Part shown: positions 1-64,000 of the stretch, one piece after another | Numbering within the stretch: position 1 is the first letter of the stretch | How the letters are laid out: every line of letters starts with the position of its first letter | Source: Candidatus Cloacimonadota bacterium | GTDB taxonomy: Bacteria; Cloacimonadota; Cloacimonadia; Cloacimonadales; TCS61 | DNA length: 64,000 bases | Assembly (NCBI GenBank): GCA_021734835.1 | Contig: JAIPIH010000001.1 | Span: forward strand, 1-64,000 | Direction of reading: 5' to 3' | Position numbers and translations under genes: made by a program | The notes under the pieces: model-generated | What the model was told of the DNA's origin: nothing | Databases searched by the model: none | Seen by the model: the letters and a program-made list of their open reading frames with translations, nothing else

Positions 1-102
1 GTACCGCAAATCTTCACCTCCTTCCAGTAAATGCGTCGCAAAACTATGTCTTAAAATATAATAAATGTAAGTTTTCTGATTTTTACTTTTTGTAAACAAC
101 TT
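1..102 (-). pseudogene. Tyrosine recombinase (XerD/integrase-like) relic, continues past the left edge
   Basis: Read on the minus strand, these 34 codons end in LRHSFATHLLEGGEDLR, the box II region of tyrosine recombinases (HxxR core plus the following helix), which cut and rejoin DNA at specific sites. The frame is closed upstream by a TAA at 103-105 and there is no start codon, so the catalytic-domain N-terminal part is missing. The usual His of HxxR is replaced: the residues before LRH read YI instead of HT or HD. The 3' part lies outside the window. Seen: the motif and the stop. Inferred: a decayed integrase, left by an old mobile element or a broken XerC/D paralogue, directly downstream of the dinG-like gene. 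Confidence 0.6.
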
Positions 103-161
103 TTAATAAAGATGTTATATAATTCAGGTTTTGCAAAGCTCAAATCTTAATTTCAGTTTTA

Positions 162-2981
162 TCAGCGCTTATTTTTGAACAGTTTGGTAAGATGATCATA
201 AATTTCAATATCTGTTTGTGTTATATATGTGTGAGCCGGAACAGTATCTTTGAAATATCGACCGTATCTTTTTGTAGCGATCCTGTTATCCAGAACCAAG
301 ACAACACCACGGTCAGTTTTGTGTCTGATAAGTCTCCCAAACCCTTGTCGATATTTCAAGAGAGCATTTGGCAGCATATAATGCATAAAACTGTTTTTTC
401 CTTCCGTTTCCAATTTTTCCAAATAAGCTTCTACAATAGGTTCAGAAGGCACCATAAAAGGCAATTTAAATAAGACCAGCAGCTGCAGCGATTCACCTGG
501 GACATCAACACCTTCCCAAAAAGAGTTAGTCCCAAGCAGAACGGAGTTTTGATTACTCTGGAACTCTTTCAACATAGCAGATCTACTAAATCCTTTTCCT
601 TGAGTAAGCAGCAGTATATCATTATTGTACATTTCTTCATTCAGAGCATCATAAACTTCGTTCAGATTTTTGTAAGATGTAAAAAGTGCCATAGTTCCAA
701 CTTTGGTTATTTTAACTGCATTCCGGATAATTTCAATACTTTGCGCGGAGAAGTATTTATCTTTGGGATCAGGTAAAAATCCCGCCACTAAGACCTTAGA
801 TTGTCGTTTATAATCAAAGGGAGATTTTACAACTAATTCCCGGACGAATCCTTCTTCCAAGAGATCAAGCCCAAGCCTAATAGAAAAGTATTTGAAATTG
901 TCTCTAATGGCGATGGTGGCAGATGTAAAAATTGCAGAATCAAGTGATGAATATAGTTTTTCATTCAAAAGTTGATCAACATTTAACGGGCAATAGACAA
1001 GCACACCGGAGGGATATTTTTTATCACTCGATCTAAAGGATTCCATCCAATAGGCAAAATCTTTCAGTTCAGGATTATTCATCTCAGACAGGACATTATA
1101 GTATTCTGAGATCATATTCCCAACGCTATCCAGAGCTTCCTTATGTTTATCATAATCCACAAACCGCATTTTATTAATCTCAGCAAAAATATCTTTCATT
1201 CTGTTAAAACTGCGGGAAAAATCCTGCCAGAAAATGATTATTTTATCCAGATATTCATTAAGAAAACTATGATCATCAGTATTCTTGATACGAAGTTTTC
1301 CGTAACTGCCTTTATCATTTACCACATCTCCGATCAGTTTGAAAAATTTTCCGAATATATCTTTATTATCATCAATTAACTTTTCTGTTTCCTCGATCCT
1401 TAATTTCAGTTCCTTTTTAGATGGGAAGTCACTTTTTACGGCATCTGCTTGTAATCGCACCAGAATTCCGGTTTTATATTTATTATAAACTGAATGCAAT
1501 TGATTGAAAAAATTATTAAAATCGGGATAGGAAAGATTGATACCAAGTTCAACCGGAGCCAGATGCGGCAAATTATGAGCCTCATCGACGATCAGATTAT
1601 GATATTCTCCCAAAACAGCATTTTCACTTTGCATATTCGCCAACAGCAAGTGATGGTTGATGATGACCAGATTAGATTCCTCAGCCTTCCGCCTGATCTC
1701 CATCAGGAAACAGCTTTTAGCATGCGGGCATCTTTTTTTACGGCACAGAAAACTATCCGATGAAACTTTTTTCCACACTCTTCTATCTCTATTAACATTG
1801 AATGAACTGTTTTCAGAGATATCGCCGGTCGTTGTAAATTCTTTCCAAACGATTAAGTTCATGTATGAAGGGGCTTCCTCAGCGGCGATAATTTTGGTAA
1901 GATCTAAAATTGTTTCCAGCCACCGTTTTTCGCAAACATAATTCCTTCTACCTTTTAAAAGCGTTGCTTTGAATGGGATATCTACACAAGCTTTAACAAT
2001 GGGAAGATCCTTGTAAAACAACTGCTCCTGTAAATTTTTTGTATTAGTCGAAATTATTACTTTTTTGTTTTCTCTGTAAGTATATTTAATGGAAGGAATA
2101 AGATAAGCCAAAGATTTTCCTACGCCGGTCCCGGCTTCAACCAGCAGGAACTCACGTTTATCAAAATTATCAAACACAGCTTTTGACATTTCGATCTGGC
2201 CATCCCGGATCTCGTATTGACTAAAGTGTTTACTGAAGACGCCGTCCTCTCCAAAAACTTCATCTATTGTTATATCCTTTAATTTCTGAGGTTTATGTGA
2301 AATATAATTTCGATTATGGAAATTTACTTTTGATCTTTTCTTGGTTAATAATGTTGTGTCTTTTTGTTGATCAACTATTCTTTCCAGGAAGAGAGATAAG
2401 CCAATTCGCTTTACCAGAGAAGTGGATACTTCAAGTAATCTATGATTAACTCTCAAAGGGATATTTTCCAGAATAAAATCTTTTAATTTAACCAGAATAT
2501 TCCCGGTTGCAATTGCATCATAAATCGCTCTATGGGCTTTAGAAATATCAATATTAAAATATTCTGCTACAGTTGTAAGTTTGTGATTAGTAATAAAGGG
2601 CAGATAAATTCGACTTAGATCAAGAGTATCAAGGGAATGATTTGCAAGTTTTGGTAAGCCCTTTTTTTTACATTTGGCATTGATAAATCCCAGATCAAAA
2701 CCTGTATTATGGCAGACTATCAAGTCGTTTTTCAGGTACTCAAAAAGCGATGTAAGAGCTGTTTCCAAAGATTCACCTGAAGCCAATTGCTCATCTGAAA
2801 TGTGAGTTAGCCTTTTAATGAATTGAGGAATTTCTTTCTGAGGTTTTACAAAAATTGAAAATCGGTCAATCTCTCTTGCTTCTTCAATTCGAACTGCGCC
2901 AATTTCGATTATTTCATTTTCAATAAAATCAAAACCTGAAGTTTCGATATCCAGAGCTACAAACCTGAATTTGTTTTTCAT
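162..2981 (-). CDS. dinG: DinG-type DNA helicase with N-terminal DEDDh exonuclease domain
   Basis: This 939-residue protein joins a DnaQ-like 3'-5' exonuclease (residues about 5-165) to an XPD/DinG superfamily 2 helicase. Exonuclease residues are visible as D11 and E13 in LDIETSG, D96, and H150/D155 in the KAHRAIYDA segment. The helicase has Walker A GTGVGKS near residues 285-291, a DEAH box (VDEAHNLP), and four cysteines placed like the XPD-family iron-sulphur site (one in NYVCEKR, three in CRKKRCPHAKSC). The C-terminal motifs include FWEGVDVPG and the YRQGFGRLIRH arginine motif. This is the architecture known from Firmicutes DinG. It probably unwinds damaged or R-loop DNA during repair. An AGGA sits six bases before the ATG. 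The next gene upstream on the same strand ends 39 bp away, so cotranscription is possible. Confidence 0.93.
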   Translation of the reverse strand: MKNKFRFVALDIETSGFDFIENEIIEIGAVRIEEAREIDRFSIFVKPQKEIPQFIKRLTHISDEQLASGESLETALTSLFEYLKNDLIVCHNTGFDLGFINAKCKKKGLPKLANHSLDTLDLSRIYLPFITNHKLTTVAEYFNIDISKAHRAIYDAIATGNILVKLKDFILENIPLRVNHRLLEVSTSLVKRIGLSLFLERIVDQQKDTTLLTKKRSKVNFHNRNYISHKPQKLKDITIDEVFGEDGVFSKHFSQYEIRDGQIEMSKAVFDNFDKREFLLVEAGTGVGKSLAYLIPSIKYTYRENKKVIISTNTKNLQEQLFYKDLPIVKACVDIPFKATLLKGRRNYVCEKRWLETILDLTKIIAAEEAPSYMNLIVWKEFTTTGDISENSSFNVNRDRRVWKKVSSDSFLCRKKRCPHAKSCFLMEIRRKAEESNLVIINHHLLLANMQSENAVLGEYHNLIVDEAHNLPHLAPVELGINLSYPDFNNFFNQLHSVYNKYKTGILVRLQADAVKSDFPSKKELKLRIEETEKLIDDNKDIFGKFFKLIGDVVNDKGSYGKLRIKNTDDHSFLNEYLDKIIIFWQDFSRSFNRMKDIFAEINKMRFVDYDKHKEALDSVGNMISEYYNVLSEMNNPELKDFAYWMESFRSSDKKYPSGVLVYCPLNVDQLLNEKLYSSLDSAIFTSATIAIRDNFKYFSIRLGLDLLEEGFVRELVVKSPFDYKRQSKVLVAGFLPDPKDKYFSAQSIEIIRNAVKITKVGTMALFTSYKNLNEVYDALNEEMYNNDILLLTQGKGFSRSAMLKEFQSNQNSVLLGTNSFWEGVDVPGESLQLLVLFKLPFMVPSEPIVEAYLEKLETEGKNSFMHYMLPNALLKYRQGFGRLIRHKTDRGVVLVLDNRIATKRYGRYFKDTVPAHTYITQTDIEIYDHLTKLFKNKR

Positions 2982-3020
2982 GCAATATCCTATATATTTG
3001 TTTCTTTCAGCTGAGGTAAA

Positions 3021-6000
3021 TTATTTTTTTATCCCATAGCGCTGCATTTTTTTTATAAGACCTTGCCTGCTTAAGCTCAGGGCTTTAGCTGCTTTTGTCT
3101 GATTATCTTCGTGTTCTTCTAAAGCTTTCAAGATCATCTCTTTTTCAAGTTTCTCTACTGCATCTTTCATCGATCTGTTTTCTAACAACTGTACAGTTTT
3201 AGTATGCTGTTTATAGTGGAATATGTCTTCGGACAGGTCGGAAGATTTAATGGAAGAATCTTCTTCAGCGAGAGTAATAGCACGCTCAATTTCGTTTTCC
3301 AATTGTCTGATATTTCCCGGCCAGCTGTAATTCATCAAATATTTCATAGCTTCTTCTGTTATGCCATTTACCTTTTTATTTATGCTTTTACAATATTTAT
3401 CCAGGAAATGAACTGCTAATAGTGGTATATCGGACTTTCTTTCCTTTAAAGACGGGACATCAACCTTTATCACATTAAGCCGGTAAAACAGATCTAACCG
3501 AAAACCCCCGCTGTCTACTTTTTCCTTTAATGAAACGTTTGTAGCGCAGATAACTCTGACATCTACTTTATGAGTTTGAGTTGAGCCGACTCTTTTTATT
3601 TCTCCTTCCTGCAGAAATCTAAGCAGTTTTACCTGTGTGGAAAGACTAATATCAGCTATTTCATCCAGAAAGAATGTTCCTCCGTCTGCAACTTCAAAAA
3701 GTCCCTTTTTATCATGAGTTGCTCCTGTAAAAGATCCTTTCACATGGCCGAATAATTCACTTTCCAATAAAGTTTCTGGTAAGGCACCGCAATATTGAGC
3801 AATAAATTTTTTGTTTCTTCTGTTGCTATTATAATGTATAGCTCTGGCAATAAGCTCTTTTCCTGTACCGCTTGGTCCTTCCAGTAGAATTGAAGTTGGT
3901 GTATTCTTGATCTTCTCGATCATACGGAAAATATGCTGTATTTTATTACTTTTTCCTATAATATTAGCAAATGTGCTGAAAGAGGCTAATTCTTCCCGAA
4001 TGATCTCGTGAGATTTTTGTAGATTTTCATAGGTTATATTCTCTACTATTACAACTATCTGATTACATAATGCACTTATCAGATTAAACATTTTTTCAGT
4101 AAAATAATGAGATCCGTGTTTTGTAAAGAGACAGACAACGCCTTTTTTATCGTTTCGAACTATAAGCGGGAAAATTATTATGTTATTATATTCGGGAGCA
4201 AAATGAGGTTGTTTATAATTTTGACTTGTCCCCTCGGAAAAAGTTTCATTAATTAAGTCCATGAATTGAGGAAAGTCCTCATCTTCAGGTCCGATCCCTT
4301 TCGGGATAACATATTCCCAGGAATCTTTAATCATTTTGTTATTATATAAGGTAAATAATCCGCCTTTGGCCTCGGAAAATTCGATCAATTTATTGATCGC
4401 TGTATTAATAAGAGTATCAAAATCTGAGATATCATTTAATTCCTGAGTTATCTCGTAGAATTTATTCAAAATTGTCTCTTGCACCTTAGATTCTTTCAGC
4501 TCGGTAGAATATTTTTTCGAGACCTTCTTGATCAGTATCTCATTTCGCTCTAATATTTTAATCGCTCCCAAGCCTTTTATCAGTTCGATATTATCTTTCA
4601 GAATTTGCAGTGCCTGTTCCCAATCTTCTTCTTCTAAAAGCAAATTAGCAAAATCATAATTAGCCTCAGCTAATTCTATATTACTATTAGATTTTACAAA
4701 GTATTCAATAGCTTTTCGAAGCAGATCCATAGCCTTTTTTCTGTTTTCTTTTTCCAATAAAGAGCTCAAATATGTACATTGTCCCAGATAATGATCGTTA
4801 TCTATTTCCTCGGCTAATGATTGCACAGTTTCTAGATAATAATTTGCACTTTCAAAATTTCTGGTTTCGATAAAGTAAGAGGCCTGATTCAAAGCTCCTT
4901 CAATAATTTTATCTTTAGCATTCAAACCTTTAAAAAATTCATAACTTTCAACTAAATAAGCATAAGCTTCCTTGAATTTATGCATAGCTGTAAGCACACT
5001 ACCCATATTACCATATAATTCTGCTTTCATATATTCATCAGAAATACTTGGTAAGAGTTCTATGCTCTTTGCATAATAATCATGTGCCAGATTATACTCG
5101 CCCCTTTTTTCAAATAATTCGCCAATATTGTTATATGATTTTATGATTCCTTCGGTAAAATTTGCATCCTGGGATTTTTTTACAGCTTGTTCATAATAAC
5201 TTATCGCTTTCTTAAAATTACCTGATTTAAAGAAAAGTGCACCGAGATTATTCAAAGCCGGAATAATATTTTTATACATGTTGTATTCTACTGAAATAGC
5301 AAGTGAATTATTAAAAGCTTCTTCTGCTTTCTCAAAGCGACCGTTATTCATATAAGAAACACCAATATTCAAATAAATGTTAGGGATCTGATCTCTGTCG
5401 TTTATCAGTAATTGTAGTCTCAGTGCTTCATGCATACATTCGAGTGATCTTTTGTAATCTCCTTTATCTTCATACAGACTGCCAAGATTGCTTTGAGAAG
5501 TTGATATCCCGCTCAGGTTATATCTTTGTTTTTCTGCTTTTAAACTTTTTTGATACAATGATTCAGCTTTTTTCATTTCTCCCTGAAACATAGCTAGAAC
5601 TCCAAGGTTATTGTAAATAGCTGCTAATCCTGCTGTATTATTAACTTTAGTATAGAGTTTTTCTGCTTCGATAAATTCAGTTTCAGCTTTTTTCCAATCA
5701 TCAGAGTAGTAAGCGATCTTCCCTTTTAATTTCCTAAAATCTGCTTTTAATTTGTTTCGAAGATCCGCATCCCTTATCTTGTCGATAAGCAACAGTGAGT
5801 TTTCTGTTAGTTCCTTAACCTCATCCATCTTTTCAAGATCAAGTAATATGTCAGCTTTCAGCAAGTTTGTCTTCAATTTCAATTCTAATTCATCCGGCTT
5901 TTCCGTGTATTTCTTGAGTACTTCCAGGGCAAAAGCAGATGAATTCATAATATAAAGTGTTTCTGCAAGACCGTAAACTAATTTATCTAAACTTAAAGAA

Positions 6001-7268
6001 TTCTCAACGGCTATCTTTAGCGTTCTACGAAAATATTCTGCTGCTAAATCCAACTTACTCAATATTCTGAAGGCTGTTCCCAAATTATATAGAATATCAA
6101 TCTTTTTCTCTGGTTTACTGATTTGTTTTATGTAAAGTTTCTGGATTGTTATTAAGGAATCATAATCGTTCAGTTTAGATAATTTTGATATGCATTCATC
6201 GAAACATTTAGAGGTACTTTCACCTAAGATCACGCAAAGATCATTTTTAAATTCAGGCTTAATAACTTTTGAAACTAGTTCAAAGTTTTCTAAACGCTTT
6301 TTCTTAGGTAAATTTTCGAAATGTTTTTTTATTATTGCTGCTTTTTTAACGTAATAATTATCTTCCTGTTTAATTATCAATCTTTTCTTTTGCAGTATCT
6401 TCAAATCTTGTGCTGTTGAAGCTGCCTTGCAGATCTGCTTTAACTTTGCATCTGGGGCTGAGGTATCGAGTAAGAGAATTATGAATAGTAACTTCCTCTG
6501 CTCTGGCTTAAGATCATTGATATATTGTGTAAGGATCGTTTCAATATCAACTTTCTTTTTTAAAAATGAATCAAAATCAAATGTCTTGTTCTTGGATAGC
6601 AGATTATTGATTATATAATCAACAATGAATAAATTCCCATTTGAAATATTATAGATGATCTCACTCTCAGAAGCTATTGAACCACTTTTATCTTTTTGAA
6701 CTGTTTTTAATATACTTGCAATTTGTTCTTTACCGGGAGACTCAATCAATATTTTTTGAGAAAATGGAAATGTTTCTTGCTCTGAAAAAATTATAAATTG
6801 AATAACCTGCTTGTCTGCATATTGCACAATGTACTTAATGAAATCTCTGGTGTATTCGTCTAAATAAGCATTCTCATAGATCAAGATTATCTTATCTTTT
6901 AGAAGATCTTGATTAGTAAGAGTTTCTGATATGAAATAAAATAGATCGTATTTATTCTTAAAATCATATTCAGATGAATCAGTAATTAGTGCATTATATT
7001 CCTTATCATTTAGATTGGTGAGAAGTTGTAATATCTGTTTGAAATGATTATATTGATATATCCTGGGAACATAGAAATCAACCGTAATATCTTTGTCCTT
7101 AAAAATTTTTCTCAGATTACTCAGGATAGCCGATTTGCCGGATCCGCTTCCGCCTATAACTTCAATAATCTTACTTTTTTTCTTTTCAATTGTTTTGATG
7201 ACATCTTTAGCGGTTGAGTTCTTATCAATCACAAATTGATCAATGACTTTTTCAAGCTTATTTTCCAT
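3021..7268 (-). CDS. Sigma-54-dependent activator with N-terminal ATPase, TPR array, GAF and Fis-type HTH
   Basis: The 1415-residue protein has four parts. Residues about 1-330 form a P-loop ATPase-like domain (Walker A GGSGSGKS at 39-46), as in signal-sensing STAND/AAA proteins. Residues about 390-890 are a long run of TPR-type helical repeats. Residues about 930-1075 look like a GAF sensor domain. From residue 1087 there is an NtrC-type AAA+ domain with Walker A GPSGTGKE (1131-1138), the sigma-54 loop as GSFTGA (1178-1183, a variant of GAFTGA), Walker B LDEIAD, and a Fis-type helix-turn-helix at the C-terminus. It should use ATP to open promoters for RNA polymerase holding RpoN. There is no phosphoreceiver domain, so input is probably by ligand or protein binding. 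GAGG precedes the ATG by five bases. I saw no clear -24/-12 promoter in the window, so its targets are unknown. Confidence 0.9.
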   Translation of the reverse strand: MENKLEKVIDQFVIDKNSTAKDVIKTIEKKKSKIIEVIGGSGSGKSAILSNLRKIFKDKDITVDFYVPRIYQYNHFKQILQLLTNLNDKEYNALITDSSEYDFKNKYDLFYFISETLTNQDLLKDKIILIYENAYLDEYTRDFIKYIVQYADKQVIQFIIFSEQETFPFSQKILIESPGKEQIASILKTVQKDKSGSIASESEIIYNISNGNLFIVDYIINNLLSKNKTFDFDSFLKKKVDIETILTQYINDLKPEQRKLLFIILLLDTSAPDAKLKQICKAASTAQDLKILQKKRLIIKQEDNYYVKKAAIIKKHFENLPKKKRLENFELVSKVIKPEFKNDLCVILGESTSKCFDECISKLSKLNDYDSLITIQKLYIKQISKPEKKIDILYNLGTAFRILSKLDLAAEYFRRTLKIAVENSLSLDKLVYGLAETLYIMNSSAFALEVLKKYTEKPDELELKLKTNLLKADILLDLEKMDEVKELTENSLLLIDKIRDADLRNKLKADFRKLKGKIAYYSDDWKKAETEFIEAEKLYTKVNNTAGLAAIYNNLGVLAMFQGEMKKAESLYQKSLKAEKQRYNLSGISTSQSNLGSLYEDKGDYKRSLECMHEALRLQLLINDRDQIPNIYLNIGVSYMNNGRFEKAEEAFNNSLAISVEYNMYKNIIPALNNLGALFFKSGNFKKAISYYEQAVKKSQDANFTEGIIKSYNNIGELFEKRGEYNLAHDYYAKSIELLPSISDEYMKAELYGNMGSVLTAMHKFKEAYAYLVESYEFFKGLNAKDKIIEGALNQASYFIETRNFESANYYLETVQSLAEEIDNDHYLGQCTYLSSLLEKENRKKAMDLLRKAIEYFVKSNSNIELAEANYDFANLLLEEEDWEQALQILKDNIELIKGLGAIKILERNEILIKKVSKKYSTELKESKVQETILNKFYEITQELNDISDFDTLINTAINKLIEFSEAKGGLFTLYNNKMIKDSWEYVIPKGIGPEDEDFPQFMDLINETFSEGTSQNYKQPHFAPEYNNIIIFPLIVRNDKKGVVCLFTKHGSHYFTEKMFNLISALCNQIVVIVENITYENLQKSHEIIREELASFSTFANIIGKSNKIQHIFRMIEKIKNTPTSILLEGPSGTGKELIARAIHYNSNRRNKKFIAQYCGALPETLLESELFGHVKGSFTGATHDKKGLFEVADGGTFFLDEIADISLSTQVKLLRFLQEGEIKRVGSTQTHKVDVRVICATNVSLKEKVDSGGFRLDLFYRLNVIKVDVPSLKERKSDIPLLAVHFLDKYCKSINKKVNGITEEAMKYLMNYSWPGNIRQLENEIERAITLAEEDSSIKSSDLSEDIFHYKQHTKTVQLLENRSMKDAVEKLEKEMILKALEEHEDNQTKAAKALSLSRQGLIKKMQRYGIKK

Positions 7269-7323
7269 TTAAACCTCATAATTCATTTAGGTTTTAACTT
7301 AAAAAAGTTTTTATGGAAAAATT

Positions 7324-7329
7324 TGTCAA
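7324..7329 (-). promoter_or_regulatory. Candidate -35 element (TTGACA) for the sigma-54 activator gene
   Basis: TTGACA reads on the minus strand about 55 bases before the ATG at 7268. The stretch 17 bases further on is only T-rich, with no good -10 hexamer, so the assignment is tentative. Confidence 0.3.
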
Positions 7330-7384
7330 CTATGTTTTTTATGTGTAAAGTATATTTACAATTATTTTTTATTGAGGTTATTTT

Positions 7385-8365
7385 TTAAAAGAGAATATAT
7401 TCAAGAGAATCAAGAATCTGACTGGGAGTAATTTCCTTCATACAATTATAATGCTTCAAGGGGCAAGCCTTATTACCGTGAAGTGAGCAGGGCTGGCAGG
7501 ATATGTCGGATGACAAGGTTATAGCGTTTTTATTCAATGGTTTAAATCCGAGTTTTGGATGTGTTGAGCAGAATATAGCGATTTGAGGTCTGCTCAGAGC
7601 AGCAGCAATATGCATCGGTCCACTGTCATTGGTGATTACAACATCCAACTTACTTATTACATTAATTAGCTTTATCAAATCGAGTTGACCACACAGATCA
7701 ATCAATTTTGTTTTTGTGATAAATTCGAGTTGATCAGCAATTTGTTTTTCTTTATCAGAGCCAAAAATAACAAATTCGCAATTCCATTCCGCTGGAACAG
7801 AATCAATAAACTCCGCAAATTTTTGGATAGGATACTGTTTTGTATTATGCAGAGCACCGGGAAAAAGACCGATCATTTTCTTTTCTGTTAGTTTACTGCT
7901 TGGCTCCGGTAATTCAAAAGACCCACTTAGATACAGTCTTGGTGCAAAGACCTTTGCTTCGATCTGAAGCTTTCTTAAGACAGAAAAATAGAGCTCAACA
8001 GTAGATGATATAGTTCGGTTAGTTAATTTTTTAACTATCTTCAGTCGTAACCAGTGCTGCTTTTTGTAAGTGATCGTCTTTTTTGCATTTACGGCACATT
8101 TGATTATTAATGTATTAAATTTAGAATGGAGATCTATTGTCAGGTCGAATCTGATTTTCCGAAGTTGTATCAGAAGAGACCGCTTCTTCTCCCAATAATG
8201 TATCTGATCCACGCAATTGAACATTTCAATGATAGGGGCATATTCCTTTTTGGTAAGATAATGGATCTGAGCTTGGGGATATTCATCTCTGATAGCTTGA
8301 ACTGCTGATTGAGTAAGTACAATATCACCCAATGAGCTAAGTCGGATGATCAATATTTTTTTCAT
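7385..8365 (-). CDS. Glycosyltransferase family 9 (heptosyltransferase-like)
   Basis: A 326-residue cytoplasmic protein with the GT-B fold of ADP-heptose:LPS heptosyltransferases. The N-terminus reads ILIIRLSSLGDIVLTQ, the typical family start with the GD loop, and the C-half holds VITNDSGPMHIAAAL, the nucleotide-sugar binding signature. Family members add heptose or other sugars to the lipopolysaccharide core at the inner membrane. A cysteine-rich tail (CQPCSLHGNKACPLKHYNCM) near the C-terminus is common in this group. The gene lies 22 bp downstream of alaS on the same strand and has no obvious SD, so it may be translated from an alaS read-through message. The exact sugar and acceptor cannot be told from sequence. 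Confidence 0.88.
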   Translation of the reverse strand: MKKILIIRLSSLGDIVLTQSAVQAIRDEYPQAQIHYLTKKEYAPIIEMFNCVDQIHYWEKKRSLLIQLRKIRFDLTIDLHSKFNTLIIKCAVNAKKTITYKKQHWLRLKIVKKLTNRTISSTVELYFSVLRKLQIEAKVFAPRLYLSGSFELPEPSSKLTEKKMIGLFPGALHNTKQYPIQKFAEFIDSVPAEWNCEFVIFGSDKEKQIADQLEFITKTKLIDLCGQLDLIKLINVISKLDVVITNDSGPMHIAAALSRPQIAIFCSTHPKLGFKPLNKNAITLSSDISCQPCSLHGNKACPLKHYNCMKEITPSQILDSLEYILF

Positions 8366-8387
8366 ATATTAATTCTAGCTTTCAGGA

Positions 8388-10997
8388 TCAGTTCTGTTTC
8401 ATACTACTGATAATTTCAGGTACTTTTTTAACAGCGTCTTTGATCTTTGATGCATCCTTTCCTCCGGCCATTGCCATATCAGATCTGCCTCCGCCCTTGC
8501 CATCGACTATTTCAGCGATCTTTCCAATTATTTTTCCAGCTTGATATTTTTTTGTTAGATCTTTTGTTACAATGGTGAGGATAGAAACCTTTTGATCTAC
8601 CTCAGCGAAAAGAACGCCTATACCGGATTTCAATTTATCTTTTAATTGATCGCCAATTTGCCTCATCATTCCCGGATTTTGAAGCTCAATTTCAGCAACT
8701 ACAAGTTTTACCCCTTCAAGATCAACTGCCGTATTAATGATCTCATCCAGAGAATTTCCGGTTGCCTTTAACCTGCTCTGCTTTAACTGTTGACTAAATT
8801 CTTTATTTTCAGTGATCAATTTATTGATCTTCTCAATAACAGCAGAGGCGGGTGCATTCAAGACACGTCCGATCTCAGCAATATTATCTTCAAGTATTTT
8901 TACATATCTTTCAGCTTTCATACCTGTTACTGCTTCTAACCTTCTTATCCCTGCCGCAATGGAAGATTCTGAAATTACTTTAAAAAGACCTATCTCACCT
9001 GTGTAATCTAAATGGGTACCGCCGCATAACTCCTTAGAATAATTACCAATAGTTATCACTCGGACATTTTCACCATATTTTTCTCCAAAAAGTGCTACGG
9101 CACCTTCTTTCTTGGCTTCCTGTATTTTTTTCACTTCAGTTTTTACAGGCAGGCATTCCCTTATTTTCTTATTTATTATTCTTTCTATTATATCGAGCTG
9201 GTGTTTACTTACTTGTTGGTAGTGTGTAAAGTCAAAACGCAAATGATCGGGATGAAGATATGACCCTTTTTGCTGGATATGATCGCCCAAAACTTCTTTC
9301 AGTGCTTTATGCAACAAATGCGTGACAGTGTGGTTTCTGGCAATATCCATACGTCTGTCAATATCGATTTCTGCTGTAAAAGCCTCAGAGGTAATTTCAC
9401 CTTTATTTAATTTCCCCAGATGAATAAAGATATCTGCATCTTTTTGTACATCAGTTATGAAAATTTGGCACTCTTTGTTATAGATCGTACCAGTATCAGA
9501 CATCTGACCGCCTGATTCAGCATAAAAAGGTGTTTTATCCAAAACTATTTTGACATTTTTTTTCTTATCTAAATGAAATTTTAAAATTTTACAGTTTGCT
9601 TCATTCTCAGTATATCCGATAAATTCAGTGGGAACGATCGGCCGAAATACTTTCCATTCTACATCATCATTCTTCAAATCAAACTTAGCAGCATCCCGAG
9701 CTCGTTTACGCTGTTTCTCCATTTCTTTTTCAAAACCTTTTTCATCTACTCCAAGATTCCTTTCCTCTGCCATTATCATGGTTAGATCCAGCGGGAAGCC
9801 ATAAGTATCATAAAGCATAAAAGCGACATCACCGGGAATCTGATTTCCTTTTAAGTTCAACAGAATTTCAGAAAATTTTGCCAGGCCTTTATCTAATGTT
9901 TCATTAAATCTCTCTTCTTCAGCTTTAATGATCATTTTGATCAGAGTCTTCTTCTCTTTCAACTCTGGGAAAGATTCTCCCATTATTTTCACAAGATCAT
10001 CTACTAGCTTGTAAAGAAATGGTTTTTTTACGGAAAGCAAGCGCCCATGCCGAGCTGCTCTTCTTAAAATACGTCTGAGTACATAACCCCGTCCTTCGTT
10101 GGAAGGCATTCCGCCATCAGCGATAGCAAAAGCTAAAGCTCTGATATGATCGGCTATGACACGATGAGAAGTTCCCTGCTGATTAGAATGATATTTTTCC
10201 AGGGAGAACTGTTCAATTTTTTTTATTAACGGTTGAAACAAATCTGTATCATAATTAGATTTTTTATTCTGTAAAACCTGACACAGTCGTTCGAAACCGG
10301 CACCAGTATCTACAAATTTATCTTTCAGCTGGTGCAATTTCCCCTTCTCATCCCGAAGAAACTGGATGAAAACAAGATTCCAAAGTTCTATAAAACGATG
10401 ACAACCACCATTCACTTTACATTCATGATCTTCATCACTTTTTAGGTTACAAAATTCCTCCCCTCTATCAATATGAATCTCAGAGCAAGGACCACAAGGG
10501 CCGATATTACCCATTTCCCAAAAATTGTCTTTATCGTCATGATATTCAATATGGTTTTGATCAATGTCAGTTTCAGTTTTCCATAGCTCATAAGCCTCTT
10601 TATCGGATTTATGAACAGTAGCATAAAGCTTAACTTTGGGAAGCTTCCAAACTTCGGTCAGCAGCTCCCATGCCCATCTAATTGCTTCCTTTTTGTAATA
10701 ATCTCCAAAACTCCAATTGCCCAGCATCTCAAAAAATGTGTGATGATACCCGTCTCTTCCAACCTCATCCAGATCATTATGTTTACCACCGGCACGAATA
10801 CATTTCTGGCTGTTCGCAACTCGATTATTTTCCGGTGTTCTTTTTCCTAAAAAGATATCTTTATACTGATTCATTCCTGCATTAATAAATAGAAGTGTGG
10901 GATCATCAAAAGGGATTACAGGTGCTGAATTCACAACTGTATGTCCTTTATCTTTGAAGAATTGTAAATACTGCTTTCTGATCTCATTACTGTTCAT
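8388..10997 (-). CDS. alaS: Alanyl-tRNA synthetase
   Basis: Class II aminoacyl-tRNA synthetase that charges tRNA-Ala. The order of parts matches the family: catalytic core from NEIRKQYLQFFKDKGH, the EGRGYVLRRILRRAARHGR segment, the editing domain with HTVTHLLHKAL and CGGTHLDYTGEIG (zinc and editing residues), and a C-Ala domain ending in DGKGGGRSDMAMAGG. I chose the ATG at 10997 (869 residues) because AAGGAAA lies four bases before it and family members start just upstream of the EIRK segment. An in-frame ATG at 11018 would add seven residues. No frameshift or missing motif was seen. Confidence 0.96.
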   Translation of the reverse strand: MNSNEIRKQYLQFFKDKGHTVVNSAPVIPFDDPTLLFINAGMNQYKDIFLGKRTPENNRVANSQKCIRAGGKHNDLDEVGRDGYHHTFFEMLGNWSFGDYYKKEAIRWAWELLTEVWKLPKVKLYATVHKSDKEAYELWKTETDIDQNHIEYHDDKDNFWEMGNIGPCGPCSEIHIDRGEEFCNLKSDEDHECKVNGGCHRFIELWNLVFIQFLRDEKGKLHQLKDKFVDTGAGFERLCQVLQNKKSNYDTDLFQPLIKKIEQFSLEKYHSNQQGTSHRVIADHIRALAFAIADGGMPSNEGRGYVLRRILRRAARHGRLLSVKKPFLYKLVDDLVKIMGESFPELKEKKTLIKMIIKAEEERFNETLDKGLAKFSEILLNLKGNQIPGDVAFMLYDTYGFPLDLTMIMAEERNLGVDEKGFEKEMEKQRKRARDAAKFDLKNDDVEWKVFRPIVPTEFIGYTENEANCKILKFHLDKKKNVKIVLDKTPFYAESGGQMSDTGTIYNKECQIFITDVQKDADIFIHLGKLNKGEITSEAFTAEIDIDRRMDIARNHTVTHLLHKALKEVLGDHIQQKGSYLHPDHLRFDFTHYQQVSKHQLDIIERIINKKIRECLPVKTEVKKIQEAKKEGAVALFGEKYGENVRVITIGNYSKELCGGTHLDYTGEIGLFKVISESSIAAGIRRLEAVTGMKAERYVKILEDNIAEIGRVLNAPASAVIEKINKLITENKEFSQQLKQSRLKATGNSLDEIINTAVDLEGVKLVVAEIELQNPGMMRQIGDQLKDKLKSGIGVLFAEVDQKVSILTIVTKDLTKKYQAGKIIGKIAEIVDGKGGGRSDMAMAGGKDASKIKDAVKKVPEIISSMKQN

Positions 10998-11229
10998 TTT
11001 CCTTAACTCCGTATTCATAGATTATATTTTTTGTTATAATCAGTATGGTAAGGTTTTCTGTAAAGGAAAAATGGAAGCTGCAGGTTTATAATCCCTTAAA
11101 AGAAGGTTAAAAAAAATAGAGGCTGCTTAGGATTTATTATTTTATCGCTGATGTGTTTCCTAAATAAAATGAAAAGATCAGCTGAAACATTTTGTCGATG
11201 ATTCACTGACTTCGAGATGCTTAACATAA

Positions 11230-14172
11230 TTATTTCAGCAGCAGCATCTTCTTGTTAATAATTTCTTCACTTGTTTGCAGCTTATAAAAATATACTCCGC
11301 TGGAAACCATCTTGTTACCATCGTCCTTACCTTTCCAATAGATTTCATAAGTACCTTTTCCCAGATTTTCATTAACTAGAGTTTTTACCTTCTGACCATT
11401 GACGTTAAATATTTCTAACTTTGTTTTACCTGTTTTAGGGAGATTAAAGACAATTAAAGTTTCTGGATTAAAAGGATTTGGATAATTGCTCAATTCATAA
11501 TATGTAATTGGTAATTCATAATTACTTATGCTGCTGGGTTCTCCAAAATCTTCCAGTACGATTTGCACAAAATTTTCAGCCTGATCCTGTTGCATATAGT
11601 AAAGTGGGAAGCCCAATAAATAAGTATTGTTATCAATGCTGGATCTTTGACCGCAAATTTGATTTTCCCAGTTAGGATCGTTAGTAAATGAATCATAGCT
11701 AAAGATCGCCTCCGCATTTTCCAATGTTTCAAACTTATTCACATATTGCAAATTTTCTCCCCAGGTTGGAAGGGGGATTTTGTTGAGATCGACAACTATA
11801 TTATCAAAATCGTTCAAACCGAAAGCACCGGCAAAATCAGATTCAGGATGAGTAGCTGCTTCATTGAGAAAGAGAAAATAATTCTGAAAATTATCCGGGA
11901 GCATACATAATTGTTTCCAACAGGATGCCAGCAGATTCCCGCCTGCCATTAAATAACTTTTCATGTTATAAATACCGTTCACAAAGGGATAGTTTGAAAT
12001 ATCATCTGCATGCCAAATAACTGTTGAATAATTTGCCAGTTCGGTAAGCGGCGGTGAGCCCTGAGCTACGATATCCCAGTTTGTATATGAATAATTACTA
12101 AGCAAGCCGGCATAAAATGAATCTACTTCTTCATCCGTTGGGAAAGGTGAAGAGGGAAGCCCGTCAAGAGTCCCGTCCACAAGTAAAATTCCTCCGTCTA
12201 AAGTAAAATCAATTGGTTCGACAGATATTTCATTAGAAAATTTACTGAGATAATTTCCTTCTGTTTGGAAAACTGCCGCAATTTTATAAATATATTCTTC
12301 TCCCGCTGAGACATCATTATCCAGATAAGATGTTTGAGGAACAGGTTCTGTATTCAACAGGATATAATCGCCTCCTACCTGCTTTCTGTAAATATTCATC
12401 CCGGCGATTGCAGAATCGAAATACTCCTGCCAGGTGATCACTACAGAACCGTCGCGCCTGATATCTATTGGGTCCAAGGCCGGTAGTTTTTCTGTGTATC
12501 CATAATCAAGTACCCAGTTATCCGGATCAAATATCAGTGAATCCAAAATGCCGGGCAAGAATACTGTATGATAGGAAAATCCGTCTTGCGCCCATATTCT
12601 ACTGATCTCTCCATTCAAACTAAGTGGAATGAACATCTCAAAAGGATCGCCGGAACTTCCTTGAGAAAGCAATGTGATTTTTAATGAATCCTGTTCCTCG
12701 GATCTGTAATAAGTATATTGATATTGAGGTCTGCCATAATTAAAATACCACTCATCAAAAAACCAGTCCAGTTCATCTTCATAAACATTCTCAGCGGCAT
12801 TCTCCAGATCTGCAGTTAAAATATTGGCATACAGAAGCTCCGGATCTCCAAAAAAGTTTTGCAGCATTGCAAAGAAATTATCTTCTCCCAATAAACCGCG
12901 CAGCATGTGGATAGTCCATGAACCTTTATTATAGATTACAATATTAAAAATGTGATTCCCACCGCCTTCCGGATCGCGATACAAGCATTCATCCAATTGA
13001 GCTCCAGTATCTTCAGCCATCATATAGGATTTCAAGCCGTCAAAGCCAAAAAGGTTTTCAGCCCAGAGTGCTTCGCTATAGGAAGCAAAGCCTTCCTTTA
13101 ACCAGACATGATCCCAGGCACCAATACTTACCGCATCGCCAGCCCAATGATGAGAAAGTTCATGAGCGACTGTATATTCAGCAGCAGGATCGCTAATATA
13201 ACCGGAATCGAAGGAAGTACAGGTTTGATGTTCCATAGCTAAGGCTCCCAAAGTCGTACAAGTTGCATGACCATATTTTTCAGTTATAAATGGATATTCC
13301 CCATAAGTTTCTGAATAGAAAGTAAGCATATCCTCACACAAAGAATAGAGATCCACGCTCATATTATATTGTTCAGGATAGACAAAATTATCTACCATCA
13401 TATTATTGCTGCCGTAAACCCAATTAAAAGAATAAATTTGGTAATTTGTAACTGCAAAAGAAGTGAGATATGTACAAATGGGGTAAGATTCATGCCAAAC
13501 TGCAGTATTAGTCCCATTCCCATTATTTATCACTTCCTGAAGAGTACCATTTGAAGCAGATATATATTGAGAAGGAAAAGTTATGCTTATATCCAAAGAA
13601 TCTGGTTTATCAGCCGGAGTATCTTTACAAGGCCACCACTTTCTTGCTCCTTTTGGAGAAACCATTGTAAAAACGATCGGAGTACCGGAATGTTCTTGAA
13701 ATTTCATGCCATCGTTCAATCTATTCTGCGGATAGCCTGAATAGATCACTTCTAGCTCTAAGAGATTACCCGGATTGAAAGAAGCGCCCAGCTGAATTTC
13801 AATAATATCATCTTCATGTGTAAAATCAAGAGAATTGCTATTCATAAGTATTTCTACTACATCCAGATCGGTTGTAAAATTAAAACTGACCAGGGAAACA
13901 TTTTCATCCAGAATTTCCAGATATGAAATCACTGAGCCTTCCACGTAATGCAGATCAAAATCCACATCTACATCTATTGAATAATAGCGAACATCATAGC
14001 AATCCATGTTTCGCATATCTTCCTGCAGATTATCCATCCACTTGTTATAATATTCTTTCTTAATTTCCGCAGCCCTGAGCTGTTTATTTACAATATAACT
14101 AAAATCCGGCATTTCAGCTGCTGTAAGAGAGATAAAAATCAATAAGGATAAAATTAACAAGTGATTACGCAT
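11230..14172 (-). CDS. Secreted M1-family metallopeptidase with type IX-like C-terminal sorting domain
   Basis: The 980-residue precursor begins with a signal peptide (MRNHLLILSLLIFISLTAA). The ATG at 14172 has a perfect AGGAGG five bases upstream, preferred over an in-frame start 42 bases earlier. The catalytic part holds HELSHHWAGD (zinc ligands, about residues 337-341) and the third ligand Glu in WLKEGFASYSE about 19 residues later. The substrate motif is GALAMEHQT where classic M1 enzymes have GAMEN. After about residue 580 comes a fibronectin-III-like domain, then an Ig/flavodoxin-like segment. The last 85 residues start with NYPNPFNPE and end in a KMLLLK tail, a Por-secretion sorting signal. 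It should act outside the cell or on its surface as an aminopeptidase. It is followed on the same strand by alaS but 230 bp separate them. Confidence 0.9.
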   Translation of the reverse strand: MRNHLLILSLLIFISLTAAEMPDFSYIVNKQLRAAEIKKEYYNKWMDNLQEDMRNMDCYDVRYYSIDVDVDFDLHYVEGSVISYLEILDENVSLVSFNFTTDLDVVEILMNSNSLDFTHEDDIIEIQLGASFNPGNLLELEVIYSGYPQNRLNDGMKFQEHSGTPIVFTMVSPKGARKWWPCKDTPADKPDSLDISITFPSQYISASNGTLQEVINNGNGTNTAVWHESYPICTYLTSFAVTNYQIYSFNWVYGSNNMMVDNFVYPEQYNMSVDLYSLCEDMLTFYSETYGEYPFITEKYGHATCTTLGALAMEHQTCTSFDSGYISDPAAEYTVAHELSHHWAGDAVSIGAWDHVWLKEGFASYSEALWAENLFGFDGLKSYMMAEDTGAQLDECLYRDPEGGGNHIFNIVIYNKGSWTIHMLRGLLGEDNFFAMLQNFFGDPELLYANILTADLENAAENVYEDELDWFFDEWYFNYGRPQYQYTYYRSEEQDSLKITLLSQGSSGDPFEMFIPLSLNGEISRIWAQDGFSYHTVFLPGILDSLIFDPDNWVLDYGYTEKLPALDPIDIRRDGSVVITWQEYFDSAIAGMNIYRKQVGGDYILLNTEPVPQTSYLDNDVSAGEEYIYKIAAVFQTEGNYLSKFSNEISVEPIDFTLDGGILLVDGTLDGLPSSPFPTDEEVDSFYAGLLSNYSYTNWDIVAQGSPPLTELANYSTVIWHADDISNYPFVNGIYNMKSYLMAGGNLLASCWKQLCMLPDNFQNYFLFLNEAATHPESDFAGAFGLNDFDNIVVDLNKIPLPTWGENLQYVNKFETLENAEAIFSYDSFTNDPNWENQICGQRSSIDNNTYLLGFPLYYMQQDQAENFVQIVLEDFGEPSSISNYELPITYYELSNYPNPFNPETLIVFNLPKTGKTKLEIFNVNGQKVKTLVNENLGKGTYEIYWKGKDDGNKMVSSGVYFYKLQTSEEIINKKMLLLK

Positions 14173-14224
14173 AGGTTTTCCTCCTAGATCATTACACTTA
14201 AATTTAAGAATCATTAAAATTCTA

Positions 14225-15307
14225 TCATCTTTTGATCATCATTACGCTTTGATAATTTTTCAAACCGCTATATTCTTTGCTGGTAAATATAGCACTTTTG
14301 ATAAAATCATTTTTCTCGTGGAAATTCATAGATGCTTGATTATTTATTGGTTTGATAGTTATAAAAGCATATAACAGGTGATCGCGATAATTGTCAAAGA
14401 GATATTCATAAAATGTTTTACCCAGATCTTTATTTCTATTTTCCGGTTTGATCACAATTTTTTCAATGTATCTTCCATCACCTTTTTCAAATCTGTCTTT
14501 TTGGAAAAAATCTATCCAGTCAACTTCTTCCAATATGCTATTATCAGCTGATTTAGAAATTTCTATAAATCCCAGAATTTTACCTTTCTTTTTAAATATA
14601 ACATGGAAATCTGTTTCTCCGGTCTTGATTTGCTCCCTTACTTTTCTCACTTCTAATTTCGAGATCATAAAACCTGAAGGCGATTTGCTATGTAGGGCAG
14701 AATTATTAAGTTCTGTAATTGTTTCTGCATCCTCAGGAACCGCAGCTCTGATCTGTGTTCCCTTTTTATCTTTCAATTGTCGGAAGCTAACTTTGCGGAC
14801 AACAAAATAGCCAATGATGATCATTGCAACTTCCAGGTAATGCGGTAATAAATCCCCAAATTTTACAATTATTAATAACACAACTGAAAAGATCATAACT
14901 GCTAAGACTTTTTCGAGAAGCCACTTGTTTGCTTTAGGTTTATTTTTCTCTTTAAATTCTAACAAGTGATTTATGACCCATAACAAATTCAAAGCAGCTA
15001 ATCCTAAAAATATGAGAGCTATCTTTTGAGGTTGATTATAAAAGCCAAATAAAAATTCTAATAGGATCAGGATCATAAAATCGAGAGCAAATTCACGCTT
15101 GGAACTTACAACATTATCAGAGATATATTCAGTCCAATCCCACCAATATTTCAGGACTACGGTAGTAACAAAAAATACCATTACTAAATCCATGATATTT
15201 CCAAAATCCAGGCCTTGCCCGAAGAGGATATTCCCAATTCCTATCCCGATCAGGATTGCATACATTTCGTTTACAAAAGTATTAATAAACCTATTCTTAC
15301 TTTTCAT
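14225..15307 (-). CDS. Membrane protein fused to a GNAT acetyltransferase domain
   Basis: The 360-residue protein has about four to five hydrophobic segments in residues 1-170 and then a GNAT N-acetyltransferase domain (about 178-360). The acetyl-CoA fold is suggested by IRAAVPEDAETITELNNS at the domain start, the strand VIFKKKGKILGFIEIS, and IEKIVIKPENRNKDLGKTFYE, which matches the beta-4/alpha-3 pyrophosphate-binding region. AGAGAGG lies four bases before the ATG. The combination of a small membrane domain with a cytosolic GNAT suggests acetylation of a membrane-linked or envelope substrate, but the substrate cannot be named. The gene is 53 bp upstream of the M1 peptidase and could be in the same transcript. 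Confidence 0.75.
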   Translation of the reverse strand: MKSKNRFINTFVNEMYAILIGIGIGNILFGQGLDFGNIMDLVMVFFVTTVVLKYWWDWTEYISDNVVSSKREFALDFMILILLEFLFGFYNQPQKIALIFLGLAALNLLWVINHLLEFKEKNKPKANKWLLEKVLAVMIFSVVLLIIVKFGDLLPHYLEVAMIIIGYFVVRKVSFRQLKDKKGTQIRAAVPEDAETITELNNSALHSKSPSGFMISKLEVRKVREQIKTGETDFHVIFKKKGKILGFIEISKSADNSILEEVDWIDFFQKDRFEKGDGRYIEKIVIKPENRNKDLGKTFYEYLFDNYRDHLLYAFITIKPINNQASMNFHEKNDFIKSAIFTSKEYSGLKNYQSVMMIKR

Positions 15308-15323
15308 GATCCTCTCTGTTTAT

Positions 15324-15791
15324 TCAATTATTCATGTAAAAATAAATTGCTCCTTTATTCTCTCCGTCATTTATCTCACCAAAGAATTTCTCATCCATTT
15401 CGAGATCAAATGACTGTGGATTTACATATTGAGCGGTGATCTGTACTTTGTTGTCTTCCAAAACTTTGAACTTTGCGTAATTGTAAATAAAACCGCTGTA
15501 ATTGATCATTTTGCTATGTGAAAAGACTAGAAATGCTTTGGGATTACCAATAGACAGTGGAGCAAAATATTCATAAACGTCAATCATCATGCCGCCAATT
15601 GCATTGGGCGAGCGCTCCTGGACTACGTTATCACTAATTAACTTGCAGTTCTCATAATGAGCTATTACTCTCACTTGTTCACCTTGATTCAATGCTTTCA
15701 TCAATTCTTCAAAATTTTTAAGTTGTACTGTTTTTGCATAAGCCGCTACAATTATAAATATTAAACAAATTGTCACCAATGGTTTCTTCAT
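15324..15791 (-). CDS. Small secreted protein, possibly VirK-like
   Basis: This 155-residue protein has a signal peptide (MKKPLVTICLIFIIVAAYA) and a mature part of about 136 residues. The LKNFEELMKALNQGEQVRVI opening, a cysteine soon after (HYENCKL) and the MMIDVYEYF segment resemble the VirK family of periplasmic proteins of unknown role. I recall that family only in outline, so the assignment is weak. AGGTAGGA precedes the ATG by four bases. The following gene on this strand starts 16 bp downstream, so the pair is probably cotranscribed. Confidence 0.5.
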   Translation of the reverse strand: MKKPLVTICLIFIIVAAYAKTVQLKNFEELMKALNQGEQVRVIAHYENCKLISDNVVQERSPNAIGGMMIDVYEYFAPLSIGNPKAFLVFSHSKMINYSGFIYNYAKFKVLEDNKVQITAQYVNPQSFDLEMDEKFFGEINDGENKGAIYFYMNN

Positions 15792-15987
15792 AAATTCCTA
15801 CCTTAAAATTTCTTATATGTTGATAATTTATGAACGGAGATTTTTTGCAACAAATATTTATTTTAGCTTTTTTTACTTTCCAAAATTAAATATCAAAATT
15901 CTTTTCCCATCTTTTTTTGAAACAGAAAAACATTGTCTTGTTTATACATCTCCAGAAATTTGACAGAGAAAAAATATTGGAGTTAAG

Positions 15988-16305
15988 ATGAAAGAATACA
16001 TTTACACATTGAAACTAATTCCCAAATATTGGGATAAAAATAATTGGACAGATAAGGAAGATCAAATAATATCACAGCATTTTAATAAATTAATACATTT
16101 AAAAGCTACGGGGAGTTTGATCTTAGCCGGCAAAACAGAAGCAGAGGATGAAACAGCCTTTGGAATTGTTATCTTTAAATCTAAAAATGATCAAGAGGCA
16201 TACGTGATCATGGAAAGTGATCCGGCAGTGAGATCAGGCATTATGACAGCTACTTTGCGGGAATTTAACGTTGCTTTGATCTCAGCTGATAACCGGAAAA
16301 AATAA
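15988..16305 (+). CDS. YciI-like protein
   Basis: A 105-residue protein of the YciI/dimeric alpha-beta barrel type. It starts with the family's MKEYIYTLKLIP strand, has an invariant-style His in ISQHFNKLIHL, the GSLILAGKT turn and an ESDPAVRSGIMTATLREF segment resembling the SDP..AG motif. Family members are small dimers whose reactions are mostly unknown; some act as dehalogenase-like or detoxification enzymes. GGAG lies five bases before the ATG. Only one base separates its stop from the next start, so it is translationally coupled with the glutamate-cysteine ligase homologue. The linkage hints at a role in thiol or electrophile handling. Confidence 0.8.
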   Translation: MKEYIYTLKLIPKYWDKNNWTDKEDQIISQHFNKLIHLKATGSLILAGKTEAEDETAFGIVIFKSKNDQEAYVIMESDPAVRSGIMTATLREFNVALISADNRKK

Positions 16306-16306
16306 T

Positions 16307-17542
16307 ATGGAATATCTAAAGCAAAAAGAAGTAATCAGAGATTATCTGAAGAGAGGTGAAAGAAAGCCAGCTGATTTTATTATTGGTGCTGAACTGGAAT
16401 ATTTCATTGTTGATCGCAATACACATAACAGCATTTCCTTTTACGAACACAACGGGATTGAGGACCTTCTAAAAAAGATAATGACAAAGGGGTTTGATCC
16501 AGTTTATGAAGCTGATCATCTTATTGGTTTAAATAACTCTGAATTGGCGATAACTCTAGAACCAGGTGCTCAGTTTGAGATCAGTATGCATCCTCAAAAA
16601 ACTATCTCTGTAATGGAACAAAATTATTTAAAATTCCTTCAAATCCTGCAGCCTCTTTTAGATGAAAATAACCAAATGTTATATGCCTCCGGGTATTTAC
16701 CTCATTCCAAATTAAAAGACATCAAGTTTATTCCCAAAAAACGTTATGAATTTATGTCTCAGTACTTTCGCAAGCAAGGTAAACTAGCTCTCAATATGAT
16801 GAAAGCAACTTCATCAATTCAGGTTGCCATAGATTTTAGTTCCGAGCAAGATTTTGCAGATAAAATGCTGCTGGCTTCACGGCTCACACCTGTATTGAGT
16901 GCTGCTTATGACAATTCACCAGTTTTTGAAGGAAAACAATATAAGGAATTTTGCTTAAGAACTAAGATCTGGGCTAATTGTGATAATGCTCGCTGCGGCG
17001 TAATTCCACATGTATTTCAAACAGATTTTGGTTATGATAAATATGCCGAGTACCTGCTGCAACTTAATCCAATATTTCTTGTAAAGAAAGGAAAATTTGT
17101 CAAATCAGAAAAGCCTTTCCGAGAAGTGTTCGATCCTTTTCAAGATTTGGATCAGCAGTTAAATCACATTTTTTCTATCTGTTTTCCTGATGTCAGAGCC
17201 AGAAATTATATTGAACTTAGAATGACTGATTCGCTGCCATATCCGCTCAATTTTGCCTATTTAAAGATTATAACCGAGATTTTTTATAATAAGTCAGTTT
17301 TTAATAAAGTATCCAATTTCATGAGTCACTTGAGTTTTGCGGATGTAAATAATGCTAAACGGGAAACCATTTCCAAAGGTATGAATGCTAAATTAGGTGA
17401 CAGAAAGATCATATCTATTTTTCGTGATATTCTTGCTGTCATCAACTGCAAAGATGAACATTTTGGGTTAAATAATAAAATTGCTGAAAATGGCAAGATC
17501 ACAGAAGAATTGTTACAGGATGGAGGTCAATTTGCTCAATAA
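16307..17542 (+). CDS. Glutamate-cysteine ligase homologue (GCS2 / plant-type GshA)
   Basis: The 411-residue protein shows the glutamate-cysteine ligase fold: GAELEYFIVD (metal-binding Glu pair of the first strand), LEPGAQFEISMHP, which matches the EPGGQFE signature of plant-type GshA and EgtA, and a later ARNYIELRMTDSLP segment. Such enzymes couple ATP hydrolysis to a gamma-glutamyl amide bond, normally gamma-Glu-Cys. The next gene overlaps its end and encodes an ATP-grasp ligase, as would be expected for a second condensation step. Seen: the motifs and the overlap. Inferred: the product is a gamma-glutamyl dipeptide that the next enzyme extends. An ergothioneine-type or other gamma-glutamyl product is also possible. 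Confidence 0.82.
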   Translation: MEYLKQKEVIRDYLKRGERKPADFIIGAELEYFIVDRNTHNSISFYEHNGIEDLLKKIMTKGFDPVYEADHLIGLNNSELAITLEPGAQFEISMHPQKTISVMEQNYLKFLQILQPLLDENNQMLYASGYLPHSKLKDIKFIPKKRYEFMSQYFRKQGKLALNMMKATSSIQVAIDFSSEQDFADKMLLASRLTPVLSAAYDNSPVFEGKQYKEFCLRTKIWANCDNARCGVIPHVFQTDFGYDKYAEYLLQLNPIFLVKKGKFVKSEKPFREVFDPFQDLDQQLNHIFSICFPDVRARNYIELRMTDSLPYPLNFAYLKIITEIFYNKSVFNKVSNFMSHLSFADVNNAKRETISKGMNAKLGDRKIISIFRDILAVINCKDEHFGLNNKIAENGKITEELLQDGGQFAQ

Positions 17543-18863
17543 GATTTATAAGGAATATAGAGATATCATAAAGAAAGACACACCAAAGTATCTAGCTGAT
17601 CTAGATCTTGTAACTCAAAAGATGAATAACTCTAATGCCAGGTATAAAGGGGAGATCATCGATTTTTTGTATCAGCCTATGTTCTTCGAACAAAAGGATA
17701 TTTCTAAATTCAAATATATAGCAGAGATGATTTACGGAATTATTACAAAGTGTACGAATGAATTTATCACAAATCCGGATTTTAGAAAATTCTTCGGTTT
17801 CTCAAAAACCATGGAAGATCTTATCCTGATAGATCCGGGTTATAAAAATCCCGCCCCAGTTGCCCGCCTTGATATTTTTTATGATGGAGACTTTAAATTT
17901 TGTGAACTGAATGGTGATGGAACTTCGGCCATGAACGAAGCTAACACTTTGGAACAGATATTTTCCGACTCGGCTGTTATTGCTGAGTTAAGAAAAAAAT
18001 ATGATATCAGATATTACGAATTGTTTTTTAGTTTCTTATCGGAATTACTGAAAATTTATCGTGAATTTGGCGGGAAAGGAAAACCCAGCATCGCCATTGC
18101 TGACTTTATGGGACTTGGATCAAATGAGGAATTCGAGTCTTTTAAAGAAGCCTTTGAGCAAAAAGGTCATAAAACAATTATTTGCGATCCGCGTGATATG
18201 GAATATAGAGACGGAAAACTATATGTCGGCAACTTTAAGATCGACTTGGTTTATAGACGAGCTGTAAATAAGGAAGTTGAACTCAGGATTGAGGAATGTT
18301 CTGATCTTATACAAGCATACAAAGAAAAAGCAGTTTGTGTTGTCGGCCCCTTCCGCTCCCAGATAATGCATAATAAAATTTTCTTTGAAGTCCTCACAAG
18401 CGAAGCAAAAACAGATTTTTTGAATTCTCAGGAAAGAGACTTCATCCACAAGCATATTCCGAAAACATTTCAAGTTCATAAAAATAATTTATCAAAAATA
18501 TTAACCGATAAAGATAATTATCTACTTAAGCCAAAAGATTTATATGCCGGAAAAGGAGTTATCTGCGGCCTGGATCAAAACAAAGAAGACTGGGAAAGGT
18601 CATTGCGTCAAGCTGCCGCTAGTAACGATTATCTGCTCCAGAAATTCTGCAACTTTACTCAAAAAGAAATCACAGTTTCAGAAAATGAGCAATTCAATGT
18701 TAAAAATTTAAAAACTACTTTAGGACTCTTTATCTATAATGGAAAATTCAGCGGATTATATTCGCGCGTTGGCAGCAGGAACGTGATAGCCGGAATTCAG
18801 GAAAGCATCTCACTTCCCAGTTTTGTTTACAAACCTAAGAATGAGTTTGAACCAGATAAATAA
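17532..18863 (+). CDS. ATP-grasp ligase, glutathionylspermidine-synthase-like
   Basis: About 443 residues with an ATP-grasp ligase fold. Visible pieces are FCELNGDGTSAMNEANTLEQ (early conserved loop), VVGPFRSQIMHNKIFFEVL, NYLLKPKDLYAGKGV (nucleotide-binding Lys and glycine loop) and LLQKFCNF. These resemble the synthetase domain of glutathionylspermidine synthase and related circularly permuted ATP-grasp enzymes. The start is uncertain: a GGAGG at 17522-17526 sits five bases before an in-frame TTG at 17532, which I prefer. An ATG at 17520 would add four residues. The start lies inside the end of the glutamate-cysteine ligase gene, so coupling is likely. It probably joins an amine or amino acid to a gamma-glutamyl peptide; the partner is unknown. 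Confidence 0.75.
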   Translation: MLNKIYKEYRDIIKKDTPKYLADLDLVTQKMNNSNARYKGEIIDFLYQPMFFEQKDISKFKYIAEMIYGIITKCTNEFITNPDFRKFFGFSKTMEDLILIDPGYKNPAPVARLDIFYDGDFKFCELNGDGTSAMNEANTLEQIFSDSAVIAELRKKYDIRYYELFFSFLSELLKIYREFGGKGKPSIAIADFMGLGSNEEFESFKEAFEQKGHKTIICDPRDMEYRDGKLYVGNFKIDLVYRRAVNKEVELRIEECSDLIQAYKEKAVCVVGPFRSQIMHNKIFFEVLTSEAKTDFLNSQERDFIHKHIPKTFQVHKNNLSKILTDKDNYLLKPKDLYAGKGVICGLDQNKEDWERSLRQAAASNDYLLQKFCNFTQKEITVSENEQFNVKNLKTTLGLFIYNGKFSGLYSRVGSRNVIAGIQESISLPSFVYKPKNEFEPDK

Positions 18864-18864
18864 T

Positions 18865-19548
18865 TCAGCTGGAGTTTTGGTTTTTTAACCATTTTAATGC
18901 TTCCCTTTCACTGAGCGAAGCTAAGTTATTATTCTCAACAAAGGTTATTACAGCTTTTGCATCTGTTTTTGAATATTGACGTAGAACCCATCCGATTGCT
19001 TTATTGATAAAAAATTCGCTACTTCCGTTCAATTTTAAAATTAATTTCTTCATAAGCTCATAATCAGTTTTCTCTTTGTAATGCAGCTGGAATAAAAGGC
19101 TGGTTCTTTGCAGCCACATATTATCGCTTTTCATCCATTTATCAATGTATTTATCAAGCAATTCAGGAAATCTGTTAAAATGAGTTCCCACCGTTCTGGC
19201 AGCTATGATATCAACTGTATCCCACCATGATTTTGTGATAATGAGATACTCAAAAAGTCCTATGCTTTCTTCATTCATTCGCTTACTGGTCTTACGTAAC
19301 AGATCGATGGCAAAATATTGGAATTCCCTTTGCGGCCACTGCCATAACTCTTTGATGATTTCCGGTAATTCTTCTATAGCCGGTAGACGATCTTTTTGTA
19401 AAAATGGTTTCTGCAGCTCCTTACGCACCGGACGTTTCAAACCGAAAAACTCAAATCTGTTTTTCATGTATTTTTGCATGGGCTTAGCTTTTAACGGATC
19501 TGAATTTTGTTGAAATGATTCGATCAATGGTTCTAAATATTGATGCAT
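18865..19548 (-). CDS. alkD: DNA alkylation repair protein, AlkD family
   Basis: The 227-residue protein has the all-helical HEAT-like repeat pattern of AlkD DNA glycosylases, which remove bulky N3- and N7-alkylated purines without base flipping. The early segment MKNRFEFFGLKRPVRKE matches the family start, and WWDTVDIIA carries the Asp that AlkD uses in catalysis. An RTSLLFQLHYKEKTD segment and FINKAIGWVLRQYSKTD complete the signature. A CAGGAGAG precedes the ATG. Its stop lies one base from the stop of the ATP-grasp gene on the other strand, so the two genes converge with no room for a separate terminator. Confidence 0.9.
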   Translation of the reverse strand: MHQYLEPLIESFQQNSDPLKAKPMQKYMKNRFEFFGLKRPVRKELQKPFLQKDRLPAIEELPEIIKELWQWPQREFQYFAIDLLRKTSKRMNEESIGLFEYLIITKSWWDTVDIIAARTVGTHFNRFPELLDKYIDKWMKSDNMWLQRTSLLFQLHYKEKTDYELMKKLILKLNGSSEFFINKAIGWVLRQYSKTDAKAVITFVENNNLASLSEREALKWLKNQNSS

Positions 19549-19615
19549 GATCTCTCCTGAACTTTTTATTCAATTATTAAATACTCTTTTTTCCAGCAAG
19601 TGTTTTATGAACAAA

Positions 19616-19645
19616 TTGACAAGATTACTACCAGAATTGAATAAT
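19616..19645 (+). promoter_or_regulatory. Candidate promoter for the Cys-rich small protein gene
   Basis: TTGACA at 19616-19621 is followed after 18 bases by AATAAT at 19640-19645. The predicted transcript would start near 19652, about 60 bases before the ATG at 19714. Confidence 0.45.
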
Positions 19646-19713
19646 GATATATGAAGTTTTAAGAATCTCAAAAAGCAAAATTAATATTTTAGTTAATATC
19701 TTAGGAGAAGAGT

Positions 19714-20049
19714 ATGACAAAATTCAAGGTTTGCCCTAATTGTAATAAAGAATGGAAATATCGCAGTGATTTTATTTATGATCCCCAGGTAGAAATAATT
19801 GGTTATCAAGTACATTTCAAAAACCTGGAGAAGGGATTTTTTTTGTTCAATCATTCTTGCCGCAGCACTATGTCTATACCTGTAAATGCTTTCAGTGATT
19901 TGTATCATGGACCGATTTTTAAGGAAAAATTGACAGGAACTGACCATTGTAGCGGGTATTGCCTGCATGAGAGTAATTTAAGGCCTTGTCCTGAAAAATG
20001 CGAATGTGCCTATGTACGCGAAGTTATTCAGATAATCAAAGAAAAATAA
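19714..20049 (+). CDS. Uncharacterised Cys-rich small protein, probable metal binder
   Basis: This 111-residue protein begins with a CPNC knuckle (KVCPNCNKEW) and has further cysteines in FNHSCRSTM, HCSGYCLH and PCPEKCEC near the end, eight or more in all. The pattern suggests one or two zinc or iron-sulphur sites. A tract IGYQVHFKNLEKGFFLFNHS in the middle is likely a beta-rich core. There is no signal peptide. I do not recognise a named family, though similar short proteins seem to occur in anaerobic bacteria. AGGAG lies seven bases before the ATG, and it has its own candidate promoter and terminator, so it looks like a single-gene transcript. Confidence 0.75.
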   Translation: MTKFKVCPNCNKEWKYRSDFIYDPQVEIIGYQVHFKNLEKGFFLFNHSCRSTMSIPVNAFSDLYHGPIFKEKLTGTDHCSGYCLHESNLRPCPEKCECAYVREVIQIIKEK

Positions 20050-20074
20050 AAAATTGGTTTTTTAATATGTAAGC

Positions 20075-20124
20075 AGAGTAGGATCTTAGATCATGAACAT
20101 CGTAAGACCCTACTCTTAATTTTT
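20075..20124 (+). terminator. Rho-independent terminator after the Cys-rich protein gene
   Basis: Arms at 20075-20088 (AGAGTAGGATCTTA) and 20103-20116 pair over 13 of 14 positions around a 14-base loop and are followed by TTAATTTTTC. The T-run favours plus-strand termination; the opposing peptidase gene ends at 20125, immediately beyond it. Confidence 0.75.
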
Positions 20125-22281
20125 CTATTTCATTAATATCATTTTTTTAGTTGCTTCAAAGTTTCCACAATTCATTTTATAAAGATAAACTCCGGAACTA
20201 ACAGGTCTGTCATTATTATCTAAGCCTTCCCAAGTCACAAAGTGTTCACCAATCGGTAAGGATTCATTGACTAGTGTTTTGATCTTCTGACCTTTTGAAT
20301 TATAGATTTGAATAACGACTTTAGAATCTGTTTCTCCCACCGAGAAATTGATAGATGTTACCGGGTTAAATGGATTTGGGAAATTACCGCCTAAATAGTT
20401 CACATTCAGGTTTTGGATGTCATTTGCTTCGGTATGATCTATCACAACAGGAGTACAATGCTCAGATTCCCAATCTCCGCTATACACAGCGGTTAAAGTA
20501 TAGGAATAAACACCTGTGGGTACTTCCTGATCAAAATAGAATAACTGCGTTGTAGAGTTCAGAAATTCATTATCCCTGTAGATATTATATTCTGTGAAAT
20601 CCCTATTTTCAGTTATTGGCTCCCAGCTTAGAGAAACGTTTGGACCTAAAGACTCTGCAGTTAGTTCTGTAGGTACAGGTAAGATCAATTCAACCTGTAT
20701 CGTATTAGATGGATCAGATTCTTCCGTATCATAAACAGCGGTCACATAGTAGGAATATTCAGCCTGCCCCAGATCTGCATCTATGTATCCTGTAGTAGGG
20801 AAAGGATCGTTGGAAACTTCCGCCAGAAAATCACCATCTCTATAGACATTATAACTCAAAGCTCCTGCACTCCCCGCGCTCCAGCTTAATGCTGCACTAT
20901 TAAAATTAACTATTTCAAAACCAAGATCCTGAGGTGGATTTGTTCCTGATGCTCCATCAAAAGTTAATGCTTTAATACAAAAATTACCAGTATTTTGATA
21001 ACCGGATGGATCGTTATAATCATAAAAATCTAACCAATTGTCACCTACTTTATAGTAACTTTCCTCCGGATTCGCTGAAGACTCAACCAGAGTTCGGTAA
21101 TGAGCTCCCAATAAAACCGGTACTTCAGAAGTTCTATCATAAGGTTGACCTCCCTCAGAAAGATACAAGTAAACATAGAAGTCATCTCCTTCTGTTACGG
21201 AAATCGGTGTTGCGAGATCTACTGTATGCAGCCCTGCATGATCAAAATCACCGGAAATAATTGCCAAATCATTGGAAAGAACACTGCCGTCAAAATCATC
21301 AAATATTTTTACTATAAAATCTACATAATCTACAGCAGAGAAGAAATTTACTGCTTCAATTATCTGAGTACCAGTAGCTGTAAAAGCATTAAAAGCTTCG
21401 GAAACGGTTGATAATGTATCACGCCAGCCATGGTAATCATGGTAATAGACGCTATCATAGATCATAGGTTCTACTCCCCGAAAAGATATTGCACCCATCT
21501 CTATGTTTCGGCAAGCATGTTTATCGTAATAAGAAATCCAGAAATAACCACTGTAGCCCCATGACGGTCCCCAACTATTTCTAACTAACCAAGCTCCAGG
21601 TAGGGGGGCTTGGGTTACACGACTATCATCCCAGCCGATAATTGCTACCGCATGATTTGGGTCTAATGTGCTGGATGGCGGCTGATAATGATTGTACTGA
21701 CCATTGATGAACGAGCCGTCGTAACACATACAAGTTCCCATAATCCCATAATCAATAACAGCTTGTTTCAAAACATCAATATTGGAAATATCATCTTCTA
21801 ATTTATACCATTCAACATCTCTGGAATAGTAATAATGATAACTCGGCAGCCATCTATCACAAGGGAATGCTGAATTACCGTAGGGTGCATCAATTTCTCG
21901 AACTGCTCCTTCCCCTCTGGAAAGATAAGCAGTTGTAACTCTGTAATCTCCGCCCATATGGACTTCCAATCCGCCGCCGGTAGGTGGAGTAGTATCATCG
22001 TTATTATGTTGATTAAATCCATTCCACCAATCCAAATGCGCTTCCGAAAGATCCGGTTCTCCGCTCTCACCGGCATTATCCCAAGCCCCGGTCAACATCA
22101 TATTACCTTCCATAGAGGCATAAGCCCCGTGTGCCCAGCAAGTTCCGTATGATCCCTGATTTCTTACACTTGGTACATAATTTTCACCATCAACATCCCG
22201 CAGATCATATTGAGCAGGCGGATCTGCAACTATCAAAACTGTGATCAACAAAATAAAAATAATAAAAAACTTTTTCAGCAT
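20125..22281 (-). CDS. Secreted papain-like (C1A) cysteine peptidase with Fn3-like domains and sorting domain
   Basis: A 718-residue precursor. The ATG at 22281 follows GGGGAGG by six bases and opens a signal peptide ([19 protein letters not shown]). The catalytic Cys is in [16 protein letters not shown] (about residue 48), the His in [11 protein letters not shown] (about 210), and the Asn in [17 protein letters not shown] (about 235), so the papain triad is complete. There is no long propeptide: the enzyme domain begins soon after the signal. A beta-rich lectin-like domain and two fibronectin-III-like domains follow, and the last 80 residues form a NFPNPFNPV-led sorting domain ending in KKMILMK. 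It should degrade or bind external protein. It is the second protein in this window with this export tail. Confidence 0.9.
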
Positions 22282-22356
22282 ATTATCCTCCCCGTAATTT
22301 TTTACCTGAATATTGTGCATAAACTATTCCGAGAATTAATTTAATGTGGTAAATTA

Positions 22357-22362
22357 AGTCAA
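22357..22362 (-). promoter_or_regulatory. Candidate -35 element for the papain-like peptidase gene
   Basis: TTGACT reads on the minus strand, with TTAATT 17 bases further on. The element lies about 75 bases before the ATG. Confidence 0.35.
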
Positions 22363-22380
22363 ATAGAATTACTGATAAAT

Positions 22381-22410
22381 AAAAAAAAGGGGAAACCTGC
22401 AGGTTTCCCC
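22381..22410 (-). terminator. Rho-independent terminator after the TonB receptor gene
   Basis: A perfect 22-base palindrome (22389-22410, outer bases GGGG/CCCC, centre CTGCAG) lies 22 bases beyond the receptor stop. On the minus strand it runs directly into eight T residues, so it terminates that gene. Confidence 0.85.
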
Positions 22411-22432
22411 AGATGATAATTAAGTGCTCTTA

Positions 22433-25135
22433 CTAGAATTTAACTGAAACTCCAGCGTTGAAAGTTCTTGGTAACCCGAAGAAAACTTCAGCAGCACTAC
22501 CTGTATGAGGATATGCATCTTTATCCCAAGCATTATATGCACTATTATCCACTGCATCTTGAACATAAATTTCATCTAACACGTTAAAGATGTGGGTGAA
22601 TGCCTCCATTTCCAAACCATTAACAATTGTTGGAAGTTTATAACTGAAATGAAGATCTAATACACCATAAGATGGGATTTCCCAACTTTCTGAAGTGTCC
22701 GTGGGATCTTGACGGCTGAATGGATCCCAGGAAGCATAGAAATCAGTAAAATATTTGTAAGAGGCTTTAGCAGAAAGACCGCTTACCGGGAAGAATGTTG
22801 TGGCAAAAGCAAGTTGTGTTTGGGGTGCATCACCAACTTTAAGGTCTTTTACATAACATTCTAATGTGTCTATTACTTCCACTCCTTCATACCAATTTTT
22901 ATAAGTTGCTGTTAAATCATTTGTATAGATCCAGTCACCTTTAGAAACTGAGAGATCAAATCTCACAAGTGAAATCGGTTGTGAGTTTAGTTCTAATTCA
23001 ATTCCGGCATGACGTGAGTCCATACCTCTAATGAACAAGATTCCTTCATTTCCAAGAGAGTCTGATATTCCTTGAGTTTTTGCTTGGTCTAGCCAATTGG
23101 TGTAGTAAATATCACCTTTAACATTTAAAAGACCATTTAATCCGGTAAAGTTAAATCCAATTTCAAAGTCAGTAAACTTTTCATTCTCCGGATTTTCAGC
23201 AACTGTACCATCATAGTCATCAATCACTTCATCAAATATTGGGCATTTGGATACATAACCGGCATTCCCGAATATACCAAGATTATCTGTTAATTGATAA
23301 CTTGAACCACCTTTACCCTGATAACCTAGGATCCATTCAGTTTCTGAGAATAGTTCCTCACCTTCTCCATTATCAGCAAAATGATCAGTAAAGCTATATT
23401 TAACACTTGAAAGACCAAACATTGCATAGGAATTTGATTTCCCTACAGCATATTCACCTTGAAGATATCCACCGAACCAGTCAACTGTATTTGTATTGTT
23501 ATAATCGATCCTGTCACCAAGTGTTTTTGTGTAATCTTCATCAGTTGTATCAAAGTCATTTCCTTCAAATCTAATATAATCTCCGCCTAGGAGATCACGC
23601 ACTTCTCTGTAGTGTTCTATTTCTGCAGTTCTCAAGTCAATACCAAATGAGGATTTGAAACTATCAGTTACTTGATAATAAGCTTTGGAAATAGCGCCAA
23701 TCGTCCACTGATTGTTCACACTATTACGAAGAATACCGAGTGATCCTGTACTGGATGTATCATTAACGGCAATCGTTGAATTAAAATTAACAACTCTTGA
23801 AGGACCGGAATAATCCCAGACCATGCTGCCGAATGTTCCTGAGCCACCGCCTTTTCCACCTGAGTAGTACACGATGGAATAGATATCAAACTTTTCATTT
23901 AATTTTGTAAACCAGTTTAAGTTGATCTGTGGTTTATGATAGTAGTTTTCTCTTTCGTTCAAGAAAGTATCTGAGTATCTGTCATGCAGTTGGCCGTTCC
24001 AACTCTGTTTACCTTTATAACTGTTATCCACTACATTCCAGTTTTCATTGTAAAACATTCCCGCTTTGGATTCGTTGAAATCATCAAAATAATCATCAAG
24101 ATCAGAGGTAGGTACACCGGAATTATCTGTGGCATAATCGTGATTATAGGCAGCCATATTCTGCATATAAGTATTTTGTCCGTGTCTTTGAGGAGCGCCC
24201 GCAGCGTAAAATTCAATTCGATTGTTGTCATTGATATTGTAACTTGAAGCCAGATAGTATGACCAGGCATCTGTCCAGGTCGCATCAATCACGCCGTCTC
24301 CGGTCTTCCGTGTTACATTAAAGCTAAAGGCATATTTATCATCTACTAAGCCGGAATTAGCAGCCATTGTATTCTTTTCAAATCCACCTGAACCATATTC
24401 CTGCTTAAAGAAAACACCTTTATCCATTTTAGTTGGATCAGTGATCATATTCATTGTTCCTCCGATGGAAGGAACTGCCAGATTTACTGCACTTAGGCCT
24501 CTTTGTACCTGTATTGAAGATGTAGCATCACCAAGACCATCCCAGTTAGACCAATAGACCCAGCCATTTTCCATATCATTAATGGGAACACCATTGATCA
24601 TAACAGCTACGTTACGTTGATTAAAGCCGCGAATATTTAAGCGAGCATCACCAGCGCCGCCGCCTTGACCGGTGGAATAAACACTGGGTGTTGTAGTAAG
24701 AACAAGCGGGATATCACGTGAGCCTAAAGAAGATGTGATCTCTTCTTTTTCAACATCTGTAAAAGCGATAGGTGTTTCAATTTTTGCACGATCGGAAACT
24801 ATCTTTATCCCTTCAATGTTGATAGATTTAACTGAGAGTTTTACATTTAAAATTGATGTTTCATTTTCTTTAACTTCAATCTTCATTGATTTTGTTCCAT
24901 AACCCATATAACGAAATTGAACTTCAACTATTCCGATTGGAACATCTGCGATCGAGAAAGTACCATTAGGTTGCGTGTAAGTACCCTTCTCAAGGCCAAC
25001 CACTAAAACAGCTGCATTAGCAAGCGGTTCTCCGGTTCCTTCGATAGTAACCCGCCCTGCTACCTTTCCAGCTTGCGCATATAAAGGCAGGATCAACATT
25101 GTGATAACAACAAGAAATAAAACAATTTTCTTCAT
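22433..25135 (-). CDS. TonB-dependent outer-membrane receptor with carboxypeptidase-like N-domain
   Basis: The 900-residue protein has a signal peptide (MKKIVLFLVVITMLILPLYA), a carboxypeptidase-regulatory-like beta domain (about 22-105; GKVAGRVTIEGTGEPLANA), a plug domain (about 115-235; IETPIAFTDVEKEEITSS, then LNIRGFNQRNVAVMINGVP) and a long 22-strand-type barrel ending in aromatic FNAGVSVKF. These receptors bring large or scarce nutrients across the outer membrane using TonB energy. The N-domain arrangement is that of SusC-like and related FCB receptors, but no SusD partner is adjacent, so the substrate is unknown. AAGGAGG lies five bases before the ATG. It stands alone with its own terminator. 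Confidence 0.92.
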   Translation of the reverse strand: MKKIVLFLVVITMLILPLYAQAGKVAGRVTIEGTGEPLANAAVLVVGLEKGTYTQPNGTFSIADVPIGIVEVQFRYMGYGTKSMKIEVKENETSILNVKLSVKSINIEGIKIVSDRAKIETPIAFTDVEKEEITSSLGSRDIPLVLTTTPSVYSTGQGGGAGDARLNIRGFNQRNVAVMINGVPINDMENGWVYWSNWDGLGDATSSIQVQRGLSAVNLAVPSIGGTMNMITDPTKMDKGVFFKQEYGSGGFEKNTMAANSGLVDDKYAFSFNVTRKTGDGVIDATWTDAWSYYLASSYNINDNNRIEFYAAGAPQRHGQNTYMQNMAAYNHDYATDNSGVPTSDLDDYFDDFNESKAGMFYNENWNVVDNSYKGKQSWNGQLHDRYSDTFLNERENYYHKPQINLNWFTKLNEKFDIYSIVYYSGGKGGGSGTFGSMVWDYSGPSRVVNFNSTIAVNDTSSTGSLGILRNSVNNQWTIGAISKAYYQVTDSFKSSFGIDLRTAEIEHYREVRDLLGGDYIRFEGNDFDTTDEDYTKTLGDRIDYNNTNTVDWFGGYLQGEYAVGKSNSYAMFGLSSVKYSFTDHFADNGEGEELFSETEWILGYQGKGGSSYQLTDNLGIFGNAGYVSKCPIFDEVIDDYDGTVAENPENEKFTDFEIGFNFTGLNGLLNVKGDIYYTNWLDQAKTQGISDSLGNEGILFIRGMDSRHAGIELELNSQPISLVRFDLSVSKGDWIYTNDLTATYKNWYEGVEVIDTLECYVKDLKVGDAPQTQLAFATTFFPVSGLSAKASYKYFTDFYASWDPFSRQDPTDTSESWEIPSYGVLDLHFSYKLPTIVNGLEMEAFTHIFNVLDEIYVQDAVDNSAYNAWDKDAYPHTGSAAEVFFGLPRTFNAGVSVKF

Positions 25136-25193
25136 AACGTCCTCCTTAAATTAATTTCGCGTCTTTGCGGAAATTTGGATAATTCTCACAAGA

Positions 25194-25199
25194 TGTCAA
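25194..25199 (-). promoter_or_regulatory. Candidate -35 element for the TonB receptor gene
   Basis: TTGACA reads on the minus strand 58 bases before the ATG at 25135. The hexamer 17 bases further is AAATTT, a poor -10. Confidence 0.35.
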
Positions 25200-25372
25200 G
25201 ATGAAAATAATTGAAAATAATTTAGTTAATATTATACTAATAAACACATAATTAAAATAAGGGATAAAAATAAATTTAAATAATATAATTAGTGGTATTC
25301 TTTATCGATCAGCAAAAAATAGCTCCCGTCAGCGCAATAATGAAGATAAATGTATTAATAATTCCAAAACCG
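25200..25372. other. Gene-poor AT-rich stretch
   Basis: No convincing gene. On the minus strand 25309-25392 could encode a 27-residue hydrophobic peptide ending in LTGAIFC before a TGA, which resembles the start of a lipoprotein signal cut short. It overlaps the end of the kinase relic and has no clear SD, so it is recorded only as a curiosity. Confidence 0.3.
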
Positions 25373-25556
25373 CTAATTCGAAGGAATGTCATGTATAACT
25401 TCAAAGAGGTATCAACTCGAATTGAGTTGGTCAAATCGATTTTCTACATCACTTCCCATGAGCTAACCATTGTAATATCTAAACCGATAAACTTCGTTAG
25501 TATAGTTCTATACCAGCGATTTATAGCATTGATATCCCTTTTACTTCAACCAGATG
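25373..25556 (-). pseudogene. Decayed second copy of the 3' end of the deoxynucleoside kinase gene
   Basis: Read on the minus strand this stretch aligns base by base with the last 61 codons of the intact kinase gene (27464-27650), about 70% identical by eye. Matching peptide pieces are SKRDINAINRWYRT against NKSDINALNRWYRT, and LFEVIHDIPSN against LFEVIYDTLSS at the end, with the same TAG stop (25373-25375). The copy is dead: a TGG codon has become TGA, and single- and double-base gaps shift the frame twice. Similarity stops near 25556. It lies in the same orientation as the intact gene and 1.9 kb from it, so the two copies form imperfect direct repeats around the phosphate cassette. The overlapping plus-strand reading frame at 25292-25582 is antisense to it and not a gene. 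Confidence 0.8.
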
Positions 25557-25588
25557 ATAAACATTTTTCAATCAAGATATAAAAATAC

Positions 25589-25617
25589 TTGACATATCAT
25601 ATCATCATTTCAGATAA
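25589..25617 (+). promoter_or_regulatory. Candidate promoter of the ArsR-polyphosphate cassette
   Basis: TTGACA at 25589-25594 is followed after 17 bases by a weak AGATAA. Around it TCATCAT (25602-25608) and ATGATGA (25625-25631) form a 7-base inverted repeat, a possible operator for the ArsR-type repressor encoded just downstream. Confidence 0.4.
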
Positions 25618-25644
25618 ACGTAATATGATGACAAGGAGGGTATG

Positions 25645-26010
25645 ATGCTCGATGAATTTGTGCTGTTAAAATTATCAAAATTATTTAATATTATCTCCAA
25701 CCAAATTCGTATAAAGATAATCTATACTCTTATGGAAAACAAAGCCTTAACTGTTACAGAAATCTCTGAGAAAATAAATATCCCCCAAAATACTCTTTCC
25801 GCTCATTTAAAAATTCTTTATGAAGGAGCTTTTTTAAAAAAAGAACAAAAATGGCGAAATGTTCATTACTCCTTAAAAGAACCTAAATTGAAAGAAATTT
25901 TGGAACTGGGTTCCAAGATTCTATACAATAAATGGGAAGGCAATTGGGAGAAAATAGCTGAAGCAAAAAGAAAAATGGAATCAATAAACAAACCACAAGG
26001 CGATAAATAA
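25645..26010 (+). CDS. ArsR-family winged-helix regulator
   Basis: A 121-residue protein with a helix-turn-helix typical of ArsR/SmtB repressors: LFNIISNQIRIKIIYTLMENK, then VTEISEKINIPQNTLSAHLKIL as the recognition region and a beta-wing FLKKEQKWRNVHYSL. No CxC metal-binding box is present, so a metal is not the obvious signal. The ATG at 25645 is five bases after AGGAGG; the ATG three bases earlier is too close to the SD. Its stop overlaps the next start by one base (TAATG). Being first in the cassette it probably controls the following polyphosphate genes. Confidence 0.88.
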   Translation: MLDEFVLLKLSKLFNIISNQIRIKIIYTLMENKALTVTEISEKINIPQNTLSAHLKILYEGAFLKKEQKWRNVHYSLKEPKLKEILELGSKILYNKWEGNWEKIAEAKRKMESINKPQGDK

Positions 26011-26300
26011 TGGGAAAAGTTATACCAAGATGGGAATGGCGAACATTTGGTGAAAATTTTACTAAAAATCCCGAGCTCAAGATGGTAGATGTAAAAAAAG
26101 TACGACATGGATATTTAGTAGATGACTCAATCGTAGAATTTGCTGAGGTGCAATTCAACGATGTTAGACTAAAAACAATAGCTGTGGAACATGTTGATCC
26201 TGAATTAGTTCTAAAAACCGTAAATAAATTGGAAGTGGAAAAATTCGAGAATACTAACTACATTAAAGCAATGAAACGTACCTTTGGGATGAACTACTAA
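26010..26300 (+). CDS. CYTH-like polyphosphate-associated protein, shortened
   Basis: A 96-residue protein that starts IPRWEWRTFGENF and continues VKKVRHGYLVDDSIVEFAEV, then TIAVEHVDPELVLKTVNKL and ENTNYIKAMKRTFGM. From memory these are the first block and the last block of a family of about 200 residues that sits beside exopolyphosphatases and looks like a CYTH triphosphate tunnel domain. The middle block is absent here, so the gene seems to have lost about 100 codons in frame near residue 20. Half the tunnel strands would be missing, and catalysis is doubtful. It overlaps the ArsR gene by one base and lies 13 bp before ppx. The family link is recalled, not tested. Confidence 0.55.
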   Translation: MGKVIPRWEWRTFGENFTKNPELKMVDVKKVRHGYLVDDSIVEFAEVQFNDVRLKTIAVEHVDPELVLKTVNKLEVEKFENTNYIKAMKRTFGMNY

Positions 26301-26313
26301 TTAGGGGAATTAT

Positions 26314-27225
26314 ATGAATAATTATGCAATTCTAGATATTGGGACAAATTCCATAAAATTCTTTATTTTTTCCATTGAAAACGGAGTGGTAAAGACCTTG
26401 ATAGATATTAACAACAATTCTCGCCTGGGTGAGGGAATGGCTAAAACAGGCAAAATTTCCGAAACAGCTATGACAAGAAATATCGAAGCTCTAGGAGAGT
26501 TTCAACAACAAGCACAGAAATACAATGTGGAAGAGATCACAGCAGTTGGAACAATGTGTCTCCGAAAAGCAGAAAACAGCAGAGAATTTATAGAAAAAGT
26601 TAAGAAAGAACTCGGCCTAGAAATAAAAGTTATTAAAGGTGAAGAAGAAGCTCGACTTTCCTATTTAGCGGTGCTTTCTACCATTGGCAAGACCAATAAG
26701 TACTTGTGCGTATTCGATACGGGCGGCGGCAGCACTGAATTTATCTTTAGCGAAGGTACCGAACTTAATAACCGTATCAGTTTGAATTTGGGAGCTGTAT
26801 ATCCAACTGAAAAATTCCTGCTATCGGATCCAGTTACATCAAAAGAACTGAAAGAGATGCTGTCTTATATGAAAGATTTCTTTCAAGAACGACTTAACTT
26901 ACGAAGTCCCGAGATACTTATTGGTATCGGCGGCACAGTTACCAGTATGGGAGCAGTTAAACATAAAATGACCAAATACGACCCTAAGATCATCCAGGGA
27001 AGCAAGCTTTGTTTGGTAGAGATCAACCAGCTTATAGAACTTTTCCGCAGTAAAACAATAGAGGAAAGAAAACAAATTCCCGGGCTGCAGGCTAAGCGTG
27101 CCGAAGTAATTTTAGCTGGAGCTGGAATTGTGAAAACCATTATGGATATCTTCCAAATAAACAGCATTACCATAAGCGATAGAGGACTGCGTCACGGCTT
27201 AATGTTCGATCTTTATTTAAAATAA
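26314..27225 (+). CDS. ppx: Exopolyphosphatase / guanosine pentaphosphate phosphohydrolase
   Basis: The 303-residue protein belongs to the Ppx/GppA branch of the ASKHA ATPase fold. The phosphate-1 loop is LDIGTNSIKFFIF at residues about 6-18, the phosphate-2 loop is CVFDTGGGSTEFIFS, and ILIGIGGTVTSMGAV is the adenosine-type loop. The catalytic Glu region is IKVIKGEEEARLSY. It is the short form (about 300 residues), without the C-terminal HD-like domain of E. coli Ppx. It should remove terminal phosphate from polyphosphate or convert pppGpp to ppGpp. AGGGGA lies six bases before the ATG. The neighbours (CYTH-like fragment, DUF47 relic) support a polyphosphate role over an alarmone one. Confidence 0.92.
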   Translation: MNNYAILDIGTNSIKFFIFSIENGVVKTLIDINNNSRLGEGMAKTGKISETAMTRNIEALGEFQQQAQKYNVEEITAVGTMCLRKAENSREFIEKVKKELGLEIKVIKGEEEARLSYLAVLSTIGKTNKYLCVFDTGGGSTEFIFSEGTELNNRISLNLGAVYPTEKFLLSDPVTSKELKEMLSYMKDFFQERLNLRSPEILIGIGGTVTSMGAVKHKMTKYDPKIIQGSKLCLVEINQLIELFRSKTIEERKQIPGLQAKRAEVILAGAGIVKTIMDIFQINSITISDRGLRHGLMFDLYLK

Positions 27226-27241
27226 ATTTAGGAGAAATAAA

Positions 27242-27489
27242 TTGCCCAGGATTTTTACCTATCAAGCGAAACAATTGGAGGCTGACATAGACGGCTATCT
27301 AGACAGAGTTAATACTGGCGGTTTACTTTTTTGGAGGGCATAAAAGCTTATATTGAAGGTAAAAATGACTACTTAGAGAAAAAATTCCAAGCAGATACCA
27401 ACTTGGAATCTGAAGCTCATGAAAAAGGACGTGAAACAAAAAGGTTATTGAGCTTTTTAACACCTAACTTGAAAGAGTATCATAAATGA
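27242..27489 (+). pseudogene. Truncated, frameshifted DUF47 (PhoU-like) phosphate transport accessory gene
   Basis: A TTG start at 27242 follows TAGGAG. The frame reads 33 codons (QAKQLEADIDGYLDRVN) and stops at 27341-27343. Adding one T to the six-T run at 27327-27332 restores a continuous frame that goes on AYIEGKNDYLEKKF, DTNLESEAHEKGRETKRLL, SFLTPNLKEYHK and stops at 27487-27489. The joined 82 residues match the first helices of DUF47 proteins, PhoU-like partners of Pit phosphate transporters that are normally over 200 residues. The 3' two thirds are missing: the frame runs into the last codons of the oppositely directed kinase gene (stop at 27464). Seen: both faults. Inferred: the truncation happened when this cassette joined the kinase gene. 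Confidence 0.65.
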
Positions 27490-28864
27490 CTTCAAACAGA
27501 TATCCTACATGAATACGATTTGTAAAATCGATTTTTTCTACATTGATCTCAATGACTTTACCTTTGTGATAGCCAAAACGATAAACATCATTAGCATAGG
27601 TTCTGTACCAGCGATTTAAAGCATTTATATCACTTTTATTCCAGCCACCTTCCATTTCCATCTCTCTCCCCCGCTGTTGTATTCTGCTCCAGGCAAGATC
27701 TGCTCTGCCTTTTAAAACTATTAAAAGATCAGGTGAGGGAATTTCATTACAGACTGTTTTGAATTTTGCAGTAAGCAGATCCAGCTCATTATCACTCAAA
27801 AATCCATCTTTGTGAAATTGATAGCAGAACACAAGGAGATCTTCCAGGAGCGATCTATCCATCACATAACTTTTTCCCCCACTTGTGCCTGTAATTTGCA
27901 GATTCTTACGCATTTGAAGAAAATGAAGCTGCAGATCATAACAATAAGTCTTTTTGTCTTTTAAAAATTTTTCCAAGAGGGGATTCTTTTCGGGATTCTC
28001 ATACAATCCGCTGATCTTTAAACTACGCTGCATTAATGCTGTTAATGTAGATTTTCCAAGCCCAACATTACCGGCAATTGAGATCAGGTTGGGATTTTGT
28101 TTCAAATAATTTTCCAGTTTTGTTTCAGCATCAATTGCTTTTAAAGTTGCAGCCGTTTCCGGAAGAGCTACCCATTTACTGATCCCAGGTGTTGTAACCC
28201 GCAGATCAAGCGATCTGATGCGCTCTACAATCTTGTTGATAGTATTTTCTAAATATTTATCTAAGGGTGTATCAACATTAGCATCTATCACCAGCACCGG
28301 ACATGTAACATGTCTGTTCACAAATTGATCATAAAGCTGATTTAATTGGATCAAATACTTTCTTGGAATTCCTGCTTCATTATCTCTGCCCCGTTCCCTG
28401 ATCCTTTCTTCCAAAACAGGAACATCTGCTTTTAAATAGACAATTAGATCCGGTTGAGTTATCTCCTGCGTCATCAGCTCGTAATTCCTCTGATAGGTTA
28501 GAAATTCTTCTTCGGTCATATTGCCTAATATCTTTTGAGCTATACCAAAAATATGGTAGTCTTCTGCCAAAGTTCTGTCTTCTAACACTATTCCTTTTCT
28601 GTCTTCAATCTGAAGCTGACGCTCTAATCTGCCATTGAAAAATTCTATCTGAGCCATAAAAGCGTTTCCGATCGGATCTTTATAGAAGGCATCTAAAACC
28701 TGAACATTGAATTTTTCTTGAAAGGCGTATACTTTTTCATCGCCAACTCTGTTGGGGATAGTTCCCAGTAAAAGTTCATTATACGGCTTTCTGCTTGCTG
28801 CCTCTACTAAAGTGGATTTCCCGACACCGATATTACCTACTATTCCAATTCTTAAATGTTCCAT
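27464..28864 (-). CDS. Tandem deoxynucleoside kinase (two dNK domains in one chain)
   Basis: The 466-residue chain holds two complete kinase domains of the dCK/dGK type, each normally a protein of about 210-230 residues. Domain 1 (about 1-225) has P-loop GNIGVGKST, the EDRT variant of the catalytic ERS/DRS motif and lid RIRERGRDNE. Domain 2 (about 260-466) has P-loop GNVGLGKST (265-273), DRSLLED and lid RIQQRGREME. They phosphorylate deoxynucleosides for salvage; two domains may cover two substrates, as in the paired dAK/dGK subunits of lactobacilli. The ATG at 28864 is preceded by AGGTGA. The 3' end is duplicated as a relic at 25373-25556. The gene runs six bases short of the following minus-strand partner upstream, suggesting an operon with the zinc-ribbon protein. 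Confidence 0.88.
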   Translation of the reverse strand: MEHLRIGIVGNIGVGKSTLVEAASRKPYNELLLGTIPNRVGDEKVYAFQEKFNVQVLDAFYKDPIGNAFMAQIEFFNGRLERQLQIEDRKGIVLEDRTLAEDYHIFGIAQKILGNMTEEEFLTYQRNYELMTQEITQPDLIVYLKADVPVLEERIRERGRDNEAGIPRKYLIQLNQLYDQFVNRHVTCPVLVIDANVDTPLDKYLENTINKIVERIRSLDLRVTTPGISKWVALPETAATLKAIDAETKLENYLKQNPNLISIAGNVGLGKSTLTALMQRSLKISGLYENPEKNPLLEKFLKDKKTYCYDLQLHFLQMRKNLQITGTSGGKSYVMDRSLLEDLLVFCYQFHKDGFLSDNELDLLTAKFKTVCNEIPSPDLLIVLKGRADLAWSRIQQRGREMEMEGGWNKSDINALNRWYRTYANDVYRFGYHKGKVIEINVEKIDFTNRIHVGYLFEVIYDTLSS

Positions 28865-28884
28865 TAATTCACCTAACAAGCACT

Positions 28885-29694
28885 TTAATCAAAAAGTTCA
28901 AAGTCATCCATACTTTGATAATATTTTTCAATTAAAATATAAGAGAACGGGATAGTAACTAAAAGTCCTAATCCGGCTAAGGCAGCACCGATGATGTTCA
29001 TAATAAAAATTCGAATCAGAATGAAAAATTGCTGCCAGCGTGTTTCTGCACTTGCCGTGTAACAAATTATCACAGCTTTTAGCGGATTCATTTGCTTGCG
29101 AATTATCAAGATAACAGCCGGGAAAGTGATCGTTATCCAATAAAGTACAAGTATCAGGCGGACTGGATGTAAAATGGGATCAACTTTTATTCCTAACAAA
29201 TATCCTGTACAAAGAATTTTTAACAACAGAAAGTAAAGAATGCTGAGCAAGACAAGCAGAAAATATTTCGGGTAGAATTTAAGAGCTTGTAAATAAAATG
29301 ATATTTTAAAAGGATGCTCTGTAAATTTCTCATTAAATCCAAACGGGATCAAGACAAGCGGCACTAATATCAACAACATGACGTTCGTAAAGAGATACTG
29401 ATCCAGCTTAAAGCTTTCCGCTAAGTCACTACGAAATATTATTCCCAAAGCAAGAAGTAAAAATGAAGTTAAGATCATAAAAATAGAAAATGGGTAATCT
29501 TGAGATTTTATCGTTTTGAATTTCTTCCATACTTTCTGATAGTTTACTCTTGCTGAAAGCGGACCGGATAAAGCACCGGTTGGCTGACCGCATACTTTAC
29601 AGAAAATAGCATTTTGATCTAATTCCGTATTACATTTAACATCAATTTTTTTTCCACCTTTGGTTTTTTGACTTTTTAATCCCTTACATTTCAT
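28885..29694 (-). CDS. Zinc-ribbon membrane protein of unknown function
   Basis: A 269-residue protein. An N-terminal ribbon carries CKG, then VKCNTEL and FCKVCGQP, enough cysteines for a zinc site though the first knuckle is irregular. About six hydrophobic segments follow between residues 75 and 260 (for example IFMILTSFLLLALGIIF and VMLLILVPLVLIPFGF). This ribbon-plus-membrane plan is common among uncharacterised bacterial proteins with DUF-style domains. GAGGGA lies three bases before the ATG, and the kinase gene begins about 20 bp downstream, so they may be cotranscribed. I cannot assign a role; transport, regulation or envelope assembly are all open. Confidence 0.75.
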   Translation of the reverse strand: MKCKGLKSQKTKGGKKIDVKCNTELDQNAIFCKVCGQPTGALSGPLSARVNYQKVWKKFKTIKSQDYPFSIFMILTSFLLLALGIIFRSDLAESFKLDQYLFTNVMLLILVPLVLIPFGFNEKFTEHPFKISFYLQALKFYPKYFLLVLLSILYFLLLKILCTGYLLGIKVDPILHPVRLILVLYWITITFPAVILIIRKQMNPLKAVIICYTASAETRWQQFFILIRIFIMNIIGAALAGLGLLVTIPFSYILIEKYYQSMDDFELFD

Positions 29695-29749
29695 TATTCC
29701 CTCATTGCTATTTTGTTTCAGCTCGAAAAATTCTAAGATGCCTCTATCT

Positions 29750-29755
29750 TGTCAA
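29750..29755 (-). promoter_or_regulatory. Candidate -35 element for the zinc-ribbon / kinase operon
   Basis: TTGACA on the minus strand with AATTTT 17 bases further on, about 55 bases before the ATG at 29694. Confidence 0.35.
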
Positions 29756-29829
29756 TTATTAAAGTTCTTTACAAATAAAGTACTCAAAATTTATTCGAGG
29801 TAGATTTTTATGTGAAGTTAGGAGGAACG

Positions 29830-30198
29830 ATGTATAAGCTCAATGTTACCTCAAATTTTTCATCTGCCCATAAACTGGAGGGATACGAGGGATTATGCCA
29901 AAATCTGCATGGTCATAATTGGAAAGTTCGTATTGGCATTCTTTGTGAAAAGGTCGATAATATTGGAATGACAATAGATTTTGGAGAAGTTAAAAAGCAC
30001 TTAAAAGAAGTAATGACATTGCTTGATCACACTTATCTAAATGAATTAGAATTTTTCAAAGGGATCAATCCGACTTCGGAAAATATTGCCAAGTTCATTT
30101 TTCAGCAGATCAAACAGCGGATAAAGGTAGTTGATTGTAAAATTTCAGAAGTGGAAGTCTGGGAATCTGATATTACCTCAATGGTTTACTTTGAGTGA
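29830..30198 (+). CDS. queD: 6-carboxytetrahydropterin synthase QueD / PTPS family
   Basis: The 122-residue protein is a T-fold enzyme that makes 6-carboxy-tetrahydropterin from dihydroneopterin triphosphate for queuosine (7-deazaguanine) synthesis, or 6-pyruvoyl-tetrahydropterin in other branches. The zinc histidines are in FSSAHKL and NLHGHNW, the catalytic Cys in GLCQNLHGH, and the substrate Glu near the end in VEVWESDITSM. A further DHTYLNEL segment is family-typical. I place the start at the ATG at 29830, five bases after AGGAGG, rather than 18 bases earlier. The next gene starts 16 bp downstream and the two are likely cotranscribed. No other queuosine genes are in the window. Confidence 0.9.
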   Translation: MYKLNVTSNFSSAHKLEGYEGLCQNLHGHNWKVRIGILCEKVDNIGMTIDFGEVKKHLKEVMTLLDHTYLNELEFFKGINPTSENIAKFIFQQIKQRIKVVDCKISEVEVWESDITSMVYFE

Positions 30199-30214
30199 TC
30201 GTTCAGTTTATAGT

Positions 30215-30832
30215 ATGAGAATTATTGAATCTAAATTTGTAAAAAGTGCAGTACAGCCCAAAGATTATTATCCCACAAGTTTTGCGGAAATCGCTTTTGC
30301 TGGCAAATCTAATGTCGGTAAATCTACACTTATAAACAAATTATTAAATAGAAAATCGATCGCCAAAGTTAGCAATAAACCCGGTAAAACCAGATTGATC
30401 AATTTCTTTGAAGTACGCTTTAAAACTGATGAAGCTGATCTGGAAGGATTTTTTAGTTTTGTTGATCTTCCCGGCTACGGCTATGCTAAAGTGAGTAAAG
30501 ATAAAAGAGCAGCTTGGGATAAAATGATCGTTACTTTTTTTGAAAAAAGACAGCAATTGAAAGGAGTGATTGTATTGGTCGATATACGTCATAAAGCAGA
30601 TCCCAAAGATATTATCATGATCAATATGCTGAAAACTTTCAATGTCCCTTTTGTTGTTGCGGCTACAAAAGCCGATAAGATCGCTAAATCTAAGGTTAAC
30701 GCAGTTGTTTTAAATCTTAAACAAGATTTGATACTGGAAGGTCGGCAGATATTTGCCTGCTCTTCACTTAAGAAAACAGGTATGGAAAATATCCTCAACT
30801 GGATCACTGAAAGGGTTATTGATTTTAATTGA
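30215..30832 (+). CDS. engB: Ribosome biogenesis GTP-binding protein EngB (YihA/YsxC)
   Basis: About 205 residues with all G motifs in order: G1 GKSNVGKS, the G2-like KPGKTRLINFF, G3 DLPGYGYA, G4 ATKADK and G5 SSLKKTG. The FVKSAVQPKDYYP opening is typical. The protein helps assemble the large ribosomal subunit. The ATG at 30215 is chosen since it fits the family length; a frame extension starting at 30131 would lie inside queD and is unlikely. There is no strong SD, so translation may be coupled to queD. Confidence 0.93.
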   Translation: MRIIESKFVKSAVQPKDYYPTSFAEIAFAGKSNVGKSTLINKLLNRKSIAKVSNKPGKTRLINFFEVRFKTDEADLEGFFSFVDLPGYGYAKVSKDKRAAWDKMIVTFFEKRQQLKGVIVLVDIRHKADPKDIIMINMLKTFNVPFVVAATKADKIAKSKVNAVVLNLKQDLILEGRQIFACSSLKKTGMENILNWITERVIDFN

Positions 30833-30857
30833 CAAAACAGCTTACAGAATGTAATTC
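30829..30857 (+). promoter_or_regulatory. Candidate promoter of dxs
   Basis: TTGACA at 30829-30834, overlapping the end of engB, is followed after 17 bases by TAATTC at 30852-30857; the dxs ATG is 28 bases further. The -10 match is weak. Confidence 0.4.
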
Positions 30858-30885
30858 TTGGGTTATAAAAAATGGTTAAAAAATT

Positions 30886-32745
30886 ATGTTAGAAAAAATA
30901 AAGTCACCTAATGATGTAAAAAAGCTATCAATTGCTCAACTGCAGGAATTGGCAGAAGATGTTCGTAAAAGGATTTTACAGGTTACCGCTATAACAGGCG
31001 GACATGTAGCTCCCAGTTTGGGAGCAACGGATATTGCCGTTGCCTTACTTAAAATGTTCGATCCTCTGGAAGATAGGATTGTATGGGACGTAGGACATCA
31101 AGCTTATGCCTATAAAATTTTAACAGGGAGAAATCAACACTTCGACACATTAAGGCAATTTAAAGGTTTGAGCGGTTTTAATAATATCTTTGAAAGCAAA
31201 TATGATGCTTTTGGCGTAGGGCATTCCAGCACTTCTATTTCCGCAGCATTGGGTATTGCAACTGCCAAAGAAATGCTGGGGAAAAAAGGCAGAACTATTG
31301 CCATAATCGGTGATGGAGCTTTGACAGGTGGTATGGCTTTTGAAGCACTTAATCACGTTGGTCATGTGCAAAAAGATATGATCGTAATTTTGAACGATAA
31401 CAACTTTTCCATCTCCAAGAATGTAGGAGCTCTGCAGGCATATCTAACGAATATCCTAGTAAGTAAACCTTATAATGCCACCAAAAACCTGATCTATGAA
31501 TTTGTGCAGCGTCTACCGCAGAGAATTCGACGCAGAGTTATTCTCAGCGCTCGTACTCTGGAAGAAAACATGATCAATACTCTAGCGCCGAATATCATAT
31601 TTGAAGATCTAGGATTTAAATATTTAGGACCGATTGACGGACATGATATTCCCAGAATGATCAGGATATTCAATAATATCAAAAATAATCTGACCGGACC
31701 TATTTTTGTACATATCGTAACCCAAAAAGGCAAAGGTTACGAATATGCCGAGGATGATGCTGCTCGTTTTCATGGCTTAGGACCTTATGAAATAAAAACC
31801 GGTAGATCTAAAAAGAAGAAAGCGGAAACATATTCAAAAGTATTCGGGAATACAATGTGTAAACTCGCAGCTGAAAATAAAAATATTGTTGCGATAACTG
31901 CCGCCATGACAGACGGCACAGGTCTGAGTGAGTTTGCCGAAAAGTATCCCAATCAATTTTTCGATGTGGGAATTGCCGAACAACATGCTGTAACATTTGC
32001 CGCTGGTCTTGCCGTTCAAGGTGTTAAACCTTTTGTTGCTATCTACTCTACTTTTTTGCAAAGAGCTCTGGATCAAGTAATTCACGATGTGGCTTTGCAG
32101 AAACTACCTGTAGTTTTCTGCCTGGACAGAGCCGGACTGGTGGGAGAAGATGGACCTACTCATCACGGTGTTTTTGATCTTTCATTTTTAAATTTCGTAC
32201 CAAATTTGATAATTCTTTCTCCTGCCAATGCACAAGAACTTATACTGATGTTGGAATTTGCCGGCAGTTATCAGAAAGGACCAGTTGTGATCAGATATCC
32301 GCGTGGAAGTGCGCTATATATTGATAATAAGAACAAACCAATAGAAATTGGCAAAAGTGAGGTCGTGCATTCGGGTAAAGATCTTGCTATAATCGGGGTT
32401 GGAGATGCCTTTAATGATGCAGAGATTATTTACAAAAAATTACTTGATGAAATGCCCGGATATAAGCCCTACCTGATCAATCCGCGTTTTATCAAACCGA
32501 TAGATCTTGAATTGTTAACAACCTTAGAAAAGAAAGTTCAAACTATTATAACCATAGAAAATAACGCACTTATTGGTGGCTTTGGCAGCATTTTGAAATC
32601 ACATTTTGCTAATACAAATATTAAAATTTATTCTTTTGGTATTCCTGATGAATTTATTGAGCATGGTTCCGTAAGTCAATTAAAAAACAAAATCGGTATT
32701 TCGGCTGACAAACTTACCAAAAAGATCATCTCAATCCTGAAATAA
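30886..32745 (+). CDS. dxs: 1-deoxy-D-xylulose-5-phosphate synthase
   Basis: The 619-residue thiamine-diphosphate enzyme condenses pyruvate and glyceraldehyde 3-phosphate, the first step of the MEP isoprenoid pathway and a source of pyridoxal and thiamine precursors. Signatures: WDVGHQAYAYKILTGR, the cofactor motif GDGALTGGMAFEALNH followed by LNDNNFSIS, VDVGIAEQHAVTFAAGLA-type text (FFDVGIAEQHAVTFAAG), and DRAGLVGEDGPTHHG in the pyrimidine domain. Length is normal. SD is weak. It begins 53 bp after engB and is followed after six bases by mnmE, so the three genes may form one transcript. Confidence 0.97.
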   Translation: MLEKIKSPNDVKKLSIAQLQELAEDVRKRILQVTAITGGHVAPSLGATDIAVALLKMFDPLEDRIVWDVGHQAYAYKILTGRNQHFDTLRQFKGLSGFNNIFESKYDAFGVGHSSTSISAALGIATAKEMLGKKGRTIAIIGDGALTGGMAFEALNHVGHVQKDMIVILNDNNFSISKNVGALQAYLTNILVSKPYNATKNLIYEFVQRLPQRIRRRVILSARTLEENMINTLAPNIIFEDLGFKYLGPIDGHDIPRMIRIFNNIKNNLTGPIFVHIVTQKGKGYEYAEDDAARFHGLGPYEIKTGRSKKKKAETYSKVFGNTMCKLAAENKNIVAITAAMTDGTGLSEFAEKYPNQFFDVGIAEQHAVTFAAGLAVQGVKPFVAIYSTFLQRALDQVIHDVALQKLPVVFCLDRAGLVGEDGPTHHGVFDLSFLNFVPNLIILSPANAQELILMLEFAGSYQKGPVVIRYPRGSALYIDNKNKPIEIGKSEVVHSGKDLAIIGVGDAFNDAEIIYKKLLDEMPGYKPYLINPRFIKPIDLELLTTLEKKVQTIITIENNALIGGFGSILKSHFANTNIKIYSFGIPDEFIEHGSVSQLKNKIGISADKLTKKIISILK

Positions 32746-32751
32746 AACATT

Positions 32752-34107
32752 ATGGAATATTCCCATGATACAATAGCAGCGATTTCCACGCCAATTGGCG
32801 TAGGTGGAATATCTGTGATCCGAGTTAGCGGAGACCATGCAATAGAAGCTGTTTCGCGGATTTTTCAAAGTAAAAGCAAACTTACTCAGCTAAGCGCAAA
32901 TAGGTCTGTTTTCGGCCGGATAGTCTACAAAGGAAAACTTGTTGATGAAGTTATCGTCACATTATTCAGAGAGCCAGCCAGCTATACGGGTGAGGATGTT
33001 GTGGAGATTTCCTGTCACGGTAGCACTTTTATTACAAATCAAATACTGGCTTTATTACTACTGGAAACACGACTGGCAGAACCAGGAGAATTTACTCAAC
33101 GTGCTTTTCTAAATAATAAAATAGGACTTACCCAGGCGGAAGCTGTTGGTGATCTGCTTAATGCTAAAACTAAAATATCACATCAGGCTGCCTTAAAGCA
33201 ACATGAGGGTAGGTTGCGAAATAGAATTGAAACAGTACTTTCCAAAATTAGTGACTTACGCGTAAAACTTGAACTTGAGATTGACTTTTTAGAGCAGGAT
33301 CTGGATGAAATAGACAACAGTGCAATGATCAAAGACCTGAAAGATGTAGTCGCTGAGCTAAATGATCTTATAAAAACCGGCGAGGAAGGGCTGATAATCA
33401 AAGACGGCCTCAGGATAAGCCTGGTAGGAGCACCCAATGTAGGGAAATCCAGTATTTTCAATGCCTTTTTAAAAACCGAGCGGGCAATAGTTACGCCCAT
33501 TCCCGGAACCACGCGCGACTATTTGGAAGAAGTAATTTCTCTGAATGGTTATCTGGTGAGAGTTTATGATACTGCCGGCTTACGAGATACTGATGATCAT
33601 ATTGAGAAGATCGGCATAAAACGTTCTTATGACATTATAAAAAAATCGCATAAAGTGATATTTGTGATCGATGGAGATGAAAACGAGCAGGAATATAAAG
33701 CTCTAAGCAAGATCGTTGATCCCCAAAAAATTATTAAAGTTCTGAATAAAGCCGATAAGTTCAGCAAAGTTAATTTGCAGGATTACATCAAAAAAGGTTA
33801 TAATATTTGTTCAACCATAAAGAGCACAGGATTAACTGAGTTAAAAAGCAGTCTCTTGGAAAATATTGAAATCTCGGAAGAGGAACTTCAGATGGGTATT
33901 TTGACCAATACGCGGCAAATTGCAGCGGTAAAGAAGGCAGCCGGTTCCATCAAAAAAGCTGTAACTTCTCTTGAAAAGCAACTGGGATATGAATTCACCG
34001 CTTTCGACCTTAAAGAAGCAAGCTCTGCTCTGGAAGAAATTATCGGAAGGATTACATCAGACGATATTTTGAATAAGATCTTCAAAAACTTCTGTATCGG
34101 CAAATAA
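32752..34107 (+). CDS. mnmE: tRNA uridine-5-carboxymethylaminomethyl modification GTPase MnmE
   Basis: The 451-residue protein works with MnmG to modify U34 in the wobble position of several tRNAs. It has the N-terminal formyl-folate-binding domain (DTIAAISTPIGVGGISVIR, then the SYTGEDVVEISCHGS loop), an inserted G domain with GAPNVGKSS, DTAGLRDT and NKAD, and the obligatory C-terminal FCIGK. MnmG is not in the window, but an MnmC2-like methyltransferase that completes the same modification lies at 57009. Six bases separate it from dxs. It converges on the MscS gene with 17 bases between stops. Confidence 0.97.
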   Translation: MEYSHDTIAAISTPIGVGGISVIRVSGDHAIEAVSRIFQSKSKLTQLSANRSVFGRIVYKGKLVDEVIVTLFREPASYTGEDVVEISCHGSTFITNQILALLLLETRLAEPGEFTQRAFLNNKIGLTQAEAVGDLLNAKTKISHQAALKQHEGRLRNRIETVLSKISDLRVKLELEIDFLEQDLDEIDNSAMIKDLKDVVAELNDLIKTGEEGLIIKDGLRISLVGAPNVGKSSIFNAFLKTERAIVTPIPGTTRDYLEEVISLNGYLVRVYDTAGLRDTDDHIEKIGIKRSYDIIKKSHKVIFVIDGDENEQEYKALSKIVDPQKIIKVLNKADKFSKVNLQDYIKKGYNICSTIKSTGLTELKSSLLENIEISEEELQMGILTNTRQIAAVKKAAGSIKKAVTSLEKQLGYEFTAFDLKEASSALEEIIGRITSDDILNKIFKNFCIGK

Positions 34108-34124
34108 CCTGCTGATCCGGTATT

Positions 34125-34958
34125 TTATTTATCAGATTTCACTACAGGCAGCGCATCGTTATTAGCGCGTTGATCTCCAAACCACACAACTCTTTGCGGG
34201 AAGGCAACTTCAATACCTTGAGTTTCCAGTGCTTTCTTGATGCGCCAAAGCATCGTTGTTTTCAAACCCCACCACTCACTGACAGGAGACCATATTTTCA
34301 CATTTATATTTACAGCATTATCACCAAGATTATTCACCCAAACAAGCGGACCGGGCACTTTTAGTGCAAATGGTTCATTTTCGATCAGCTCCTCGATGAT
34401 CCCAATCGCTTTATCAGCATCATCTGTATAGCGGATCCCGACATTATATTCAAATCTACGAACCACGTTTGTAACATAATTGGAGATATTAGCGGTAAAG
34501 ACTTTTTCATTCGGTATTCTTACCTGAAAGCCGTCGAACGTACGAATGGTAGTGGAGATGATCTTAATATCCTCAACAATTCCGGTAATATCGTTAAGAT
34601 TAACAGTATCACCGATTTTGATAGGACGTTCCACAATCAAAAAAAGCCCTGAAATGAGATTTCCCACAATACTTTGACTAGCAAATCCCAGCACTATCCC
34701 GGCAATTCCACCTGCTACTAACAGCCCGGAAAGTTTCAAGCCCATAATAGACAGTGACCAGATCACACCAATGATCAAGATTACAAATGATATCACTTTG
34801 ATGATCACTTCCATATTGTCTTTAGACGCTTTATTTTTTAGAGTTTTTCTCACATAAAGTGAAAGGATCCTGGATACTATTACAGAAATGAAAAAAATTG
34901 AAAAAGCTATGATCAGCTGAAGGAGCGTTATATTGCCCCACATGATTTTATCTAACAT
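34125..34958 (-). CDS. Small-conductance mechanosensitive channel, MscS family
   Basis: The 277-residue inner-membrane protein has about three membrane helices in the first 110 residues. The pore helix reads LLVAGGIAGIVLGFASQSIVGNLISGLF, shown here only by its ends LLVAGG and SGLF, with the glycine/alanine pattern of MscS TM3. A beta domain follows with RPIKIGDTVNLNDITGIVEDI and NVKIWSPVSEWWGLK. It opens under membrane tension to release solutes after osmotic downshock. The start codon overlaps the stop of the DUF432 gene by one base (TAATG), so the two proteins are made together. Confidence 0.92.
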   Translation of the reverse strand: MLDKIMWGNITLLQLIIAFSIFFISVIVSRILSLYVRKTLKNKASKDNMEVIIKVISFVILIIGVIWSLSIMGLKLSGLLVAGGIAGIVLGFASQSIVGNLISGLFLIVERPIKIGDTVNLNDITGIVEDIKIISTTIRTFDGFQVRIPNEKVFTANISNYVTNVVRRFEYNVGIRYTDDADKAIGIIEELIENEPFALKVPGPLVWVNNLGDNAVNINVKIWSPVSEWWGLKTTMLWRIKKALETQGIEVAFPQRVVWFGDQRANNDALPVVKSDK

Positions 34959-35668
34959 TATATTCCATCCATCATGTTAAATTTAGTAGTTAAGATACTT
35001 AGTTTTTTACTTTGGTAAATTTCTATTGATTTTTTAAAGTTCTTTTCAGTACTCGGCTCATAGCAATCTGTTTCTGCTGAAAGCTCATCACTGATCTTCA
35101 TACTCGCAAACAGTTTCACCTGCAGCGGACTATAATACAATTTCATACCGTATGCGTTTAGAACAATTTTCGTTATCGTATTCCAATTAGAATTGTTATT
35201 CTTGATATTCATTTGAATGATGCCGAAATGAAGCGGATCTACCTGCGGGATCTTAGAATAGACGGAGGTAAGGTGATAACGTACCACCACCCCGTTTTTT
35301 GGATCACCGTAAAGACTGTATTTTGCAGGAATGCAGCTGATTTTATCAAATAATTCATAGGTCTGTTTGGCATAAATGAAAACTCCCAGTTCAATAGGAA
35401 AAGTAGCATAAAGCGTTTTTTCCTGCTGAGGAGCTATCATCAATTCTCTATCAAATTCCAGTAAGAGAAAATTCGTGATATGTTTCGGATGATTCAGGGG
35501 TTCAACAGGAGTTATCAGGATCTTTGACCTTACGGCAAGTAACGCTTTCTGAAATTCTAGACCGCCAGCAATCTGTCTGATATATTGATATCCGAATTCC
35601 GTTTTAGTCACATTAATAGAAATATCTTTTTCCTGTAAGGAAAGTGGAATCTCATGTGTTCCGTACAT
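34958..35668 (-). CDS. DUF432 family protein, partner of the MscS channel
   Basis: The 236-residue protein has no signal peptide or membrane segment. It contains ITPVEPLNHPKHITNFLLLEF and TLYATFPIELGVFIY, which match the DUF432 pattern known mostly from archaea and some bacteria, where the gene often sits with MscS-type channels. Its function is not known. Here the translational overlap with the channel gene supports a shared job, perhaps a cytosolic regulator of the channel. GGAGA lies five bases before the ATG. A candidate TTGACA is seen at 35727-35732 on this strand. Confidence 0.75.
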   Translation of the reverse strand: MYGTHEIPLSLQEKDISINVTKTEFGYQYIRQIAGGLEFQKALLAVRSKILITPVEPLNHPKHITNFLLLEFDRELMIAPQQEKTLYATFPIELGVFIYAKQTYELFDKISCIPAKYSLYGDPKNGVVVRYHLTSVYSKIPQVDPLHFGIIQMNIKNNNSNWNTITKIVLNAYGMKLYYSPLQVKLFASMKISDELSAETDCYEPSTEKNFKKSIEIYQSKKLSILTTKFNMMDGI

Positions 35669-35726
35669 AGCATCTCCAATCTCGTTCTTTAAAATACTTC
35701 AGCAGTTTTAATCAAAGTAAGAAAAA

Positions 35727-35732
35727 TGTCAA
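35727..35732 (-). promoter_or_regulatory. Candidate -35 element for the DUF432-MscS operon
   Basis: TTGACA on the minus strand, 59 bases before the ATG at 35668; the hexamer at 17 bases is AAAACT, weak. Confidence 0.3.
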
Positions 35733-35867
35733 CTTTTCTATTTGTATCCTGTTTACTAAAACTGAGTTTATTCCATTACTCTAACAAGATAAATCAAGAA
35801 ATCAGATAAAGTTCTTGCAGAATATTTTAGCTATTATTAATTAGAAATTAATTTCAGAGGAGGATAT

Positions 35868-37259
35868 ATGTCAAAAATAACTTTTTTCGGTGCTACCGGA
35901 ACGGTAACAGGCTCCAGATTCCAATTAGAGATAGACGGAAAGAACTTACTGATCGACTGTGGTATGTTTCAGGGACCCAAGGAGATCCGGCTGAAAAACT
36001 GGGATGAGTTTCCCGTTTCACCTGCCACTTTTGATTTTATTCTGCTCACTCATGCTCACATAGATCACAGCGGCTATATACCTAAATTCGTCAAAGAGGG
36101 ATTTGCCGGAAAAATAATTTGTACACATGCTACAGCGGAGCTTTGCCGCGTTATGTTAAAAGATAGTGCCCACATCCAGGAAGAAGATGCGAAATGGGCT
36201 AATAAGAAAGGCTTCTCCAAACATTCACCAGCTTTACCACTTTATACTCAAGAAGATGCAGAAAAAGCCATCGCCCTCTTTCAGCCTGTTCACTATGGAG
36301 ATTTTTTCAAACTTTCTGAAAATACCCGCATTAAATTTCACGATTCCGGTCATATCTTAGGCGCTGCGTTTATTGATATAAAAACTCAAACTACGCACAT
36401 ATCCAGTAAAATACTGTTCAGCGGAGATTTGGGACGTCCGGAAATTCCCGTTCTGAACGAACCTGATCAGGTTTATAATGTTGATCATCTGATTTTAGAA
36501 TCTACTTATGGACAGAGACTGCATGACTCGAAAGACCCAATTTCTGATCTAGTAGCCGTGATCAAAAGAAGTATGGATCGCGGCGGAGCTTTAGTTATTC
36601 CTGCCTTCAGCGTAGGCAGAACGCAAACTCTGCTTTACCTGTTGAGATTGTTGGAAGAAGAAGGTAAAATTCCTTCCTACCCGATTTTCGTGGATTCTCC
36701 CATGGCAATAGAAGCTTTAGAAATATTTGAAAAGCATATTCACGACTTTGACCTGAACGCACGCCAGCAGAAAATGGCCGGTAAGGACATCTTCCGACCA
36801 AAAAATTTACAGATATGCCGTTCGAAAGAAGATTCCATCGGTATAAATCAACATCGGTCCGGCTGTATTATTATCTCAGCCAGCGGCATGGTAACCGGAG
36901 GCAGAATAGTACATCATATGGCTCAAAGATTGCCCGATCCAAAAAATACTATTCTCATGATCGGATATCAAGCGGAAGGCACACGTGGCAGATCTATTGT
37001 GGATAAAAAAGAAACTGTAAAAATTCATGGTAAGGTAATTCCTATCAATGCCCAAATTGAGATCATTGATGGTTTTTCCGGACACGCTGATTATAATGAG
37101 ATGTTAGCCTGGTTAATGCCTTTCAATAAAAAACCGGAAAATGTTTTCATTGTACATGGTGAGCCGGAAGCCAGTCAAGCAATGGCCGATAAGATCAAGC
37201 AGACATATCATTGGAATGTAACAATCCCTAAGTTTGCTGAGAGCTTCGATATAGATTAA
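35868..37259 (+). CDS. Metallo-beta-lactamase / beta-CASP hydrolase (RNase, CPSF73-like)
   Basis: The 463-residue protein has the MBL zinc motif THAHIDHSGY (HxHxDH), later DSGHILGAAFI and SGDLGRPEIP zinc ligands, a beta-CASP domain with VIPAFSVGRTQTLLYLLR, and a C-terminal RMMBL segment with GFSGHADYNEMLAWL and VFIVHGEP. This is the layout of bacterial CPSF73-like proteins such as TTHA0252 of Thermus, which are RNA endonucleases/exonucleases. It is likely a cytoplasmic RNA-processing enzyme. AGAGGAGG lies four bases before the ATG. It stands alone in a divergent arrangement with the DUF432 gene. Confidence 0.9.
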   Translation: MSKITFFGATGTVTGSRFQLEIDGKNLLIDCGMFQGPKEIRLKNWDEFPVSPATFDFILLTHAHIDHSGYIPKFVKEGFAGKIICTHATAELCRVMLKDSAHIQEEDAKWANKKGFSKHSPALPLYTQEDAEKAIALFQPVHYGDFFKLSENTRIKFHDSGHILGAAFIDIKTQTTHISSKILFSGDLGRPEIPVLNEPDQVYNVDHLILESTYGQRLHDSKDPISDLVAVIKRSMDRGGALVIPAFSVGRTQTLLYLLRLLEEEGKIPSYPIFVDSPMAIEALEIFEKHIHDFDLNARQQKMAGKDIFRPKNLQICRSKEDSIGINQHRSGCIIISASGMVTGGRIVHHMAQRLPDPKNTILMIGYQAEGTRGRSIVDKKETVKIHGKVIPINAQIEIIDGFSGHADYNEMLAWLMPFNKKPENVFIVHGEPEASQAMADKIKQTYHWNVTIPKFAESFDID

Positions 37260-37524
37260 ATTATTAAGTCATAAATAATGATTCAAAAATTGAATTAATA
37301 AATTCCCCGACAGTTCGTTAAACTGAATTATAGAATAACAAAAAATAGAAATATAACCGGTTTAATGCTCTGTCGCCCGGCTTGGAAGTACCGGCAAAGT
37401 TAAGATGAAAAAAGAATGACACTTAACAGTGAATATGCAATTTTACTCCACATCTATAAATCAATCATGATATCTTTAATTATTTTTCCAAATACCTTGC
37501 TTTAAGCATATCGTTTAATTTCGG
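37260..37524. other. Intergenic stretch with a GC-rich island
   Basis: Mostly AT-rich, but 37360-37400 (GTCGCCCGGCTTGGAAGTAC and neighbours) is far richer in G and C than its surroundings. No gene, tRNA or convincing terminator was recognised. Together with the next small frame it looks like foreign or decayed sequence. Confidence 0.4.
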
Positions 37525-37662
37525 TTAATCAAAGCTATTTTGATTTTCCCTTCTTTCCACACAATACCGACCATTCCCAGCCCGGGCTTCAGTAACATCT
37601 TGCCTGGCTCGAACCGGATAACCTCTTGGGCAGGCACATCCAGCAACTAATTCTTCTGTCAT
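37525..37662 (-). CDS. Possible small Cys-containing protein or decayed fragment
   Basis: A 45-codon frame from an ATG at 37662: MTEELVAGCACPRGYPVRAR, then QDVTEARAGNGRYCVERREN. Three cysteines and high GC content mark it out from its AT-rich setting. The SD is poor (GAGTGG) and the frame opens further upstream to a TTG at 37734. It lies downstream of the SLC13-type permease gene on the same strand. I do not recognise it. It may be a fragment of a larger domain or a spurious frame in an old insertion. Confidence 0.25.
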   Translation of the reverse strand: MTEELVAGCACPRGYPVRARQDVTEARAGNGRYCVERRENQNSFD

Positions 37663-37777
37663 GCCACTCTTTAAAACAATATAAGATGTTATACTAATTG
37701 AAAATATTGAGTAAATTAGGAAATATGGTGTCAAAAATTATTGATACATCTTCTCTATTTGATCATTATATTTTCTA

Positions 37778-39553
37778 CTAAAATTGCCAGAAAACCGGAA
37801 TCAGTAAAACAGCAAGACCCCAGAACAATAAATTGAGCGGAATACCGATTTTCGAATAATCAGAAAAACGGTAACCACCGGGTGTAAAAATCATGGTATT
37901 TGTCTGATATCCAATGGGTGTAGCAAAGCTGGTAGAGGCAGCAAAAGTGATCGCTATAAGAAAAGGCCGTGGACTTACGCCTAGTATTTCAGCTATTGAG
38001 AAAGCGATCGGTGCCAATAGAATTGCAGAGGCATTATTGGACATCGTTTCGGTCATCACAGCGGTAATGAGATAGAGTAAGGCAAGAACTGTGACGGGGC
38101 CAAATTTGATCAGCGGTTGTAAAAGGCTGTTTGCCAGAATTTGTGCCGTTCCACTCTCATGCAAAGCAATACCCAGAGGAAGAATTCCACCTAATAGGAA
38201 GATGACTTTCCAGTTTATAGCTTTATATGCTTCTTCCAGACTTATACAGCGGCTGAGCACCATCCCAACTGCACCAATAATAGCAGCTACTAGAATAGGA
38301 AATACATTAAATGCTGCCAGGGCAACAACTCCTGCCATGATGCCAATAGCGGTGAAAACCCGATCTTTACGCATGTGAAGATCAGTAAGCTCATTGGTAA
38401 CTATCAGATCGTTCGAATTAAGAATGCCATCCAAATCCTCTTTATCGCATTGGAGCAGAGTAGTGTCGCCCGCAGCAAAACGTATTTCGGCAATACGATC
38501 CCTGATAATCTTACCCCGACGCTGTACAGCAAAAACCCTGCATTTGAAACGTCTGTAGAAATTGGCAGTTTTTAATGTTCTGCCGATAAGAAATGAATCA
38601 GGTGGAACTAAAGCTTCGATCAACCGGACATCGTCTGAACTCAGCTTTTTATCGTTCAATTTGGTTTCGGTAGGATGCAATTTATATTCATCTTTCATCA
38701 GCATAAGTTTTTCCATATTTCCGTGCAGTAAAAGAATGTCGCCTTTTTTGATCTTCGCATCCCTTGGCTGCCAGGTTTCTTTTTCCGCTCTGATAAGTTT
38801 GATCAACTCAATTTCAGGCGAATTTTTAGATTTTGATTTCCTCCAGGTTGTAGAGATCAGAGGAGATTTTTCCATTACCCGCAATTCGATCAGATAATCG
38901 ACAAGCCGGTATTTATCCAATTTTTGATATTCTCCCTTTCGTTTGGGTAAAAGCCATCCTGAGACAAGAACCAGGAAAATAATTCCCACTACCGACATGA
39001 TCAGACCAAGAGGAGCAAATTCAAAAAGTCCATATTTTGGCAATCCGTTAGATACAGCAATGGAATTCACCAGGATATTAGTTGAAGTTCCTACCAATGT
39101 ACAAACTCCGCCGAATTGACTGGCATAAGATAAGGGAATTAACACGCGCGAAGGGGAAATATGACGGCTTTTTGCTAAGGCAATAGCTACTGGAATAAAA
39201 ATGGTAACGGTGGCTGTGTTTACAATAAAAGCAGATAAAAGTCCGATAGTTACGCATAAGACGAAAACCAACTGCTGCGGTGATTTACCGGCAATTCGAT
39301 CAATCGAACGGGCTAACCATTCTACAAAACCGGTTCGGGCAAGACCGGCACTCAAAACGAACATAGCCGCCACAGTAGCGGTAGCAGGATTAGCAAAGCC
39401 GTAGAGCGCTTGTTCCGGTTTGATTATTCCTGAAACTAATAGTACAGCCAACACACAAAGTGCCACCAGATCAACCCGTAGCTTGTTGGTAACAAATAGG
39501 ATCATTGCGCCCAGAACCACTGCCAGAACCATGATATTTTCAAAACCTAACAT
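37778..39553 (-). CDS. SLC13-type permease with two TrkA-C domains
   Basis: The 591-residue inner-membrane protein has an N-terminal set of hydrophobic segments (1-205), two soluble RCK_C/TrkA-C-like domains (about 215-390; for example VPPDSFLIGRTLKTANFYRR) and a second set of membrane helices to the C-terminus. Conserved NTATVTIFIPVAIAL and VGTSTNILVN near 110-160 and TMSNNASAILLAPIA near 520 are the paired Na+-site loops of divalent anion:Na+ symporters. Homologues carry sulphate, dicarboxylates or related anions; the substrate here is not determined. A possible TTGACA is at 39674-39679. Two GC-rich pieces of unknown origin lie downstream. Confidence 0.9.
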   Translation of the reverse strand: MLGFENIMVLAVVLGAMILFVTNKLRVDLVALCVLAVLLVSGIIKPEQALYGFANPATATVAAMFVLSAGLARTGFVEWLARSIDRIAGKSPQQLVFVLCVTIGLLSAFIVNTATVTIFIPVAIALAKSRHISPSRVLIPLSYASQFGGVCTLVGTSTNILVNSIAVSNGLPKYGLFEFAPLGLIMSVVGIIFLVLVSGWLLPKRKGEYQKLDKYRLVDYLIELRVMEKSPLISTTWRKSKSKNSPEIELIKLIRAEKETWQPRDAKIKKGDILLLHGNMEKLMLMKDEYKLHPTETKLNDKKLSSDDVRLIEALVPPDSFLIGRTLKTANFYRRFKCRVFAVQRRGKIIRDRIAEIRFAAGDTTLLQCDKEDLDGILNSNDLIVTNELTDLHMRKDRVFTAIGIMAGVVALAAFNVFPILVAAIIGAVGMVLSRCISLEEAYKAINWKVIFLLGGILPLGIALHESGTAQILANSLLQPLIKFGPVTVLALLYLITAVMTETMSNNASAILLAPIAFSIAEILGVSPRPFLIAITFAASTSFATPIGYQTNTMIFTPGGYRFSDYSKIGIPLNLLFWGLAVLLIPVFWQF

Positions 39554-40115
39554 TCAGAGTATACCTCTCGTTTCAAGTAGAATATTAAATATATTGAAGC
39601 CTGATTTACAGTACCGAATATTTCCCTTTTCTAAATAGGTAATATAAATAAACTAATAGAATAATTTTTTATATGTCAACTAAAATAATATTTTACACAA
39701 CAATAATCTGTCTGCTCATTTATATTTCAGGTTATACTTTTATAACACAGTTTTAAAGCTATTAACATTTTGTAAGGGAGTTTTCTGTTCTAAGGGATCT
39801 CGAAATTGAATTTATAATTTTTAAATATCAGATTGTAAAAATCTAGGTTATAACTATAAATGAATTGTCAAAAGTTATTCCTTAAGTTGCATGGAATAGA
39901 AAGAACAGTATGATAAATCCGTAGGCGAAGGAGTTGAATTTATAAGTCGAACGTTCAAGATAAAACTGAATTAGTAATAAAGTGTTTGTTAATCCAGCCA
40001 AAATTCCGGAGACCTGTGGAAATTCGGAAGATGATCAAATAGTGATAATGAGTAAATTGCAGAATTTTAACACACTTTAGCATGTGAAGAGAAGTCGTAA
40101 AAAAGAAAGGAGTTA
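39554..40115. other. Gene-poor interval with a possible membrane-protein relic
   Basis: The interval holds the upstream region of the permease (TTGACA at 39674-39679, minus strand) and no intact gene. On the minus strand 39882-40034 is a 51-codon open stretch without a start codon, closed upstream by a TGA; it reads PQVSGILAGLTNTLLLIQFY followed by more hydrophobic sequence and ends FLFHAT. This looks like the last one or two helices of a membrane protein. It may be a degraded gene end. No RNA gene was recognised. Confidence 0.35.
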
Positions 40116-40241
40116 TTGAAACTGATCGTTAAGAGTCGTTTGCTAATTGGAACAAAACATGCAAAACGATATAACAGAACAGATAATGAAGTTAAAAAAA
40201 TAGTAAAAGTTAAAGGAAAAGATTATGGAATTAACGAATAA
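40116..40241 (+). CDS. Possible 41-residue basic leader peptide before yhbY
   Basis: A TTG at 40116 stands three bases after AAAGGAG and opens 41 codons, rich in Lys and Arg (KLIVKSRLLIGTKHAKRYN), ending at 40241 inside the first codons of yhbY in another frame. The good SD and the overlap make a coupled leader peptide conceivable. No homologue is recalled, so chance is equally likely. Confidence 0.2.
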   Translation: MKLIVKSRLLIGTKHAKRYNRTDNEVKKIVKVKGKDYGINE

Positions 40242-40521
40242 GCAAAGATCAAAACTCAAAGCTATAGCCCAAAATATGGATGTGGTTGTAAAAGTAGGTA
40301 ACAAAGGAATAACACAAAATGTTATAAATAGTTTACAGGAAGCTTTAGAAGCGCGGGAACTCATTAAGATATCAATAGCTCATCAGGATAGAGAAGTAAG
40401 AAAAGAAACAGCTCTGCAGCTGGCTGAGGCTTCTGATTCTACTTTAGTTAATATGATTGGGAAAACAGCTCTTTTATTTAAAATTAATTGGAAATCACCG
40501 ATCATCTCAAAAGAAATATAA
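40225..40521 (+). CDS. yhbY: YhbY family RNA-binding protein (CRM domain)
   Basis: The 98-residue protein is a single CRM domain: LTNKQRSKLKAIAQNMDVVV at the start, the GNKGIT loop (KVGNKGITQNV) that resembles the KH-type GxxG contact, ALEARELIKISI and the tail TALLFK. CRM proteins bind pre-50S ribosomal RNA and help ribosome assembly. The length and motif order are standard. AAAGGAAAAG precedes the ATG by three bases. It converges with malQ, leaving 20 bases between the stops. Confidence 0.92.
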   Translation: MELTNKQRSKLKAIAQNMDVVVKVGNKGITQNVINSLQEALEARELIKISIAHQDREVRKETALQLAEASDSTLVNMIGKTALLFKINWKSPIISKEI

Positions 40522-40541
40522 TTAGGATAAGCAGAATAAAT

Positions 40542-42014
40542 CTAGCGTGAGCTTTGTTGTGTTATTGCTTTGATATTGTTAGCCAGATCAGGAGTCAACT
40601 GCTCATTTTCGAGTTTCCATTGCCAATTCCCCTGAGTAGTTCCAGGTGTATTCATGCGGGCTTTATTATCCAAACATAAAAAATCCTGTAAGGGTGCAAT
40701 GGCGATATTCGCTTTAGACATCCATGCTAATTTTATCATTTCACAGCAGATATTAAAATCTTCCCGCTTAATATAATTCTTCACAAAATCCTTACGTCCT
40801 GGAGGACTGGACAAGAACCATCCTAAAACAGTATCGTTGTCATGAGTTCCAGTATAAGCCACACAGTTTTCTGAATAATTATGCGGCAGATACTCATTTT
40901 TCAAATCGGAATCAAAGGCAAACTGCAATATTTTCATACCGGGAAGATCAAAAGCATCTCTCAAAGCCGCAACCTCCGGAGTAATTATCCCAAGATCTTC
41001 AGCGATTATAGGAAGCTCTCCTAATTCACTTCTCAAAGCTGTAAACAATTTATCTCCCAATGCTTTTTCCCAGCTGCCTTCAATTGCAGTGTCATTTCCT
41101 GCCGGAACAGCCCAATATGATACAAAACCTCTGAAATGATCTACTCTGACAATATCCACCAATTTTTGGATTGCTTTAAATCGCTGGATCCACCACTCGA
41201 AATTTTGTTGTTCCAGCATTTTCCAATCATAAAGTGGATTTCCCCATAATTGTCCTGTTTCACTAAAATAATCTGGTGGAACACCAGCAACTTTGATGGG
41301 AGAATGATGTTCATCAAATTGGAATATTTCCGGATTTGACCAGGCATCAGAGCTGTCGGAAGATACAAATATAGGAATATCACCAATGATCTTTACACCT
41401 TTATCATTTGCATATTTCCTTAGTGCCTGCCAATGTGCAAAGAAGACAAATTGACAAAATTTGTAGTAGTTGATCCTGGTTTGCAGCAGCTTTTGATATT
41501 CATTGATTGCTGTTTTCTGCCGTACTTTTATTTCTTCTTTCCACTCAATCCAAGGTTGATCGTCAAAGTGTTCCTTCAATGCCATGAAAAAGGCAAAATC
41601 ATTCAGCCAGAATGATTCCTGAGCAATAAACTTGATAAATTGCTGATCATTCACATCAAAATTTTGATACGCTATCTCTAATTTACTCGCTTTAAATTTT
41701 CTTACTTGATCAAAATCTACTTTACCCTGAACAAAAACAAGATCATGTTCCAAATCCCCTTTACTGAGTAAATTACTTTCAACAAGCTTATCAAGATCAA
41801 TGAAAAGCGGGTTCCCGGCAAAAGCAGAATAAGTTTGATAAGGAGAATTCCCAAATCCGGTAGGACCTGTCGGTAGAATTTGCCACAATTTCTGTTTTGC
41901 ATCAGCTAAAAAATCTACCATTTCATAAGCTGACTTCCCCAAATCACCGATGCCGAATTTACCCGGTAGTGAGGTAATATGCAATAATATTCCACTCGAT
42001 CTTTTAAATTTCAA
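40542..42014 (-). CDS. malQ: 4-alpha-glucanotransferase (amylomaltase)
   Basis: The 490-residue GH77 enzyme moves alpha-1,4-glucan segments between maltodextrins, releasing glucose. Seen: RSSGILLHITSLPGKFGIGD at the start, the nucleophile in VRVDHFRGFVSYW, the acid/base Glu in PIIAEDLGIITPEV and the stabilising Asp in YTGTHDNDTVLGW. The start codon is TTG at 42014, directly after the glgA stop (TAA-TTG), with AAGGAC ten bases back. It is the last gene of the minus-strand glycogen group and works with GlgP to break linear chains. Confidence 0.96.
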   Translation of the reverse strand: MKFKRSSGILLHITSLPGKFGIGDLGKSAYEMVDFLADAKQKLWQILPTGPTGFGNSPYQTYSAFAGNPLFIDLDKLVESNLLSKGDLEHDLVFVQGKVDFDQVRKFKASKLEIAYQNFDVNDQQFIKFIAQESFWLNDFAFFMALKEHFDDQPWIEWKEEIKVRQKTAINEYQKLLQTRINYYKFCQFVFFAHWQALRKYANDKGVKIIGDIPIFVSSDSSDAWSNPEIFQFDEHHSPIKVAGVPPDYFSETGQLWGNPLYDWKMLEQQNFEWWIQRFKAIQKLVDIVRVDHFRGFVSYWAVPAGNDTAIEGSWEKALGDKLFTALRSELGELPIIAEDLGIITPEVAALRDAFDLPGMKILQFAFDSDLKNEYLPHNYSENCVAYTGTHDNDTVLGWFLSSPPGRKDFVKNYIKREDFNICCEMIKLAWMSKANIAIAPLQDFLCLDNKARMNTPGTTQGNWQWKLENEQLTPDLANNIKAITQQSSR

Positions 42015-43595
42015 TTATTTGTTGTCCTTGCTTTCTTTTATTAATTTATCATAGATTTTGATATATTTTTCTGCAGTATGCTTCAAATTGAATTTACGTT
42101 TCGATTCACTCATTATTCTTTGCAGTTGTTTAATACGAGTAGTTTCGGGCAATTTATAAAACTTCAGTGCTTCTTTGATCCCATATTCCAAACCCGCTCT
42201 ATCAGCTATTTTGAAAGTAAATCCATTACCTGTATGCTTTTCAACATCCAGTTGGAAAATAGTATCTTTGAGTCCGCCGGTTGAGCGTACTACTGGTAAA
42301 GTACCAAAGCGTAAAGCTTCCATTTGCGGAAGTCCGCAAGGCTCATAACGTGACGGCATCAAGATAAAATCAGCAGCTGCTTTCCCCAAATTGCTAAGCT
42401 CTTCATTGAAATTAACAAAAGCAAGATTGGAATATTTAGTTCCTAATTTTTTTAATTTTTCTTCAATTTTTGAATCACCATTAGCGATAAAGGCTATCTG
42501 CAATTTGTATTTAGAGAACACCTCCTTGTAGTTATCAACCAGAATGTCTGGTCCTTTTTGATAATAGAGTCTATTTGGCCAGAAGAACAGCGGTATATCA
42601 GGATTCACAGGCAACTTCATCTTAGATTGGAAAATTTTTTTATTTAAGGCTTTATTCTCTTTTAAAGTATGTTTATTGAAGTTGATAATACCAGGTAAAA
42701 CTTTCGGGCTTACGGTATCATTCGGTGCATTTAATATTCCGCTTGCTCTTCCATCCTCATACTTACGCTTGATCACTTCGTAAAGCGGCTTTGAAACAAT
42801 ATCCGGAAAATCATTATTATACAATTCTTCCAAAAAACTTTCACTTACTGTGTTGAACTCATCGGCAGCAAAAACGGCGCTCGCAGTAAAATCGACTTTA
42901 TTTGTTTTAAAAGTACTCTCCCAGTTTTCTCTGCTATTATCCGGAAACTCTTCGAAATAGAGCCAATTCATGAAATCCATGGGACGAATTCCACTCAATT
43001 CTATATTCCTCATAGTCTGCTTCTCAGTGAAAATATTATGCAGTGTAAATAACGATTTTATCCCTTTTGATCTGGCAGCCGACGGGATCAAGCCAGTCAT
43101 CCAGTCGTTACAATGAACAATATCCGGTTGAAGGTAATCCAAGAGCAAATTGATAACGTGCCTTTGATAAGCAAGCGACCTGCGAACCGGGCTGTGGATA
43201 GTTCCCTCATCATAAGGATTACTCAAATAAGAAAAAGCGCTATCATTCACCAAATGGATACCTTTGCCGCTTAAGACAACAGCCAGACGATCAATTTCCT
43301 GATTTGTAATAGCGGCTACATGCTTTATCTTACTGTCGTATTTTGGTAAAACAACATGAAGATCGTAGTTTTTATTTTCATTCAGATTACGGATCAAACT
43401 GGCAGAGATATCACCTAAACCTCCTCCTTTAGCAGAGACCAGATTAGCTGCATTTCCCATACCTTCCGGTAAAGCTGTTACTTCCGGTGTGCAAATAAGT
43501 ATTTTAGGTCTATCAGACAAGGTGACCATTTTTTTGTATTCTGTGGAAATATCTTTATGTATTCGTTCGTCTGTATTAATGGTTTCTCTTTTCAC
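42015..43595 (-). CDS. glgA: Glycogen synthase, GT5 family
   Basis: About 526 residues. GT5 synthases extend alpha-1,4-glucan from ADP- or UDP-glucose. The N-terminal donor loop reads SAKGGGLGD, a variant of the KxGGL motif, and the C-terminal domain has FILMPSRYEPCGLPQMEALR and VRSTGGLKDT, the nucleotide-sugar and acceptor loops. The GTG at 43595 is six bases after GGGAGG and is preferred to a TTG 24 bases upstream. The first 35 residues before the Rossmann start (KILICTPEV) are longer than usual. The gene overlaps the end of the GH13 gene upstream by 20 bases and abuts malQ, so it is firmly in the operon. Confidence 0.9.
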   Translation of the reverse strand: MKRETINTDERIHKDISTEYKKMVTLSDRPKILICTPEVTALPEGMGNAANLVSAKGGGLGDISASLIRNLNENKNYDLHVVLPKYDSKIKHVAAITNQEIDRLAVVLSGKGIHLVNDSAFSYLSNPYDEGTIHSPVRRSLAYQRHVINLLLDYLQPDIVHCNDWMTGLIPSAARSKGIKSLFTLHNIFTEKQTMRNIELSGIRPMDFMNWLYFEEFPDNSRENWESTFKTNKVDFTASAVFAADEFNTVSESFLEELYNNDFPDIVSKPLYEVIKRKYEDGRASGILNAPNDTVSPKVLPGIINFNKHTLKENKALNKKIFQSKMKLPVNPDIPLFFWPNRLYYQKGPDILVDNYKEVFSKYKLQIAFIANGDSKIEEKLKKLGTKYSNLAFVNFNEELSNLGKAAADFILMPSRYEPCGLPQMEALRFGTLPVVRSTGGLKDTIFQLDVEKHTGNGFTFKIADRAGLEYGIKEALKFYKLPETTRIKQLQRIMSESKRKFNLKHTAEKYIKIYDKLIKESKDNK

Positions 43596-46500
43596 CTTTT
43601 GCCTCCCTAAAAGCAGCAAGCAATTTCTCTACTTGGAATTCTGAAGTTTTGCCGGCCAGTTTAAGTTTTTTAATAAACTTTAACAAAGGTTTTCTACGTG
43701 ATATTTTATTTCGGATCGAAATTAAATTAATTTGCTCCAAAATCTCACTTAGCATTTCGAATCTTTCCTTATTATACCAGAGTTTATTTTCGAATTGGTT
43801 AATAGCTAAAAATCTTTTTGCTTCATTGATTTGGAGCAAATCATTTAGCATTTGTTCAGGAGAATTTTCAAATTTCCATAAATTCTGATATTTTATTGAT
43901 ATTTTAAGCAGATCAGCATCAAATTTGAGTTTAGATATTTTTTGTAATTCATCTCCCAGGAAAAATTCATCAATAAATTCCGTACTGATCGTTTCATAAT
44001 TTTTTTTCGCAGTTAATTTTCCTAAATGACGCAATAATATCCACATAATGACCATTAATTTTTTATCTTCATTGAGTTTGGAGGAAATTTTAAAATAATG
44101 ATCCAGATCGATTGAGATGTCTGCTGTTATTGTTGTTATTTTAGCTTGAGAATTCAGCCATTGCTGCATGAATTCAAGAAATTCATTGATCCTGCTGATT
44201 AATTCTGCTTTAAAAGTTTTAATTTTTTTTTTATCTTTTAAAATTATTAAATAAGTCAGGATATCCCAGTTGATGAATTCATTGAACTTCTCTAAAATAG
44301 GCAGTACTCCAGTTCTTTTCAGGGAGATATAAATATTATCTACTCCGCCGCCCTGTAAATATTCAGCTAATTTAGAATAATCTTGTTTTTCGTTATCCTT
44401 CACTTCATAAATATCAAGTAGAACAGCATATTTAAAAGCTCCCAGCTCTTGGAATAATCCTCGTTGATGAATTTCCCGGCAATTACGTATTAAAGTTTTC
44501 CCGGAGATCTCTTCCTTGAATATTACAAAGTAATCCTTATCGTTATGAAGGTTCCAGACAGAAGCCAGATTCTTTTTTGTCCAGATAGTATCACCATCTT
44601 TTTCAATTGGAAGATCAGCCCAATTTATCCAGCCGGTAGTGTGTTGATATTTATTGTTGTAGATCACCAGTGAGTGCTGACCTTTGAAATTATTAGCATA
44701 AACAAAAACATCTTCATTCAATTCATTATTTTCAGTAATGAAATCGAATAAAACAAAATTTTCAACTTCGGAAAAAAGGTATCTTTTATTTAGCAGCGGG
44801 AATATTTCACGATTGTGCCTTTCGATCAAATATTCATCCTCATTTTCCTGCCATTTTGCTTTATGGAATTCCATTCCGTATTTTTCGGTAAATCCTTCTA
44901 CCTGCCCGTGTGCAAACATCGGCAATCCCGGCAAAGTGCTCATCAATAAGCATACTCCGAAATATTTATCATCTTTTCCGAATTGGTCTATCGCAGTCTC
45001 TTCGTCCGGATTACTCATAAAATTTACAAATCGCTTTAAGATTTGAGGATTAAATTCCAATATGTTAAAAATCGACTTTCTGTACTTAGCATTTTCTTCA
45101 TTTTTTAACATATTCATAAAAGCACTATTATAAACCCTATGTATCCCCAAAGTCCGTACAAAATATCCTTCCATCATCCAGAATGCTTCAGCTAAAAGCA
45201 GAGTATCAGGTGCTTCCTGAGCCACACTATCAACCACATCCCGCCAAAATTCGTTGGGAAACAGTCGGTTAAATTCAGTTTTAGATAATCCAAATTCACT
45301 GCGGGTAGCAATATCACCGCCCGAACCCGGTTCCGGATACCAGAGACGCTGTATGTGCTTTTTTGCTAAAGTCATGGCAGCATCAAATCTTATTATGGAG
45401 AATTCCTTTGCTATTTCAATGATTTTATTTTTAACAGCTTGTCGTACTTCCGGCATTAGATAATTCAGTTGAGCTGTATCATTCCAAGGTGTGCTGGTAC
45501 CGTCATTACCATGATAAATATACCTGGTTATTCCATCTTTGATATATTGAAATACTACTGCTGCATCAGATTTTTCATAGTAATGATCTTCTATCCTAAC
45601 TTGAATTTCACTTTTTTTTGAAAGATTCTCACCACTAAAAGAATAAGCTGGGAAAGGAGTATGTTCTATTTGTATGAACCATTGAGGATGCTTCACAATC
45701 CAGTCAGAATCAATTCCGGTATGATTGGGAACCATATCGCAGCCGAGTCGCATTCCGAACTTCCTGCATTTTTTCTTGAGTTCTTCCAGGCTGCTTTCGC
45801 CTCCCAGGTCATCAGCTATACGATAATCATCAAGAGAATAAGCTGAGGCAATCGCCTCATAATCTCCGTTCAATTCCTTTATCCTTTTTGATGCTGAACT
45901 TCTCTGCCATATTCCTATTAACCAAATACCTGTTATCCCGCGACTTGCCTGCAGCTGCAATTCTTCTTCCGGAATCTGATCCAGCTTTTTTACTTCCAAT
46001 TTATATTTCCGGCTTAATTGTTCCAGCCAAACATAAACACTTTTTGCAATTAATATCAAATGCGGCATCCAATCTTTATCTTCAGTAAATTTCTCATATT
46101 CTTCATCATGGAATTCATGGAGATAAGTCGGTCCCGGGCCAAAAAAGTCTGCTTTATTTTCTTCTTTCAACAGATCAATTCCCTGCAGCAGCAATTCTAA
46201 GTCTTCTTCAATTAACTCCTGCCAGTTGTTTTTAATGAAGTTAAGCTGATCAAAGATCGAGTTAGGGTATTTAATGAACGGTTCTAATAAAAAGCTGAAA
46301 AGGTCTTTATCTTTACTGTCAACACCAGGCTGTTTTTTGAAAAAAACTTGTAAAAGTTCAAATTGGATCGGATAATCGCTTTCAGTTTTTAAAGTTTTAT
46401 CATCAAAGAGTTCTTTATATTTTTCTAATGCTTCATTTTTATTTAAGATCCAGATCAAGAGCGTTTCTCTTATGAAATCAGCCTTAGGATAAGAATAGAA

Positions 46501-46848
46501 ACTGTGTTGATAATCTTTTTTCAACCGGTCCAGTTTTAAATTTCCTATCTTCTCATTTAAAAAGTTATGCGATTTTTCAAAAGCAGAAGGATTCTTCTTT
46601 TTCACATAAGCAGAAATCACTTTCTGTATTATTGTAGAAATTACATCTACGGCATTTAGTTCACCGGGATGTGCTGTCTTAGCTTTATTTAGAATAATGT
46701 CTTTACCTACGTTCAGTTGTTGAGCAAATCTGCGTAGTGTAATTTGATTTTCAAAGACAAGTTTCCCTTTTTTACTTATACTTTCTGTTTTTAAACCAAA
46801 TTTGTCCTTAACTGCTTTTAGGACCGGAATGCCAAGTTTTTTAATCAT
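43576..46848 (-). CDS. Large GH13 alpha-amylase-family protein with long flanking domains
   Basis: A 1090-residue intracellular protein (no signal peptide). The central part (about 310-720) is a GH13 barrel: GIWLIGIWQRS, the first conserved region GCDMVPNHTG, the nucleophile Asp in FSIIRFDAAMTLAKKH, the acid Glu in LLLAEAFWMMEG and a later MSTLPGLPMFAHGQ loop. The first 300 residues are helical and of unknown role. The 300 residues after about 780 are also helical and match nothing I know. GH13 members here could be an alpha-amylase, a branching/debranching-type enzyme or a maltosyltransferase. Its place between glgP and glgA, with overlap into glgA, says it acts on storage glucan. GAGAGAA precedes the ATG. 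Confidence 0.82.
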   Translation of the reverse strand: MIKKLGIPVLKAVKDKFGLKTESISKKGKLVFENQITLRRFAQQLNVGKDIILNKAKTAHPGELNAVDVISTIIQKVISAYVKKKNPSAFEKSHNFLNEKIGNLKLDRLKKDYQHSFYSYPKADFIRETLLIWILNKNEALEKYKELFDDKTLKTESDYPIQFELLQVFFKKQPGVDSKDKDLFSFLLEPFIKYPNSIFDQLNFIKNNWQELIEEDLELLLQGIDLLKEENKADFFGPGPTYLHEFHDEEYEKFTEDKDWMPHLILIAKSVYVWLEQLSRKYKLEVKKLDQIPEEELQLQASRGITGIWLIGIWQRSSASKRIKELNGDYEAIASAYSLDDYRIADDLGGESSLEELKKKCRKFGMRLGCDMVPNHTGIDSDWIVKHPQWFIQIEHTPFPAYSFSGENLSKKSEIQVRIEDHYYEKSDAAVVFQYIKDGITRYIYHGNDGTSTPWNDTAQLNYLMPEVRQAVKNKIIEIAKEFSIIRFDAAMTLAKKHIQRLWYPEPGSGGDIATRSEFGLSKTEFNRLFPNEFWRDVVDSVAQEAPDTLLLAEAFWMMEGYFVRTLGIHRVYNSAFMNMLKNEENAKYRKSIFNILEFNPQILKRFVNFMSNPDEETAIDQFGKDDKYFGVCLLMSTLPGLPMFAHGQVEGFTEKYGMEFHKAKWQENEDEYLIERHNREIFPLLNKRYLFSEVENFVLFDFITENNELNEDVFVYANNFKGQHSLVIYNNKYQHTTGWINWADLPIEKDGDTIWTKKNLASVWNLHNDKDYFVIFKEEISGKTLIRNCREIHQRGLFQELGAFKYAVLLDIYEVKDNEKQDYSKLAEYLQGGGVDNIYISLKRTGVLPILEKFNEFINWDILTYLIILKDKKKIKTFKAELISRINEFLEFMQQWLNSQAKITTITADISIDLDHYFKISSKLNEDKKLMVIMWILLRHLGKLTAKKNYETISTEFIDEFFLGDELQKISKLKFDADLLKISIKYQNLWKFENSPEQMLNDLLQINEAKRFLAINQFENKLWYNKERFEMLSEILEQINLISIRNKISRRKPLLKFIKKLKLAGKTSEFQVEKLLAAFREAKGEKRNH

Positions 46849-46927
46849 GTTCTCTCACTTATAATTTAAAAAATATATAGAAGTTAATATTCAATTAGGT
46901 TTAGTAAAAAGGCATCAAATATCATTT

Positions 46928-49477
46928 TTAAAAGTACCATTTTATAAATTCAAAGTACTCGGTCAGTTCAGTTTGAACAGGTCTTACTCTCAAATTATAA
47001 CTTTGACGGCCCGAGCCTGTAATTTTAATTTCTGCCTGGTAAACAGCTGAAGTTTTCTTTTTTTCCAGAAAATCTAAGGTGTATATTTGAATTTGTTTTT
47101 CATCATTGATGATAAATAATTCAACTTTGAGCAATGCTTCATCCAAACCATCAATATTTATAGTAGCTTTTACTTTCATCAGATCACCATAATTAATAGT
47201 TTCAGAATCCTTAATATTCATGTCTACATTTTGGAATTTTACTTTTGGCCAGCTTTCTTTTAATCTTTCTTTGGTAGAGCTGATTGTTTTAAGATAGTTT
47301 AAATTATCCGCTAATAAATTTTGGGAATCATCGACAATCGGTAAGTAAGATTTTACCAGGTAATCACGCAGCATACGGTGAATATTAAATTGTTTACCAA
47401 CGTCATGGATCGAATTTTTCATGATTCCTATCCATTGAGATGGAATTCGATTTTTATTGCGATTATAATAAATTGGTGCTATTTCATACTCCAGGATATC
47501 GTATATTTCATTTGCATCTAAAGTATCTCTAATTTGCGGAACATTCTTAGTTGCACCGGCAGTTATCGACCAGCCGTTATTGGAATTATAGCATTCCGGC
47601 CACCAACCGTCCAGAATACTCAAATTAGGTATTCCATTAATTCCCGCTTTCATACCGGATGTGCCGCTTGCTTCTTTCGGGTTTATGGGATTATTCAACC
47701 AGATATCCACACCCTGAACAAAATGACGGGCAACATTCATATCATAATCTTCGATAAATACAAAACTGCTTTCTACTTGATGCGCTTTTGCAAAGTCTAT
47801 GATCTCTTTGATCATTGCCTTACCCAGTTCATCTGCGGGGTGAGCTTTTCCTGCAAATACAAACTGAATTGGTCTTTCAGGATCCTGGATCAATTTTAAT
47901 AATCTTTCTTTATCTGCTAAGATCAGGTTTGCCCGTTTATACGTGGCAAATCTTCTAGCAAATCCTATGATCAGTTTATTTGAACTTAAGACATTTTTAA
48001 TTTTTTCAGAGGAGGCAAATTTTGAGCTTTTGTACATCAAGCTGTTGTGCAGCCTCTTCCTGATAAAAGTGATCATCTGCTGTTTACGCTGCTGATGTGC
48101 TTCCCAAATCTCTATATCGGGAATTGATAAGACACTGTCCCAAATAGTATCCTGATCCGCATTATGTTCATAATCAGATCCGATATAACGATCAAGTAGC
48201 TTGGACATCTGGCGGGAAATCCAACTGGGAATATGAACACCATTAGTGATAGCGTTGATCGGCATTTCATCTTCGTAAATATTGGGGAAAATAGGATGCC
48301 ACATCTGCTTTGAGACAAGGCTGTGAAGCTCTGAAACTCCATTGATATGTTTAGCAAATTTAATAGCCAGAACAGAAAGAGAAAAATCCTTATCATGTTC
48401 GATCCGCGCATATTCTTTAAACTGTTCAAAAGTGATTTTTGTTGAATTTATTACATCCGCAAGGTAATATTCCACTAATTTAATATCAAAAGATTCATTC
48501 CCTGCCGGAACCGGAGTATGAGTTGTAAACGCTGTACTTAAACGGATCACTTCTCTTGCTTCCTCAAAAGATAAACCTTTGTCATTCATCAATTCTTGTA
48601 AACGTTTTACAATAAGAAAGGCAGAGTGACCCTCGTTAAGATGATACACAGTCGGTTCAATTTGCAATTTTTTTATTAATTCTAAAGAGCCAAAAGCTAA
48701 CACAATCTCCTGCAATAATCTTGTCTCACGATCTGATACATAGAGATAATCGGTTATTTTACGATGCTGCAGTTTATTAACAACTAAGTTTGAATCCAGC
48801 AGGTAAAGAGAGACCTTTCCAACTTTGATCACCCAAGCTTTGAGAGATATCTCCTCGCCCCTGATCTTAATTATGATAATTAGATCTTTATCATTTTCAT
48901 CAACAACTTTTTTTATAGGCTTGGAATACCATTCATTTTCTGTATAACTTTCGGTTTGGTTTCCGTTCATATCGATATTCTGATTAAAATAGCCGTAGCG
49001 GTAAAGCAAGCCAAACCCTGTTAGCGGCATGCCCATATCAGAAGCAGCTTTTAGATGATCTCCCGATAATATCCCTAACCCGCCTGAATAGATCGGTAAT
49101 GATTCATGCAGTCCAAACTCCATTGAAAAATAAGCAATATTGAATTCTGCCGGAAATTTCTTCCTACTCTCGTTTTGCAAATAATAGCCTTCATAATTTT
49201 GATATGCTTTAAATTGCTTATATACCATATCAAGCTCATTCAAAAATCCACTTTCCTGCGCTAGTTTCTCAAATTTCTCTTGAGGCGCTTTTTGGATCAA
49301 TTTAATCGGATTATGATTAAATTCTCTAAATAATGTTGGTGAAATTCTGCTGAATAATCTATAAGCGTCCGGATTCCAGGTTGACCATAAGTTTTCGGCT
49401 AATTCTAATAACGGCTGCAGATTTTCCGGTAATTTTGGCTTTATATAAAAATCCTTGAATTGAATATCTTTTTTCAT
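46928..49477 (-). CDS. glgP: Alpha-glucan (glycogen) phosphorylase, GT35, short type
   Basis: The 849-residue pyridoxal-phosphate enzyme releases glucose 1-phosphate from glycogen or maltodextrin. It is the bacterial/archaeal short-type phosphorylase. Seen: IAYFSMEFGLHESLPIYSGG near the start, the His/Asn donor region VYHLNEGHSAFLIVKR, ITNGVHIPSWISR, and the PLP lysine in SGTSGMKAGINGIPNLS. The C-terminal 130 residues form a beta domain typical of this type. The ATG at 49477 is four bases after GGAGGG. First gene of the minus-strand glycogen operon; a TTGACA at 49525-49530 may be its -35. Confidence 0.95.
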   Translation of the reverse strand: MKKDIQFKDFYIKPKLPENLQPLLELAENLWSTWNPDAYRLFSRISPTLFREFNHNPIKLIQKAPQEKFEKLAQESGFLNELDMVYKQFKAYQNYEGYYLQNESRKKFPAEFNIAYFSMEFGLHESLPIYSGGLGILSGDHLKAASDMGMPLTGFGLLYRYGYFNQNIDMNGNQTESYTENEWYSKPIKKVVDENDKDLIIIIKIRGEEISLKAWVIKVGKVSLYLLDSNLVVNKLQHRKITDYLYVSDRETRLLQEIVLAFGSLELIKKLQIEPTVYHLNEGHSAFLIVKRLQELMNDKGLSFEEAREVIRLSTAFTTHTPVPAGNESFDIKLVEYYLADVINSTKITFEQFKEYARIEHDKDFSLSVLAIKFAKHINGVSELHSLVSKQMWHPIFPNIYEDEMPINAITNGVHIPSWISRQMSKLLDRYIGSDYEHNADQDTIWDSVLSIPDIEIWEAHQQRKQQMITFIRKRLHNSLMYKSSKFASSEKIKNVLSSNKLIIGFARRFATYKRANLILADKERLLKLIQDPERPIQFVFAGKAHPADELGKAMIKEIIDFAKAHQVESSFVFIEDYDMNVARHFVQGVDIWLNNPINPKEASGTSGMKAGINGIPNLSILDGWWPECYNSNNGWSITAGATKNVPQIRDTLDANEIYDILEYEIAPIYYNRNKNRIPSQWIGIMKNSIHDVGKQFNIHRMLRDYLVKSYLPIVDDSQNLLADNLNYLKTISSTKERLKESWPKVKFQNVDMNIKDSETINYGDLMKVKATINIDGLDEALLKVELFIINDEKQIQIYTLDFLEKKKTSAVYQAEIKITGSGRQSYNLRVRPVQTELTEYFEFIKWYF

Positions 49478-49524
49478 TACACCCTCCGATATCACTAAGA
49501 CTAATTTGAATTAAGAATATTTTA

Positions 49525-49550
49525 TGTCAATATAGGAAAATATATTGACC
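49525..49550. promoter_or_regulatory. Divergent candidate -35 elements for glgP and the CBM48-GH13 gene
   Basis: TTGACA reads on the minus strand at 49525-49530 (toward glgP) and TTGACC on plus at 49545-49550 (toward the GH13 gene). Only 14 bases separate them, so the two glucan operons may be coordinately controlled. The matching -10 hexamers (AAATTA and TTTTAA) are weak. Confidence 0.35.
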
Positions 49551-49595
49551 GATTTACCCTCTATTTCTTTTAAATATTTTAGAATGGAGAAATAA

Positions 49596-51395
49596 ATGAA
49601 ATTTACTTATAAACCCTTAACCGGCGGCAAACATAAGGTATTTATTTCCGGGGATTTCAATAACTGGAAACCGGATGAATACGAATTAGCTGAAACAAAT
49701 GGAATATACGAGATCGAGCTGGAATTACCTCAGGGTAGGTACGAATATAAATTTATTGTCGATGGAAATTGGTTGGTGGATGAAACAGCTGAAAATATTG
49801 TACGGGATAAATTTGGAAATCGGAACTCATTGATAAATGTTGCTTTAAAAAAAGAGGCGATAACACAAAAAGCTACAGACTTTAATACACCTGATTGGGT
49901 AAAAGACGGTGTTTTTTATCAAATCTTTACTGACAGATTTTGCAATGGTGATCACACTATCGACCCTGATTTCTCGGAGTGGTATTATCAAAAAGAAAAT
50001 ATTCTATCTCCCGCTGCAAGATTTAACAAATTTCAATTCATTAGTGATTGGTATCAGATAGAACCTCTTAAGGATGAAGAACATAAAAATTATTTGTTTT
50101 ATGGTGGTGATCTGGCAGGGGTTTACAATAAAATCGATTATTTAAAAGAATTGGGGATCACGATAATTTATTTTAATCCTCTCGTAACTGCCGAATCCAA
50201 CCATAAATACGAAGCTTATGACTATTTTAAGATCGATCCCCATTTTGGGACTAATGAGTTATTCATTAAGCTTGTGAAAGAATTACATAATAACGGGATC
50301 AGAGTAATTGTTGATTTTGCTTTCAATCATGTGGGCTTGGGCTTTTTTGCTTTTCAGGATTGCTTGAAAAATGGACCAAAATCAAAATATTACAATTGGT
50401 TTGACTGGCATAAATGGCCCATACCTGATGCCCTTCCCGAGCAATTTGATGCCAGAGAATATTATCAATGCTGGTGGGGACATTCTATTATGCCCGATCT
50501 GAATTTTGACTTGGATCGAACACATCCTGAAGAAAACTATATAAAGGATCAAAAAAAAGCCAATGTCAATATCGGAGTTGTTGACTATATTCTGGATGTT
50601 GTGGAATTCTGGTTAATGGAATTTGATATTGATGGTTTCAGATTAGACATCCCAAATGAAGTTCCATTCTGGTTTTGGAAGATTTTCCGAGAAAAAGTAA
50701 AAACACTGAAACCGGACGCTTACCTTATTGGTGAGATTTGGCATAATGCGGCAGAATGGGTGAATGACAAATATTTCGACGCTGTCATGAATTACAATTA
50801 TTTTAAGGATCCTGTTTACAATTATTTCTTGAAAAATACTAAAGCAAAAGATTTTGTCGATAAGATAAATGAAGGATTAGTGAGATATCCAAAACAAGCA
50901 ACTCAGGTGATGATGAATCTGCTGGATAGTCATGACACTTTTCGCTTCCTGGAATCAGCAAATGGCAAGATAAGCACGCTAAAACTGGCAGTTTTATTCC
51001 AAATGACATTTGTCGGATCTCCTCATATCTTTTATGGAGATGAGGTTGGCATGAGAGGTGGTCATGATCCGGAAAACCGACAGCCATTCAATTGGAAATA
51101 CAGTGAAGAGGAAGAAAGTGTTAATCTGAGAAATTGGTATAAAAGATTGATCAGGATAAGAAAAGAGAATGCTGTGTTAAGAAGAGGGAATTTTGAATTC
51201 ATCAGTGCTACCAATAATGCTCTGATCTATAAAAGATCTTTGGAAAATGATGAATTGATCATCATTATTAACAAAAGCACGCATCCTCTTAAATTAAAGC
51301 AAAATATGCTGGGATCTGCCGATCTTATTACCGGTGAAACAATAGAGACAGTATCTGCACAGAACGGTGTTATATTAAAAAATGAAAGAATCTGA
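49596..51395 (+). CDS. CBM48-GH13 alpha-glucan hydrolase (neopullulanase/cyclomaltodextrinase-like)
   Basis: The 599-residue cytosolic protein has an N-terminal CBM48/E-set domain (VFISGDFNNWKPDE; ELPQGRYEYKFIVDGNW) and a GH13 barrel starting at WVKDGVFYQIFTDRFCNGD. Catalytic residues are visible as the Asp in DIDGFRLDIPNEV, the Glu in YLIGEIWHNA and the Asp in LLDSHDTFRF. A C-terminal beta domain ends the protein. Enzymes of this subfamily cut cyclodextrins, pullulan or branched maltodextrins, feeding short glucans to MalQ and GlgP. GGAG lies eight bases before the ATG. Its 3' end overlaps the DUF2161 gene by 14 bases. Confidence 0.9.
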   Translation: MKFTYKPLTGGKHKVFISGDFNNWKPDEYELAETNGIYEIELELPQGRYEYKFIVDGNWLVDETAENIVRDKFGNRNSLINVALKKEAITQKATDFNTPDWVKDGVFYQIFTDRFCNGDHTIDPDFSEWYYQKENILSPAARFNKFQFISDWYQIEPLKDEEHKNYLFYGGDLAGVYNKIDYLKELGITIIYFNPLVTAESNHKYEAYDYFKIDPHFGTNELFIKLVKELHNNGIRVIVDFAFNHVGLGFFAFQDCLKNGPKSKYYNWFDWHKWPIPDALPEQFDAREYYQCWWGHSIMPDLNFDLDRTHPEENYIKDQKKANVNIGVVDYILDVVEFWLMEFDIDGFRLDIPNEVPFWFWKIFREKVKTLKPDAYLIGEIWHNAAEWVNDKYFDAVMNYNYFKDPVYNYFLKNTKAKDFVDKINEGLVRYPKQATQVMMNLLDSHDTFRFLESANGKISTLKLAVLFQMTFVGSPHIFYGDEVGMRGGHDPENRQPFNWKYSEEEESVNLRNWYKRLIRIRKENAVLRRGNFEFISATNNALIYKRSLENDELIIIINKSTHPLKLKQNMLGSADLITGETIETVSAQNGVILKNERI

Positions 51396-52080
51396 CCTGT
51401 TTGATCCTGTAAGAAACTATTTATCAGCTAATGGATACAGGGTACGGGCGGAAGTAAAAAATTGTGATATTGTAGCTTCAAAAGATAACAGAATTATAAT
51501 AATTGAATTAAAATTAACTCCAAACTTAGAGCTAATTTTTCAGGCTACAGAACGTCAGCGCATTACACCTTCAGTTTATACTGCCTTACCCAGAGCAGTA
51601 ATTAAATCGACTAAAAGATGGAAGAAGTTCAAATATATTTTAAAAAGATTAGGGGTAGGTCTTATTTTAATTGATCTTGATGATCCCAATGATCAGATTG
51701 AGATAATCTTGCATCCGATAAAGTTCCAAAAAAAGAAAAATACACGGCTTAAAAGCTCAATTATACGAGAATTAGATAATCGTTCCCAGAATCTTAATAT
51801 AGGTGGAATAAATAGAACAAAAATTATTACCGCCTATAAAGAAAATGCCATTCAAATTGCAGTTTATCTAAATAAATTAGGTGCATCTTCACCCAAAAAA
51901 TTAAGATCTTATCAAACCGGAAAAAAAACACTTTCCATTTTATCGAACAATTACTATGGTTGGTTTCAAAGAATTAGTCGTGGAGTTTATGATGTTACAT
52001 CGGTTGGGAAAAAAGAGATACAGAATTTTCCGGGATTAGTAAAAAAATATCAAAACTATCTGGAAAAGATCGGGGATTAA
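51382..52080 (+). CDS. DUF2161 family protein, PD-(D/E)XK nuclease-like fold
   Basis: The 232-residue protein has a nuclease-type core: [20 protein letters not shown] carries the D-x(n)-ExK arrangement of the PD-(D/E)XK superfamily, preceded by helix [18 protein letters not shown]. The C-terminal 90 residues look like a winged helix ([19 protein letters not shown], then [20 protein letters not shown]). This is the DUF2161 plan, whose substrate is not known to me. The gene begins inside the GH13 stop region and ends one base before glpK, so its expression is tied to sugar genes although the protein looks like a DNA or nucleotide enzyme. Confidence 0.8.
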
Positions 52081-52081
52081 A

Positions 52082-53569
52082 ATGAAACAATTGATTGGAG
52101 CACTTGATCAGGGAACTACCAGCACAAGATTTATCTTATTCGATAGAAAAAACAGGATCACTGCATCTCATCAGTTAGAACATAAACAGATCTACCCTAA
52201 AGCCGGCAGAGTAGAACACGATCCAATAGAAATTTGGAAAAATACCAAAAAAGTTATAAATTCTACTTTGAAAAAAGCTAATATAACTTCAAGCGATATT
52301 GCAGCTTTAGGTATTACAAATCAGCGGGAAACTACTGTCGTCTGGAATAAAAAAACAGGGAAGCCTTATTATAACGCAATTACCTGGCAAGATACAAGAA
52401 CAGATCGTATCTGCCGATCTCTGAAAAAAAAGAAGCGAAAATTCCAGGAAAAAACGGGACTCCCGACAGCCACATATTTTTCCGGACCAAAGATCAAATG
52501 GCTGCTTGATAATGTGGATGGATTAAGGGGAGATGCAGAAAAGGGAGAAGCGATTTTCGGGAATATAGATAGCTGGCTGCTCTGGAACCTTACTGGTGGA
52601 AAACATGTAACCGATGTGACAAATGCCAGCCGCACAATGCTGATGAATCTGGAAACCCTTAACTGGGATGAAGAATTACTGGAAATCTTAGGGATCCCAC
52701 GCACCATGTTACCTCAAATTTGCTCATCATCAGAAGTTTATGGCACAACAAAACACGGTTTTAAAACCAAGGTACCGATCGCGGGAATACTTGGAGATCA
52801 ACAAGCCTCACTTTTTGGTCAAACCTGTTTTCATAAAGGCGATGTAAAAAATACTTACGGTACAGGATGTTTTATTCTGCAAAATACAGGAGATCAGATA
52901 TTTCATTCCAAAAATGGTTTACTTACTACCGTTGGTTATCAGATCAAAGGTGAAAAACCGGTTTATGCTTTAGAGGGTTCGATAGCATTAGCAGGTTCAT
53001 TGATCCAATGGTTACGTGATAATTTCGGTTTGATCAGGGATTCGCAGGAGATCAATAAACTGGCAGAGAAGGTTACTGATAATGGCGGAGTTTATTTTGT
53101 GCCGGCTTTTTCAGGTCTTTTTGCACCACATTGGAACAGCGGAGCCCGCGGAACTATTATCGGACTTACCCATTATGCAAACAAAAATCATTTAGCTCGG
53201 GCAGTTTTAGAAGCTACCGCCTTTCAAACTTGCGATGTTTTCAAAGCGATGAAAAAAGATTCCGGTATTAAGATCACTGAACTCAAAGTTGACGGTGGTA
53301 TGACAGCCAGTAATTTATTGATGCAGTTTCAAGCAGATATTTTAGATGCGGCTGTCATTATTCCCGAAGTTTCTGAAATCACCGCACTTGGAGCTGCCTT
53401 TGCAGCCGGTTTGGCTGTTGGATTTTGGACTGATAAAAAGGAGCTCGCTGCTAACTGGAAAGAAAAACAAACTTGGCATTCAAAAATGACTGAAGATGAG
53501 AGAATAAATTTATATGATCAATGGCAAAGAGCTGTAAAACGGTCACTCGATTGGGAAAGTGAAAATTGA
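52082..53569 (+). CDS. glpK: Glycerol kinase
   Basis: The 495-residue FGGY-family kinase turns glycerol into glycerol 3-phosphate. Seen: [15 protein letters not shown] at the start (phosphate loop), the substrate stretch [30 protein letters not shown], the ADP site [12 protein letters not shown] and the family signature [20 protein letters not shown]. The length matches E. coli GlpK. GGGGA precedes the ATG by six bases. No glycerol facilitator or glpD is in the window, so glycerol may arrive by diffusion or come from lipid turnover; the alpha/beta hydrolase immediately downstream could release it. Confidence 0.96.
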
Positions 53570-53596
53570 TATTGGTCAAAATATATGAGGAATAAA

Positions 53597-54346
53597 ATGG
53601 ATGTTAAAAAATATCATCATCCCTACTCTAATAAATCGGAAAGTGATATAGGGATATTGTTAATTCACGGTATCACGTCAACGACATCAACTATGATATA
53701 TATGGCTAAGGAATTCTCAAAACGAAATTTCAATGTTGAACTACCGGGATTATCAGGACACGGCACAAAATGGCAGGATTTGAATAAAATCTGTTACGAA
53801 GATTGGATAGCTGATCTGGAGCAGGCATTAAACAAACTGAAACAAAGATGTTCCAAGATATTTTTATGCGGTTTATCTTTGGGCGGCGGCTTAGCTCTCT
53901 TTATGGCAAGTAGACATCCTGAGTTAACAGGGCTAATTCTGATCAATCACGCTACAAAATTTTCCCACCCAAAATTCTGGTTTGTTCCCATTCTACGTAA
54001 ATTAGTAAAGTCTACACCAGCGGTAGCTTCTGATATTAAAGATTCAAACTCCAGGGAAATCGCCTATGACAGAACTCCTACAAATGCTGTTTATGAAATG
54101 CTGAAAATGCTGAAGCAAGTTCGCACTAAACTCCCGGAGATCAGGCAGCCGGTAATAATTTTTAAATCACGAGAAGATCACGTTGTGCCTCGCATCAGCG
54201 CAACTTATACAATAAAAAACATTGGCTCTGAGTTCAAAGAACTGATCTGGCTGGAGAATTCATATCATGTTGCACCGCTTGATAATGACAAAAAATTGAT
54301 CGTGCAAAAAAGCTGTGAATTTGTTATAGCTCAATCTAAAAAATAA
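53597..54346 (+). CDS. Alpha/beta hydrolase, carboxylesterase Est30 / monoacylglycerol-lipase-like
   Basis: About 249 residues. The nucleophile elbow is CGLSLGGGLALF, the oxyanion strand is ILLIHGITSTTSTM, the acid is in KSREDHVVP and the His in LENSYHVAPLD. This cap arrangement resembles thermophilic Est30 carboxylesterases and monoacylglycerol lipases. The ATG at 53597 is six bases after GAGG and is preferred to one 12 bases upstream. It follows glpK by 27 bp, which supports the idea that it frees glycerol from acylglycerols for GlpK. The substrate is not proven. Confidence 0.85.
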   Translation: MDVKKYHHPYSNKSESDIGILLIHGITSTTSTMIYMAKEFSKRNFNVELPGLSGHGTKWQDLNKICYEDWIADLEQALNKLKQRCSKIFLCGLSLGGGLALFMASRHPELTGLILINHATKFSHPKFWFVPILRKLVKSTPAVASDIKDSNSREIAYDRTPTNAVYEMLKMLKQVRTKLPEIRQPVIIFKSREDHVVPRISATYTIKNIGSEFKELIWLENSYHVAPLDNDKKLIVQKSCEFVIAQSKK

Positions 54347-54396
54347 TAGAGGCTAGCTTGGATTTCTCTGCAGTTGTTTAGTCTTAATAAAAAAGT

Positions 54397-54424
54397 TTGA
54401 CTTATTAATATCCTAAATTAATGT
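54397..54424 (+). promoter_or_regulatory. Candidate promoter of the pgi-macrodomain gene
   Basis: TTGACT at 54397-54402 and TAATGT at 54419-54424 with a 16-base spacer. The start codon is 80 bases further, after AGGAG. Confidence 0.45.
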
Positions 54425-54504
54425 CTAAAACTCAAATAGATCCTTAGGATGCAAGATGAAGAGAAGATCTAAAATGATAAAAATTAGCAATATCAGGAGA
54501 TAAT

Positions 54505-57000
54505 ATGTTGAGCAGGATAGATCCGACAAAGACGTTATCCTGGTTAAAGCTGAAAGAACATTATCAGCAAATGAAAAAGGTTCAGATGAAAGAACTTTTT
54601 GCTCAGGATACAAAGCGAGCCAAGAAATACTCACTCAAATTTGATGATATTCTGGTAGATTTTTCCAAAAATATTATTGTAGATGACACTATTGAACTGC
54701 TTCTTCACTTAGCCAAAGAGACAAATCTCAAATCAGCAATTGATGATATGTTTTCTGGAAAATTGATCAACGAAACAGAAAATAGAGCTGTGCTGCATAC
54801 TGCGCTTAGAAACCGCTCCGGTAAACCTGTGATCACAAACGGTAAGGATGTCATGCCAGCCGTGAGAGAAGTGCTTGCTAAGATGGAAATATTTTCCGAT
54901 AAAGTTATTTCCGGTACGTGGAAAGGATATACTGGAAAATCAATTACTGATATCGTAAATATTGGAATCGGCGGCTCAGACTTAGGACCACTCATGGTTA
55001 CTGAAGCTTTAGCTCCCTACAATCAGGGAATTGACTTACACTTTGTTTCCAATGTGGATGCCACCCATCTGGTTGAAACTCTTAAAAATCTTGAGCCTGA
55101 AACTACTTTATTCATGATCGCTTCAAAAACGTTCACGACTCAGGAAACTATGGCTAATGCAAATTCTGCCAGAGATTGGTTCCTCCTGCAGGCTAAGGCA
55201 GAGGAAAATATCAGCAAACACTTTGTTGCTATTTCTACTAACACCAAAGCCGTTGCCAAGTTTGGAATTGATCCTGAGAATATGTTCTTTATCTGGGATT
55301 GGGTAGGCGGCAGATATTCACTTTGGAGTGCTGTTGGTTTATCTATTTCCTGTTCATTAGGATTTGAAAATTTTCAAAAATTATTGGAGGGTGCTTTTGC
55401 TATGGACACCCATTTCAGGGAAGCCCAATTCAAGGAGAATATTCCGGTAATTTTAGCTTTATTCGGAATTTGGTATAACAATTTTTTTTCTGCTCATACA
55501 GAAGCAATATTGCCTTATGACCAGTATTTACATCGTTTCCCGGCCTATTTTCAGCAGGGAAATATGGAGAGTAATGGTAAGCAGACTGACAGGAACGGGA
55601 AGGAAGTTTCACACCAAACCGGTCCGATCATTTGGGGAGAACCGGGAACCAATGGACAACATGCTTTCTATCAGCTTATTCATCAGGGAACCAAATTAAT
55701 TCCCTGTGATTTTCTTGCTGCAGCTATTTCACATAATTCATTAGGTGAACATCATCAAATTCTACTTTCAAATTTCTTTGCCCAAACTGAAGCTTTAATG
55801 AAGGGGAAAACAGAGTCAGAAGTTATTTCTGAACTAACCAGCGAAGGAAAAACAAAAGACCAGATAAACAGGTTATTACCTTATAAAGTTTTCAAAGGTA
55901 ACAGACCGACAAATTCTATTTTATACAAAAAATTAACTCCCCGTACTTTGGGAAGTCTTATCGCTATGTATGAGCATAAGATCTTTGTGCAGGGAGTAAT
56001 ATGGAATATTTTCAGTTTTGATCAGTGGGGTGTGGAATTAGGAAAACAGTTAGCCGGTAAAATATTACCTGAGCTTAATTCTTCCGACCCGGTAGATTCT
56101 CATGATGCATCCACAAATTATTTGATAAATACATGTAAAAATATGAGAGCAGATACCTCGGAGATCAGGAAAATCAGCTTCAGGGATATTTATAATAAAA
56201 CTTCCTCTACTGCAAGAGATTGGGATCCAGAGAATCTTACCGAGCTGCATTATAAGATACTAACAGTCTGTGCAGAGCAGGAAATGAGTACAAATCAGAT
56301 TGCAGAAAAATTAGGAAGGAGAGGTAAATCTGGAAATTTCAAACGCGCAATTTCCTTGCTTCGAAATTATAAACTGATCGCTTATAAGTTTCCCGGCAAA
56401 CCTGGTAGCTCCTATCAAAAATACAAGATCACAACCGCAGGTCTTGCCACAATAAAAATCCTTGAGAAAATCAATCATAAATTAATGGAGCGAATTCAGG
56501 TAATTAAAGGTGACATCACGCAGGTAAAAGTAGAGGCAATTGTAAATGCTGCAAATACTTCACTCATGGGCGGCGGCGGTGTTGACGGAGCAATTCACGA
56601 TGCTGCCGGAGAAGAACTTTTACGTGAATGTCGAAAATTAGGCGGTTGTGCTACCGGAAAAGTTAAATTGACAAAAGGATATAAGTTACCTGCGAAATTT
56701 GTAATTCATGCAGTCGGACCGGTTTGGCACGGTGGAAAAAGTAAAGAGGAAGAGCTTTTGAAGAGTGCTTATAAAAACTCCCTGGAGCTGGCGAGACATA
56801 ATAGTATCAGTACTATCGCTTTCCCGGCTATAAGCTGCGGAGTTTATAGATTTCCAATTGAAAAAGCTACTGAAATAGCTGTGAGCGAAGTTAAAAAATA
56901 TATCAAGGAACATTCGGAGATCAAAAAAGTTATTTTTGTATGTTATAATAACGAAATTTACTCTGAGTATTTAAAGATCCTACAACCAGACTCTGCTTGA
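54505..57000 (+). CDS. pgi: Glucose-6-phosphate isomerase fused to a winged-helix linker and a macrodomain
   Basis: An 831-residue single reading frame. Residues 1-549 form a full-length Pgi with the same numbering as E. coli: E355 in GNMESNGK, H386 in GTNGQHAFY and K514 in VELGKQLAG, so it should interconvert glucose 6-phosphate and fructose 6-phosphate. Residues 550-660 are a winged-helix-like stretch ([35 protein letters not shown]). Residues 661-831 are a MacroD-type macrodomain with GDIT (669-672), VNAAN (680-684), [10 protein letters not shown] (689-698) and VIHAVGP, complete for ADP-ribose binding and probably de-ADP-ribosylation. AGGAG precedes the ATG. An in-frame ATG at 56485 opens the macrodomain but has no SD. 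No frameshift was seen between the parts. This combination is not one I know. Confidence 0.88.
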
Positions 57001-57008
57001 TCATAAAC

Positions 57009-57638
57009 ATGAAATTAGTTAAAACATTAGACGGTTCTTACACTGTATACAGTGAGTTTGCAAAAGAAAACTATCACTCCGTTTCCGGAGCTCTGGATGA
57101 GGCTTTCCAGAAACATGTGAATGCTGTTGGAGTTGAAGACGGCTTTTGCATACTGGATTTCTGTTTTGGTCTGGGTTATAATTCAATTGCTTCTACAATG
57201 GGAAATCACAATTTAGAGATCATCGGTTTGGAAAGCGATTTGGAGGTCCTGCAGGTAATGCAAACCCTCCCTGTTCCAGAAGTAATTAATTCGGAATACA
57301 GTTTTTTCCGAAAAATAGCGGAAAGGCTTAAAATTAGTGATGAGAATAATAACACCATTAAACTGATCATTGGAGATGCTCTTCAAAACATTGATGATCT
57401 TCCTGAAGATTATTTCCACAGAGTTTTTTTTGACCCGTTTTCACCTCAGAAACAACCACAAATGTGGAGTGCTGAGATCTTCCAAAAAGTATATGATAAA
57501 ATGCGGAGAGGTGGGAAGTTGAGCACTTACAGCTGCGCCAAATGGATAAGGCAAAATATGAAAATTGCAGGTTTCACTGTATTGAATGGCCCTGTAGTTG
57601 GCCGGAAAAGTCCTGCTACTATAGGTTTGAAACCGTAA
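57009..57638 (+). CDS. MnmC2-like tRNA wobble-uridine methyltransferase domain protein (DUF752)
   Basis: About 209 residues with an S-adenosylmethionine Rossmann fold: ILDFCFGLGYNSIAS is the SAM loop, VFFDPFSPQKQPQMWS the catalytic-type DPFSP segment of MnmC2/DUF752, and LSTYSCAKWIRQNM the late conserved strand. In E. coli the MnmC2 half methylates nm5U to mnm5U in tRNA. It lacks the MnmC1 oxidase half, as in many bacteria. Its presence fits MnmE in this window. The ATG at 57009 lies eight bases after the pgi-macro stop (57000), so coupling is likely. Confidence 0.82.
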   Translation: MKLVKTLDGSYTVYSEFAKENYHSVSGALDEAFQKHVNAVGVEDGFCILDFCFGLGYNSIASTMGNHNLEIIGLESDLEVLQVMQTLPVPEVINSEYSFFRKIAERLKISDENNNTIKLIIGDALQNIDDLPEDYFHRVFFDPFSPQKQPQMWSAEIFQKVYDKMRRGGKLSTYSCAKWIRQNMKIAGFTVLNGPVVGRKSPATIGLKP

Positions 57639-57643
57639 GAGTT

Positions 57644-57925
57644 ATGATCTTTCCTAAAATATTAGCTCTTGTTATAATTGGAGGCGGATATTTAATTTGG
57701 AATACTATCCTTTTACAAAATAAGCGTAATAAAAAATCTGTTAGGAAATCATCTATCACTCTAGGTTTTGCCTTAGCAATTATACTGGGACAAATGTACT
57801 TTATCTGGTTTGTTTTCCCCCGTTTATTTATTAATGAATATTCAATTCCATTTTTTTTGCTTGTCATAAGATCAATTATTTCAGCATTAATCCTAATGTC
57901 ATTCTGGAAAAAATTTAGAGGATAA
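57644..57925 (+). CDS. Small membrane protein of unknown function
   Basis: The 93-residue protein has three likely membrane helices: [37 protein letters not shown] and the C-terminal [19 protein letters not shown]. Its positive ends are between helices 1 and 2 ([10 protein letters not shown]). I see no signature. The ATG at 57644 starts five bases after the methyltransferase stop, and RuvB begins five bases after its end, so it is in the same transcript. A longer frame beginning at 57542 would overlap the methyltransferase and is not favoured. Confidence 0.65.
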
Positions 57926-57930
57926 ATATT

Positions 57931-58947
57931 ATGTTAGAAAGAATAACAGATCCTAAGAAAGTAACTGAAGAAAAAGAGTTTGATCGCAGTCTCCGCCCAA
58001 AATCGTTGGATGAATTTGTGGGTCAGGAACAGCTTAAAGAGATTCTGGATATTTCAATTCAAGCAACAAAATTGCGTAAAGAACCGCTTGATCATATTTT
58101 GTTTTACGGACCTCCCGGACTGGGAAAAACTACTCTAGCTCATATTATTGCTCATGAACTTAATGTAGAATTAAAAGTAAGCGCTGGTCCTGTTTTGGAA
58201 AAAGCTCCTGACCTTGCCGGAATACTCACAAATCTGCAAAGGAATGATGTATTTTTTATCGATGAGATCCATCGCTTGAATCACGTAGTTGAAGAATATA
58301 TGTACCCGGCAATTGAGGATTTTGAGATGGAGATCATTATTGACAGCGGACCTTCTGCACGCTCTTTAAATATTGATATAGAACCATTCACTCTGATCGG
58401 CGCTACTACCAGAGCCGGACTACTCACATCTCCACTTCGTGCTAGATTTGGATTGGTTTTAAGATTAGATTATTATGATGTTAAAAGTATTGAAAAAATT
58501 TTAAAACGGTCAGCAGCATTATTGAATATTCCGTTAGATAAGGAGGGAACTATAGAGATCGCCAGACGAAGCCGTGGAACTCCCAGAGTTGCAAATCGTC
58601 TTCTTCGCCGTGTTCGTGATTATGCCCAAATTAGAGGCGACGGTGAGATCACCAAAGAAATTGCACTAAGAGCCTTAAAAATGCTCAACGTTGACTTTGC
58701 TGGTCTGGATGATATGGATAAAAAGCTCCTTATCACAATAATGGAAAATTACGGAGGTGGTCCGGTAGGACTTAAAACTCTCGCAGTTGCCGTGGGAGAA
58801 GATGCCGGTACAGTAGAAGAAATATATGAGCCGTATCTTATCCAACAGGGATTTTTGGATAGAACTTCTCAAGGCAGAAAAGCAACCAGAAAATCCTATA
58901 AGCATTTTAACATAAAACCTGATCAGGAACAAATGGATTTCTTCTGA
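57931..58947 (+). CDS. ruvB: Holliday junction branch-migration helicase RuvB
   Basis: The 338-residue AAA+ motor drives branch migration with RuvA. Seen: [18 protein letters not shown], Walker [12 protein letters not shown], Walker [16 protein letters not shown], sensor 1 [10 protein letters not shown], the arginine finger region [11 protein letters not shown], and the C-terminal winged helix with [10 protein letters not shown] and GPVGLKTLA. Length and motifs are standard. GAGGATA precedes the ATG by seven bases. RuvA and RuvC are not in the window. Confidence 0.97.
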
Positions 58948-58968
58948 TTTATATGAAAATGTCAAAAC

Positions 58969-58997
58969 TTGACGAAAAATCTTTAATTAATTTCTTA
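58969..58997 (+). promoter_or_regulatory. Candidate promoter of tRNA-Val
   Basis: TTGACG at 58969-58974 and TTCTTA 17 bases further at 58992-58997, ten bases before the tRNA; the -10 is weak. Confidence 0.35.
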
Positions 58998-59006
58998 ACC
59001 CTGAGT

Positions 59007-59083
59007 GGGTGATTAGCTCAGTTGGTTAGAGTGCTACGTTGACATCGTAGAGGTCACAGGTTCGAATCCCGTATCACCCACCA
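59007..59083 (+). tRNA. tRNA-Val (anticodon GAC), CCA encoded
   Basis: Acceptor arms GGGTGAT (59007-59013) and ATCACCC (59073-59079) pair, with discriminator A and an encoded CCA (59081-59083). The D arm has AGCTCAGTTGGTTAGAGT, the anticodon stem pairs CTACG with CGTAG around the loop TTGACAT, so the anticodon is GAC, and the T arm contains GGTTCGAATCC. It reads Val codons GUC and GUU. It lies between ruvB and a PP2C gene with no partner tRNA. Confidence 0.95.
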
Positions 59084-59089
59084 TTCTCG

Positions 59090-59110
59090 GTTCCGAAAAA
59101 ACATCGGAAC
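59090..59110 (+). terminator. Hairpin after tRNA-Val, possible terminator
   Basis: GTTCCGA (59090-59096) pairs with TCGGAAC (59104-59110) around a seven-base loop. There is no T-run, so it could be a processing or weak termination site. Confidence 0.35.
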
Positions 59111-59257
59111 TTCGAATGGCGAGATAGTTTAACAAACTGTTTTATTAATTCAACTTGTCCTTTCTTTTGTGACGGAAAAAGAAAGAAACAATTCAAACTC
59201 CATACAACTTTGCACTTCTATTCCCATATACATACTACAAAGTAAAGTTATTTGTCC

Positions 59258-59286
59258 TTGACTTCCTGCAACTGCAATATTACAAT
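59258..59286 (+). promoter_or_regulatory. Promoter of the PP2C phosphatase gene
   Basis: TTGACT (59258-59263), a 17-base spacer and TACAAT (59281-59286) form the best sigma-70-type promoter in the window; it is about 75 bases before the preferred ATG. Confidence 0.65.
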
Positions 59287-59361
59287 TCTTTATGTGAAGA
59301 GTATTATCCCATGGTTCATACAGGACTAAGACAGGAAAGAGTAAAAAAGGATAGGTTTAGA

Positions 59362-60168
59362 ATGAGATTAAAATATGCTTCTAAAACTGATTTAGGTAAA
59401 AAGTACGATCATAATGAAGACTATTTCCTTATCCCGAACTCTAAAAATAATATAGTCGATCTCACTGCAAACAGAGCTGCACATTTCATTCTTTGTGATG
59501 GTATGGGAGGTGCTAAAGCCGGTGAAGTAGCAAGTCAACTTTGTGCTAAACAATTAAATAAAATTATTGAAGAACTTTTGCCAACAAATCATTCATGGAG
59601 AAATATTGGCAAAGATGTGACAGGAAAAAGGGAAGTAAAGTCGCTTAATATTAAAATCCAAAAAGCAATTGAAACAACCAATAAAAATATTTATGAACTT
59701 TCTCAGAAACATGAACAATATCATGGAATGGGAACTACCTTAGTTGCAGCAGTCTTTTTTGAAAACAATTTATTACTCTATTCTATTGGTGACAGCAGAT
59801 GTTACAGACTAAGGGATCGCGAGCTAACCCAATTGACTGAAGACCAATCTGTTGTCTGGCAATTGTACAAAAGTGGAGCAATAACGAAGGATGAGATTCG
59901 TTTTCATCCAGGTAATAATATTATCACAATGTCTTTAGGTACAACACCGGAAATTGAGATCAATTCTTATGAATTTGATTTTCGGGTAGGAGATGTTTTT
60001 CTTATGTGCAGTGACGGATTAACGGATATAATTTCTGATACTGAAATTAGAAATTTTCTTAACAATAGAAGATATATCGAAAAAACCTGCCAGCAATTAG
60101 TCACTTCAGATTTGCAGGAAGGTGGAAAAGATAATATTACTGTGATTTTAGTTGAAATTTTTGAATAA
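59362..60168 (+). CDS. PP2C-family serine/threonine protein phosphatase
   Basis: The 268-residue protein is a PPM phosphatase: metal ligands in HNEDYFLI and DGMGGAKAGEVAS, SIGDSRCYRLR, SDGLTDII and GGKDNITVILVEI. An MGTTLVAAVF strand is also typical. It should remove phosphate from Ser/Thr of a partner, often set by a linked kinase, but no kinase is adjacent. The ATG at 59362 gives the usual start (LKYASKTDLGKKYDHNED); an ATG at 59311 would add 17 residues without an SD. It has its own promoter at 59258-59286 and converges with the ICMT-like gene. Confidence 0.9.
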   Translation: MRLKYASKTDLGKKYDHNEDYFLIPNSKNNIVDLTANRAAHFILCDGMGGAKAGEVASQLCAKQLNKIIEELLPTNHSWRNIGKDVTGKREVKSLNIKIQKAIETTNKNIYELSQKHEQYHGMGTTLVAAVFFENNLLLYSIGDSRCYRLRDRELTQLTEDQSVVWQLYKSGAITKDEIRFHPGNNIITMSLGTTPEIEINSYEFDFRVGDVFLMCSDGLTDIISDTEIRNFLNNRRYIEKTCQQLVTSDLQEGGKDNITVILVEIFE

Positions 60169-60199
60169 CAAGTGCCCCTGAAATTGTATGTGAGCTTAT

Positions 60200-60940
60200 C
60201 TACCTTCCAACAACATTAAAGAATTTCGTATATTTTTTCAAAACACGTAAAATCAGATAGATCACAAAGGAGATCAAGAGTACGATCATAGAATTACGAT
60301 CATAAGTGAATTTGCCGGCAGTAAAGATCTTATCTAAATTGATAATGATTACAAAACTGACAACTAAACCGAAAAAACCGGAATATTCCCGCTTCAAAAC
60401 ATTCTTCCAGGAAAAAACCAATTTGGATTTCTGATATTGCTTCCATCTTGGGAAAAAAGGTGGTGTTTTTTTTGCCCAGTCAATATAATCCTGGTCAAAT
60501 TTTTCAGTTAAAAAAGCTTCTTCCGCATACATTATTCTTTCATAATAAACCCAAAACATTAGTGAAAAAATAATAGTAACCCAGATTGATCTTGTAAACA
60601 GAATTACCCCCATCCACATAAGAAAATTCCCCAGATATAGTGGATGCCGCACAACTGAATAAATTCCTGTAGTGTTCAAAACTTCCGCGATCTGTTTTTT
60701 GGTATTCCGCCCGGATGTCCGTTTGGGCACTTGTCCAATAGTATAAGCTCTCATTATAAAACCCAGAACTGAAAACCCAATACAAACCCAGTTGAAAATC
60801 ACAATATAATAAGAGGAATTTGAAAATATGCGTTCTGTTAATAAGCCGCTGATAACAAGCGGTAAAAGTAAGATCGGCAAATAACTCCGGTGCTGGAACA
60901 ACCAATTTCCCTGATCTCTTAATTCTGTAATTAAAGCCAT
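60200..60940 (-). CDS. Isoprenylcysteine carboxyl methyltransferase-like membrane protein
   Basis: About 246 residues with several membrane helices. The C-terminal half has VVRHPLYLGNFLMWMGV, then ERIMYAEEAFLTEKFDQDYI, the RHPxYxG and EExxL pattern of ICMT/PEMT-type methyltransferases that use SAM at the membrane. Substrates in bacteria are mostly unknown; a lipid or quinone-type group is possible. The ATG at 60940 follows GAGGAG by five bases. The extra hydrophobic segment at the C-terminus (FFGLVVSFVIIINLDKIF) is unusual in length. No neighbour points to its target. Confidence 0.78.
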   Translation of the reverse strand: MALITELRDQGNWLFQHRSYLPILLLPLVISGLLTERIFSNSSYYIVIFNWVCIGFSVLGFIMRAYTIGQVPKRTSGRNTKKQIAEVLNTTGIYSVVRHPLYLGNFLMWMGVILFTRSIWVTIIFSLMFWVYYERIMYAEEAFLTEKFDQDYIDWAKKTPPFFPRWKQYQKSKLVFSWKNVLKREYSGFFGLVVSFVIIINLDKIFTAGKFTYDRNSMIVLLISFVIYLILRVLKKYTKFFNVVGR

Positions 60941-61065
60941 AATTACTCCTCTCCGCTTACTTAATAATTCCCTCTGATTTCCTGAAAACAAATATTAGAT
61001 ACAGTTTCTTTGGCCTTGCTTAATACGGCAAGTGGAAAAATAAGGTTTTTTGATACTTTTTTCCC

Positions 61066-61365
61066 TTAATCATGTTCTTCGTTCTCTTCCTCAACTTCTA
61101 CATCATCCTCTTCTGTCGCTTTATCTATCTCATATTCTCCATTGTTGGAAATTTCGATTTCATAAGCTGTAATATTTTCTGTTTCTCTCTCTGAATCGAT
61201 CTCAGAAATTAATGCTGTATCTGCAATGTTATTGAAGGCCTGTTGTACTTCCTGAGGAAGTTGATTAAATTTCATTTCGCTTTTATCTTCGTCATCTTGA
61301 GCTGAAAGTATACAAGTAAATATCAATAATCCTACTAATAACATAACTTTTTTTACTTTTTCCAT
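61066..61365 (-). CDS. Small secreted acidic protein, PepSY-like
   Basis: A 99-residue precursor with signal peptide MEKVKKVMLLVGLLIFTCILS. The mature part has LPQEVQQAFNNIADTALISE and then AYEIEISNNGEYEIDKATEE, which recall the LP..V..A helix and the YEVEI..DGK strands of PepSY-like domains that bind peptidases or act as inhibitors. The last 20 residues are almost all Asp and Glu (DDVEVEEENEEHD), so it could bind cations. AGGAGG lies eight bases before the ATG. The gene is alone on its strand. Confidence 0.65.
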   Translation of the reverse strand: MEKVKKVMLLVGLLIFTCILSAQDDEDKSEMKFNQLPQEVQQAFNNIADTALISEIDSERETENITAYEIEISNNGEYEIDKATEEDDVEVEEENEEHD

Positions 61366-61658
61366 CTTTTGTTCCTCCTAGTTTTTATTCTTTTGTTATG
61401 AGTATTAAATTTCCATAAAGACCACAATACGTTTTAGTCCTGGCAATCAATGTTTTATTAAACTAATATTTTAACTATCATCCTCTTCTCATAAGTTATT
61501 CTGTTTTACTTCTGCTTTTTACTGCTTTTGTTACTCTGTTTAACTCAAGGAGTTTGTCAAATATTTTATTATACATCTCAATACAGTCAGATAATGTATT
61601 GACAATAAATTCAATTTATTCTTATAAGTATTTATAAGTTAGTCAAGGAGATATTAAC
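61366..61658. other. Regulatory interval before the DUF4405/DOMON gene group
   Basis: 293 bases, divergent between the acidic secreted protein and the DUF4405-like gene. A promoter with TTGACA (61599-61604) and TATAAG (61623-61628) lies near the right end. The rest is AT-rich with no gene. Confidence 0.5.
61599..61628 (+). promoter_or_regulatory. Candidate promoter of the DUF4405-DUF5777-DOMON group
   Basis: TTGACA at 61599-61604 and TATAAG at 61623-61628, 18-base spacer (an alternative TTATAA gives 17). The ATG at 61659 is about 30 bases further. Confidence 0.5.
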
Positions 61659-61898
61659 ATGAATAAGCCAAAAGCTCTGAAATTCCTTAATGTATTTTTG
61701 ATCCTGGCCTTTTTGATAGCAGTATTAGCATTGATTTTTTACAAATTTATCCCTACAGCACTGCAAGGAAGTGAGTTTTTGTACGCAGCTCACGAAATAG
61801 CTGGTGTCTCCTTCATAATTTTAGGTATAATACACTTCACTTTGAATTTTTCGTGGGTAAAAATGATGTATTTCAAAAAGAAGAAAAATAAACCTTAA
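61659..61898 (+). CDS. DUF4405-like membrane protein, possible heme-binding
   Basis: The 79-residue protein has two membrane helices (FLNVFLILAFLIAVLALIFY and VSFIILGIIHFTLNFSW) and two histidines, one in YAAHEIAG and one in LGIIHFTL. This spacing is that of DUF4405 proteins, which resemble the heme-ligating pairs of cytochrome b-type membrane anchors. It may pass electrons across the membrane or anchor a redox partner. AAGGAG lies eight bases before the ATG. The next gene begins nine bases downstream. Confidence 0.72.
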   Translation: MNKPKALKFLNVFLILAFLIAVLALIFYKFIPTALQGSEFLYAAHEIAGVSFIILGIIHFTLNFSWVKMMYFKKKKNKP

Positions 61899-61907
61899 GG
61901 AGTAATT

Positions 61908-62240
61908 ATGAAACTTTTACTTTTAGTATTGATCATTTTTGGGAGTACACTTCTGATCGCTCATCCGGCTTCTGAAGTCAATTTAGTATTTGATAATGAT
62001 AATTCAATGCTGTCCGTTAATTTCAAACATGATGTAAAAGATGTCGATAAACATTTTATCTTTGAAATTCTAGTATTTTTGAACCAAGATCAGATCATCG
62101 AACAGAAAATAACTCGTCAGGATAAACTTGAAGGCGGAACACTGAGCTATAAAATTATTGATGCAAAACCCGGTGACACTATCAAAGTAAAAACAAACTG
62201 TAATAAAACAGGTAAAAAATCAGCTGAAATAGAAATATAA
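61908..62240 (+). CDS. Small secreted beta-sandwich protein
   Basis: A 110-residue precursor with signal peptide MKLLLLVLIIFGSTLLIA. The mature part begins HPASEVNLVFDNDNSMLSV and has KHDVKDVDKHFIFEILVFLN and GDTIKVKTNCNKTGKKSAEI. These alternating strands suggest an immunoglobulin-like or desulfoferrodoxin-like beta-sandwich. Histidines near the start and in DVDKHFIF and one Cys could bind a metal, though this is speculation. AAGGAG lies six bases before the ATG. Its tight spacing with the DUF4405-like gene points to a shared redox job. Confidence 0.65.
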   Translation: MKLLLLVLIIFGSTLLIAHPASEVNLVFDNDNSMLSVNFKHDVKDVDKHFIFEILVFLNQDQIIEQKITRQDKLEGGTLSYKIIDAKPGDTIKVKTNCNKTGKKSAEIEI

Positions 62241-62318
62241 TTTTTTACAGGTATTCTGCAATCATTTGATCGGGAAAAATTGCATTTTGAACCGATTCAT
62301 ACAAACATAGGAGTTGTA

Positions 62319-63077
62319 ATGAAAAGATTCGTGGTCATTGTAATGCTGTCCTTCATTATCCCCATCTTTGCTTATGATGTCTCAATGCTTAACCTGATAA
62401 ATCCTTCCGGATTGAAAAAAGGGCTTGGAGAGTTGATGATCCAACACCGATTTTATGGTGATATAACTGATGATCCACTGGCAAATTTTCTTGGAATTGA
62501 TACCGGAGCAAATGTTGGATTATCTGCACGATATCATTTTTTACAAAATGCCGAGGCAAAACTTAGTTATTCCAGACGTAAAAGTGAGAAATCAATAGGT
62601 GTGTCTTACAAGATCCAACTGGAAGATTTTCCTGTAAATGGACAGGCAGGTATTGATTATTTTTCTTATGAAGAAGTTAGTCAGGAAAAAACAACTCGGC
62701 GAAATTTTTTCTACTATTTTTCAGCTCAGAATCAACCATTATTTGAACGATTTGTAGCAACTCTTAATATGGCGTATGATGGCTATAATCAACGATTCGT
62801 ACTCGGTTGTGGTATAGCTGTGAAGATTGTTAATGATATAAGTTTGCTGGCAGAATACTATCCGGTTTTAGATCGTAATTCTGCTGATTTTGAACTTTCG
62901 CATTATATTGGTACTGAAGATGCTTTTGCTTTTGGATTCAGATTTGATACTTACGGTCATCAGTTTACTTTCCTGCTGGCTAATACGGATGATATCGGTT
63001 TGCGGCGGGTGAGCTTAGGTACAAGACAAAATTCATATTTGCGTTTGGGATTTAATATCCAACGAAAAATGGAATGA
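62319..63077 (+). CDS. Outer-membrane beta-barrel protein, DUF5777-like
   Basis: A 252-residue precursor starting at the ATG at 62319, seven bases after TAGGAG, with signal peptide MKRFVVIVMLSFIIPIFA. The mature chain has alternating short strands and aromatic turns (LGELMIQHRFYGDI, GVSYKIQL, RNFFYYFSAQNQ) and ends in an outer-membrane-like LGFNIQRKME. It resembles DUF5777 barrel proteins found in FCB bacteria next to cytochromes and YceI-type proteins. It could form a pore or scaffold for periplasmic redox proteins. The following DOMON gene starts 13 bases downstream. Confidence 0.7.
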   Translation: MKRFVVIVMLSFIIPIFAYDVSMLNLINPSGLKKGLGELMIQHRFYGDITDDPLANFLGIDTGANVGLSARYHFLQNAEAKLSYSRRKSEKSIGVSYKIQLEDFPVNGQAGIDYFSYEEVSQEKTTRRNFFYYFSAQNQPLFERFVATLNMAYDGYNQRFVLGCGIAVKIVNDISLLAEYYPVLDRNSADFELSHYIGTEDAFAFGFRFDTYGHQFTFLLANTDDIGLRRVSLGTRQNSYLRLGFNIQRKME

Positions 63078-63090
63078 TAAGGGAGCTGAC

Positions 63091-64000
63091 ATGAAACTCA
63101 AAATATTGTATGGTGTTCTATTGATGATCCTCATTGTTTTATTTAGTTGTGAGACTGTTTTTGATGAAATTTTTGCACCTAATGTAAACGAACCAGATTC
63201 ATTGGGGTTTCAAACGGTTTCTACAGCTGGAATCACTCTAAAATATAAAGTAAGCGGATCTGATCTACACTGCATTCTCAGCAGCAATTCTTCGGGTTGG
63301 ATTGGAATTGGTTTAGATCCTGTAAATATTATGGAGGGAGCTAATTTCTTAATCGGTTATTGTAGTGATGGAACCGGATATTTCCGTGATGATTGGGGCA
63401 TATCACCAACTACACATACATCTGACCTCAGCTTAGGCGGCAGCAATGATGTAACTTTACTTTCGGCTAGTGAAAGCGGTGGTGTTACAGTGTTAGAATT
63501 TAAATTCCCCCTGAATTCAGGTGATCAATATGATAAAACTCTGCTGCTGGAACAAACTTACCCCATTATTTTGGCACGAGGAAGCAATGATGACTTCACT
63601 TCCATGCATTCTGCTGCAGGTTATGCCGAGATCACTGTCTCCGAAACCGGAGGAGGTGGGGGTGGCGGAAATACATCTGCTTTTCCCGATACTACTCAAT
63701 ATCTTTCTTTGCAGATGAGTGGAATGAAATTCTACTGGCTGGTAGATCCTGACACTATCCATTGCTTAGTTACAGCTCCCACAACCGGTTGGGTGGGAAT
63801 AGGTTTTGATCCGGAAAATGTGATGCAGGGAGCTAATTTCATTATTGGTTATGTAGAGAATGATTCTATTGCCTATATCAGAGATGATTGGGGTAATTCA
63901 CCAACAACGCATACTTCTGATTTAAGCAACGGTGGTGCTGAAAATTTATATTATACGGGTGGCTTGGAAGCAAGCGGAGAATCTATAATTTATTTCTCTA
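63091..64000 (+). CDS. Lipoprotein with tandem DOMON domains, partial (runs off the right edge)
   Basis: From the ATG at 63091 (GGGAG eight bases before it) the frame stays open for 303 codons to the end of the window. A signal peptide ending in a lipobox (LIVLFSC, Cys at residue 20) makes it an anchored lipoprotein. Two similar domains follow, each with WIGIGLDPVNIMEGANFLIG- or WVGIGFDPENVMQGANFIIG-type text and RDDWG.SPTTHTSD, separated by a glycine run (GGGGGGG, residues about 188-194). This is the DOMON fold, which binds heme b or sugars; the Met in the first strand pair and the later His are possible heme ligands. It completes a possible extracytoplasmic redox set with the three genes upstream. 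Confidence 0.85.
   Translation, partial: MKLKILYGVLLMILIVLFSCETVFDEIFAPNVNEPDSLGFQTVSTAGITLKYKVSGSDLHCILSSNSSGWIGIGLDPVNIMEGANFLIGYCSDGTGYFRDDWGISPTTHTSDLSLGGSNDVTLLSASESGGVTVLEFKFPLNSGDQYDKTLLLEQTYPIILARGSNDDFTSMHSAAGYAEITVSETGGGGGGGNTSAFPDTTQYLSLQMSGMKFYWLVDPDTIHCLVTAPTTGWVGIGFDPENVMQGANFIIGYVENDSIAYIRDDWGNSPTTHTSDLSNGGAENLYYTGGLEASGESIIYFS

Follow-up and report, generated by a model that had tools for sequence, protein, structure and literature searches.

In Streptococcus pneumoniae, transformation makes tandem duplications, one of which spans 3,276 bp and has no flanking repeats (PMC3784515). In such merodiploids a stretch of the chromosome is duplicated in tandem, and the duplication can enclose incoming DNA. 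In homology-facilitated illegitimate recombination, foreign DNA is joined to a chromosome with at least one end unmatched to the recipient (PMC3240628). Integrative elements that enter the 3' ends of genes are marked by direct copies of the gene end flanking the inserted DNA.

Here we describe a locus in a Cloacimonadota genome at which two direct copies of the 3' end of a deoxynucleoside kinase gene (dNK) flank a foreign operon fragment, and which both resembles and departs from each of these systems. Whereas the pneumococcal merodiploids are fresh and unstable and mostly have 100-900 kb between their repeats (PMC3784515), the structure here appears to be an old, decayed scar of at least 1.5 kb. 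As in homology-facilitated illegitimate recombination, foreign DNA has been joined to the chromosome, but the captured fragment carries no visible homologous anchor and the nearest donor genome has no dNK. Unlike integrative elements at gene ends, the locus has no integrase and no foreign dNK 3' end, the copy was probably longer, and the cargo is a cut operon. The best explanation, to which we assign a probability of roughly 0.6, is that dNK and the 3' end of its neighbor ZnR underwent a small tandem duplication in place, that a foreign operon fragment was captured at the junction, and that the locus is the resulting scar. The initial annotation had offered local duplication with gene capture as the alternative to an integrative element, and the evidence favors that alternative.

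The window analyzed is the first 64 kb (G000:C53:1-64000) of a 359-kb contig, from a genome that is 87% complete and counts Candidatus Tenebribacter among its GTDB congeners. The features of the locus, in order along the window, are as follows.

25373..25552, minus strand: dNK relic, a degenerate repeat of the final 184 bases of dNK, with 74.5% identity to 27464-27647
25555..25582, minus strand: putative remnant of the ZnR 3' end, matching 28916-28942, ordered and oriented as at the intact locus
25583..25641, plus strand: ArsR promoter region (TTGACA at 25589), which aligns with the rpsA-ArsR intergenic region of relatives
25642..26010, plus strand: gene for an ArsR/SmtB-family regulator (PF01022, E 3e-10; NF033788 above cut-off)
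26010..26300, plus strand: shortened 'CYTH-like' gene with 96 of 196 codons left after an in-frame deletion of ~100 codons
26314..27225, plus strand: ppx, an intact exopolyphosphatase-family gene (PF02541, E 1e-66)
27243..27449, plus strand: 5' part of a DUF47/PhoU_div gene, ~68 codons, frameshifted and cut off
27450..27463, minus strand: stretch past the dNK stop, TAGGTGTTAAAAA versus TAGGAGGTAAAAA in G006; its resemblance to the dNK/acid-phosphatase junction of relatives is, at this short length, suggestive only
27464..28879, minus strand: dNK, an intact two-domain deoxynucleoside kinase gene (PF01712, two stretches)
28885..29694, minus strand: ZnR, a zinc-ribbon membrane-protein gene upstream of dNK (weak PF13240 match; syntenic in the genus)

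The initial annotation had read the dNK 3' end as present twice in the same orientation, once intact and once decayed, and local alignment confirmed this repeat over 184 columns (E 2.8e-26). The alignment score of 175 compares with a maximum of 50 among 300 shuffles, and the relic is the sole second match to dNK inside the window. It lies on the dNK strand, frameshifted and interrupted by stops in every frame. Its outer neighbor is the TonB upstream region while that of the intact gene is ZnR-QueD, as in a tandem duplication. Searching the relic DNA across 40 genomes of the family returned the relic in the studied genome only; the remaining matches in congeners were the ends of intact dNK genes.

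Within the genus, dNK proteins are 85-86% identical, and at 15 conserved sites the studied dNK differs from at least 6 of 7 congeners. The relic reads as the studied genome at 11 of these sites and as the congeners at 3, and most likely therefore arose within the studied lineage. In phylogenetic trees it joins the intact dNK of the same genome with support of 92/89; the AU test does not reject a position outside the genus (p 0.37), the relic being short and decayed, which counts against our preferred reading. The changes private to the relic are spread evenly across codon positions (9/8/9), a sign that for most of its history it was probably not coding. Since the split its branch has reached 0.69 compared to 0.03 for the intact copy, which is more than one would expect of simple neutral decay and is a second point against our preferred reading.

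Other dNK-like sequences were seen beyond this locus. The studied genome carries a second, single-domain gene of 230 codons that is ~36-41% identical (L050, G000:C58, 23-715), and genes 64-68% identical to the window dNK occur on public contigs labeled Myxococcota and Woesearchaeota (L097, L099), which are probably mis-binned Cloacimonadota contigs or transfers. In the congener G005, dNK codon 109 is followed, where a contig ends, by an inverted piece of dNK 3' end that is 88.6% identical to the end of that genome's own dNK (L035, G005:C170, 5512-5587). We did not use it as a second natural case, as at a contig end it may be an assembly chimera or strain variant.

Two bases past the relic end begins a match to the end of ZnR, 28 bases long and AT-rich. 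Its score of 34 was reached in 14 of 20,000 dinucleotide shuffles and compares with a best of 26 among 228 other chunks of the window and a best of 29 among 78 chunks from other loci of the same genome. Reading 25553-25588 as homology to the region upstream of ArsR gave a best score of 18, against 34 for ZnR, and was rejected. We regard 25555-25582 as a probable remnant of the ZnR gene end. The match suggests that the repeat reached beyond the gene end, and the relic is thus probably what an internal deletion left of a copy that spanned dNK and the end of ZnR, originally at least 1.48 kb long, rather than an attachment site.

We compared the locus with that of six congeners (G001, G002, G005, G006, G007 and G009), reading synteny as far as each contig extends and joining the G005 locus from two contigs. 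All share the order mnmE-dxs-YsxC-QueD-ZnR-dNK, followed by an acid phosphatase gene and then a TonB receptor gene, and neither the relic nor ppx is present at the dNK locus in any of the six. Congeners without the cassette thus provide the empty sites for which the initial annotation had proposed to look, with the difference that the site there also holds the acid phosphatase gene (HAD family, PF03767, ~259 codons). Where an intact second kinase in relatives would have spoken for duplication and decay without insertion, they have this unrelated gene instead. The empty sites together with the foreign affinity of ppx, described below, bear out the proposal that the DNA between the copies was inserted. 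The studied genome (87% complete) lacks the acid phosphatase gene at the site, a search for it elsewhere in the genome was negative, and no remnant of it turned up beside the relic.

Between the copies, on the strand opposite dNK, lie ArsR, the shortened gene, ppx and the broken DUF47 gene, as initially annotated and as matches to PF01022 and PF02541 confirm. The window ppx has a full-length Ppx-GppA domain (PF02541 18-302, 225 bits) and scores 264 bits against TIGR03706, under the cut-off of 307. Relative to G026, a genome from another genus of the same family, ppx has dN 0.13 and dS 2.3, and the intact ArsR has dN 0.09 and dS 3.2. Purifying selection thus acts on both genes (dN/dS well below 0.1), with none on the DUF47 stub.

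The 'CYTH-like' label of the middle gene did not hold up: its full-length 196-aa relative has no CYTH match, and indeed no match at all, in searches of Pfam, NCBIfam and PDB sequences. It possibly represents a divergent CYTH fold. The 196-codon protein lies between ArsR and ppx and is conserved across the family, with IPRWEWRTFG at its start (e.g. L060 3008-3598, G003). Compared to the G003 protein, those from other genera are 88% and 85% identical (L144, G035; L145, G020) and that of the congener G005 is 88% identical; since the proteins from other genera are as close as the congener's, further transfers of the operon within the family are suggested.

The fragment corresponds to part of a phosphate/polyphosphate operon, ArsR-'CYTH'-ppx-DUF47-PiT, with a middle gene of 196 codons and the phosphate transporter PiT as its last member, that lies beside rpsA in G003, G004 and G005. 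In G002 the rpsA-linked operon (L062, G002:C170) lacks the 196-codon gene; the first genes of the operon adjoin rpsA in G020 and G014 too, and the gene set occurs in further genera. We found no description of this operon in the literature. The window holds the part from the ArsR promoter to about codon 68 of DUF47, and its genes and their order are those of the rpsA-linked operon up to DUF47. Unlike that operon, it lies at another site, its DUF47 is cut, PiT is absent, the middle gene is shortened and its affinity is to another genus. At the home rpsA locus, what remains in the studied genome is the promoter region of ArsR, a complete DUF47 and PiT; ArsR itself, the 196-codon gene and ppx are missing. 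Decay of the rpsA-linked operon recurs in relatives: G007 has only an ArsR stub (L109, G007:C77, 4293-4409), and G001 and G009 lack ArsR to ppx.

The window ppx is 80% identical to that of G026 and 68-73% identical to those of its own genus. G026 provides the best ppx match among 107 genomes of the order, and trees join the two with support of 100/99 (protein) and 100/100 (DNA), while a tree that places it in its own genus is rejected (AU p = 1e-5). G026 is likewise the partner of the DUF47 stub (85/87), whereas the home DUF47 falls with the genus, and ArsR agrees weakly with the G026 affinity (81/77). In an initial count of sites in the DUF47 stub, 10 were common with the home copy and 10 with the genus, and the stub had looked home-made. 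A copy of the genome's own rpsA-linked operon was ruled out once other genera were included, as both the stub and ppx then grouped with G026. Given the grouping of ppx with G026 and the loss of ArsR, 'CYTH' and ppx from the home operon, the fragment between the dNK copies is a horizontally acquired operon piece at a new site. Its source was probably, as part of our preferred explanation, a lineage of this family close to genus g18.

For the scar of duplication and capture we propose the following course. A tandem duplication would have taken in the whole of dNK together with the ZnR 3' end, and the foreign fragment would have been caught where the two copies met. The extra copy of dNK, which faces TonB, would then have been reduced to 184 + 28 bases by decay and the loss of ~1.27 kb, while the DUF47 stub decayed, the 'CYTH' gene lost codons, and ArsR and ppx would have remained intact. 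With the genome's own ArsR-'CYTH'-ppx lost at rpsA, the captured ppx would have replaced the native one at the new site, where it would be expressed, probably from a promoter of its own under ArsR control and unlinked to the PiT transporter. We infer that duplication and capture were one event, possibly through unequal sister-chromosome ends joined via incoming DNA, as in transformation-made merodiploids. That the locus is the fossil of such a merodiploid, in which a single event duplicated dNK-ZnR and trapped DNA of another genus whose ppx replaced the native gene, is a doubtful proposition in this full form. The duplication-and-capture reading also has to contend with further facts. Neither copy is followed by the acid phosphatase gene, so that one more deletion has to be assumed; the ZnR remnant offers only its 28 AT-rich bases; G026 has no dNK match, and such incoming DNA would bring no homologous anchor.

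Moreover, a duplication first and a capture later would fit nearly or about equally well, and template switching nearly as well. A plain dNK-ZnR tandem duplication followed by a separate insertion of the foreign fragment between the copies would accommodate every anatomical fact equally, but the second event would have to strike the duplication junction and there is no independent sign of two ages; we consider this course of events unlikely. Less probable still is template switching during replication, in which a strand would have left dNK past its stop, copied the fragment, resumed at the ZnR 3' end and copied dNK again. This would yield the structure, including the cut ends inside DUF47 and ZnR, in a single event, but no clear microhomology survives at the junctions and, with the fragment grouping with another genus, the template would need to have been incoming DNA.

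Least probable is the reading proposed initially, an integrative element that would have entered the dNK 3' end by site-specific recombination, supplied a new 3' end, displaced the old one to the far side, where it decayed, and later lost its integrase: the geometry fits (an intact gene beside the insert and a displaced 3' end on the far side in the same orientation), as do the foreign ppx of the cargo and the empty sites in relatives, but no element was seen at the dNK end in any of the relatives compared, the 1.9 kb between the copies holds no integrase or other mobility gene, the relic carries the studied species' own dNK sites, the ZnR remnant beside it is not expected of an attachment site at a gene 3' end, and the cargo is a chromosomal operon cut, seemingly at random, within a gene. 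The only ORFs between the copies are ArsR, the short gene, ppx and the DUF47 stub, with no integrase or recombinase within the insert or at its edge. A dNK 3' end supplied by an element is likewise not seen, because identity along the gene shows no break: over its last 177 bases the intact dNK is 76-80% identical to relatives, and over the rest 72-86%. The recombinase relic initially noted at 1-102 sits at the very start of the contig, with at least its 3' side cut off by the contig end, and lies 25 kb away with no visible link to the locus. The fragment at 1-99, on the minus strand, reads LRHSFATHLLEGGEDLR, which we take to be the box-II motif of tyrosine recombinases, and has unrelated-looking sequence on its 5' side.

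Together our results largely explain the locus as a scar of the ordinary kind that gene duplication and transfer leave, and not as a mobile element, and they caution against calling an integrative element solely because a gene 3' end is directly repeated on both sides of an insert. They indicate that a pair comprising a regulator and an exopolyphosphatase passed from one genus to another within an uncultured phylum and took up a new site without a visible mobile element, leaving behind the scar of a duplication.
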